From positions 1 through 38,238 of the forward strand of contig JANQGF010000185.1 in the NCBI GenBank assembly GCA_028277465.1: DNA of 38,238 nucleotides. The letters run 5' to 3'. A program made the position numbers and the translations under genes. Below the pieces are notes generated by a model. It did not search any database and was not told the origin of the DNA. It saw only the letters and a list, made by a program, of their open reading frames with translations. Position 1 is the stretch's first letter, and every line of letters starts with the position of its first letter. This document shows, one piece after another, positions 1-38,238 of the stretch. This DNA comes from Chromatiaceae bacterium. Lineage in GTDB: Bacteria; Pseudomonadota; Gammaproteobacteria; Chromatiales; Chromatiaceae.

Positions 1-288
1 CTGGTCGAGCGGATCCAGAAGCGGCGCCGAGTGCTGATCCGCCAGCTGGTCACCCAGGTCGAGACCGGGGCGCTCGACCAGGAGATGGCGCAACGGCTAC
101 GGAGCCTGCGCGAGCAGGAGCTGAGGATCCACCAAGAGGCAAGGACACGACAGAATGCCTTGCGAGAGGTCCTGGCGCGCACCCAGACCCCGACTCAGCC
201 AGACAGACTCAGCCGGATGCAGCGAACCTACGCGGCCATCGAGTCGCTGCGTATCGACCCCCCGCCGTCACAGGAAGTCGAAGAGTGA
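1..288 (+). CDS. Unrecognised protein, C-terminal part (5' end outside window)
   Basis: The frame is open from the first base of the window to a TGA at 286-288, so the start is probably upstream; a GTG at 31 is a possible but unsupported internal start. The visible ~95 residues are highly charged, rich in Arg, Glu and Gln, with no Cys or hydrophobic stretch, and look like a long soluble helix or coiled coil ending in an acidic, proline-containing tail. I do not recognise the family. Its last 21 bases overlap the 3' end of flgL on the opposite strand, so the two genes converge with no room for a terminator between them. Confidence 0.5.
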   Translation: MVERIQKRRRVLIRQLVTQVETGALDQEMAQRLRSLREQELRIHQEARTRQNALREVLARTQTPTQPDRLSRMQRTYAAIESLRIDPPPSQEVEE

Positions 289-1524
289 CAGGCGGGTGAC
301 CTGGACATAGGTCTGCTGGGCGGCCTGCAGGACGACGTCCTGAAGCTTGAACCGGCTGATGGCCTCGGCATAGTCGAGATCCCGGATGTCCGAGAGGGTA
401 CTCTCCATGTCGAGCAGCTGCTTCTCGTTGAGATCGCTCTGAGTCTCCAGGATCTGCAGACGTGAGCCCACCGAGGCACGCACCTCATTGAGTCGATCCA
501 GGCCGGAATCGATATTGCGCAGGGCCAGGCTGGTGGCACTGGACAGGGCCGCACGGCTCGCCTCGTCGTCGGCCGGCTTCTCGAGTGCCGTAGCGATGTC
601 ATCGAGCGTCTTGAACAGACTCATCTGCTTCACGGGGCGCGAGATGATCTCGTCACCGTCGGCGGGAGCCGTGGGAGGTCCGGTCAGGGTGATGCGGCGC
701 CCGACGAACTCGATCGGTTGATCGGGCACATAGGGGCCACCGATGAAGGCACTGTTGGAATCGCGGACGGCATTGCCCGCGGGATCCAGGACCTGATAGC
801 GCATGGTGCCGCCATCGTCGTAGAAACGGATCCGAAAGGTCTCGCCCGCACTTCGCAAGGCCTCGTCGAGGTCGGCGGCCTCGACCTTCACGACATCCAG
901 ATCACCGCTGTTGCCCGGGGCCGGCACCGCCTCCGTCAGCAGACCACTGCGCTCGGGGATCTCCATGAAGACATGGGCCCCCGTATCCCCGGTAGCGACC
1001 CGGCGCGTGCTCGAGATCGCGACCTCGCGGATGGCACCCGCCCCCTCTGCACCGACATAGGACACCTGCCCCTGGTCGCCGGCGACGAAGGGCAGCGTCA
1101 GCGAGCGCGTCCCGGAGAAGAGATACTCGCCATTGCTGTCTTGGGTGTTGGCGAGTGCGAGGATGTCCTTTCGCAGTTGTCGGATCTCGGACGCCAGGTA
1201 GCCTCGGGTCTCCTGGTTCTGCGAGCTGTTGTTGCCCGCGATCACCAACTCACGGACCCGTTGCAGGTTGTTGATCACCCCGATCAGAGCGGACTCTTCA
1301 CGCTGCAGTCGCGGCGTCGCCAGATCGTTGTTGCGCTGAAACTGCTCCGTCGCCGCGATCATGCTGTCGAATTGGGCGGCCTGAGTCGCGCCACTGGGGT
1401 CGTCGGACGGCGTGAGGATGCGTTTGCCGGTCGCAAGCTGCAGACCCGTGTAACTGAAATCCGACTGTGCGTTCTGCATCGCGCTGACGCCGGACTGGTA
1501 GAGCTGAGAGGTGGAGACTCGCAT
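268..1524 (-). CDS. flgL: Flagellar hook-filament junction protein FlgL (HAP3)
   Basis: FlgL is the second hook-filament junction protein, exported through the flagellar type III gate and placed between FlgK and flagellin. The 418-residue protein has the flagellin-type N-terminal helix (MRVSTSQLYQSGVSAMQ, then TGKRILTPSDDPSGA around residues 32-46) and the matching C-terminal helix (AISRFKLQDVVLQAAQQTY) near the end. The start is supported by an AAGG about 7 bases upstream. It is the last gene of the flg run, 131 bases after flgK, and is probably co-transcribed with flgK from the sigma-28 promoter in flgJ. Confidence 0.96.
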   Translation of the reverse strand: MRVSTSQLYQSGVSAMQNAQSDFSYTGLQLATGKRILTPSDDPSGATQAAQFDSMIAATEQFQRNNDLATPRLQREESALIGVINNLQRVRELVIAGNNSSQNQETRGYLASEIRQLRKDILALANTQDSNGEYLFSGTRSLTLPFVAGDQGQVSYVGAEGAGAIREVAISSTRRVATGDTGAHVFMEIPERSGLLTEAVPAPGNSGDLDVVKVEAADLDEALRSAGETFRIRFYDDGGTMRYQVLDPAGNAVRDSNSAFIGGPYVPDQPIEFVGRRITLTGPPTAPADGDEIISRPVKQMSLFKTLDDIATALEKPADDEASRAALSSATSLALRNIDSGLDRLNEVRASVGSRLQILETQSDLNEKQLLDMESTLSDIRDLDYAEAISRFKLQDVVLQAAQQTYVQVTRLSLFDFL

Positions 1525-1655
1525 CGGTCGACCTTCTAACCTAGAAACGGCAGTTGACCGCTTCGTGCTTCATGCCAGGTATGGATAGAAAAGACTTTTC
1601 TCGCTTCACGCGACCTCCCCCCTGGGTGAGGGCCGCCCAACCGCCGCTTCTAGGC

Positions 1656-3785
1656 TTAACGGCGCACGGCACTGATCAGGGTGTCGAAGACCGTGTTGCT
1701 GGCGGCGATGACCTGCGCCGCGGCCTGGTAGGCCTGCTGAAAGCGCACCAGATTGGCGGCCTCCTCGTCCAGGTTGACCCCGGAGATGGCCTCGCGCTGT
1801 TCCTGGGAGGCCTCGAGCAGGACGGCGCTGGCATCGCGCGCGATCTGGGCCTGACTGGTCTGGGTCCCGACCTCGCCCAGCAGACTATTGTAGCTACCCT
1901 CGAAGGTGTCGCTGCCGTCGATCACCGGCGCCCGCTGCAGACCCGCCAGGGCCAGCATGTTGCGGTTGTCACCCTCGCGTCCACGGCTGAGATCGACCGT
2001 GAAGAGGTCATGCGGATCCGGTGTCCCGCGGATATCCAGCTCCCAGCCAGGACCTATGATGGTCGTGGTCGCGGGCTGGGGCATCTCCACCGGGGTCGGC
2101 GTCGTGTCCACGTTGAAGGCCGTACCATCATTCGGCGTCCCGCGGACCTTGAGCTCCCAACCGTTCGCGGCGATGGTGGTGGTTCCCGAGGGATCCAGCG
2201 CGAAACGCTCCTCACCAACCCGGAACTGCCCCTTCGTGGCGTCGAAGATTACCAGTGTGGGATTGAACAGATCGGGATCCTGGGGATCCAGGACGCGAAA
2301 ACCCTCGATCGTCGCCTCTCCCGCGTCCGCATCGTACTGCGCGCCGAGCAGGTTGTAGCTATCGCCCGCGTCGTTCACCACCAGCGCGGCGGGCAGATAG
2401 GTCGCCGGGGTGTCCGCCGTGATCCGAAGACCGGTCAGGCGCGCCTCACCACCGTTGGCGGGATCCACCAATGCGCCGGACATGGTGGCGACACCGTCCG
2501 GATCCGTCATGACGGCCGAGAGCCCCCCAGCGGCGAAGCGAGTGGGCTGAATCAGCCAGCGGTCGCCGACCGAGGCACCCAGCGCATTGGTGTCGACGCT
2601 CAGTCCATCCGCCTCCAGGATTCCATTCAGTGGCGCGGTCGCCACGATCTCGTCGTCCGACAAGCGCTTGAGCTGGTAGTTACCGCCGGCGAAGGTCAAG
2701 AGATAATCGCTGGAGGTGACCGCCGAGATCTCCTCGGTCAGAAAGGACACCTGCGGCAATCCGCTGACCGAGTTGTCGCTGTATCGGCCCACCACCGGCG
2801 CTGGCACCTCGAAGATGGCGCCCCCCAGGTTGCCGTCTCGATCCAGCCCCAGGCCGTTCTGCTGGTTGACCAGCGTGCCCAGGGTCACGGCGATGAGACC
2901 CATGCGGTTGTGCGTGGCATCGAGAATCCTGTCTCGGGTCTCCAGATAGGCACCGATCTCGCCACCGGTCATGAAGCGGGTGATGTCGACCGGGGTCCCG
3001 TTGCCGCCGCCGACGAATCCGATCTCCAGATCGATCGCACCCCCTTCCTGCGGGATGGTCGCGAGCCGATTGGATTCGCCACCCATCACCAGGGCCTGTC
3101 CATTGCCGATGAAGACGTTGACCGCCCGATCTTCACGTTCCGTGATCCGCAGATCGATCTTCTCCGCCAGCTTGCTCAGCAGGTTGTCTCGCTGGTCGAG
3201 CAGCTGATTGGGGGAGGCGCCACGACTGAAACCCGAGACGATCTGCCGATTCAGGTCCGCCAAGGAGTCGGCGTACTCATTGACTTCATCGATGCCGACC
3301 TGGAGCTGACCATTGAGCAACTGGCGTTGCTCATCCAGACGCCGACTGATCGCCCCGAACTGCTTCGCGAGACCCTCGGCCTCGCCGAGAAAGACGGTCC
3401 GAGCCGTCGTCGACGAGGGGTCGCCCGCGACATCCTGGGCGGCGTCGAAGAAACGCCCGATCGCGGGCGCCAATCCAGTGGTCGCATCCCCCAAGAGATC
3501 GTCCACCCGCTCGGCGAATCCAGCCCGCACCAGGGCATTGGCGTTGGTGGAGACGCTCTGGCGCAACTGGCTGGTGACGAACTCGTCGGCGATGCGCCGA
3601 ATCCCCGTGATGCCGACCCCCTGACCGATATAGGAGGACCCGAGAAAGGCGGGTCTCAGATCGGCCAGCTCGACCCGTTGGCGGCTGTAACCCTCGGTCC
3701 CGGAATTGGCGATATTGTTGCTCGTGGTCGCCATCGCCCTTTGGAAGGCCAGCAAGCCGGAGAGACCCGCGCCGAGGATGCTCAT
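1656..3785 (-). CDS. flgK: Flagellar hook-associated protein FlgK (HAP1), with an internal duplication
   Basis: FlgK is the first hook-filament junction protein. The N-terminus (LSGLLAFQRAMATTSNNIAN, with GTEGYSRQRV just after) and the C-terminus (GVNLDEEAANLVRFQQAYQA, then IAASNTVFDTLI) are the paired helical ends typical of the family. At 709 residues it is longer than enterobacterial FlgK (about 550). The extra length includes a tandem duplication around residues 530-600, where TTTI-x3-GWEL-x-(V/I)RGTP occurs twice, 38 residues apart. A sigma-28-like promoter lies 82 bases upstream inside the end of flgJ. FlgN (encoded at 14852) is the expected export chaperone of FlgK and FlgL. Confidence 0.96.
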   Translation of the reverse strand: MSILGAGLSGLLAFQRAMATTSNNIANSGTEGYSRQRVELADLRPAFLGSSYIGQGVGITGIRRIADEFVTSQLRQSVSTNANALVRAGFAERVDDLLGDATTGLAPAIGRFFDAAQDVAGDPSSTTARTVFLGEAEGLAKQFGAISRRLDEQRQLLNGQLQVGIDEVNEYADSLADLNRQIVSGFSRGASPNQLLDQRDNLLSKLAEKIDLRITEREDRAVNVFIGNGQALVMGGESNRLATIPQEGGAIDLEIGFVGGGNGTPVDITRFMTGGEIGAYLETRDRILDATHNRMGLIAVTLGTLVNQQNGLGLDRDGNLGGAIFEVPAPVVGRYSDNSVSGLPQVSFLTEEISAVTSSDYLLTFAGGNYQLKRLSDDEIVATAPLNGILEADGLSVDTNALGASVGDRWLIQPTRFAAGGLSAVMTDPDGVATMSGALVDPANGGEARLTGLRITADTPATYLPAALVVNDAGDSYNLLGAQYDADAGEATIEGFRVLDPQDPDLFNPTLVIFDATKGQFRVGEERFALDPSGTTTIAANGWELKVRGTPNDGTAFNVDTTPTPVEMPQPATTTIIGPGWELDIRGTPDPHDLFTVDLSRGREGDNRNMLALAGLQRAPVIDGSDTFEGSYNSLLGEVGTQTSQAQIARDASAVLLEASQEQREAISGVNLDEEAANLVRFQQAYQAAAQVIAASNTVFDTLISAVRR

Positions 3786-3851
3786 GGTTCAGACCCCGCC
3801 CTTGGTTGCGCCGGTCGTCCAACCAGTGTGGCTGTGCTCGATGGTCATGCT

Positions 3852-4937
3852 TCACCCCTGCTGTTTGCTATCGGCTTGATTGGCCGAGACTTGAGTCTCG
3901 GCGGAGCTCAGCCGCTCCATCCGATCGCGGATGCGTAGCACCTTGGCCGCGTAGCTCGGATCGGTCGCGTAGCCGGCCTTCTGCAGCCCGCGAATGAAGT
4001 CCTCGCCATTGGTGCTGGTCAAGGCATCACGATAGCGCGGGTTGCGACGCAGAAAGGCCACATAGTCGACGAAGGACTCCGCGGGGTTCGCGTAGGCGCG
4101 AAACTTGGCGCGCTCACGTCGCGCGACCCCGTTGCGATACTCCAGCGTCCCGACCGAGACCTTCTCGCCCTTCCAGCTCCGGTCTGCCTTGATGCCGAAG
4201 AGATTGAAGCTGCTGCTGCCATCGGCGTGGCGCGGCACGTGCCGGCCCCAACCCGTCTCCAGGGCACTCTGAGCCAGAAGCACGCTGGTATCCATTCCCA
4301 GGGTCTGTGCCGCCTGATCGGCGTAAGGCTTCAGATAGGCGACGAACTCCTCGGGGCTGCTGGGCGGCCAATCACCCCGAGGCGTGGTCCCGAGGGACCC
4401 GATCGGGCTCGTGCTGGCGGCGGCACCCTGGGCACTCGACGCCGCGACCATTGGCTCCGTCTTGGTCTCGGCAGCCACCGACGGCTCATCCGAGCGAGCA
4501 GCGTCGACTTCTTGACGCTGCAGACGCCTGAGCCATGGATTGCGCTCCGGGACGATCAGCTCCTCGGGGTCGCGCTCGGCGACACCCCGGCTCGAGGCAG
4601 ACGTCATCTGACTCAGCAGGGCCTCACGCAGGCCCAGCCCCTCGCCCTCGCTGATGAGACTCGCAATCTGCTGGTCATAGAGGTCGCGATAGAGACCCGT
4701 CTGCTCGGAATCGAAGAGGCCGTCCCCAAGCGAGGCCGAGCGCATCTGTTTGAGCATCTGACCCACCAGCAGGGCCTCGAAGGCGCGCGCGGCCGCCTCC
4801 AATCCAGCGGTATCGCCCGAGCGCGCCGATTGGGCGAGCGTCCGATAGGCCGACGGATCGCTGGCCAAGCCGGTCTGGCCCGTCAGGCTTGCGGACAGGC
4901 CCTGATTCGCTCCGAGAAAGGTGCTGCTCGATAGCAT
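3852..4937 (-). CDS. flgJ: Rod-capping protein and peptidoglycan hydrolase FlgJ
   Basis: This is a dual-domain FlgJ of 361 residues. Residues ~40-110 are the rod-scaffold domain (ARAFEALLVGQMLKQMR and a following YDQQIASLI). A low-complexity Ala/Ser/Thr/Pro linker spans ~130-190. Residues ~195-345 are a glucosaminidase-type muramidase (QSALETGWGRHVP with the likely catalytic Glu at about 227, then FNLFGIKADRSWKG). It guides rod assembly and opens the murein for the rod in the periplasm. The start follows the flgI stop by 6 bases with no good ribosome binding site, which suggests translational coupling. Confidence 0.95.
   Translation of the reverse strand: MLSSSTFLGANQGLSASLTGQTGLASDPSAYRTLAQSARSGDTAGLEAAARAFEALLVGQMLKQMRSASLGDGLFDSEQTGLYRDLYDQQIASLISEGEGLGLREALLSQMTSASSRGVAERDPEELIVPERNPWLRRLQRQEVDAARSDEPSVAAETKTEPMVAASSAQGAAASTSPIGSLGTTPRGDWPPSSPEEFVAYLKPYADQAAQTLGMDTSVLLAQSALETGWGRHVPRHADGSSSFNLFGIKADRSWKGEKVSVGTLEYRNGVARRERAKFRAYANPAESFVDYVAFLRRNPRYRDALTSTNGEDFIRGLQKAGYATDPSYAAKVLRIRDRMERLSSAETQVSANQADSKQQG
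3868..3894 (-). promoter_or_regulatory. Sigma-28 (FliA) promoter of flgKL, inside flgJ
   Basis: On the minus strand the site reads TCAAGTCT-N11-GCCGATAG, with the -35 box at 3887-3894 and the -10 box at 3868-3875. It matches the consensus TAAAGTTT-N11-GCCGATAA at 13 of 16 positions with the exact spacer. It lies within the last codons of flgJ, 82 bases upstream of the flgK ATG. A late promoter before flgK is known in Salmonella. Confidence 0.8.
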
Positions 4938-4943
4938 GAGGGA

Positions 4944-6134
4944 TCAGATGACGACCAGCTCGGCGCGCAAGGCCCCCGCCTCGCGCAGTGCCTCGAGAAT
5001 GGCGACCAGGTCACCTGGGGCGGCACCCACGTCGTTGACGGCCTGGACGATCTCACCCAAGGAGGTCCCCGGGTTGAAGAGGAACATGCGATTGTCCTCC
5101 TGCTCAATCTCGATATCACTCTCGGGGACCACGGCGGTCCGACCGCCCGCGAAGGGCCGTGGCTGCGATACCCTGAGTCCCTCGCTGATGGTGACGGTGA
5201 GGTTCCCGTGCGAGACCGCGGCCGGCAGCACCTTGACACCCGAGCCGATGACGACCGTGCCGGTACGCGCATTCACGACCACCCGCGCGCGGGGCGCGGC
5301 CGCCTCCAGCGGGAGGTTCTCGATCAGGGCCACGAAGGAGACGCGCTGACCGGGGTCCGTGGGTGCACGGACCTTGACCGAAGAGCCGTCGAGCGGCCAG
5401 GCGACGTCGCCACCGAGATTCTGGTTGATCACCTCGGCCATGCGATTGGCCGTGGTGAAATCCGGTCGGTTCAGGTTCAGGACCAGCGACTCTCCCTGCG
5501 CAAAGCCGGTCGGGACCTCATGCTCCACTGTAGCCCCATTGGGAATGCGGCCGACACTGGGGACATTGACGGTGATGCTGCTGCCGTCGGCCCCATCGGC
5601 CCCGAAGCCGCTCACGGTCAGGTTTCCCTGTGCCATGGCGTAGACCTGCCCGTTGGCACCCTTCAAGGGCGTCATCAGGAGTGTCCCGCCACGCAGACTC
5701 TTGGCATTGCCGAGCGATGAGACGGTGACATCCACGCGCTGACCTTGCTTGGCGAAGGGCGGGAGATCCGCGGTCACCATGACCGCCGCCACGTTCTTGA
5801 GCTGAGGCCTGAGGTTGTCGGGGAGGGTCACCCCGAGTTGCTTCAGCATGTTCTTGAGGCTTTGGACGGTGAAAGGGGCCTGGGTCGTCTGGTCGCCCGT
5901 GCCATCGAGACCCACCACCAGGCCGTAGCCGGCCAGCTGATTCTCACGCACCCCGGCGATGCTGGCGAGATCCTTGATCCGTTCCTGTCCGCCCGTACCC
6001 GACCAAGCGGGAGGGTCTCCATAGGGGGCCCAGGGACCGCTCGACAAGGGTTCGTTACCGGCCCTCGAGCTGCCATGGGTCAGTGGTAGAACCGCCAGGA
6101 GTGCGACGACCGCGACATGCTGTGTCCTCTTCAT
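4944..6134 (-). CDS. flgI: Flagellar P-ring protein FlgI
   Basis: FlgI forms the periplasmic P-ring around the rod. I start it at 6134 rather than at the longer ATG at 6161 because GGAG lies 8 bases upstream of 6134 and the protein then begins with a good Sec signal peptide ([18 protein letters not shown], cleavage probably after SSRA). The mature protein shows family motifs: [31 protein letters not shown], and a conserved C-terminus ([20 protein letters not shown]). The length of 396 residues is a little above average. FlgA, encoded at 13536, is its expected periplasmic chaperone. Confidence 0.96.
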
Positions 6135-6167
6135 GCTGGATCTCCTCGACGATTCGCGCATGTGGGT

Positions 6168-6863
6168 TCAGATGGGCCAGATGGGGCTATGGAAGAAGCG
6201 CGTCAGCCAACCCGGGGCGTTGCTCTCGCGCAGGACCCCGGTACCCCCGTAATAGAGCTGGGCGTTGGCGATCTGGGTCGATCGCACCCTGTTGTTGGTA
6301 CTGATGTCCAGGGGTCGGACGATCCCGCGCAGGCGCACGAACTCGTTCCCTTGGTTGATCCCCAGCCACTTCTCGCCCTGCACCACCAGGTTTCCGTTCG
6401 GCAGGACCTCGGCGACCGTGACCGTGATCTCGCCGCTGAGCTGATTGCTCTGACTGGAGTCGCCCGACCCCTCGAAGGTGCGCGCACTGTCGGCGGACGC
6501 GCCGAAGAGCGACAGTCCTTCCCCGACCACCGGGCGCCCACCCACCGTGAGACTCCCGAAATCCATGTCCGCCTCGGTCTCCTTGGAGGTCGATGTCGCC
6601 GAGGACTTCTTGGCGTCGGTCTTCTCGGCCAGCACGACGGTGACCAGATCGCCGACCCGGAGGGCCTTGGTGTCCTCGAATAGACCCGGGTCCCGAGCGG
6701 CTTGAAAGATGGCCCCGCTGGGGGTCTCCGGTGCCCTGGGCAGGATCGGCGCCGCTGGACGATACTCGGCGGCATCCCCCGGTTTGGGTGGATTGACCGT
6801 GCTGCAGGCGGAGAGGGTCAAGACCGCCAGCAGGGAGACGAAGCGGCTGTCGAAGAGGCGCAT
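6168..6863 (-). CDS. flgH: Flagellar L-ring lipoprotein FlgH
   Basis: FlgH forms the outer-membrane L-ring. I choose the ATG at 6863 over the GTG at 6872 because GGGTGA lies about 7 bases upstream and it gives a standard lipoprotein signal, with lipobox LSAC and the acylated Cys at residue 20. The 231-residue protein has the family core (ALRVGDLVTVVLAEKTDAKK near residues 60-80, SGEITVTVAEVLPNGNLVV, then RGIVRPLDISTNNRV). It sits between flgG and flgI with gaps of 24 and 33 bases in the same transcription unit. Confidence 0.96.
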   Translation of the reverse strand: MRLFDSRFVSLLAVLTLSACSTVNPPKPGDAAEYRPAAPILPRAPETPSGAIFQAARDPGLFEDTKALRVGDLVTVVLAEKTDAKKSSATSTSKETEADMDFGSLTVGGRPVVGEGLSLFGASADSARTFEGSGDSSQSNQLSGEITVTVAEVLPNGNLVVQGEKWLGINQGNEFVRLRGIVRPLDISTNNRVRSTQIANAQLYYGGTGVLRESNAPGWLTRFFHSPIWPI

Positions 6864-6887
6864 GGTAATCACCCGCTCAAGGCCCGG

Positions 6888-7679
6888 TTACCGGGCCAGA
6901 TTGTTGTTGACGAACTGCAGCATCCCGTCCGCCGCGGCGATGGCCTTGGAGTTGACCTCATAGGCGCGCTGGGCCTCGATCATGTTGACCAACTCCTCCG
7001 CCATGTTGACGTTGCTGGTCTCGAGCGACCCCTGGACGACGGTCCCCGCACCGTTCTCGCCCGGGTTGGCCTGTTGGGCCACCCCGGAGGACCCGGTCTC
7101 CAGATAGATGTTCTCGCCGACCGCCTGAAGGCCGGCCGGATTGACGAAATCGGCGAGCTGGATATTGCCCAGCTCCACCGGCGCTACCTCCCCGGGCAGC
7201 TGGGCCGTGACGGTCCCGTCCTTGCCGATCGCCAGCGACTGGGTGTCCTCCGGCACCACCAGACCGGGCTGCAGGGCATAGCCGTTGGACATGACCACCT
7301 CCCCGTCGGCATTGAGCTGGAAGGCACCGTCGCGCGTGTAGCCCATGTCGCCGTTGGGCATGAGGATCTGAAAGAACCCCCGTCCCTCGATCGCGAGGTC
7401 CAGTGAGTTATCGGTCTGGACGATGTTGCCCAGTGTGAACAGCTTCTCCGTTGCCACGGTGCGGACACCTGTCCCCAAGGTCAGACCAGAGGGCAACTGT
7501 GCCTCCTGGGTCGCCTGGGCGCCGGGCTGGCGAATGGTCTGGTAGATGAGATCCTCGAAGACGGCCCGCCCCTTCTTGAAGCCATTGGTGTTGACATTGG
7601 CCAGGTTGTTCGAGATGACCGACATCCGCGTTTCCTGCGCATCCAGGCCGGTCTTGGCGATCCAGAGTGCACGGTTCAT
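6888..7679 (-). CDS. flgG: Distal rod protein FlgG
   Basis: FlgG is the distal rod subunit. Its 263 residues start with MNRALWIAKTGLDAQETRMS and SNNLANVNTNGFKKGRAVF, and carry the FlgG-type insertion after it (LIYQTIRQPGAQ), which separates it from FlgF. The C-terminal helix (NMAEELVNMIEAQRAYEVN, then AIAAADGMLQFVNNNL) is canonical. GGAG 8 bases upstream supports the start. The protein lies in the periplasm-spanning rod between FlgF and the hook, and the gene order flgF-flgG-flgH-flgI matches assembly order. Confidence 0.97.
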   Translation of the reverse strand: MNRALWIAKTGLDAQETRMSVISNNLANVNTNGFKKGRAVFEDLIYQTIRQPGAQATQEAQLPSGLTLGTGVRTVATEKLFTLGNIVQTDNSLDLAIEGRGFFQILMPNGDMGYTRDGAFQLNADGEVVMSNGYALQPGLVVPEDTQSLAIGKDGTVTAQLPGEVAPVELGNIQLADFVNPAGLQAVGENIYLETGSSGVAQQANPGENGAGTVVQGSLETSNVNMAEELVNMIEAQRAYEVNSKAIAAADGMLQFVNNNLAR

Positions 7680-7720
7680 CTTGTGTCTCCTGCGTTGGTC
7701 CGGTCGATTCTGGACGCGGT

Positions 7721-8461
7721 TCAGCTGATGCCCAAGAGGCGGTTGTCGGTCTTCTCGAGGTTGTCGGCGGTATCCATCATCTTGACCTGGGTCTCGAAAT
7801 GCCGGGACAGCTCGATCATGCGTGTCAAGGCCTCGACCGTATTCACATTGCTGGTCTCCAGCATCCCGGTGATCACACGGACGTTGGCGTCGGCCGGCAC
7901 CGCCTGTCCGTCGCCGGAGCGAATGAGACCATCGTCGGTCCGTCGCAGATTCTCCGTGTCCGGATTCACCAGACGAATACGCTCGACCGCCGCCAAGGCG
8001 TTCGGGCCGGACCCCAGGGGCCGGACCGTGATGGTCCCGTCGGTCCCGATGACCAGGCTCTCATTGGGCGGGACGGCGATCGGACCGCCGTCTCCGAGCA
8101 CCGCCAGTCCACGCTCGGTCCGCAAGACACCGAGCGAATCGATGTGGAGATTCCCTGCCCGCGTATAGGCCTCGCCACCGTCCGGGGCCTGAACGGCAAT
8201 GAAGCCTTCGCCCTCGATCGCGATGTCCAGGTCGCGACCCGTGCTCTGCAGGGTCCCATGGGAAAAGTCGATGACCTCGTCTCTGGTCTGCACATAGTCT
8301 CGAGAGTCATAGACAGGCCCGCGCACGGGCGCGGTATAGGCCTCCCCGAGGGCCTGGCGAAAGCCATGGGTATTGGCGTTCGCCAGGTTGTGGTTGTTGA
8401 TGGCCTGCGCATAGAGATTCTCTTTGGCGCCGGACATCGCGAGATAGAGAAAACGGTCCAT
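7721..8461 (-). CDS. flgF: Proximal rod protein FlgF
   Basis: FlgF is a proximal rod subunit. The open frame extends upstream into flgE, but the family N-terminus (MDRFLYLAMSGAKENLYAQA, then NNHNLANANTHGFRQ) fixes the start at 8461, with GGGGAA about 8 bases upstream. That gives 246 residues, close to the family norm. The C-terminus (NVNTVEALTRMIELSRHFE, then MMDTADNLEKTDNRLLG) is typical. A perfect 22-bp palindrome overlaps the flgE stop just upstream of its ribosome binding site. Confidence 0.95.
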   Translation of the reverse strand: MDRFLYLAMSGAKENLYAQAINNHNLANANTHGFRQALGEAYTAPVRGPVYDSRDYVQTRDEVIDFSHGTLQSTGRDLDIAIEGEGFIAVQAPDGGEAYTRAGNLHIDSLGVLRTERGLAVLGDGGPIAVPPNESLVIGTDGTITVRPLGSGPNALAAVERIRLVNPDTENLRRTDDGLIRSGDGQAVPADANVRVITGMLETSNVNTVEALTRMIELSRHFETQVKMMDTADNLEKTDNRLLGIS

Positions 8462-8472
8462 GACTCGGTTCC

Positions 8473-8494
8473 CCGCTGACGCGCGCGTCAGCGG
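8473..8494. repeat. Perfect 22-bp palindrome at the flgE-flgF junction
   Basis: The left arm is CCGCTGACGCG and the right arm is its exact reverse complement. The palindrome covers the flgE stop codon at 8488-8490 and most of the 26-base gap to flgF. In RNA it could fold into a very stable hairpin. There is no U-tract after it, so it is more likely an mRNA stabiliser, a processing site or a partial attenuator than an intrinsic terminator. Confidence 0.75.
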
Positions 8495-9831
8495 ATATTG
8501 ATGATGGTCTGAGTGACCTGATCGGCGGTGGAGATGGTCTGGGCATTCGCCTGGAAGTTGCGCTGCGCCGTGATGAGGTTGACCAACTCCTCGGCGATAT
8601 CCACGTTGGACGCCTCCAGGCCGCCCGAGTGGATGAGGCCGAAATTGCTGGTGCCGGCCGCACCATAGGCCGGTTCGCCGGACCCATGGGTCTCGCCCCA
8701 ATTGTTGTCGCCCAGCTCCTGCAAGCCCTGTGGATTGGTGAAGTTGGCCAGCGCCACCTGCCCCAGCAAGGCGGACTGCCCATTGGTGTAGCGGGCAAAG
8801 AGGGCGCCACTCTGGTCGATGTCGAGTCCGCTCAGACGCCCCGTGGTGTAGCCATCCTGGCTGAAGTCGTTGACCGTGTATTCGGTCCCGAACTGGGTCA
8901 TCCCCGTGAGGTCGAGCGAGACCACCCCGGTCCCCTCACCCGTCGTGGGGTCGATCGGACCGATCGTGGCACCATTGATGGGGTCGTAGTTCGCCAAGTC
9001 GAATGGCACATCGAGCGCGCCGGTGGGATTGAGCAGCTTGCCGTTCGAGTCGAACTCCAGCTCGAAGCTATTGGCCGGCGTATGGGGGGTCGCGGCTGGC
9101 GTCAATCCGTCGAGCTCCGCATAGACCTTCCATTTGAGCGGATCGGCGACGACCGGCGTCGGTGGTGGTCCCCCCGTGCCGGGCTTGAGGAAATAGAGCG
9201 TCATGGTGCGCGGCGTACCCAGAGAATCATAGACGGTCACCGACGAGGAGAAGTTGTAGGTATCTGGATCGTTGAGATCGATATCCGTGACCGGGACACC
9301 CGTATCGTCGACGGGCGGATCGGCGTCGGCACGCAGATTGATCTGCGCCTTGACCTGACTGGTCGCCAACGGGGCCGAGTCGTCCAGCGGGAGTTTCAGA
9401 TCGCTCAACTGGCCGATGTTGAACTCCGAGTCCGTTTCTCCTGTCGTGCGGGGGGGATAGGTCTGGAGACGCAGCCCCCCCGAATTGACGATGTGGCCAT
9501 CCCGGTCCAACTGAAAGGCGCCGGCACGACTGTAGACCTTGCTGCCATTGTCATCCAGGACGAAGAATCCCTCGCCATTGACGGCGAGATCGAGCGAATT
9601 GCCGGTGAACTCGATCGTGCCCTGGGTGAACTCTTGCGTCACGGCACCGACCCGCACCCCGGAGCCGATACTCGTCCGGCTGATCCCGCCGTAGGATTGG
9701 GAAAAGACGTCCGCGAACTCGACGCGCGACACCTTGAACCCCGTGGTGGAGGCATTCGAGATGTTGTTGCCGATGACGCGCAGATCCTGCGAAGCCGCGT
9801 TCAAACCGCTCAAGCCAATATTGAAAGGCAT
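8488..9831 (-). CDS. flgE: Flagellar hook protein FlgE
   Basis: FlgE is the hook subunit. The 447-residue protein begins MPFNIGLSGLNAASQDLRVI, then GNNISNASTTGFKVSRVEFADVF, and ends with the family helix (NVDIAEELVNLITAQRNFQA, then TISTADQVTQTIINIR). The central D1/D2 regions are rich in Thr, Asp and Gly. The start has GGAG 8 bases upstream. It follows flgD by 36 bases. Hook length should be set by FliK; the true fliK lies at the right edge of the window and a second FliK-like gene at 16126. Confidence 0.97.
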   Translation of the reverse strand: MPFNIGLSGLNAASQDLRVIGNNISNASTTGFKVSRVEFADVFSQSYGGISRTSIGSGVRVGAVTQEFTQGTIEFTGNSLDLAVNGEGFFVLDDNGSKVYSRAGAFQLDRDGHIVNSGGLRLQTYPPRTTGETDSEFNIGQLSDLKLPLDDSAPLATSQVKAQINLRADADPPVDDTGVPVTDIDLNDPDTYNFSSSVTVYDSLGTPRTMTLYFLKPGTGGPPPTPVVADPLKWKVYAELDGLTPAATPHTPANSFELEFDSNGKLLNPTGALDVPFDLANYDPINGATIGPIDPTTGEGTGVVSLDLTGMTQFGTEYTVNDFSQDGYTTGRLSGLDIDQSGALFARYTNGQSALLGQVALANFTNPQGLQELGDNNWGETHGSGEPAYGAAGTSNFGLIHSGGLEASNVDIAEELVNLITAQRNFQANAQTISTADQVTQTIINIR

Positions 9832-9867
9832 CTTGTCTACTCCTCTGTTGTTGTCGACGCGGCACTC

Positions 9868-10539
9868 TCAAAGAATGCGGCGAACATCTGAAAAGGCGAT
9901 CGCCCCGAGCCCGCGCACACTCAGCTGCAGGCCGCCGTTCTGATCGATGGAGACACTCTCGACGCGCGACTTCACCAGGGTGCCGATCGCCTGCGTGCCC
10001 GAAGAATCGGCCGCGGTCGCCCGAAACTCATAGACCCCCTCCGGCGCCGGCGAGCCGTCCTCCAACCGGCCATCCCATTCGAACTCCTGGAGTCCCGAGC
10101 CAAGTGCGCCCAGATCCAGTGTCCGGACGAGCTGACCGCCCGCGTCGTAGACGCCGATCTTGACCCCGGAGGAGGCCGCCGAGAGATCGACCGCACCCCC
10201 GAGGGTCCCGTCCGCTTCCAGGTGCCCCGTCTGGCTTGGAACCAGGACATCCCGACCGACCAGGGCCGCTGCTTGCAGGGCCTGTCCCTGGGTGAGCGAC
10301 GCGGAGAGCGTGTTGAACGAGTCGGTCAGGCTTTCGATCCCCGCGACGGTCGAGAACTGGGCCATCTGACTGAGGAAATCGCCATTCTCCATCGGCTCCA
10401 TCGGATTCTGGTTGGTGAGCTGCGTCGTCATCAGACGCAGAAAATCTTCCTGCCCGAGGGTGTCCTTGGATGCCCCGCTGTTCTGCTGATAGGTCGCGAG
10501 ACCCATGCTTTCCAAGGCGTCGGTGCTGACCTGTGTCAT
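9868..10539 (-). CDS. flgD: Hook-capping scaffold protein FlgD
   Basis: FlgD caps the growing hook and is discarded when FlgK arrives. The N-terminal scaffold segment is clear (LGQEDFLRLMTTQLTNQNPM at about 28-47, then FLSQMAQFSTVAGIESL). The C-terminal part is the FlgD Ig-like/Tudor region (VKIGVYDAGGQLVRTLDLG, EFEWDGRLEDGSPAPEGVYE). At 223 residues it matches the family. The start is backed by TAGGAG 8 bases upstream; the TAG of that site is the flgC stop, so the gap is 11 bases. Confidence 0.96.
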   Translation of the reverse strand: MTQVSTDALESMGLATYQQNSGASKDTLGQEDFLRLMTTQLTNQNPMEPMENGDFLSQMAQFSTVAGIESLTDSFNTLSASLTQGQALQAAALVGRDVLVPSQTGHLEADGTLGGAVDLSAASSGVKIGVYDAGGQLVRTLDLGALGSGLQEFEWDGRLEDGSPAPEGVYEFRATAADSSGTQAIGTLVKSRVESVSIDQNGGLQLSVRGLGAIAFSDVRRIL

Positions 10540-10550
10540 CGAATGAACTC

Positions 10551-10970
10551 CTAGCGCTTACCAACCTGGAGGGTGCGTTGCAGCAATTGACGCGAGGTAT
10601 TCATCACCTCGACGTTGGCTTCATAGCTGCGCGATGCCGACATCATGTTGGCCATCTCCTCGACCACGCTGATCGCCGGCCGAAAGACATAGCCGTCCTC
10701 GTTGGCTTGAGGGTGATTGGGTTCGTAGGTCGGGACCGGCTCGGCCGGCGAGTCCACGATGCCGGCGACCCGCACCGGCATGGCCACCCGATCGGGATCC
10801 GCCTGATCGAGCAGGGTCTGGAAGAGGACCTGTTTCGAGCGATAGGTCGCCTCAGGCGTGGATGCCGCCGTGTTCGCGTTCGCGAGGTTGGAGGCCACGG
10901 TATTGAGCCGGACCGACTGCGCGGTCAAGGCCGAGGCCGAGGTGCTGAAGATACGAAAGAGGTCGCTCAT
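10551..10970 (-). CDS. flgC: Proximal rod protein FlgC
   Basis: FlgC is a proximal rod subunit. AAGGAG lies 8 bases upstream of the ATG at 10970, so I prefer it to the in-frame GTG at 10979 that overlaps the flgB stop. The resulting 139-residue protein carries LTAQSVRLNTVASNLANANT near residues 15-35 and the C-terminal helix MMSASRSYEANVEVMNTSRQ. It lies 5 bases after flgB and 11 before flgD, as in the usual flgBCDE unit. Confidence 0.95.
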   Translation of the reverse strand: MSDLFRIFSTSASALTAQSVRLNTVASNLANANTAASTPEATYRSKQVLFQTLLDQADPDRVAMPVRVAGIVDSPAEPVPTYEPNHPQANEDGYVFRPAISVVEEMANMMSASRSYEANVEVMNTSRQLLQRTLQVGKR

Positions 10971-10975
10971 GACTG

Positions 10976-11380
10976 TCACTCCTTACTCAGGGCGGCACGC
11001 AGACCCGAGACGCGACGATTGAGGAATTCCAGGGTGCTCTGATAGCGCACCGCGTTCTCGGCAAAGGCCGCACGCTCCAGTTGCGGGTCGACCGTATTGC
11101 CATCCAGGGAGGGTTGGGCGGGGATCCGGTAGAGCAGCTCAGGCGTTTGAGTGGGATCCGGGATGGAGAGCGTCAGGTGTCCGGGCTGGGTCCGGGTCAG
11201 TTTCAATGAACTGCCGACCCCCTGGATGGACGCCAGAATTCCGTCGAAATCGAAATCGCGGGACTTGTAGTTCGGGGTGTCGTCATTGGCCAGATTGGAG
11301 GCCAGCAACTCCGTGCGTTGATCCCGCAGGTTGACCGAGGCCGGTAAGATCCCGAAGGCCTTGTCGAGAGAAAGGCTCAT
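10976..11380 (-). CDS. flgB: Proximal rod protein FlgB
   Basis: FlgB is the most proximal rod subunit. The open frame continues upstream, but the family N-terminus (MSLSLDKAFGILPASVNLRD) sets the start at 11380, giving 134 residues. The rod-family motif LLASNLANDDTPNYKSRDFD follows at about 24-43. It is the first gene of the flg structural run, and a near-perfect sigma-54 promoter ends 38 bases upstream of the start, which makes flgB the leader gene of the operon. Confidence 0.95.
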   Translation of the reverse strand: MSLSLDKAFGILPASVNLRDQRTELLASNLANDDTPNYKSRDFDFDGILASIQGVGSSLKLTRTQPGHLTLSIPDPTQTPELLYRIPAQPSLDGNTVDPQLERAAFAENAVRYQSTLEFLNRRVSGLRAALSKE

Positions 11381-11417
11381 GGCTGATGGACCCTGCAACT
11401 GTCGTTGCCCGGGTCGA

Positions 11418-11433
11418 TGCAACCCATGTGCCA
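11418..11433 (-). promoter_or_regulatory. Sigma-54 promoter of the flgB operon
   Basis: Read on the minus strand the site is TGGCACA-TGGG-TTGCA. Against the sigma-54 consensus TGGCACG-N4-TTGCA it has one mismatch, with the essential GG and GC dinucleotides ten bases apart. It lies immediately downstream of the cheR stop codon (11435-11437) and predicts a transcript start near 11406, about 26 bases before the flgB ATG. In polar-flagellum bacteria such promoters are activated by FleQ or FleR-type enhancer-binding proteins; none is encoded in this window. Confidence 0.88.
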
Positions 11434-11434
11434 T

Positions 11435-12247
11435 TCAGCGCCGGCGCAGCACCGAGCCTCGCGGGGTACGGATCATCTCGAAGGCGTCGGTGTAGGAGCT
11501 CACGGCCTCTGACGCACCGACGAAGAGATAGGCCCCGCGGTCCATCTGACGGGCAATGCCGTCAAAGATTCGACGCTTGGTCTCCGCCGAGAAATAAATC
11601 AGGACGTTGCGGCAGAAGACGATGTCGAATTTCCCGAGTGCCGCGTAGGAATCCATCAGATTGAGCCTCTGGAAGCGCACTCGGCGCTGGATCTCCGGCT
11701 TGATCCTGTGACCATTCTCGACCGCATCGAAATAGCGTTGGCGGCGCTCCGGACTCAGACCACGCGCAATGCTCAACTCGTCATAGATACCTGCCCGCGC
11801 CTCCTGCAACACGCCCTCCGAAAGGTCGGTGGCGAGGATGTTGAGAGAGACCGTCTTCGGCGGATAGGTCGCCTCCCATTCCGCGAACACCATGGCGATA
11901 CTATAGGGCTCCTGGCCGCTCGAGCAGGCCGCCGACCAGACCTTGACGGCCTTCTTCTCCTTGCTCAGGCCGGGCAACACATCGTGGCGCAGGATCTCGA
12001 AGGGATAGACATCGCGAAACCAGGAGGTCTCGTTGGTCGTCATGGCGTCGATCACCCGGGATCTCAGCAGCGGATCGGGTGAGCGCCTCAGTGCCCGCAG
12101 CAGGTCCTCGACCTTCTCGAAGGAGAACTCATCGAGCAGGCGTGATAAGCGACTGGAGACGAGATATTGGCGGTTCTCGCCCAGAACCAGACCGCAACAT
12201 TCAGACAAGAAGCGAGAGAACTCGGCGTAATCCTGGGCGTCAATCAC
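11435..12247 (-). CDS. cheR: Chemotaxis protein methyltransferase CheR
   Basis: CheR methylates glutamates of chemoreceptors using S-adenosylmethionine. The N-terminal helical domain (DAQDYAEFSRFLSECCGLVL) is followed by the methyltransferase domain: TNETSWFRDVYPFEIL, the SAM-binding KVWSAACSSGQEPYSIAM, NILATDLSEGVLQEARAGIY, and FDIVFCRNVLIYFSAETKRR. The 270-residue length is normal. The start is a GTG. It follows cheV after 161 bases and precedes flgB by 54, as in Pseudomonas and Vibrio flagellar clusters. Confidence 0.96.
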   Translation of the reverse strand: MIDAQDYAEFSRFLSECCGLVLGENRQYLVSSRLSRLLDEFSFEKVEDLLRALRRSPDPLLRSRVIDAMTTNETSWFRDVYPFEILRHDVLPGLSKEKKAVKVWSAACSSGQEPYSIAMVFAEWEATYPPKTVSLNILATDLSEGVLQEARAGIYDELSIARGLSPERRQRYFDAVENGHRIKPEIQRRVRFQRLNLMDSYAALGKFDIVFCRNVLIYFSAETKRRIFDGIARQMDRGAYLFVGASEAVSSYTDAFEMIRTPRGSVLRRR

Positions 12248-12314
12248 GGCTCGACCCTAGTGGACCCCGAAAATGCCCCCTGAACCCTGGGCAGCTTGAA
12301 AACTGGACGCCCAA

Positions 12315-12336
12315 ACCGCCGCCGCGCGGCGGCGGT
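12315..12336. repeat. Perfect 22-bp GC-rich palindrome between cheV and cheR
   Basis: The left arm is ACCGCCGCCGC and the right arm is its exact reverse complement. It sits in the middle of the 161-base cheV-cheR gap. The gap also has a 9-bp outer inverted repeat (GACCCTAGT at 12253-12261 and its complement at 12372-12380) that brackets the palindrome. No U-tract follows on either strand. It may be a folded mRNA element that separates expression of cheV and cheR, or the trace of a small mobile repeat. Confidence 0.7.
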
Positions 12337-12408
12337 CACTCGTGTCCACTGCCTCGACGATCGGACAGGGTACTAGGGTCCTGATCCTCCCCTCCCGGCA
12401 AGCGGCAA

Positions 12409-13332
12409 TCAGGATTGCCTCACATACTTGAGCACCCTGGAACCCAGCTCATCCGAACTGAACTTGGCCAGAAAATCATCGGCCCCCGCTCGGGTCACCA
12501 TGTCGACATTGAACTGGCCACTCAAGGAGGAATGGAGGATCACCTTCAGATCCTTCAGCTTGCCGTTTTCCCGGATCCGTCGGGTCAGGGTATAGCCATC
12601 CATGCGCGGCATCTCGATGTCGGCGATCACCATCTCGATCGTGGAATAGAGGCTGCCCGCCGCTGCCAGCTCTTCCAGATAGTCCAGCGCCGCCCTGCCG
12701 TCTGAACGGGATTCGGTGCGAAAGCCCAGCTCGGAGATGACGCGCTCGATCTGTTTGCGTGCCACCATCGAATCATCGACGACCAGGATGCGCCGCTCAT
12801 GGGGGAGCGTCTCGGACTCCTGCTGGATCTCCTCGGAGACGTCGAGGGGCACCTGATTGACCTGGGCGAACACCCGCTCGACGTCGATGATCTCGACCAA
12901 TCGGCCGTCCACCTCGGTGACCGCCACCAGATAGCTCTCGCGTTCGGTCCCGCGAGGCGGTGGCTTGACCGTCTCCCAGTTCACATTGACGATCCGGTCG
13001 ACCGCGGAGACCCAGAAGCCCTGGACCGAACGGTTGAACTCGGTCACGATGACCTTGGCATCCTGGTCCTCGTCGACCGGCTGGGCCGCGAAGCCGATCG
13101 ACATCGCCAGGTCGATCACCGAGACCGTCCGGCCGCGGATGTTCGCCACACCGCAAACCACCGGGCTGGAGCCCGGCAGGTGGCGCAGCTGGGGTTTGGG
13201 AATGACTTCCCGGATCTTGAACACATTGATGCCGAATGCCTGTTCTCCCCCGAGATGGAAGAGCAACAGATCCATTCGGTTCTGCCCCACCATTTGGGTC
13301 CGCTGATCGACATCGTCAATAAACTGACTCAT
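12409..13332 (-). CDS. cheV: Chemotaxis coupling and receiver protein CheV
   Basis: CheV joins a CheW-like coupling domain to a response-regulator receiver domain. The frame is open upstream, but the family N-terminus (MSQFIDDVDQRTQMVGQNRM) sets the start at 13332, giving 307 residues. Residues ~15-165 are the CheW-like domain (LLLFHLGGEQAFGINVFKIR, GVANIRGRTVSVIDLAMSIG). Residues ~180-305 are the receiver (ILVVDDSMVARKQIERVI, phosphorylatable Asp in IADIEMPRMDGYT, conserved Lys in DDFLAKF). It reads away from flgA across a shared 203-base intergenic region. Confidence 0.95.
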   Translation of the reverse strand: MSQFIDDVDQRTQMVGQNRMDLLLFHLGGEQAFGINVFKIREVIPKPQLRHLPGSSPVVCGVANIRGRTVSVIDLAMSIGFAAQPVDEDQDAKVIVTEFNRSVQGFWVSAVDRIVNVNWETVKPPPRGTERESYLVAVTEVDGRLVEIIDVERVFAQVNQVPLDVSEEIQQESETLPHERRILVVDDSMVARKQIERVISELGFRTESRSDGRAALDYLEELAAAGSLYSTIEMVIADIEMPRMDGYTLTRRIRENGKLKDLKVILHSSLSGQFNVDMVTRAGADDFLAKFSSDELGSRVLKYVRQS

Positions 13333-13535
13333 TTGGCGCCTCCGGCTCGATCTCAGTGGTCCCATCATAACAGCATGATGGCAAGACGCTGCGACTTGAT
13401 GCATGGATCTCGCTCGCCCCAAGACCTTCTTGGAAGGGCCCACTTCATGCATCCCAAGGGTCGAACCAATCCCGGCAGGACCTAAGGCGATTTCCGGCAA
13501 TCGCCTAAACCTCCTGTACAAGTAGGAGATGCGAC
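13333..13535. promoter_or_regulatory. Divergent cheV / flgA regulatory region
   Basis: The 203 bases must hold the promoters of both cheV (minus) and flgA (plus). I see three inverted repeats: CCATCAT/ATGATGG at 13362-13381 with a 6-base loop; GATGCATG at 13398-13405 facing CATGCATC at 13446-13453; and AGGCGATT/AATCGCCT at 13485-13506 with a 6-base loop, 29 bases before the flgA ATG. These could be operators or leader hairpins. No convincing sigma-28 or sigma-54 box is visible. Confidence 0.45.
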
Positions 13536-14252
13536 ATGATCCCTAAGAGTCGCCGGGCAACGGGCCTTCTGGCCGGCCTGTTTCTGGCCGCGACCCTCTC
13601 GGAGCCACTCGGTGCGGACACCGAACCATTGGAGCGGCTCCAGGATACCGCTCGGGCCTTTCTCGCCCAACTGCTCGCGACGGATGGGGCCGCGGAGACC
13701 CGGATCGAGATCGGCCCATTGGACAATCGGCTGCGCCTCGTGCGCTGCAACCGAGCCCCGATCGCCCAGCTGGCACCAGGCGCCCGCACGGATGGCAATA
13801 CGAGCGTCAATATTCGTTGTTCGGACCCTGTTCGGTGGTCGATCTTTGTACCTGTTCGGGTTGAGCGCTACACTCAGGTGGTGGTGGTCGCAAGACCACT
13901 CTCGCGTGAGCAGGTCATCCGGCCGGGCGACCTCGGGCTCGAGCGTATGGAGACCTCGAAGCTCGCAAAGGGTTACTTCATCGATATGGAGCCCCTCGTT
14001 GGCCTCGAGGCGCGGCGCCGGTTGATCCCGGGCCAGGTCCTCACCAGCGCCCAGGTCGCGAAACGACAATTGGTCAAACGCGGACAGCAGGTCATCCTCT
14101 TTTCCACCCGACCTGGATTGAGCGTCCGCATGAAAGGCAAGGCATTGGAGGATGGAACCGAGGGCCAGCGCATCCGGGTCCGCAACGGCTCCTCCAAGCG
14201 GATCGTCGAGGGCTATGTCGAGGCATCGGGCGCGATCCGCGTTGCATTGTGA
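13536..14252 (+). CDS. flgA: P-ring assembly chaperone FlgA
   Basis: FlgA is the periplasmic chaperone for FlgI. It has a Sec signal peptide (RRATGLLAGLFLAATLSEPL within the first 26 residues), an N-terminal part with a conserved Cys (LRLVRCNRAPIAQLAPGA), and a C-terminal SAF-type domain (VVVARPLSREQVIRPGDLGL, LIPGQVLTSAQVAKRQLVKR, then VRMKGKALEDGTEGQRIRVR) ending in GYVEASGAIRVAL. AGGAG 7 bases upstream supports the start. At 238 residues it fits the family. It heads the plus-strand flgA-flgM-flgN block. Confidence 0.95.
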   Translation: MIPKSRRATGLLAGLFLAATLSEPLGADTEPLERLQDTARAFLAQLLATDGAAETRIEIGPLDNRLRLVRCNRAPIAQLAPGARTDGNTSVNIRCSDPVRWSIFVPVRVERYTQVVVVARPLSREQVIRPGDLGLERMETSKLAKGYFIDMEPLVGLEARRRLIPGQVLTSAQVAKRQLVKRGQQVILFSTRPGLSVRMKGKALEDGTEGQRIRVRNGSSKRIVEGYVEASGAIRVAL

Positions 14253-14292
14253 GTCGGGTCGCGATTCGCATCGGGCTCCGGGTGCATGCTGC

Positions 14293-14319
14293 TACAGTTC
14301 CGCTCAGCGCGGCCGTTAT
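14293..14319 (+). promoter_or_regulatory. Sigma-28 (FliA) promoter of flgM
   Basis: The site reads TACAGTTC-N11-GCCGTTAT. The sigma-28 consensus is TAAAGTTT-N11-GCCGATAA, so each box matches at 6 of 8 positions with the exact 11-base spacer. It lies in the 110-base gap between flgA and flgM, 43 bases upstream of the flgM ATG. Sigma-28 control of its own anti-sigma factor gene is known in Pseudomonas and Salmonella. Confidence 0.82.
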
Positions 14320-14362
14320 ACTGGTAGACCTATAGACCTATCCGTTGACCGGGATCATCTTG

Positions 14363-14668
14363 ATGGACATCAACAACCTGATCGGTAACAACCTCCGCAC
14401 CGAGGGGGCCCATTCCGGGGGCAAACCGCGTCAGCTCAAGAGCGACCCAGACCGACCGGCACCGAAGCCGGAAGCGATGGCCGGTGAATCAGTCACGCTC
14501 ACGGAGACCGCCCGTACCATGAGCGCCGCGCACACGAATGCCAGTCAGGCCCCATTTGACAGCGAGCGGGTTGCGCAGATCAAGGCGGCCATTGCCGAAG
14601 GTCGTTACCCGATCGACAATGAGCGGCTTGCCGACCGGATCATCGGGTTCGAACGACTGCTGGATTGA
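14363..14668 (+). CDS. flgM: Anti-sigma-28 factor FlgM
   Basis: FlgM binds FliA (encoded at 27199) and holds late genes off until it is exported through the finished hook. The small protein (101 residues) begins MDINNLIGNNLRTEG; a TTG 18 bases upstream is a weaker alternative start. The disordered N-terminal half is rich in Lys, Pro and Ser. The C-terminal half has the conserved sigma-binding region (FDSERVAQIKAAIAEGRYPI, then ADRIIGFERLLD). A sigma-28 promoter lies just upstream, giving the expected feedback loop. Confidence 0.94.
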   Translation: MDINNLIGNNLRTEGAHSGGKPRQLKSDPDRPAPKPEAMAGESVTLTETARTMSAAHTNASQAPFDSERVAQIKAAIAEGRYPIDNERLADRIIGFERLLD

Positions 14669-14851
14669 CCGGCTGGGGAAGCGGCGATGCGCAAAGCATA
14701 GACCTCGTCCTTCGGAAGTCTGGGGCCGGTCCGTCCTTGGGATCCAAAGCCATTGAAAGCTGGGCGGCCTCGATCAGGTTCCGAGGCTAAAGCGCGTGGA
14801 GCTTGGCCCCACTCATCACACAGCCACATCACACCCGGGGGTCGCAACCTC

Positions 14852-15328
14852 ATGGATCGGATGAGCCAGTTCGCACAGTCGCTGGAGACCTCGATCCGAC
14901 TGGCAAACCGGTTGGAAGAGACGATGCTGGAGGAGACCCGTGCCGTCGAGACGCGGGATCCCGATCAGCTGCAGCGCCTTGTTGACGAGAAGCAGGGTCT
15001 GGTGACCCAGCTCGAAGCGGAGACGCAGAGACAGAAGCGATGGGTCGAGCTCGAGCAATACCCTTTCACGCCCGCTGGAGTCCTGAAGTTCTTCTCGGCC
15101 TCTGGTGACGGCCTCGACTTGAGCGCGCGCTGGACACTCCTGAGAGACGCCATCCGGCGCTGCGATCAGTTGAACCGGGCCAATGGACGCCTCATCGAGC
15201 GCGATCGCAAACGCGTCGCCCTGTCGCTCCGTCTCCTGACCGGCGAGGATGAGACCGCGGCGACCTACGATCCGCACGGCCGCACCCGGGGCGCGGGCCC
15301 GCGCAGCCGCATGACCAGTCAGGCGTGA
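14852..15328 (+). CDS. flgN: Flagellar export chaperone FlgN
   Basis: FlgN is the cytoplasmic chaperone that delivers FlgK and FlgL to the export gate. The frame is open upstream to 14753, but the helical FlgN body starts around MDRMSQFAQSLETSIRLANR; the ATG at 14852 is chosen, with 14861 also possible. The 158-residue protein is almost all helix (LEAETQRQKRWVELEQYPF, LLRDAIRRCDQLNRANGRLI) with a disordered basic tail. It follows flgM by 183 bases and overlaps the start of the PilZ gene as TGATG. Confidence 0.88.
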   Translation: MDRMSQFAQSLETSIRLANRLEETMLEETRAVETRDPDQLQRLVDEKQGLVTQLEAETQRQKRWVELEQYPFTPAGVLKFFSASGDGLDLSARWTLLRDAIRRCDQLNRANGRLIERDRKRVALSLRLLTGEDETAATYDPHGRTRGAGPRSRMTSQA

Positions 15329-16092
15329 TGAGGGACCCGCACGAGACCCGATCGAGCCAGATCGAGGACAGCTGGGAAGCCCGGACCGATGAGGAGAGTG
15401 TGCGGGGACCGGCAAGGATCTCGGCGACCCTCGCTGAGATCAATCGGCAACTGGTGCCGGTCGCCGTGCGCCTGGACCCCGAAGGCCCCCTTTACGACTC
15501 CCTCCTGAGTCGCCTGGAGCCCGTGGAGAGACGGCTCTACTTGGATCATGTCGACCCCCTCCAAGAACCTGCTCCATTGCGTCCCGATCAGGCGATCCAA
15601 GTCTTCATCAGCCTGCGTGGGACTGCGATTCGTTTCTCGGTAACCGTCCAAGAGGTCTTGGTCGAGGACGGCAAGGGGCTCATCCGCTGCGATTATCCGA
15701 CCGAGATCCTCTATCTGAAACGACGTGAGATCTTTCGGGTCCAGCTGCCTCACTACGATCAACGCCGCGTCTGTCTACGTCATTTGGACTCGGACCACGA
15801 GATCGACGCTCAGTTACTTGACCTGTCGGTCAAGGGCTTCTCCGTGGAGCTGGAGAGCGGAAGGATCGACCCACGGCAGATCGGCACACCCTTCGAGTAC
15901 ACGAGAATGGAGCTGCCCGGCCTCAGAGGCACAGTGTCTGGCGAAGCCGTCCTGGTCAATCTGAGGCCATCCTCCAGATCGGGTTGCCTGTCGGCTGGTT
16001 TCTCCATGATCGACCTCGATCCCCAAACGGAGCGCTCACTGATGCGCGCGTCCTTGTACTATCAGCGCAGGGCGAGAAGGATGGGGGATTGA
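15328..16092 (+). CDS. ycgR: Flagellar brake protein, YcgR/FlgZ-type with PilZ domain
   Basis: A c-di-GMP receptor of the YcgR/FlgZ type, which slows or biases the motor when bound to c-di-GMP. Residues ~30-130 form the YcgR N-terminal domain. The PilZ domain follows, with the RxxxR c-di-GMP motif in LKRREIFRVQLP (about 132-143) and the DxSxxG motif in LDLSVKGFSVELE (about 170). The ATG at 15328 shares one base with the flgN stop; a GTG at 15325 is also possible. The protein has 254 residues. Placement after flgMN matches FlgZ in pseudomonads. Confidence 0.93.
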   Translation: MRDPHETRSSQIEDSWEARTDEESVRGPARISATLAEINRQLVPVAVRLDPEGPLYDSLLSRLEPVERRLYLDHVDPLQEPAPLRPDQAIQVFISLRGTAIRFSVTVQEVLVEDGKGLIRCDYPTEILYLKRREIFRVQLPHYDQRRVCLRHLDSDHEIDAQLLDLSVKGFSVELESGRIDPRQIGTPFEYTRMELPGLRGTVSGEAVLVNLRPSSRSGCLSAGFSMIDLDPQTERSLMRASLYYQRRARRMGD

Positions 16093-16125
16093 ATACGGAC
16101 CCCTGGAAGAACGAGTCGCTCGCCC

Positions 16126-18768
16126 ATGATGCGCCCTTCCCTTCCTCCGACCTTGACTGGACTCATAGGGACGCCACAGAAGGCGACCACCCAGACCGCG
16201 TCCGACCCCCTCGGCGCGCGTCTGCAGGCCGCGCTCGCACCTGGCGCGCGGGTCGAGGTCGACCTGGTGCGGATCCACTCGCCGACTCTCGTCGACGTCC
16301 GGCTGCGACCCTCAGGCGGGAGCGGTCCCTGGTCGGCGGCCTCGGGCGTCCGGTTGGCCGAACCCTTGCCCGGCCCGGCCCCGACCGGGGTCGACAACCG
16401 ATCGGGAGAGTGTGCGACCGGCTCGTCAAAGGGCGTCGATGGGATACGCTTGCAAGCCGAGGTGGTGCGTCAGGGCCCGACACTCGTCCTGCGGACCTTG
16501 TCCGTAGCAAGTCCGGACGCCATATCATCGCCGACCGCACCTCCCGTGAAGGAGCGGGAGTGGTTGGATTCGGTGATCCGCCGACACCTGCCGCAGGCGC
16601 AGCCCTTGTTGCCCATCCTGACCACCTGGAGGGATCGATCGAGCCTCCCGGGGGATCGCGTCGGACGATCGAACGAGACCTCCCCGCTCGGGTCGAAGGC
16701 GACTCGCCAGGCCATCGAAACCCTGCTGGACCGGCTCGCGACCACGGGCGACCTGATCGATCCAGCACGTTTGTCCAGCCGCCTTCAGGCATCGGGCATC
16801 TGGCTCGAGGCCCTGACGGCATCGAGAATGACGGACCCCTTGCGACCCGTCGATCACACGTCGGACCTCAAGGCGCAGCTCTTGCGTCTTGCGGCGCAGA
16901 TTCGCTCCACCGCCCAGCTGTCCCCAGAGCTCGGCGGCAAGACCTCGACCCATCCCGCCGAGTCCGAACCGATCCGGCCGGGCGTACCCGACCCAAACCC
17001 AGCAAACTCGCGACGGCCGGCTGACCAAGGGCCGCCGGCCAATCGTGAAACGCAAGCGCCGACGACCTCGGTCAGACCAACTCAGCCGAGCACCCCTGAC
17101 CGCGGCCAGAGCCCACCGAGCCGGCCCACGGATCAGAGGTCGCCACCCACCAATCGGGAGACGCCAGCACCAGTCGTCCAGGCCAAGCCGACCCTTTTGG
17201 ACAGTCCCGACCGCGCTTCGGCGGTGCCGAACCGAGCCACCGAGCAAACGGCCCTGTCCACGAGCGATAAGACGCCACCGACGATCCAGGCGAAGCCGGC
17301 GCCCGGGGAGAATCCCAACCGCGGCCAGACCATGGCTGACCGGCCAACCGATCCGGTGACGCCGCCCACCGATCGGAAAGCCCCATCGGGCTCGCTGCGC
17401 GAAGGTCCAACCCAGCTAGATGGCCCCAGCCGCGTGCCGAGCCGATTGGCCAACCTGCCGACCCCGCCCCCAACCCGGGAGCCATCAGGGCCGACGCCCC
17501 CAACCAAGCCGGCCCCACTGGACGCCTCCAACCGCTTTTCGAGCCAACCGAGCCGGCCAGGCGACCAGCCACCAGGGCTCGCGACCCGCGAACCAACGGC
17601 GGCGACCCAGACCAGGACACCCCTCTCGGAACCACTCGACCCGGGTCGGGACCCGTCGAGCCGCGCCGCCGATCGGATCCTTCCTCCGGGTCGTCACGAA
17701 CGAGCACCACCGAGGGCGACCCTCGAGGCCGAGACTCGAGGTGTTGTCGGCCGCGACACGGATGGAGCCGTCAAGACGACCGTCAGCCAAAGATCGTCCG
17801 CCCTCGATTCAGGCCTTGCGCCTCCGCGCCCAGCCGCCAAGCAAACCCTGGAGACCGGCCCGGATCGGCCGAAGGAGCGCTCGGCGGACCCTCCCCCGAT
17901 CGAGGCCCTGGCTGGACGGGCTCTGGAGACCCGGCCGGCACCCTCCATCACGCCACTGCCAAGGGCAACGCATCCGACCCAGGATGTCGGGGAACGGCTC
18001 ATACGTTTGGCCGCGCAGATCCGAGCCGCGAACGGGCTGGCGGCTCGCGCCAGCGGGGGGACCCAAGCGCCAGCCTCGAGGCCCACCTCGGCCGCACCGG
18101 CAAGCCACCTTGGAGCCCCCTCCGTGCCATCCCGCGCTGGCGATCCAGCGGCAACCCCTGCGGACCGCGGGGCCCGAGAAGAGACCTTGGGACCCAAGCC
18201 CACCCTCGCGGGTAGCCTCCGCAGCACACCGAGCGCGCTCGGGCCAATGAAGGATGAGACGGGACACCCAAGCAGACCCGATACGCAAAGGCCGACGCTG
18301 CCTGGCGGGACAACTGCACTCGGTATGCTCGGCAAGGAGGTCGACGCCATGATCAAACAGGTCGTCACGCATCAGCTGCAGACGCTGGAATCGAGCACGG
18401 AGCAGCCGCGCTGGGTGCTGGAGCTGCCCTTCAAGACCCCTGCCGGCCTGATGGCATTGGAGGCCGAGATCGAACGGGAGCATCCGCACGGCCAACCGGA
18501 GGATGCGTGCTGGAGCATACGCCTCCGGCTCGATCTGCCGCGTCTCGGCCCCTTGTTGGTGAACCTGACGCTGCGCCAGGGGCGATTGAATGCGACCCTC
18601 TACGCCGGTGCGCAGGAGGCCGCCAGGGTCCTGGATCGGCACCTGGACGAGCTGCGCCGACAGTTGGAGGCACGGGAGATCGAGGTCGCCAGCCTGCATG
18701 CCGGGCATCGGCAAGCCGAGTCGGCACGGCCCCGACTCGACACGCCACTGGTCAGCGAGCAGGCGTGA
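16126..18768 (+). CDS. Second FliK-like protein with a proline-rich repeat region
   Basis: An 880-residue protein with a FliK-type C-terminal domain (about 763-862: WVLELPFKTPAGLMALEAEI, LRLDLPRLGPLLVNLTLRQG, LNATLYAGAQEAARVLDRHL). The N-terminal ~120 residues look folded (LGARLQAALAPGARVEVDLV). Residues 297-512 are six degenerate repeats of 34-37 residues. The segment LIRLAAQIR or LLRLAAQIR occurs on both sides of the repeats (252-260 and 625-633). It is not the canonical FliK, which is at the right edge of the window. It overlaps the next gene, an FlhB C-terminal homologue, so the pair probably acts on export specificity. The exact role is unknown to me. Confidence 0.85.
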   Translation: MMRPSLPPTLTGLIGTPQKATTQTASDPLGARLQAALAPGARVEVDLVRIHSPTLVDVRLRPSGGSGPWSAASGVRLAEPLPGPAPTGVDNRSGECATGSSKGVDGIRLQAEVVRQGPTLVLRTLSVASPDAISSPTAPPVKEREWLDSVIRRHLPQAQPLLPILTTWRDRSSLPGDRVGRSNETSPLGSKATRQAIETLLDRLATTGDLIDPARLSSRLQASGIWLEALTASRMTDPLRPVDHTSDLKAQLLRLAAQIRSTAQLSPELGGKTSTHPAESEPIRPGVPDPNPANSRRPADQGPPANRETQAPTTSVRPTQPSTPDRGQSPPSRPTDQRSPPTNRETPAPVVQAKPTLLDSPDRASAVPNRATEQTALSTSDKTPPTIQAKPAPGENPNRGQTMADRPTDPVTPPTDRKAPSGSLREGPTQLDGPSRVPSRLANLPTPPPTREPSGPTPPTKPAPLDASNRFSSQPSRPGDQPPGLATREPTAATQTRTPLSEPLDPGRDPSSRAADRILPPGRHERAPPRATLEAETRGVVGRDTDGAVKTTVSQRSSALDSGLAPPRPAAKQTLETGPDRPKERSADPPPIEALAGRALETRPAPSITPLPRATHPTQDVGERLIRLAAQIRAANGLAARASGGTQAPASRPTSAAPASHLGAPSVPSRAGDPAATPADRGAREETLGPKPTLAGSLRSTPSALGPMKDETGHPSRPDTQRPTLPGGTTALGMLGKEVDAMIKQVVTHQLQTLESSTEQPRWVLELPFKTPAGLMALEAEIEREHPHGQPEDACWSIRLRLDLPRLGPLLVNLTLRQGRLNATLYAGAQEAARVLDRHLDELRRQLEAREIEVASLHAGHRQAESARPRLDTPLVSEQA
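17014..17661 (+). repeat. Six degenerate ~36-residue proline-rich coding repeats
   Basis: Within the FliK-like protein each unit starts with R(P/A/L)xx(Q/P/L), has a T-x-R/K-E/A-x-P core (for example NRETPAP, TREPSGP, TREPTAA), and ends in a D/N-x-x-R-x(2-4)-S/D segment before the next Arg. Units begin at residues 297, 333, 370, 406, 440 and 477, with a partial seventh at 513. Lengths vary from 34 to 37, so the repeat is old or under weak constraint. Such tracts are expected in the ruler part of FliK proteins, where length may matter more than sequence. Confidence 0.7.
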
Positions 18769-19049
18769 GCAAGCACCAGCCTGAAGGAGACAGCCAAAAG
18801 GCCGTCGCGCTCCATTGGGATGGCCGCAACGCCCCGCGGATCACGGCCGCTGGCTCCGGCCTCACCGCCGATGAGATCATCCGCATCGCCATGGAGCATG
18901 GGGTTCCCCTCCAATCCGACCCGATCCTGGTCGAGGCATTGGCACAGATCCCCATCGGCGACGAGATCCCCGAAGAGCTCTATATCGCCGTCGCCGAGAT
19001 CCTGGCCTTCATCTTCATGCTGGAGGGGATCGACCCGCGTGCAGGCTGA
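18765..19049 (+). CDS. Stand-alone FlhB C-terminal domain protein (FlhX/YlqH-like)
   Basis: The 94-residue protein aligns over its whole length to the cytoplasmic C-terminal part of FlhB: VALHWDGRNAPRITAAGSGL, then a helix (ADEIIRIAMEHGVPLQSDPI) and IGDEIPEELYIAVAEILAFI. It has no membrane segments and no NPTH autocleavage motif, so it corresponds to the FlhB fragment after NPTH. The start is the GTG at 18765, overlapping the stop of the FliK-like gene as GTGA, which argues for coupled expression. In Bacillus and others such domains can partly replace the FlhB C-terminus. Its 3' end overlaps the DUF2802 gene on the other strand by 35 bases. Confidence 0.88.
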   Translation: MSKHQPEGDSQKAVALHWDGRNAPRITAAGSGLTADEIIRIAMEHGVPLQSDPILVEALAQIPIGDEIPEELYIAVAEILAFIFMLEGIDPRAG

Positions 19050-19440
19050 ACAATAGGTCCAACTCGGATTGGGTCAAACCACAGAGTTGACGGACCTCTT
19101 CACGCGTGCGCCCGTCCTGAATCAAGCGGATCGCTTGGGGATACAGCCCCTCACCGACGTCGCGCAGACGCAACTCACTCTGCTGGTCGGCCAGGCGTTC
19201 GAGCGCCCGTTTGACCGAGGACTGGACCTGGCCATGGGTGATCACATCCTCCGAGATCATCTTCATGGCACCATGCAAGGCCAGCATGGCCGTGTTCTGT
19301 CGTTGCAGCTCGCTCCGGAGCTCTCTGATCTGACGGCGCCAGACCAGAAGGGCAACCACGGCGTAGACCGCCAGCGCCATCGCGACGAGCGCCGCCGCCA
19401 GCGCCAGCCACAGCATTCCGACCCCGAGCTGGCCGTTCAT
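19015..19440 (-). CDS. DUF2802 membrane-anchored protein next to cheW
   Basis: A 141-residue protein with one N-terminal membrane helix (about 9-34, LWLALAAALVAMALAVYAVV), a short coiled coil (RRQIRELRSELQRQN), and a C-terminal helical domain with a helix-turn-helix look (AIRLIQDGRTREEVRQLCGL, then TQSELDLLFSLH). I recognise this as the DUF2802 type found downstream of cheW in polar-flagellum clusters. Function is unknown. It is the last gene of the chemotaxis unit, 67 bases after the repeat-protein gene. Confidence 0.8.
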   Translation of the reverse strand: MNGQLGVGMLWLALAAALVAMALAVYAVVALLVWRRQIRELRSELQRQNTAMLALHGAMKMISEDVITHGQVQSSVKRALERLADQQSELRLRDVGEGLYPQAIRLIQDGRTREEVRQLCGLTQSELDLLFSLHAGRSPPA

Positions 19441-19507
19441 CCGAGAGACCTAAGACCGCAGCCCATCCAGCCTCGCCGTCGGACCGAATCCGGGACGCGC
19501 GCAGGCG

Positions 19508-19906
19508 TCAGGCATAGTCGTCCACCAGACCTCGGCGACGCCTCGGCATAGGTGGCGAAGTAACCTCTCGGTCGCTCGGGCCGCGGGTCTCGCGCGATTC
19601 TTCCTGAACGCGTCGATCGGCTCGACGGCGGTCATGGACGCGACGCTCCCCCGAGCGTCGCTCCTCGAGTCGTCGCTCCTGCGACAGACGCGCACTGACG
19701 CGGCGCTCGTCCGAGCGACGCTCCTCGGAACGACGCTCCGACTTGCGGCGCTCCCCCGAGCGTCGCTCTCCGGAGCGACGCTCGAGCGGACGAAGCCGGC
19801 GGCGAACACCCAGTTGCTGTGCCAGACTCCGATCCTGCTCATCGCTCATGGAGCGCGACGGATTCGGTGAATGCACTGGCTTGAGTGGCTTGATCGGATC
19901 GCTCAT
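19508..19906 (-). CDS. Arginine-rich pentapeptide-repeat protein of the chemotaxis operon
   Basis: I do not recognise the family. The start at 19906 is fixed by AGGTGG about 7 bases upstream and gives 132 residues. The N-terminus is MSDPIKPLKPVHSPNPS. Residues 42-101 are twelve tandem pentapeptides of the form (E/D)RRxx, for example ERRSG, ERRKS, ERRSE, ERRVH, DRRRA, with one degenerate unit (ARLSQ). The C-terminus is basic, then acidic (PRRRRGLVDDYA). It has no signal peptide, membrane helix or Cys. Its neighbours cheW and the DUF2802 gene suggest a role in chemosensory or flagellar pole organisation, but this is only a guess from context. Confidence 0.72.
   Translation of the reverse strand: MSDPIKPLKPVHSPNPSRSMSDEQDRSLAQQLGVRRRLRPLERRSGERRSGERRKSERRSEERRSDERRVSARLSQERRLEERRSGERRVHDRRRADRRVQEESRETRGPSDREVTSPPMPRRRRGLVDDYA
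19604..19783 (-). repeat. 15-bp coding minisatellite, 12 units
   Basis: The DNA encoding the (E/D)RRxx pentapeptides has a 15-base period for 180 bases. Units differ at synonymous sites and at the two variable codons, so the array is not freshly expanded. Its structure should allow slippage and length changes in multiples of five residues without breaking the frame. Confidence 0.8.
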
Positions 19907-20049
19907 ATCAACCACCTCGAGATCAGTCGGAATCGGGTTGATTGGAACCTGGACACACCTGATGGAACTGCCCCCTGAGCCTGCAACCACGCCCCGAAGG
20001 ACACACCGAGATCTGACGCGACCGGGCCGGTGCGTTGGCGCCACCCGTC

Positions 20050-20532
20050 TCAAAGCTCGCGGATGGCCGCCCACTCCTCATCTGACAGAAGCTTATTGAG
20101 ATCGATCAGGATGGTCAGTCCCTCGTCGCTACTGGTCACACCGAGGATGAAGCGACTCGTCTGATCGCTACCGACGGCCGGCGCCGGTTCGACCGCATCG
20201 GGCGAGATCTGCACCACCTCTGCCACCGAATCGACCAGGATGCCGATATTCTGGTTATCGACATCGATGATCACGATCCGGGAGGCGTCATCGGGCTCAC
20301 GTTGGGGAAGCGACATCCGGCGGCGTGCGTCGATGACGGTCACGACGTCGCCTCGCAGATTGATGATACCCAGGATGTAGTCGGGCACACCCGGCACCGG
20401 GGCGATGTCGGTGAGCTTCAAGACCTCCTGGACCTGAAGCACGTCGATGGCATAGGTCTCCTCCGCCAAGCTGAAGGTCACATAGGCCGACGAGGCCCCT
20501 GTCGTCTGCTCTTGCGAATCTACTGCGGTCAT
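20050..20532 (-). CDS. cheW: Chemotaxis coupling protein CheW
   Basis: CheW links chemoreceptors to CheA. The start at 20532 is chosen because GAGGAAG lies 3 bases upstream and it removes an unlikely N-terminal extension, leaving 160 residues. The fold markers are VTFSLAEETYAIDVLQVQEV near residues 18-37, ILGIINLRGDVVTVIDARRR near 60-80, and VDNQNIGILVDSVAEVVQIS. It follows motD by 175 bases and leads the repeat-protein and DUF2802 genes. Confidence 0.95.
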   Translation of the reverse strand: MTAVDSQEQTTGASSAYVTFSLAEETYAIDVLQVQEVLKLTDIAPVPGVPDYILGIINLRGDVVTVIDARRRMSLPQREPDDASRIVIIDVDNQNIGILVDSVAEVVQISPDAVEPAPAVGSDQTSRFILGVTSSDEGLTILIDLNKLLSDEEWAAIREL

Positions 20533-20625
20533 TGCTTCCTCGCGGTTCTCTGCAAAACCTCTGGTTGATCTAATGATACCGAGCACTCAGCCATTTCTGT
20601 GCGTGGCAGGATGCCCCACTAGGTG

Positions 20626-20643
20626 CAGTCGCCGCGGCGACTG
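20626..20643. repeat. Perfect 18-bp palindrome between motD and cheW
   Basis: The left arm is CAGTCGCCG and the right arm its exact reverse complement. It sits in the 175-base gap where polar-flagellum relatives usually carry parC and parP. It could be an operator, an mRNA hairpin or a scar of gene loss; no promoter boxes are obvious beside it. Confidence 0.6.
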
Positions 20644-20707
20644 TGCTGAAGCCATTCGGACACCGCATTCTCGAATTCCCTCTACTGGGATTCCAGTACC
20701 TCGATCT

Positions 20708-21625
20708 TCATCGGATCTGGCCGAGATCCGGCGCATAATCGCTTCGCAGCCGCTCGGGCTCGAGGCGCTCGCTCGAGCGCGGATGAATGCCGGGAAGAAC
20801 GATCACCGCAACACGTCGATTGCGCGCCCGGCCCTCCTCCGTCGCGTTGCCGGCCACCGGTTTGAACTCGGCATATCCGATCGCCACCATGCGCTCCGGG
20901 TCGATGCCGTGCTGCGCAAAGAGGTTAACGACCGTTGCGGCCCGCCCTGAAGAGAGCTCCCAGTTGGAAGGATAGATCGGATTGCTGATCGGCAAGTCGT
21001 CAGTGTGCCCTTCGACGTGGATGCGGGTATCTCGTTTCGCCAGGATCCCGGCAACCCCCTCCAGCACTGGACGCGCGGTCGTCTCCAGGGTCGCCGAGCC
21101 GCTGGCGAACAAGAGGCTGGTATTGATCTGAATCTCGAGCCAATAGGGCCTGCGCGTCACCTGAATGAAGTCATCCTCGATCAGCCCCCCCAACGCGGAC
21201 TCGATCTCGCCGGCCATCTCGCCGATCTCGCTCAAGATTTTGCCCCGATCCCGCGCTTGCGCCGAGTCGAGCAGGCTCTCGATGGCCACATCCGTCGGCG
21301 AGGACCCATCGATGGCGGACGCGCTCCCCGACCCAGTGTCGCTGTATGCCAGGTCCATCTGGATTGGGGCGAGCGAGCGCTTCGCCTCATCGCCGATCAG
21401 GCTCAGATCCGGGTTCGGCTCCCCGACCTGAATTGGCGGCCCCCCCTCCTGCGCGCCGAACGCCTCGATCAGCGAGTTGGACAAGACGCGATACTTGCCC
21501 GCGTCGACCACCGAAATGGCATACATGACGACGAAGAAGGCCATGAGGAGGGTGACCAAGTCGCCATAGGGAATCGCCCAGGCCTCGTGATTGTCCCGCT
21601 CTTGGTGTCGATTCTTGCGCGCCAT
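20708..21625 (-). CDS. motD: Flagellar stator protein MotD (MotB family)
   Basis: MotD is the peptidoglycan-anchored half of a proton-type stator. The 305-residue protein has a short cytoplasmic start, one membrane helix with the proton-carrying Asp (Asp22 in AIPYGDLVTLLMAFFVVMYA), a variable periplasmic linker, and an OmpA-like peptidoglycan-binding domain (VEGHTDDLPISNPIYPSNWE, AIGYAEFKPVAGNATEEGRA, RNRRVAV). It follows motC by 9 bases. The place in a cheA-cheB-motC-motD unit identifies it as MotD rather than MotB. Confidence 0.94.
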   Translation of the reverse strand: MARKNRHQERDNHEAWAIPYGDLVTLLMAFFVVMYAISVVDAGKYRVLSNSLIEAFGAQEGGPPIQVGEPNPDLSLIGDEAKRSLAPIQMDLAYSDTGSGSASAIDGSSPTDVAIESLLDSAQARDRGKILSEIGEMAGEIESALGGLIEDDFIQVTRRPYWLEIQINTSLLFASGSATLETTARPVLEGVAGILAKRDTRIHVEGHTDDLPISNPIYPSNWELSSGRAATVVNLFAQHGIDPERMVAIGYAEFKPVAGNATEEGRARNRRVAVIVLPGIHPRSSERLEPERLRSDYAPDLGQIR

Positions 21626-21634
21626 GGACCCCCG

Positions 21635-22378
21635 TCAACCCTGAACGAAGCCGCTCAGCTTGTTCTCGATATTGCGCGGATTCTCGCCCTCGGCGATCGC
21701 CGCGAGTCCCTCGAGCAGCATCATCTGATAATTCGCCCGCGCCTGAACGATGCCCTTCAGCTTGTTCGCGACCGGCAGAAACAGCAGATTGGCCAGACCG
21801 ACACCATAGATGGTCGCGACGAAGGCCGCGGCGATCCCGTTTCCCAGCTTGCTGGGGTCGGCCAGATTCTGCATGACCGCCATCAGTCCCATCACGGCGC
21901 CAATGATGCCGAGCGTCGGTGCATAGATCCCCATGCTCTCGAAGACCCTCGCGCCCTGCAGATCGAACGACTCGCGGTTATCGAGATCCGACTCCAGAAT
22001 CTGGCGCAGCACCTGCGGCTCGGTCCCGTCGACCAGCAGTTGCAGCCCCTTGCGAACGAAGGGATCGGTCTCTTCCTCGGAGGCGGCCTCGAGACCCAGC
22101 AGCCCCTCCTTACGGGACAGTTGGGACCAGCCGACGATGCGCGCGATCATGGAGACCCGATCCAACCCCGGTGGGACCAGGACCCAGGGCACGATCCTCA
22201 AGGCATGCAGAAAGACCGGTGTGCGCGCCTGCACCAAGGCGGCCCCGAGGGTGCCGATCACCACGATGAGGAAGGCGGCGAGATTCCAGAGGGCCCCCAG
22301 ACTGCTGCCCTTGGCAAGCGCACCGCCCAGGATGGCCAGGAGACCCAGGAGGATCCCGACCAGGCTCAGGATATCCAT
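21635..22378 (-). CDS. motC: Flagellar stator protein MotC (MotA family)
   Basis: MotC is the four-helix stator partner of MotD. The 247-residue protein has membrane helices near residues 4-22, 30-50, 150-170 and 185-205, and a cytoplasmic loop with charged residues that meets the rotor. Family motifs include MGIYAPTLGIIGAVMGLMAV and FVATIYGVGLANLLFLPVAN. The ATG is one base after the cheB stop, so translation is probably coupled. No motA/motB pair is present in the window. Confidence 0.95.
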   Translation of the reverse strand: MDILSLVGILLGLLAILGGALAKGSSLGALWNLAAFLIVVIGTLGAALVQARTPVFLHALRIVPWVLVPPGLDRVSMIARIVGWSQLSRKEGLLGLEAASEEETDPFVRKGLQLLVDGTEPQVLRQILESDLDNRESFDLQGARVFESMGIYAPTLGIIGAVMGLMAVMQNLADPSKLGNGIAAAFVATIYGVGLANLLFLPVANKLKGIVQARANYQMMLLEGLAAIAEGENPRNIENKLSGFVQG

Positions 22379-22379
22379 C

Positions 22380-23468
22380 TCAGCAGAAGCCCTTGACCAG
22401 TGCTGGACCCACCTCCTTCAACGGCAAGACCTGATCGGCGAGACCGGCGTCGATCACCGCGGCAGGCATGCCGAATACCACCGAGCTGGCGGCATCCTGC
22501 GCCCAGACGTGGGCACCCTGGGCCTTCAAGGCCCTCGACCCTTCACGTCCGTCGGCCCCCATGCCCGTCAGCACCAGAGCGAGCACCTGCGACCTCAGCG
22601 CAGCGACTGCGGAGTTGAAGGTGATGTCGACGCTCGGTTTATAGATGATCCCGGGCGCACTGTTCTCCAGCCGGACCCGCGTCTGCGAGCCCCCCTCCAG
22701 CACCAGCTGCCGACCACCTGGTGCCAAGAGCGCGCATCCGGGCCTCAGGACGGACCCGGATGCGGCCTCGTAGACCTCGATCTCGCACAGATTGTTCAGA
22801 CGTTCGGCAAAGGCGGGGGTGAAGCTCGCGGGCATGTGCTGGACCAGCACGATGGGCAAGGGAAAGGTCTTCGGCAGGCACTTCAGCACCTCCTGCAGCG
22901 CCACCGGCCCGCCGGTCGAGGTACCAATGAGCACGGCGCGTAACGCATGCAGTGGGGTGCCACTGGCCGGCGCCCGCTGGGGCGCCACCATTCGCGGGAC
23001 GGGCGTCGCGCTCTCCGGCATCGGTGCCGCTGGACGCTCGCGGGATCCAGACCGAGCCTGTGCACGGCTGCGTCCCCTGGCAAGGGCACGCACACGCCGA
23101 CGCAACAGGACCTTCGCGGTATTCTCATCCTTCGCCATCTCGCTGAAGCGCTTCGGCAGGAAGTCCATCGCACCCGCGTCCAGGGCGTCCAGGGTCGCGG
23201 TCGCCCCCTCGGTGGTGAGGGTCGAGAACATCAGGATCGGCCGTGGGGACTCGGCCATGATGCGCCGCACCGCGGTAATGCCGTCCATCACCGGCATCTC
23301 GACATCCATGGTCACGACGTCAGGACTCAGACGCTTGACGACCTCGATCGCCTCCAGACCATTGCGCGCGGTCCCGACCACTTCGATGCCGACGTCCGCA
23401 TTGAGGATCTCGAGGATGCGTCTTCGGAAGAAGCCGGAATCATCGACCACCACGACCCGCAGCGTCAT
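22380..23468 (-). CDS. cheB: Chemotaxis methylesterase CheB
   Basis: CheB removes methyl groups from chemoreceptors and deamidates glutamines. Residues ~1-125 are the receiver domain (VVVVDDSGFFRRRILEIL, phosphorylated Asp55 in VTMDVEMPVMDG). The catalytic domain spans ~170-362, with the Ser in GTSTGGPVALQEVL, the His in VLVQHMPASFTPAFAERL and the Asp in LTGMGADGREG. The length of 362 residues and the linker are normal. It follows cheA by 3 bases. Confidence 0.96.
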   Translation of the reverse strand: MTLRVVVVDDSGFFRRRILEILNADVGIEVVGTARNGLEAIEVVKRLSPDVVTMDVEMPVMDGITAVRRIMAESPRPILMFSTLTTEGATATLDALDAGAMDFLPKRFSEMAKDENTAKVLLRRRVRALARGRSRAQARSGSRERPAAPMPESATPVPRMVAPQRAPASGTPLHALRAVLIGTSTGGPVALQEVLKCLPKTFPLPIVLVQHMPASFTPAFAERLNNLCEIEVYEAASGSVLRPGCALLAPGGRQLVLEGGSQTRVRLENSAPGIIYKPSVDITFNSAVAALRSQVLALVLTGMGADGREGSRALKAQGAHVWAQDAASSVVFGMPAAVIDAGLADQVLPLKEVGPALVKGFC

Positions 23469-23471
23469 GGT

Positions 23472-25625
23472 TCAGGCACCTGCTCCCAGCGCCTCGCCCG
23501 GCACTTTGGCATGCGACCCGCGCCCACCGACGCCGGGTCGCCCCAGGACCCGCAGAAGCTCCGGGACATCCATGATCAAGGCGATCCCCCCATCGCCCGT
23601 AATGGTCGCACCGGCCAGACCCGGGACCCCTTGAAGGCCCAGGCCAAGGGGCTTGATCACCACTTCCTCCTGGCCGACCAGTCCGTCCACCACCAGGCCG
23701 ACCTTGCGCTGCGCGACATGTACCACGACCACATGGGCGTCGCGCTTGGGCTCGACCGACTGGTCCGGTTGCAGCCAGCGCCCGACATAGTAGAGGGGCA
23801 AGGCATGACTGCGCACCATGATGACCTCCTGATCGTCGACAAAATGGGTGCGGGTCAGGTCGAGGTCCAGGATCTCCGAGACCGACGCCAAGGGAATGGC
23901 GAACCGGCGACCGTCCAGGATGACCATCAGCGCCGGCAGGATGGCGAGGGTCAAGGGAAGTTTGACCTGCAGCCTGGTCCCTCGGCCGAGCTGAGAATCG
24001 ATCTCGACGGTTCCATTGAGCTGGCCGATGCTCGTCTTCACCACATCCATCCCGACCCCCCGGCCCGAGACGTCCGAGATCTTCTCCTTGGTGGACAGGC
24101 CAGCCATGAAGATCAGATTGAAGGCATCGCGATCCGACAGACGCTCGGCCGCTGCCGGATCCAGCAGACCCTTCTCGACCGCCTTGCGACGCAGCACCTC
24201 GGGGTTCATGCCACGCCCGTCGTCCTCGATGATCAGCGAGATATGATCGCCCTCCTGGGCAGCACCGAGGACGACCCTGCCCCTGCGCGGCTTGCCATTC
24301 GACTCCCGCACGTCTGGCATCTCGATCCCGTGATCGACCGCGTTGCGAACCAGATGCACCAGTGGATCGGCCAATGCCTCGACCAGGTTCTTGTCCAGGT
24401 CGGTCTCTTCACCATAGGTCTCGAGATCGATCTCCTTGCCCAGGCTCCGTGCCAGATCGCGGACGACCCGCGGGAAACGGCTGAAGACCTTCTTGATCGG
24501 CTGCATCCGGGTCTTCATCACCGCCGCCTGCAGATCGGCGGTCACCAGTGCCAGCGAGCCGATCGCCTTGCCCAACTCATCGTCGGCGGTCCGCGCGCGC
24601 AGCATGCTCATGCGGTTGCGGACCAGCACCAGCTCCCCGACGAGGTTCATGATCTCGTCGAGCCGGTGGGTATCGACCCGCACCGAGGTCTCCGCGGGCG
24701 GTGTGTGAGCGGCCCTGGCCGGTTGAACGACCCTTGTCTCGGCACTCTTCTTCTCTTCATCCCCGAGCCGCACCGACCCGGCACCAGACGGCGGGGCCGA
24801 AGGTCCCGGCTGCCGATCCAGTGCCGCGGGGGCCTCATGCCTCACCGGCGACGGATCCGCGGTCCGAGACTGCTGGGAACCGTGCAGCTGATCCAGGAGG
24901 TTCTCGAACTCCTCCTCCGTGATCAGATCACTTTGCGCCTCGGGCGCCACACCCTCGGGTGCGGCCTCGCCCTGCTCCGGCTCGCTCGACCTGGCCGACT
25001 TGTCCCTCCCATCCAATGCATCGAGCAAGGCACCGAACTCTTGCTCCGTGATTTCCTCGCCGGTACCGACCGGGGCCTCTTCGCTGATCGACGTGCCCGT
25101 CTCGAGCGCCTGGGCCGGTGACTCTGAATCGATGGACGCGGTCTCCACCGCGGAGGTCTCGGGTTGGCCCGGCTGCGAATCGCCGTCCGCCGACCCCGGC
25201 GCCGGCCCGGCGGCGGCCGGAGTCGGCGCTGGATCGCCCGGCACCGCCAGTCGTTCGAGATCCTCGATCAGCTTGCCTGGGGCAGGCTCCGGTTCTCTGC
25301 CCCCTTTCAGATCACCAAACATGACGTTGACCACATCCAGGACCCGTAACACGGTGTCCATGAGAAAGGGGTCCATCTTGCGCTGATCGGTGCGCAGCAG
25401 ATTGAAGACGTCCTCCGCATGATGGCAGACGACGACCAGGGCATCGAGATTGAGGAAGCCGGCGCCGCCCTTGATGGTGTGGAAGCTGCGAAAGACCGCA
25501 TTGAGCAGGTCTCGATCCTCGGGATTCTGCTCCAGATCGATCAACTGTTCATTCAGCGCCTCGAGCAGCTCTCCGGCCTCGATCAGGAAATCCTGAAGAA
25601 TCTCGTCTTGCGGATCGATTGGCAT
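23472..25625 (-). CDS. cheA: Chemotaxis histidine kinase CheA, with two CheY-docking-like linker motifs
   Basis: CheA is the kinase that phosphorylates CheY and CheB. Domains in its 717 residues are: HPt with His49 (FRSFHTIKGGAGFLNLD); a long acidic linker (~130-310); dimerisation helices (EIMNLVGELVLVRNRMSML); an HATPase with N-box LVHLVRNAVDHGIEMP, DDGRGMN and SGRGVGMDVVK; and a C-terminal CheW-like domain. No compact P2 CheY-binding domain is visible. Instead the linker has two similar motifs, ITEQEFGALLDALDG (about 188-203) and ITEEEFENLLDQLHG (about 233-248), like the CheY-binding peptides of FliM and CheZ. AGGTGA upstream supports the start. The 218-base gap to cheZ includes an AT-richer stretch (25730-25765) where a promoter could lie. 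Confidence 0.95.
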   Translation of the reverse strand: MPIDPQDEILQDFLIEAGELLEALNEQLIDLEQNPEDRDLLNAVFRSFHTIKGGAGFLNLDALVVVCHHAEDVFNLLRTDQRKMDPFLMDTVLRVLDVVNVMFGDLKGGREPEPAPGKLIEDLERLAVPGDPAPTPAAAGPAPGSADGDSQPGQPETSAVETASIDSESPAQALETGTSISEEAPVGTGEEITEQEFGALLDALDGRDKSARSSEPEQGEAAPEGVAPEAQSDLITEEEFENLLDQLHGSQQSRTADPSPVRHEAPAALDRQPGPSAPPSGAGSVRLGDEEKKSAETRVVQPARAAHTPPAETSVRVDTHRLDEIMNLVGELVLVRNRMSMLRARTADDELGKAIGSLALVTADLQAAVMKTRMQPIKKVFSRFPRVVRDLARSLGKEIDLETYGEETDLDKNLVEALADPLVHLVRNAVDHGIEMPDVRESNGKPRRGRVVLGAAQEGDHISLIIEDDGRGMNPEVLRRKAVEKGLLDPAAAERLSDRDAFNLIFMAGLSTKEKISDVSGRGVGMDVVKTSIGQLNGTVEIDSQLGRGTRLQVKLPLTLAILPALMVILDGRRFAIPLASVSEILDLDLTRTHFVDDQEVIMVRSHALPLYYVGRWLQPDQSVEPKRDAHVVVVHVAQRKVGLVVDGLVGQEEVVIKPLGLGLQGVPGLAGATITGDGGIALIMDVPELLRVLGRPGVGGRGSHAKVPGEALGAGA

Positions 25626-25843
25626 GCATGGTCACCTGAGATGAGGATCTAAACCACGTCAGTCAGGTCATTGCGTTGCTTGGTGTTTCGACTCGGTCAG
25701 GCCTCACCAAGGAACCTCGCTGGACGCGGTTCAAGTATTTCATTCACTAAAGAATCTAGCTAAACCCGCGCCCCACCGATGGCCCGTGATCGTTGTGCGG
25801 CTGGAGTCACTCGAAACAACGCATTTCTCGGTCTGAACGCGGT

Positions 25844-26611
25844 CTAGAAGCCGAGGCTGGACAGCAATGCGTCCACGTCGTCCTGACCGCTGACGACCTC
25901 TGATGCAGCATCCTGTGTATTTGGGACAACCGGACCGACCGCGCGGCCTTCGCCCGAACCCGCGTCCTTACCCGCGACCTGACGACTCTTGCCGTCAGGC
26001 TCCATGCGTGCGCTGGACAAGCGGATCAAGCCGACCAGGTTCTCTTCGAGCTCCTGGACCAGACGAATGACACGGCGAATGATCTGACCCGTGAGGTCCT
26101 GAAAGTCCTGGGCCATCATGACCTCCGACATCAGGGACCGCAAACGTTCCGTTTCCTCTCCGGTCGTGAGAAAGAAGGAATCCAACTCCTGAGCGAGCTC
26201 GCGGAACTCCTCGACCGAGAGCTTGCGGCCGCGAAAACGAGTCCAACTCTCGGTGAGTATCTGCGCCCGCTGGTTGAGCGACTCGGCGATGGGGAGCCCC
26301 TCGTCGATCGCGTTCAGAGTCCGATGCGTCGCCTGTTCCGTCATGGAGACGACATAATTGAGGCGCTCCTTGGCGTCCGGGATCTCGTCCTGCGTCAGCT
26401 CGACCAGACGGGAGTCGCCGCGAAAGCTGTTCAGTGCCTCGTGCAGCTCGCGCGTGAGCTTGCCGAGCTCATCGAAGAGCTCGCGCTCATAGGGCGCCCT
26501 CAACTGGCGGAGCACCAGGTCCGCCGACTCATCATCGCCGGCCTCGAGATGCTCGACGAGCTGGCGAGCGAGATCCAATTGGGAGTTCATGCCGTTTGCG
26601 TCATTTTCCAT
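25844..26611 (-). CDS. cheZ: CheY-P phosphatase CheZ
   Basis: CheZ speeds dephosphorylation of CheY-P. The 255-residue protein has the long hairpin of helices and the catalytic motif MMAQDFQDLTGQIIRRV, with the invariant Asp and Gln. A flexible linker leads to the C-terminal CheY-tethering peptide QDDVDALLSSLGF. The ATG at 26611 is used; an in-frame ATG at 26590 is an alternative, and neither has a strong ribosome binding site. It follows cheY after 166 bases. Confidence 0.94.
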   Translation of the reverse strand: MENDANGMNSQLDLARQLVEHLEAGDDESADLVLRQLRAPYERELFDELGKLTRELHEALNSFRGDSRLVELTQDEIPDAKERLNYVVSMTEQATHRTLNAIDEGLPIAESLNQRAQILTESWTRFRGRKLSVEEFRELAQELDSFFLTTGEETERLRSLMSEVMMAQDFQDLTGQIIRRVIRLVQELEENLVGLIRLSSARMEPDGKSRQVAGKDAGSGEGRAVGPVVPNTQDAASEVVSGQDDVDALLSSLGF

Positions 26612-26777
26612 CGGTGGTTCCCGGAGGGGCTAATGGATGATCCCTGGTCTGTGGCGACCAAACCGTCAACGACAGCCGACCCAGGTCGAGGAGACAAACG
26701 AGGTGCTCACCCAGGATCGATGACACCTGATGGAGGAGCGGGCCCCGGATCCCAGACCTAGGAGGCTCAGATCATCC

Positions 26778-27152
26778 CTAGGACTCGAGACGCTCGAAGA
26801 TCTTGTCGATCTTTTCTTTGAGCGTCTCGGCGGTGAAAGGCTTGACGATGTAGCCATTGACGCCCGCCTGCGCCGCCTCGACGATCTGATCGCGCTTCGC
26901 CTCGGCCGTCACCATCAGCACGGGTAGATCCTTGAGAGCCGGATCGGAACGGACCGTGCGCAGCAGCTCGATACCCTCCATATTCGGCATGTTCCAATCC
27001 GTGACGAGGAAATCGAAACTGCCGCTCTTCAACATCGGAAGCGCCGAGGTTCCGTCGTCCGCCTCCATGGTGTTGGTGAATCCCAGGTCGCGAAGTAAAT
27101 TCTTGATGATGCGTCTCATGGTGGAGAAGTCATCCACGATGAGAATTTTCAT
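26778..27152 (-). CDS. cheY: Chemotaxis response regulator CheY
   Basis: CheY-P binds FliM and FliN to switch rotation. I use the ATG at 27152 ([20 protein letters not shown]), which gives the standard 124 residues; an upstream ATG at 27182 has no ribosome binding site and adds an atypical extension. The acidic pair Asp7/Asp8, phosphorylated Asp52 ([12 protein letters not shown]), Thr82 (MVTAEAKRD) and Lys104 (GYIVKPF) are all present. It lies 46 bases after fliA. Confidence 0.97.
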
Positions 27153-27198
27153 GCCTTTATCCACATGAAGCTCCAGCAGCATTGATTCGGGTTGACGA

Positions 27199-27945
27199 TC
27201 ATGAGTCGGATCCTTCCTGGATCCAAAGACTCAAGCGCACGCGCAGACGATGTAGCGCCTGACTGCGAATCTGGCTCACACGCGATTCGGTGACACCAAT
27301 GACGGCACCAATCTCTCTCAGATTGAGCTCTTCGTCGTAATAGAGGGCCAGCACCAGCCGCTCCTTTTCCGGCAGGGCCGCCAACGACTCCGCGAGGGCG
27401 GTCCGAAACTGCCCTCGCTCGACCTGTTCGCTCGGCGCCGCCTCATCGCCCGGCAAAACACGATCCGGGTCCATCCCTTCGGCGAAGAGATCCTCCAGAC
27501 CCAGAATCTGCGCGCCCGCGGCATCGCGCAGCATTCCATGATACTCGTCCAGCGTGACCTCGAGCACCGAGGCGATCTCGCGATCCTTGGCCGCGCGGCC
27601 CTCGCGCGACTCGACCTCCCGAATCGCCTCGGCAATCCGACGGCTGTTGCGGTGAACCGAGCGCGGCGTCCAATCGGCACGCCGCAGCTCGTCGATCATG
27701 GCACCCCGGATACGAATCCCGGCATAGGTCGCGAAGGTCGCACCCTGCCCGGACTGAAACTGACGCGCCGCCTCGATCAGGCCCACCATTCCGGACTGCA
27801 CGAGATCCTCGATCTGGACCGAGGCAGGCAGACGCGCCGCCAGATGGTGGGCGATTCGTTGCACCAGGTCGATGTGTGTCGCAACCAGGTCTCCTGCTCG
27901 ATCAGCAATCCCCGGATAACCAGGCAATGAGCGATTCTGGACCAT
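27199..27945 (-). CDS. fliA: Flagellar sigma factor FliA (sigma-28)
   Basis: FliA directs RNA polymerase to late flagellar and chemotaxis promoters, such as those proposed here before flgM and flgK. The 248-residue protein has region 2 ([40 protein letters not shown]), region 3 ([15 protein letters not shown]) and region 4 ([20 protein letters not shown], then [20 protein letters not shown]). Its ATG shares one base with the flhG stop (TGATG), so it is translationally linked to flhG. FlgM, at 14363, is its antagonist. Confidence 0.96.
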
Positions 27946-28772
27946 CAGGCACTTTGTAACATCCGTTCAACGAAAAAGCCGATGCCACCCGTGTCGGTGT
28001 CGGCCGCGGTCCAACGCTCCGCCTGCCTGGCCAGCCCGGCGAAGGCGCGCCCCGCCGGGCTTCCGGGAAAGAGCCCCACGACCGGTGCCCGCCGCTGGAC
28101 GGCGCGTCGCACATGCTCGTCCATGGGAATGATACCGGATGCATCCAGCAGCACGTCAGGGAGATAGCGAGAACAGACCGATGACAGCTTCTGAAGCAGG
28201 CGCCGCCCGGAATCCGCGTCGCGCACCATATTGCAGATCACGCGAAACCGTCTCAGCCCATAGTTCTGATGCAGGACCTTGATGAGGGCATAGGCATCGG
28301 TCAAAGACGCAGGCTCGTCGCAGACCACCACGGAGACGTCCTGGACCGCCCGGCAGAAACTCGTCACCGAGTCCTGAACGCCGGCGGCCGTATCCACGAT
28401 CAAGACGTCCAGGGGCTTGTCGTAGGAGCTGAAGGCGCGAATCAGACCCGTGTGTTCGGCCGGACTGAGATTGGCCATGGAGCCGATGCCCGAAGACGAA
28501 GGAACCAACAGGATTCCTTCCGGACCCGGCACCAGGATATCCTCCAGGCCGTCCGCCCTGCCGGCGACCAGGTCATGCAAGGTCTTGCTCGGGCGCAATC
28601 CGAGCAGAATGTCCGCATTCGCCAGACCGAGATCGGCGTCGAAGAGCATCACGCTCCGACCCATCCGGGCGAGAGCGACCGACAGGTTGACCGCGATATT
28701 GGTCTTACCGACGCCGCCTTTCCCGCTCGCGATCGCGATACTCTTGAGCCGCCGGCTCCTAATGGGCTGCAT
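27945..28772 (-). CDS. flhG: Flagellar number regulator FlhG (FleN), MinD-like ATPase
   Basis: FlhG (FleN) limits flagellar number by restraining the FleQ-type activator and FlhF. The 275-residue MinD/ParA-type ATPase has the deviant Walker A motif (IASGKGGVGKTNIAVNLSVA), switch regions (LFDADLGLANADILLGLRPS and LIVDTAAGVQDSVTSFCRAV), and family features such as YALIKVLHQNYGLRRF. Its first 14 bases overlap the end of flhF and its last base overlaps fliA, so flhF-flhG-fliA form a tightly coupled trio. Confidence 0.95.
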   Translation of the reverse strand: MQPIRSRRLKSIAIASGKGGVGKTNIAVNLSVALARMGRSVMLFDADLGLANADILLGLRPSKTLHDLVAGRADGLEDILVPGPEGILLVPSSSGIGSMANLSPAEHTGLIRAFSSYDKPLDVLIVDTAAGVQDSVTSFCRAVQDVSVVVCDEPASLTDAYALIKVLHQNYGLRRFRVICNMVRDADSGRRLLQKLSSVCSRYLPDVLLDASGIIPMDEHVRRAVQRRAPVVGLFPGSPAGRAFAGLARQAERWTAADTDTGGIGFFVERMLQSA

Positions 28773-29973
28773 GCAGACGTTTCCTGAAGGGCACTACAGA
28801 CTCCAATACCATATTCTCGGGCGCAGTTCGAGTCTGTGATCTGTATGGCACCCTGCTCGGCGGAGCCTCCTCGCTCGGGGCCATCTCAACAGCGACCGGC
28901 CTGCGCGGCGCACGCGCCGGCTCGCCCAGCGCGAGCCGTGTCAGATGGAGTGTATCCACCTTGTGAAAATCGTCGTCGACACGCTGTCCGTCACTATAGA
29001 AGACCAACCCGAGGCGCTGCTCCAAGAGGACCGAGAGGGTTTCGCCCAACTGTTCCGCCTCATCGACCTTCGTCAACACCAGTGCCGAGGGCTCGCTGCA
29101 TCGAAAGGCCTCGATCGTCTGTCGCAACACGCTCGCCTGATGATTGGCCGCGATCACCAACCAGGTCTGCAGGGCGACCTGGCTGCGGATCCGCGCGAAG
29201 AGTCGACGCTCCGCCGCGTCACGCGCCGTCTGACCCTCGGTGTCGATGAGCACGAGTTTCCCACCAGCTGCCCGACCGGACAAGGCGGCCAGGTCGCGCT
29301 CGCTCTCCAGGAGCTGCACCGGAACGCCCGCCATTTGCCCAAAGGCCTGCAGCTGCTTGTAGGCCCCGATGCGCTGGCGGTCGAGCGTCACCAGGCTCAC
29401 AGCGTCACGCCCCATCCGCCGGATCTGGCGCAGCGCGATCCGGTTGAGGGTCGTCGTCTTACCCACGCCGGTGGTACCCACCAGCGCGAGCATGCCGCCC
29501 TGCTCCAGGACGGTGGGCTGGGCGGTGGCGATCGAGGCCGAGAGACGCGCACGCAGACGTGACCAAGCGGTCTCGGCGGAGGTGTCCTCCAAGACGCTCC
29601 CGGCCAGGCTGCGGGCAAGCCGGTCGCTGAAACCGCATTGGAGCAGACGCTCGACACACTCGGCGGCCAAGGGATGGCGCGCCGCCCACTGGTCTCGCTC
29701 ATTCAATGCCCGCTGCTGAAGGAGGAGGTTGCGCAAGTCGCACAACTCGCGACGCATGGCGGCCAGCTCGGGATCGACGGGCAGGGCCGAGTTGGCCTCG
29801 GGCGTGGGATGCTCGGCCGAGGTCGCGCCCGAGACCGGCTCGGTCGCGGCGATGACCTCCAGGACACCATCGACGCGGCGATTGGAGAGAATGATCGCGT
29901 CGGACCCCTGATGCTCGCGCACCTGCCGCATTGCATCGCGCATGTCCCGCGCCCGATATCGCCTTACATTCAT
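28759..29973 (-). CDS. flhF: Polar flagellar placement GTPase FlhF
   Basis: FlhF is an SRP-type GTPase that places the flagellum at the pole. The open frame runs upstream into flhA, but MNVRRYRARDMRDAMRQVRE at 29973, with GAGGAG 8 bases upstream, is the true start (404 residues). The NG domain has the P-loop (VGTTGVGKTTTLNRIAL), TLDRQRIGAYKQLQAFG, the G3 segment LVLIDTEGQTARD, and LVLTKVDEAEQLGETL. The G3 motif reads DTEG where SRP GTPases normally have DTAG. FlhF and FlhG are the hallmark of polar flagellation. Confidence 0.95.
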   Translation of the reverse strand: MNVRRYRARDMRDAMRQVREHQGSDAIILSNRRVDGVLEVIAATEPVSGATSAEHPTPEANSALPVDPELAAMRRELCDLRNLLLQQRALNERDQWAARHPLAAECVERLLQCGFSDRLARSLAGSVLEDTSAETAWSRLRARLSASIATAQPTVLEQGGMLALVGTTGVGKTTTLNRIALRQIRRMGRDAVSLVTLDRQRIGAYKQLQAFGQMAGVPVQLLESERDLAALSGRAAGGKLVLIDTEGQTARDAAERRLFARIRSQVALQTWLVIAANHQASVLRQTIEAFRCSEPSALVLTKVDEAEQLGETLSVLLEQRLGLVFYSDGQRVDDDFHKVDTLHLTRLALGEPARAPRRPVAVEMAPSEEAPPSRVPYRSQTRTAPENMVLESVVPFRKRLHAAH

Positions 29974-29995
29974 TCGGTCTGCTCCTCTCTGCCAA

Positions 29996-32113
29996 TCATG
30001 CCCGCGCTCGGGCAGTATCGCCTTCGCCCACGGTCGCAACGACCCGAATCCGCCGGTTGTCCGGGATCTCGGTGAATGCCAGGACCGTCAGGTTGCGCAC
30101 CGCGCCCCGCAGCCAGCTCGCGATCCAGGACCGGATCTCCGGGGCCACCACCAGCACCGAGGCCAACCCCTCGGCCTCCTGGCGCTTCGCGGCATCGGTC
30201 ACCGAGCGTTGCACCCGCTCCGCGAGTCCAGGCTCGATGCCGATGATCTCGCCCTGACTCCCCTGCAAGGATTTATGCAAGAGCTGCTCCAGCGACGGAT
30301 CCAAGGCGATGAGGGGGAGCTCCTCGTCCGGTCCGATCAGGTCTTGGACGATCGAGCGGGCGAGGGCGACCCGAACGGCGGCGGTCAAGGTGGCAGGATC
30401 CTGACTCTTGACCGAGCGCTCCGCCAAGGTCTCGGCAATGGTACGCAGATCGCGGATCGAGACCTGTTCTGCCAAGAGATTCTGCAGGACCTTCAGGATC
30501 CCGCCCAGCGACAGCGCCTTGGAAGAGAGGAGATTCTCGACCAGCTTCGGCGAGCGCCTGGCCAGTTGATCGAGCAGGTGCTGCACCTCCTCATGCCCGA
30601 TCAGACGGTGCGCGTTCTCACGGAACAACTGGGAAAGATGGGTCGCGATGACCGTCGCCGCGTCGACCACCGTATAGCCGGCCGCCTGGGCGGACTCGCG
30701 ATCGGCGGGGTCGATCCAGAGTGCATCCAGATTGAAGGTCGGGTCCTTGGTCGGCGTCCCCGCCACGGTCCCGAAGACCTGGCCTGGATCGATCGCCAAC
30801 TCGCGGTCGGGAAAGACCTCGGCCTCGGCCAGGGTGACGCCCAGCAGCGAGATCCGGTAATGATTGGGACCCAGCTCCAGATTGTCGCGGATATGCACGG
30901 GTTGGATCAGAAAGCCGAGCTCCTGCGAGAGCTTGCGCCGAATGCCCTTGATCCGTCCCATGAGCTGGCCATCCTGACTGCGGTCGACCAAGGGGATCAA
31001 GCGATAGCCGACCTCCAAGGAAACCAGGTCGATCGGTGGGACATCGTCCCAGGAGAGGTCGCGATCCTCGGGCGCGGGGAGCTCGACCCCTTCGGGCAGG
31101 CGCTCGACCACCTCGGGGCCCGGCGCGACCCCTTTCCGCCCGGTGAGATAGCCCGCGCCAGCGAGCATGGAGGACAACCCCAGAAAGACCAGGTTCGGCA
31201 TCCCGGGGATGAGACCCAGGATGCCGATGACACCCGCCGCCACATAGAGCACGCGGGGATTGGAGAACATCTGACCGAAGACCTGCTCGCCCATGTCCTG
31301 CGCCGAGGAGGCGCGGGTGACGATGATGGCCGTGGCCGAGGAGAGCAAGAGCGACGGCAGCTGAGCGACCAGCCCGTCACCGATGCTCAGGAGGACATAG
31401 TTGTTCGCCGCATCGGCGAAGGACATGCCGTGCTGCGAGGTCCCGATGACGATCCCGCCGAGGATATTGATGAAGAGGATGAGAATGCCGGCCACGGCGT
31501 CGCCGCGCACGAACTTGCTGGCGCCGTCCATGGAGCCGTAGAAGTCGGCCTCCTCGGCCACGTTCTCGCGCCGCTTGCGCGCCTCGTCCTGCGAGATGAG
31601 CCCGGCGTTCAGGTCGGCGTCGATGGCCATCTGTTTGCCGGGCATGGCATCCAGGGTGAACCGGGCGCTGACCTCCGAGACCCGTCCGGCCCCCTTGGTC
31701 ACGACGACGAAATTGATGATGACCAGGATGGCGAAGACGACCAGACCGATCGCGAAGTTCCCACCCAGAACGAACTCGCCGAAGGCCTCGATGACCTGCC
31801 CCGCGGCGTCCGTCCCGCTGCCTCCGTGGAGCAGGATCACCCGGGTCGAGGCCACGTTGAGGGCGAGGCGCAGCAGGGTCGCCAGCAACAAGACCGTGGG
31901 AAAGGCCGCGAAATCCACCGGCCGCGGGGTATAGACGGCCACCATGACCACGACGAGCGAGAGCGCGATATTGAAGGTGAAGAGCAAGTCGAGCGCCAGC
32001 GGCGGCAGCGGCAGCACCAGCATGGAGAGCAGCGCGACCAGCAGCAGGGGCGTCACCAGACCCGCGCGACCGATCCCGCCGAGACGCTCCGCGACGCCAG
32101 TACCCCGTTCCAC
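29996..32113 (-). CDS. flhA: Flagellar type III export gate protein FlhA
   Basis: FlhA is the nonameric export-gate protein of the inner membrane. Of its 705 residues about 1-330 carry eight membrane helices with the conserved FHIPEP-type cytoplasmic loop region (GAGRVSEVSARFTLDAMPGK, QMAIDADLNAGLISQDEARK). The rest is the cytoplasmic ring domain (YTVVDAATVIATHLSQLFR, AEQVSIRDLRTIAETLAERS) that docks chaperone-substrate complexes. The start is a GTG with GGAGGT 5 bases upstream and 2 bases after the flhB stop. Confidence 0.97.
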   Translation of the reverse strand: MERGTGVAERLGGIGRAGLVTPLLLVALLSMLVLPLPPLALDLLFTFNIALSLVVVMVAVYTPRPVDFAAFPTVLLLATLLRLALNVASTRVILLHGGSGTDAAGQVIEAFGEFVLGGNFAIGLVVFAILVIINFVVVTKGAGRVSEVSARFTLDAMPGKQMAIDADLNAGLISQDEARKRRENVAEEADFYGSMDGASKFVRGDAVAGILILFINILGGIVIGTSQHGMSFADAANNYVLLSIGDGLVAQLPSLLLSSATAIIVTRASSAQDMGEQVFGQMFSNPRVLYVAAGVIGILGLIPGMPNLVFLGLSSMLAGAGYLTGRKGVAPGPEVVERLPEGVELPAPEDRDLSWDDVPPIDLVSLEVGYRLIPLVDRSQDGQLMGRIKGIRRKLSQELGFLIQPVHIRDNLELGPNHYRISLLGVTLAEAEVFPDRELAIDPGQVFGTVAGTPTKDPTFNLDALWIDPADRESAQAAGYTVVDAATVIATHLSQLFRENAHRLIGHEEVQHLLDQLARRSPKLVENLLSSKALSLGGILKVLQNLLAEQVSIRDLRTIAETLAERSVKSQDPATLTAAVRVALARSIVQDLIGPDEELPLIALDPSLEQLLHKSLQGSQGEIIGIEPGLAERVQRSVTDAAKRQEAEGLASVLVVAPEIRSWIASWLRGAVRNLTVLAFTEIPDNRRIRVVATVGEGDTARARA

Positions 32114-32115
32114 CC

Positions 32116-33261
32116 TTACCTCCGCGCCCGACGCGCCGAGCGCGGGTCGAGATAGTCGTCGGGCACCGGCAGGTCCTCGGGCATCTCGATCTCCGGGTCC
32201 TGGCGCTCGAGCTGGTAGACATAGGCGAGGATCCTCGCCACGGCCACGAAGAGACCGGCCGGGATCTCCTGGCCGATCTCGGTCGTGTAATAGATGGCGC
32301 GCGCGACCCGTGGCGCCACGACCAGCCGGATGCGATGCGTTTCGGCCAGCTCGCGAATGGCCGCCGCCACCTCGTCGGCACCCTTTGCGAGCAGGCGTGG
32401 GGCCTGCATGGTCGCGGCCTCATAGGCGATGGCGACGGCGAAATGGGTGGGGTTGGTGATCACCACGTCCGCCTTGGGGACCTCCGCCATCATCCGTCGC
32501 CGCGCCATCTCCTGCTGCAACTGGCGGATCCGACCCTTGACCTCCGGCTTGCCATCCGTGTCCTTGAGCTCGTCCTTGACCTCCTGGAGCGTCATCTTGA
32601 GTTGCTTGCGGTGATTCCAGAGCTGGAAGGGCACATCGATCACGACCACCAGCAAGAGTGCGAACGCGGCGATGAGGAAGATCCAGGCCGCCATGCGCCC
32701 AGTCTCGATGATTGCGTTCTCGACCGCCTGCTCGCCGAGCGCCAGCAGGCGCCCCCAGAAACCGATCATGGCCATCCCGGCGATGATGGTCACCAGGAAG
32801 AACTTGCCCAGTGCCTTCACCAGCTCCATCAGCCCCTGGACCGAGAAGACCCGTTTCAGGCCAGTGATCGGATTGAGCTTGGAGAACTTGGGCGCCAAGG
32901 CCTGAGTCGAGAAGTTGGCCCCACCGATCAGGATCGGTGCCAGCAGCGCCACGACCGTCACCGCGACGAACAAGGGCGATAGAAGCAGCAGGACGCGGGA
33001 CACCAGCTGCTCTAGATGACGCAGCAAGAGCCCCTTCTCGAAGACCAGCTCGCGGTCCAACTGCAGGGCATCCACCATCAGGTCGTTCAGGCCCGCGCCC
33101 AGGTGGTCCCCGAAGGCCAGCAGACAGGTGGCGCCCACGACCAGCACCGCGAAGGTATTGAGCTCGCGCGAGCGCGGCACCTGCCCCTTCTCGCGCGCCT
33201 CGCGCAGACGCTTTGCGGTCGGTTCTTCGGTTCGTTCTTGGCCGCCCTCGTTCTCCGCCAT
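32116..33261 (-). CDS. flhB: Export specificity switch protein FlhB
   Basis: FlhB is the membrane protein whose self-cleavage lets the export gate switch from rod/hook to filament substrates. The 381 residues start AENEGGQERTEEPTAKRLRE, continue through four membrane helices (about 30-210), a linker, and the cleavage site NPTH at residues 270-273 (VVITNPTHFAVAIAYE). The C-terminal domain (APRLLAKGADEVAAAIRELA, IGQEIPAGLFVAVARILAYV) is complete, so the separate FlhB-like domain at 18765 is an extra copy and not a replacement. The tail is basic. Confidence 0.97.
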   Translation of the reverse strand: MAENEGGQERTEEPTAKRLREAREKGQVPRSRELNTFAVLVVGATCLLAFGDHLGAGLNDLMVDALQLDRELVFEKGLLLRHLEQLVSRVLLLLSPLFVAVTVVALLAPILIGGANFSTQALAPKFSKLNPITGLKRVFSVQGLMELVKALGKFFLVTIIAGMAMIGFWGRLLALGEQAVENAIIETGRMAAWIFLIAAFALLLVVVIDVPFQLWNHRKQLKMTLQEVKDELKDTDGKPEVKGRIRQLQQEMARRRMMAEVPKADVVITNPTHFAVAIAYEAATMQAPRLLAKGADEVAAAIRELAETHRIRLVVAPRVARAIYYTTEIGQEIPAGLFVAVARILAYVYQLERQDPEIEMPEDLPVPDDYLDPRSARRARR

Positions 33262-33262
33262 C

Positions 33263-34036
33263 TCATGCCCTCGTGATCTGCTGAACCAGCGGGAAGGCGA
33301 CCAGGAGCAGCTCGCCGATCCGGGCCGACAAGCTGGGGAGCGTCAAGATGAGTAGCAGGAAACCGGCAAGAATGGTGAGCGGGAAACCGACGGCGAAGAT
33401 GTTGAGTTGAGGTGCGGCGCGCGTGATGACCCCCATCGCCAGATTGACCAGCAGCAACGACGCTACCGCCGGCAAGGCGATCAGCATGGCACCCGCGAAC
33501 ATGGTACTGCCGAAGCTCACGACCGCCCAGAGGTCGTCCGGCCGCAGTCCCCCGGCGCTCACCGGGAGCGTCTCGAAGCTGCGGATCAGCAGCTCGATCA
33601 GGACCAGGTGACCGTTCAAGGCCAGGAAGATCAGGGTCCCCAGGATCAGAAAGTACTGGGAGACCATGGGCACCTGCACCCCTCCGACCGGATCGACGGC
33701 AGAGGCGAATCCCAATCCCATCGACAAGGCAAGGCTCTGCCCGGCCACGATGAGCGCGGAGAACACCATCTGCAGCACCAGACCCATGGCGACACCGATC
33801 ACGACCTGCTCGGCAGCGACGAGGATCCCGCCCAGGCTCAGCGGATCGATGAACGGCTGTTCGCTCAACTGCGGGGCCACCAGCATCGCCAGCAGGAGGG
33901 CCAATCCGATGCGCACCCGAACACTGACGTTACGGGCACCGAAGACGGGAGCGACCAGCAACATGGCGCTGATACGCACGAAGGGCCACATGAGGGCGGT
34001 CACCCAGAGCAGGATGTCTTCTGCGGCGACACTCAT
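33263..34036 (-). CDS. fliR: Flagellar export gate protein FliR
   Basis: FliR is part of the FliPQR core channel. The 257-residue protein is nearly all hydrophobic, with about six membrane segments (for example MFAGAMLIALPAVASLLLVN) and family motifs such as ISAMLLVAPVFGARNVSVRV and MVSQYFLILGTLIFLALNGH. The ATG at 34036 is the only good start because an in-frame stop lies a few codons upstream. It follows fliQ after 106 bases, the only loose joint in an otherwise tight operon, and ends 1 base before flhB. Confidence 0.96.
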   Translation of the reverse strand: MSVAAEDILLWVTALMWPFVRISAMLLVAPVFGARNVSVRVRIGLALLLAMLVAPQLSEQPFIDPLSLGGILVAAEQVVIGVAMGLVLQMVFSALIVAGQSLALSMGLGFASAVDPVGGVQVPMVSQYFLILGTLIFLALNGHLVLIELLIRSFETLPVSAGGLRPDDLWAVVSFGSTMFAGAMLIALPAVASLLLVNLAMGVITRAAPQLNIFAVGFPLTILAGFLLLILTLPSLSARIGELLLVAFPLVQQITRA

Positions 34037-34142
34037 GGGGGCTCATATCCAGCGGCGTCTAAACCGCATCCGGCATGATCAGGGCGGCTTGGTACATGGG
34101 CTCTGAACTCGTGTGCGGTCTCGGCATCATCACTGACACGGC

Positions 34143-34412
34143 TCAACCGATCAGATTGGGGATGCTGGTGTAGAGACGGATGATGTAATCGGTAATGAGT
34201 GAGAGCATCCAGTGACCAGCAAAGATCAGGGCCCCGCCGACGCCGACCAGCTTGGGGATGAAGGTGAGCGTCATCTCCTGAATCTGGGTCGCCGCCTGGA
34301 TGAGACTGACGATCAGCCCGATCACCAGCCCGGTCAGGAGTGGCGGAGCGGACACCAGGATCACCACCACACCCGCCTCCTTGCCGATATCGATTGCCAT
34401 CTCGGGAGTCAT
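34143..34412 (-). CDS. fliQ: Flagellar export gate protein FliQ
   Basis: FliQ is the small two-helix component of the FliPQR channel. The 89-residue protein begins MTPEMAIDIGKEAGVVVILV and has two membrane helices (about 14-38 and 52-76) with the family motif VSLIQAATQIQEMTLTFIPK between them. AGGTGA about 7 bases upstream supports the start. It follows fliP by 11 bases. Confidence 0.96.
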   Translation of the reverse strand: MTPEMAIDIGKEAGVVVILVSAPPLLTGLVIGLIVSLIQAATQIQEMTLTFIPKLVGVGGALIFAGHWMLSLITDYIIRLYTSIPNLIG

Positions 34413-34423
34413 CGCGAATCACC

Positions 34424-35173
34424 TCAGGTAAAGAAGCTCTGGGCCAGCGTCCCCATCACGAGCGACCAGCCATCGACCAGCACGAACAGCATGAGCTTAA
34501 ACGGCAGCGAGATGATCATGGGCGAGAGCATCATCATGCCCATGGACATGAGGACGCTGGCCACGACCAGATCGATGATCAAGAAGGGGACGAGGATCAG
34601 GAATCCGATCTGGAAGGCCGTCTTGAGCTCGCTGATCACGAAGGCCGGCACCAGCAGGTTGAGTGGAATGTCCGCTGGCGACTCGAAGCCGTCGAGGCCC
34701 TTGATGTCGGCGAAGAGCGCCAGGTCCGTCTCTCGGGTCTGAGCCAACATGAAGGCCCTCAGCGGCTGGACCGCCTTGCCCAAGGCCTCTTCGGTCCCCA
34801 GCTTTTCCGCCATGTAGGGCACCGCGGCCGTGTCATAGATCTCCTGAAACACCGGCGCCATCACGAAGAGGGTCAGAAAGAAGGCGAGACCGAGCAGGAT
34901 CTGATTGGAGGGCGTCTGAGTGGTCCCCAAACCCTGGCGCAGGATGGCCAAGACGATGATGATGCGGGTAAAGGAGGTCAACATGATGAGCGCCGACGGC
35001 AGCAGGGTCAGCAGGGTCATGAAGAGCAGGATCTGCAGGGTGACCGAATAGACCTTCCCGCCGTCCGGCTCGGTCGTGACCGACAGTGCACTGAGCCCGC
35101 CGACCTGGGCGATCCCGAGACTGGGGACTAGAATCAAGACCAGAAGAGGCACCAGATGCATCACGCGCTTCAT
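34424..35173 (-). CDS. fliP: Flagellar export gate protein FliP
   Basis: FliP forms the core of the export channel. Its 249 residues start with a cleavable signal peptide ([20 protein letters not shown]), then four membrane segments and the family motifs [40 protein letters not shown], and [20 protein letters not shown] near the end. Its ATG overlaps the fliO stop by four bases (ATGA). Confidence 0.97.
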
Positions 35174-35613
35174 TTCTCACGCCCCTTCGATCTGACTCGG
35201 CTCAAGAGACCTGCGAAGTCGCCCGCCCCGGGTTCTCGCTGGGCGATGGTGATGGGTTGGTTCAGCGTGTGCAGGTGACGCATCCCGCTGGGCGCGACAC
35301 CGACCAGGATCTGCTCCTCGCCCACCTGGATCAGCATCAGACGTTCGCGGGTCCCGATCGCGCGCACGGCCAGGACCTCGATCATCTGCTGCCCCGGGCC
35401 GACGCCCCCCGGCATGCGCCGTAGAACCCACGCCAGTGCCAAGATGAGTGCCAGGACGAGTAGCAGACCGCCCAAGAGCTCGGTCAGATAGCCCGCGGCC
35501 GCGGGTGCGGGGTCGACCGGCAGAGCGGCCTGGGAGGGAAGCGTGATCCAGGCCAAGGGTCCACCCAGGGCTGCGGCCATGCGCGCGGCGACATTGGGTC
35601 GGTCAGCGGCCAT
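35170..35613 (-). CDS. fliO: Flagellar export chaperone-like protein FliO
   Basis: FliO helps FliP assemble. The 147-residue protein has a mildly hydrophobic start, one clear membrane helix at about 43-65 ([20 protein letters not shown]), and a small cytoplasmic domain ([20 protein letters not shown], then [20 protein letters not shown]). It overlaps fliN by one base and fliP by four. The position between fliN and fliP confirms the call in a weakly conserved family. Confidence 0.92.
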
Positions 35614-36128
35614 CAGCGCAGTTTCCGTACCCGTTCGCTGGGACTGATGACATCGGTCAGACGGATGCCGAACTTCTCGTTAACCACCACCACCTCGCCA
35701 TGCGCAATCAACGTACCATTCACCAGGACGTCCAGCGGCTCCCCGGCCAGCCGGTCCAGCTCGACGACCGAGCCCTGATTCAGCTGCAGCAGATTGCGGA
35801 TGGGGATCCTGGTCCGTCCGATCTCCATGGCGATGGTGACCGGCACGTCCAGGAGCATGTTGAGGTTCATCTCCTGGCTGTCGGGTGCCTGCGAGCCCGA
35901 GAAGTCCTCCGGATTCAAGGGACGCGCCTGAGACCTCTCACCCGGGTATCCGCCAACGGCCGACCCCGCAGCGGCACTGGCCGGAGCGGCTTGCGGCGAC
36001 GGCGCCTCGGCCCCCCCGACCTCCTTGCCACTGGCGTCCGCCGCTCCTTTCTGCTCCTCGAGGGCCGCGGCCCAATCGTCGGCAATGCGGTCGTTCAGGT
36101 CGGCATCTGTGTCGGGTCCGGTACTCAT
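35613..36128 (-). CDS. fliN: Flagellar motor switch protein FliN
   Basis: FliN is the outermost C-ring subunit. I use the ATG at 36128 (MSTGPDTDADLNDRIADDWA, 171 residues), with GGAT upstream; a GTG at 36140 overlapping the fliM stop is possible but has no ribosome binding site. A disordered Ala/Pro-rich N-terminal half (about 25-85) leads to the C-terminal SpoA domain (NMLLDVPVTIAMEIGRTRIP, NQGSVVELDRLAGEPLDVLV, then VVNEKFGIRLTDVISPSERV). Confidence 0.95.
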   Translation of the reverse strand: MSTGPDTDADLNDRIADDWAAALEEQKGAADASGKEVGGAEAPSPQAAPASAAAGSAVGGYPGERSQARPLNPEDFSGSQAPDSQEMNLNMLLDVPVTIAMEIGRTRIPIRNLLQLNQGSVVELDRLAGEPLDVLVNGTLIAHGEVVVVNEKFGIRLTDVISPSERVRKLR

Positions 36129-36139
36129 GTCGCGATCCA

Positions 36140-37117
36140 CTAGCGATTGACGAAATCCAGTACTTTGATGGCATTGGAGCCGTTGGCGACGCCGAACTTG
36201 CCACGATAGACCGGAATCTCCTCGACCTTGAGGGTCACGCTCTCCGGGAAGTCGATGGGAATGATGTCACCCGGGCGCATGTCGAGCAGTTGTTGAACCG
36301 TCACCGTCGCCTCGGTGAGAATCGAGCCGATCTCGACGTGCGCCCATTGGATCTCCTCCTCCAGGGCCCGCAGCCAGCGCTCATCGACACCGGAGCGATC
36401 GGACTGAAGCCCCGTATCCAATTGCTCGCGGATCGGCTCGATCATCGAATAGGGCAGGGTGACGTGCAGATTGCCGCCCCCACCATCCAGCTCGATCCGA
36501 AAATCATTGATGATCACGATCTCGGTCGGGCTCACGATATTGGCGAACTGCGGGTTGACCTCCGAGTTGACGAACTCGAAGCTCAGACGCATGACCGGCT
36601 CCCAGGCCTTCTGCATGTCGGCGAAGGAGGCGTCCAGCAGGTTCTGGATGACCTTGAGCTCCATCGGCGTGAAGTCGCGGCCCTCGATCCGAGAGTAATA
36701 ACGCCCATCGCCGCCGAAGAAGTTGTCGACGAGACCGAAGACCAGCTTGGGATCGAAGACGAACAGGGCCGTCCCATGGAGTGGCGACACACGCACCAGA
36801 TTGAGGCTCGTCGGGACATAGAGCGAATGCAGATACTCCGAGAATTTCGTCAGTCGCGTCCCGACCACGGAGATCTCGGATGAGCGGCGCAAAAGATTGA
36901 ACAGATGGACCCGCAGATAACGCGCGAAGCGCTCATTGATCATGTCCAGCGTCGGCATCCGCCCGCGAACGATGCGCTCCTGCGTGGCGAAGTCGAACGG
37001 ACGCACCTGTCCATCCGACGGAAAGGGATTGTCATCGAGATCCAGATCGCCACTGTCGACGCCATGCAGCAGGGCGTCGATTTCATCCTGGCTGAGAATA
37101 TCGGTTTGCTGCGACAT
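36140..37117 (-). CDS. fliM: Flagellar motor switch protein FliM
   Basis: FliM is the C-ring subunit that binds CheY-P. The N-terminal docking peptide ILSQDEIDALLHGVDSG is intact. A CheC-like middle domain follows (FARYLRVHLFNLLRRSSEIS, GLVDNFFGGDGRYY) and a C-terminal SpoA domain (LDMRPGDIIPIDFPESVTLK). The 325-residue length is typical. It lies 8 bases after fliL and is followed by fliN. Confidence 0.97.
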   Translation of the reverse strand: MSQQTDILSQDEIDALLHGVDSGDLDLDDNPFPSDGQVRPFDFATQERIVRGRMPTLDMINERFARYLRVHLFNLLRRSSEISVVGTRLTKFSEYLHSLYVPTSLNLVRVSPLHGTALFVFDPKLVFGLVDNFFGGDGRYYSRIEGRDFTPMELKVIQNLLDASFADMQKAWEPVMRLSFEFVNSEVNPQFANIVSPTEIVIINDFRIELDGGGGNLHVTLPYSMIEPIREQLDTGLQSDRSGVDERWLRALEEEIQWAHVEIGSILTEATVTVQQLLDMRPGDIIPIDFPESVTLKVEEIPVYRGKFGVANGSNAIKVLDFVNR

Positions 37118-37125
37118 GCGGCCCC

Positions 37126-37644
37126 CTACTGCATCACGAGGTCCGTGAAGAGGACCATCTCGACCTCGGACGGCTCGCCGACCTGCGACAAGACGTCCTG
37201 GATCGAGGATTTCAACTCTTCCCTCAGCGCATCTTTGCCTTCCGGTCGATTGAGCACCTCGAACTCCTGCACCGCCAGATGCGTGAGCAGATCATTACGG
37301 ATCATGGGCAAGTGCCTCTCCACCGCGGCAATGACATCCGGGTTCCGCACGGCTACCGTGATGCCGACGCGAAGAAACCGCACGGGTCCGGGCTTGGTGA
37401 TATTGACCGTCATTGAATCCAGCGCATGGTAGGCCAGTGGCGCTAGCTCGGGCGTGGTCGCCTCCTCCACCTCGGCGTCACCCGATTCGCTCTCATCACC
37501 CCCCGACCCGTCCAGCAGGAAATAGGCGGCAATGCCACCCCCGATCGCGATCAGCAGCAAGATGACCCCGATCACCAAAAAGAGCTTGAGCTTGTTGCTG
37601 GAACCCTTGGTCTCTTCCGCTTCCGGAGCCTTATTCTCAGCCAT
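37126..37644 (-). CDS. fliL: Flagellar basal body-associated protein FliL
   Basis: FliL is a membrane protein that surrounds and supports stators. The 172-residue protein has a charged cytoplasmic start, one membrane helix at about 19-42 (LKLFLVIGVILLLIAIGGGI), an acidic linker, and the periplasmic FliL domain (LDSMTVNITKPGPVRFLRVG, IRNDLLTHLAVQEFEVLNRP). It leads the fliLMNOPQR-flhB-flhA run and has a sigma-54 promoter 52 bases upstream of its ATG. Confidence 0.95.
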   Translation of the reverse strand: MAENKAPEAEETKGSSNKLKLFLVIGVILLLIAIGGGIAAYFLLDGSGGDESESGDAEVEEATTPELAPLAYHALDSMTVNITKPGPVRFLRVGITVAVRNPDVIAAVERHLPMIRNDLLTHLAVQEFEVLNRPEGKDALREELKSSIQDVLSQVGEPSEVEMVLFTDLVMQ

Positions 37645-37695
37645 GTCTCACCCAGTCCTGTATTCGTCGGTTGAAACAATCCGCAGACCATCATC

Positions 37696-37711
37696 AGCAA
37701 GCCAGATGCCA
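37696..37711 (-). promoter_or_regulatory. Sigma-54 promoter of the fliL operon
   Basis: On the minus strand the site reads TGGCATC-TGGC-TTGCT. It matches the sigma-54 consensus TGGCACG-N4-TTGC(A/T) at 10 of 12 positions with correct GG/GC spacing. The predicted transcript start is near 37685, about 41 bases before the fliL ATG. FliLMNOPQR-FlhB transcription by sigma-54 and FleQ is known in Pseudomonas. Confidence 0.82.
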
Positions 37712-37747
37712 ACGCCTTTTCCAGAAAGGCCTACACCTCCCATACCT

Positions 37748-37904
37748 GTAGGATGGGCAAAGCGCGCGCTCCAGCGTTTGAGTGATCCTCATCGGGTTGG
37801 CGCGCGTGCCCATCGTTCTGAGGTCGCAGCAGGCTCGATGGGCACGCCCTGCAAAGCCATGAGCCATCCTTCCAGGGCTCCGCCAGGGGCTTTGCCCATC
37901 CTAC
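37748..37904. repeat. Composite palindromic intergenic repeat (REP/MITE-like)
   Basis: The 157-base element is bounded by a perfect 16-bp inverted repeat (GTAGGATGGGCAAAGC at 37748-37763 and its complement at 37889-37904). Inside, it splits into two hairpins in a row, each opening with GATGGGCA and closing with TGCCCATC (37751-37814 and 37837-37900). No transposase is encoded. The form is that of a dispersed non-coding repeat, which fits many gammaproteobacterial genomes, but only this one copy is seen in the window. Confidence 0.78.
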
Positions 37905-37945
37905 GGATACCTCTCCTTTTCGGTACGAAGGTTCTCGGAATTCGC

Positions 37946-38238
37946 CTAAACAAAGCAATCCAGTTTTCCCGACAAGACCGACAGGGTACTGCCGGACGGC
38001 CTCGGATCCTCGTCGACCTCTCCCATCTGTGCGTCAGAAAGCTGACGGTCGGGGCTGTCTCCTGTCTCGTCTTGCGCGGAGTCGCCGCGTCGCTCGGCGG
38101 ATTGGTCGGACACCGAGACATCGCCCAGCGACAGACCATCCTGCGCCAGCGCTTCACGCAGCCGAGGCAAGGCGGCATCGATGACCTCGCGGACGACTGG
38201 GTGCGGCGAGACGAACTGAACATGGGCCTTATCGGCCT
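37946..38238 (-). CDS. fliK: Flagellar hook-length control protein FliK, C-terminal end (partial)
   Basis: The frame is open to the window edge and encodes the last ~97 residues. The visible start, AHVQFVSPHPVVREVIDAAL followed by PRLREALAQDGLSLGDVSVS, is the end of the FliK C-terminal domain that contacts FlhB, followed by an acidic disordered tail and the terminal LSGKLDCFV. The place upstream of fliL is the standard one for fliK in polar-flagellum clusters, so this is the canonical FliK; the protein at 16126 is a second one. Confidence 0.88.
   Translation of the reverse strand, partial: ADKAHVQFVSPHPVVREVIDAALPRLREALAQDGLSLGDVSVSDQSAERRGDSAQDETGDSPDRQLSDAQMGEVDEDPRPSGSTLSVLSGKLDCFV

Follow-up and report, generated by a model that had tools for sequence, protein, structure and literature searches.

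The DUF2802 protein FipA, described in 2024, binds FlhF and, together with HubP, helps to bring it to the flagellar pole (PMC11620751). The way in which FipA, HubP/FimV and FlhF cooperate has been stated to be open (PMC11236974, PMC12826062). The FlhF/FlhG/FipA/HubP module is already known; a family of small proteins encoded beside fipA in many bacteria with polar flagella, and an apparent arginine-rich expansion of it in purple sulfur bacteria, were undescribed in the literature and databases that we searched. Here, we analysed a 38,238-nucleotide stretch of DNA from a Chromatiaceae bacterium (referred to as the window) that encodes such an arginine-repeat protein.

This protein resembles FipA in being encoded in the same cluster, by a neighbouring gene with strong co-occurrence, but they are not homologues, the membrane segment and DUF2802 of FipA both being absent from the arginine-repeat protein. 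The HubP/FimV polar landmarks offer a second comparison, as scaffolds of the pole module with long charged, low-complexity regions; unlike the arginine-repeat protein, however, they lie in the membrane, contain LysM and TPR domains and have acidic regions, and there is no sequence relation. Single charged helices (SAH) serve as rigid connectors (PMC5812594). High charge, a monomeric-looking helix, opposite charges at i/i+3 and i/i+4, and few hydrophobic residues are common to these linkers and to the arginine-repeat protein, whereas the latter has a unit of five with frequent glycine and serine, and its helix is a prediction. Pentapeptide repeat proteins (PF00805) share the period of five and a weak match in an antisense frame, but that match lies on the wrong strand and is not conserved.

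The arginine-repeat gene and its neighbourhood

The relevant features of the window are:

19508..19906, minus strand: whole gene, 132 aa + stop (translation, ribosome site, orthologues, dN/dS)
19829..19906, minus strand: N-terminal conserved segment, residues 1-26, MSDPIKPLxPV...PSR...DEQDR (alignments)
19604..19783, minus strand: linker of 12 pentads, residues 42-101 (11 (E/D)RRxx + one ARLSQ)
19511..19543, minus strand: C-terminal conserved tail, residues 122-132, RRRRGLVDDYA (alignments, tail table)
19015..19440, minus strand: fipA (DUF2802), downstream neighbour, with N-terminal membrane segment + DUF2802 (PF10975, E 6.5e-19)
20050..20541, minus strand: cheW, upstream neighbour (PF01584, E 1.1e-40)
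27945..30039, minus strand: flhF + flhG, pole-positioning GTPase + ATPase (SRP54 + MinD/ParA domains, flhA-flhF-flhG-fliA order)

The minus-strand frame translates as MSDPIKPLKPVHSPNPSRSMSDEQDRSLAQQLGVRRRLRPLERRSGERRSGERRKSERRSEERRSDERRVSARLSQERRLEERRSGERRVHDRRRADRRVQEESRETRGPSDREVTSPPMPRRRRGLVDDYA, and its ATG at 19906 is preceded, at a distance of 5 nt, by a good ribosome site, GAGGTGG. The gene lies between cheW and the DUF2802 gene, as the preliminary description had placed it, and the PF01584 and PF10975 matches bear this out. The cluster runs in the order fliP, fliR, flhB, flhA, flhF, flhG, fliA, cheY, cheZ, cheA, cheB, mot genes, cheW, arginine-repeat gene and DUF2802, where cheB and a MotA-like gene were identified by reading the sequence. 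On the plus strand, 15325-16092 encodes a YcgR-like PilZN-PilZ protein near the flagellar genes, and the gene at 16126-18768 (880 codons) is FliK-like, its long middle part being rich in proline, threonine and serine. A further plus-strand open reading frame (18507-19049), which by eye has a FlhB C-terminal-like end, converges on the 3' end of fipA with an overlap of about 35 bases.

Twelve (E/D)RRxx pentapeptides had been reported for this gene. Twelve in-frame units are indeed there and all share one register, but strictly only 11 fit the motif, unit 7 being ARLSQ; a degenerate xRLxx unit is kept in most relatives. When the protein was shuffled 20,000 times, a mean of 3.6 and a maximum of 8 RR pairs fell in a single mod-5 register, compared with 12 in the actual sequence. 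The array DNA is degenerate (66% matches at period 15) and its RR pairs are spelled with varied codons, which rules out a fresh slippage array. No Pfam or NCBIfam family matched the protein, and searches of the PDB sequences and of a phage collection returned no match to it. Elsewhere in the class, RR arrays were found only as short, chance-like matches in unrelated proteins from which the conserved ends were absent. In its own genome the gene stands alone, with no second protein having an (I/V)D(D/E)YA tail.

The arginine-repeat gene is present in about 28 of 170 genomes of the order, within Chromatiaceae, and the matches are full-length. The two ends and the arrays recur in orthologues from Thiobaca, Chromatium, Thiocystis, Thiorhodococcus, Imhoffiella and Marichromatium. 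The preliminary description had proposed a count of repeats across strains; across the Chromatiaceae orthologues, nearly all have 10-12 RR units, and two relatives have shrunk arrays of five (L041) and two (L042) RR units. Across the arrays, E/D occupies position a of the pentad at 91%, R position b at 99% and R position c at 93%, and positions d and e drift. Pairwise dN/dS among the orthologues was 0.13-0.40. By the preliminary description, a lack of homologues beside cheW/DUF2802 in related genomes, or variation that breaks the frame, would have marked the gene as spurious; with relatives in that position and the frame kept, the outcome favours a real gene in the minus-strand frame 19508-19906, one that purple sulfur bacteria conserve.

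On the plus strand, the antisense frame 19634-19870 gave a weak pentapeptide-repeat match (PF00805, 18.4 bits, slightly below the cut-off of 20.2), from which it might be argued that this frame is the real gene and the arginine frame its mirror. Because the three antisense frames are broken by stops in many orthologues, the match was discounted and the candidate rejected. The conserved ends, the ribosome site, the direction of the operon and dN/dS all favour the minus strand, and we consider a plus-strand gene to be barely conceivable. Arrays of this type also occur elsewhere: an unrelated protein (L053 of genome G394, 1324-1695) has two blocks of (E/D)RRxx pentads, so such arrays arise more than once.

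AlphaFold predicted a helix at residues 20-38 and one helix spanning residues 46-107 (from 10 sequences, with a pLDDT of 74-81 across the array and a pTM of only 0.24). According to this model, the array probably forms a single charged helix. Every acidic residue follows the arginine pair of the unit before it at distances of 3 and 4; R-to-E pairs number 10 at i+4 and 12 at i+3, about twice the 5.5 and 5.6 found in shuffles. The repeat core has 12% hydrophobic residues, in agreement with the earlier judgement that it is not a coiled coil. Glycine makes up 28% of pentad position e, which counts against a rigid helix. Net charge is +11 for the array core and +15 for the whole protein.

A short protein family encoded beside fipA

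Directly upstream of fipA, a short open reading frame of about 55-65 codons (some 57 residues) was found at 57 of 90 loci sampled across the gammaproteobacteria (class-wide loci). These represent 37 of the 57 GTDB families sampled, and the small gene is thereby an obvious missing candidate for the pole machinery. Among same-order loci, 61 of 64 have the small gene upstream of fipA, a count that takes in the repeat-expanded forms. Its absence from the remaining 33 class-wide loci shows that FipA can work without the small protein. In V. parahaemolyticus, the cheW and fipA tags are consecutive (vp2225/vp2224), so there is no annotated gene between them. No fusion of CheW or FipA with the small protein was noticed in the ORF listings of the loci. 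Between loci that have the small gene and loci that lack it, FipA residues differed only weakly (one Q, 82% vs 42%), and relatedness could explain the differences.

The consensus of the short family is M-(A/P/S)-(D/E)-I-x4-P-(I/L)-x-P-x-W-P-x-R-P, followed by a charged linker and (P)H(I/V)D(D/E)Y(A/V), where the conservation of the tail is partly ascertained because the tail helped to define the small gene. As a control, 900 bases of each locus were scanned on both strands; the short frame with its tail motif was found on the sense strand at 147 of 189 loci and on the opposite strand at none of the 189. As a second control, a full-length profile of 30 short forms was run, blind to position, on 276 whole genomes (E<=1e-3). 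Of the 51 genomes that it matched, 50 have fipA as well, and 49 matches adjoin fipA; since 30 of the matched sequences built the profile or resemble its builders, the number itself is not entirely independent, in contrast to the specificity for genomes with fipA. The sole non-adjacent match in a fipA-bearing genome was in G450, whose fipA sits where a contig ends. Neither Pfam nor NCBIfam has an entry for the family, and no description of it was found in the literature searched.

The linker varies widely in length and composition within the family. In one short form (L123 of genome G440), an 18-base repeat encoding PSAGVE, present at 843-946 in about six perfect copies, has lengthened it. This is an independent, recent linker expansion, and its repeat number is possibly variable between strains.

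Relation of the expanded form to the short family

The arginine-repeat protein is, as judged from sequence comparisons, very likely homologous to the short fipA-linked family. Because the profile evidence was negative or weak, this claim rests on the ends, synteny and intermediates. The short-form profile had no match in the window's own genome at E<=0.05, and a comparison of expanded and short profiles gave a probability of 42%, weak because the two forms match at their ends alone. In synteny, both genes have the same position and strand relative to fipA. At the C-terminus, GLVDDYA of the arginine-repeat protein fits the (I/V)D(D/E)Y(A/V) of the short family. At the N-terminus, the short-family counterpart of residues 1-26 is M-x-E-I-x-x-x-x-P-I-K-P-x-W-P-x-R-R-D-E; PIKPLKPV...DEQDR is similar to PIKPAWPVRRDE of a same-order short form, and PIKPLKPV...PSR...DEQDR resembles the same-order PIKPxWPVRRDE, with the W lost and in the same weak profile alignment. 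Intermediates between the forms comprise L122 of another family (MVDELQPDRTVRPVHTTVPGRRLSDDHDRD...RRPRRGLIDDYA), with Chromatiaceae ends and no array, the two shrunk arrays, and L213 with RRPIIDEYV.

The preliminary description had suggested that the protein might be a repeat-expanded version of a smaller DUF2802 neighbour, with the MSDPIKP start and the DDYA end as the conserved parts. Both suggestions held up: short forms with the same tail occur next to DUF2802 in dozens of families, L042, L041 and L122 are reduced or unexpanded, and the ends are kept in orthologues and short forms alike. That the Chromatiaceae gene is a lengthened version of the short fipA neighbour is thus supported at the level of sequence. 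The Chromatiaceae form also amounts to a natural experiment in linker lengthening, in which the ends are kept and the spacer has been replaced by a precise array.

A candidate tether at the flagellar pole

We lean towards a role for the protein in the pole module rather than in another process. Within that module (FipA, FlhF/FlhG and HubP/FimV), a bivalent tether or adaptor for pole positioning is the reading that we favour, and we give it slightly less than an even chance. The sequences show a real, conserved gene, its expansion and its linkage to fipA; from these we infer the tether role, the partners, the helix and the localisation to the pole. In such a scheme, the two short linear motifs, the proline-rich start and the (I/V)D(D/E)Y(A/V) tail, would each dock on one partner, and the charged linker between them would set reach and charge. 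The Chromatiaceae linker, in which 11-13 arginine pentads have taken over (about 60 residues, charge +11), would be a longer, stiffer and more basic spacer. More tentatively, the protein may be a widely conserved and so far overlooked part of the FipA/FlhF module for pole positioning of the flagellum: a two-motif tether of about 57 residues, which purple sulfur bacteria have turned into a charged helical ruler.

The position of the gene directly after cheW, in the window and at most loci, could instead point to the chemosensory array as partner, with the protein joining clusters of CheW/CheA to either the pole or the site of the flagellum. At four loci (L097, L127, L140 and L141), however, the small gene lies beside fipA with no cheW just upstream, and at many others cheW touches fipA and the small gene is absent. 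These loci favour fipA over cheW as the partner, and we regard the array as a quite unlikely one. The earlier label of chemotaxis protein is likewise too narrow, since the gene, although adjoined by cheW, tracks the flagellar pole determinant fipA more closely. FlhG can bind the N-terminal EIDALL segment of FliM, and the FliM of the window carries LSQDEIDALL. The tail might therefore act on FlhG/FlhF and not on FipA, for example by imitating this segment, and tune flagellar number. Consistent with this, G233 has an intact small gene ending in RRHVDEYA directly after fliA with no adjoining cheW (L224, 2381-2539), and G409 has a frameshifted remnant opposite flhF/flhG, whose start is out of frame with its HIDEYA tail (L225, ~2790-2970); no fipA (DUF2802) was found in either genome. 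Yet the likeness of HIDEYA to EIDAL amounts to two residues and may be due to chance, and the gene tracks fipA in nearly all genomes, so that an action on FlhG/FlhF seems distinctly improbable. In G004, G167 and G168 (L184, L185 and L186), the arginine-repeat gene lies between genes that by eye appear to be polA and ttcA, and cheW and fipA remain adjacent to each other; in G169 it is also distant from fipA. With G233, G409 and the trio of G004, G167 and G168 as exceptions, the dependence of the small gene on fipA is strong but not absolute.

The tether proposal treats the pentads as a spacer. The preliminary description had suggested an extended arginine-rich scaffold for acidic protein surfaces, nucleic acid or phospholipids, whereas AlphaFold models the repeats as one long charged helix. 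The charge of the pentads might alternatively make them a multivalent basic surface that binds an acidic part of HubP/FimV, acidic polar lipids, nucleic acid or polyphosphate, which would accord with the FimV of the same genome, acidic beyond its membrane segment, and with the cytoplasmic regions of FimV/HubP, which are reported to be acidic (PMC12918733). We consider this unlikely, as one acidic residue per unit offsets the arginines and the i+3/i+4 pattern favours internal pairing; moreover, the short relatives have a median net charge of +1 yet the same tail, which argues that basic binding was not the ancestral role. Nor do we think it likely that the expansion is neutral, a low-complexity insertion tolerated in a disordered linker and with no role of its own. 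The wide variation of short-family linkers, the recent perfect repeat expansion in L123 and the shrunk arrays of L041 and L042 would all be compatible with neutrality, but the unit number stays at 10-12 across about 27 genomes, RR is almost invariant while the adjoining positions drift, and dN/dS is well below 1.
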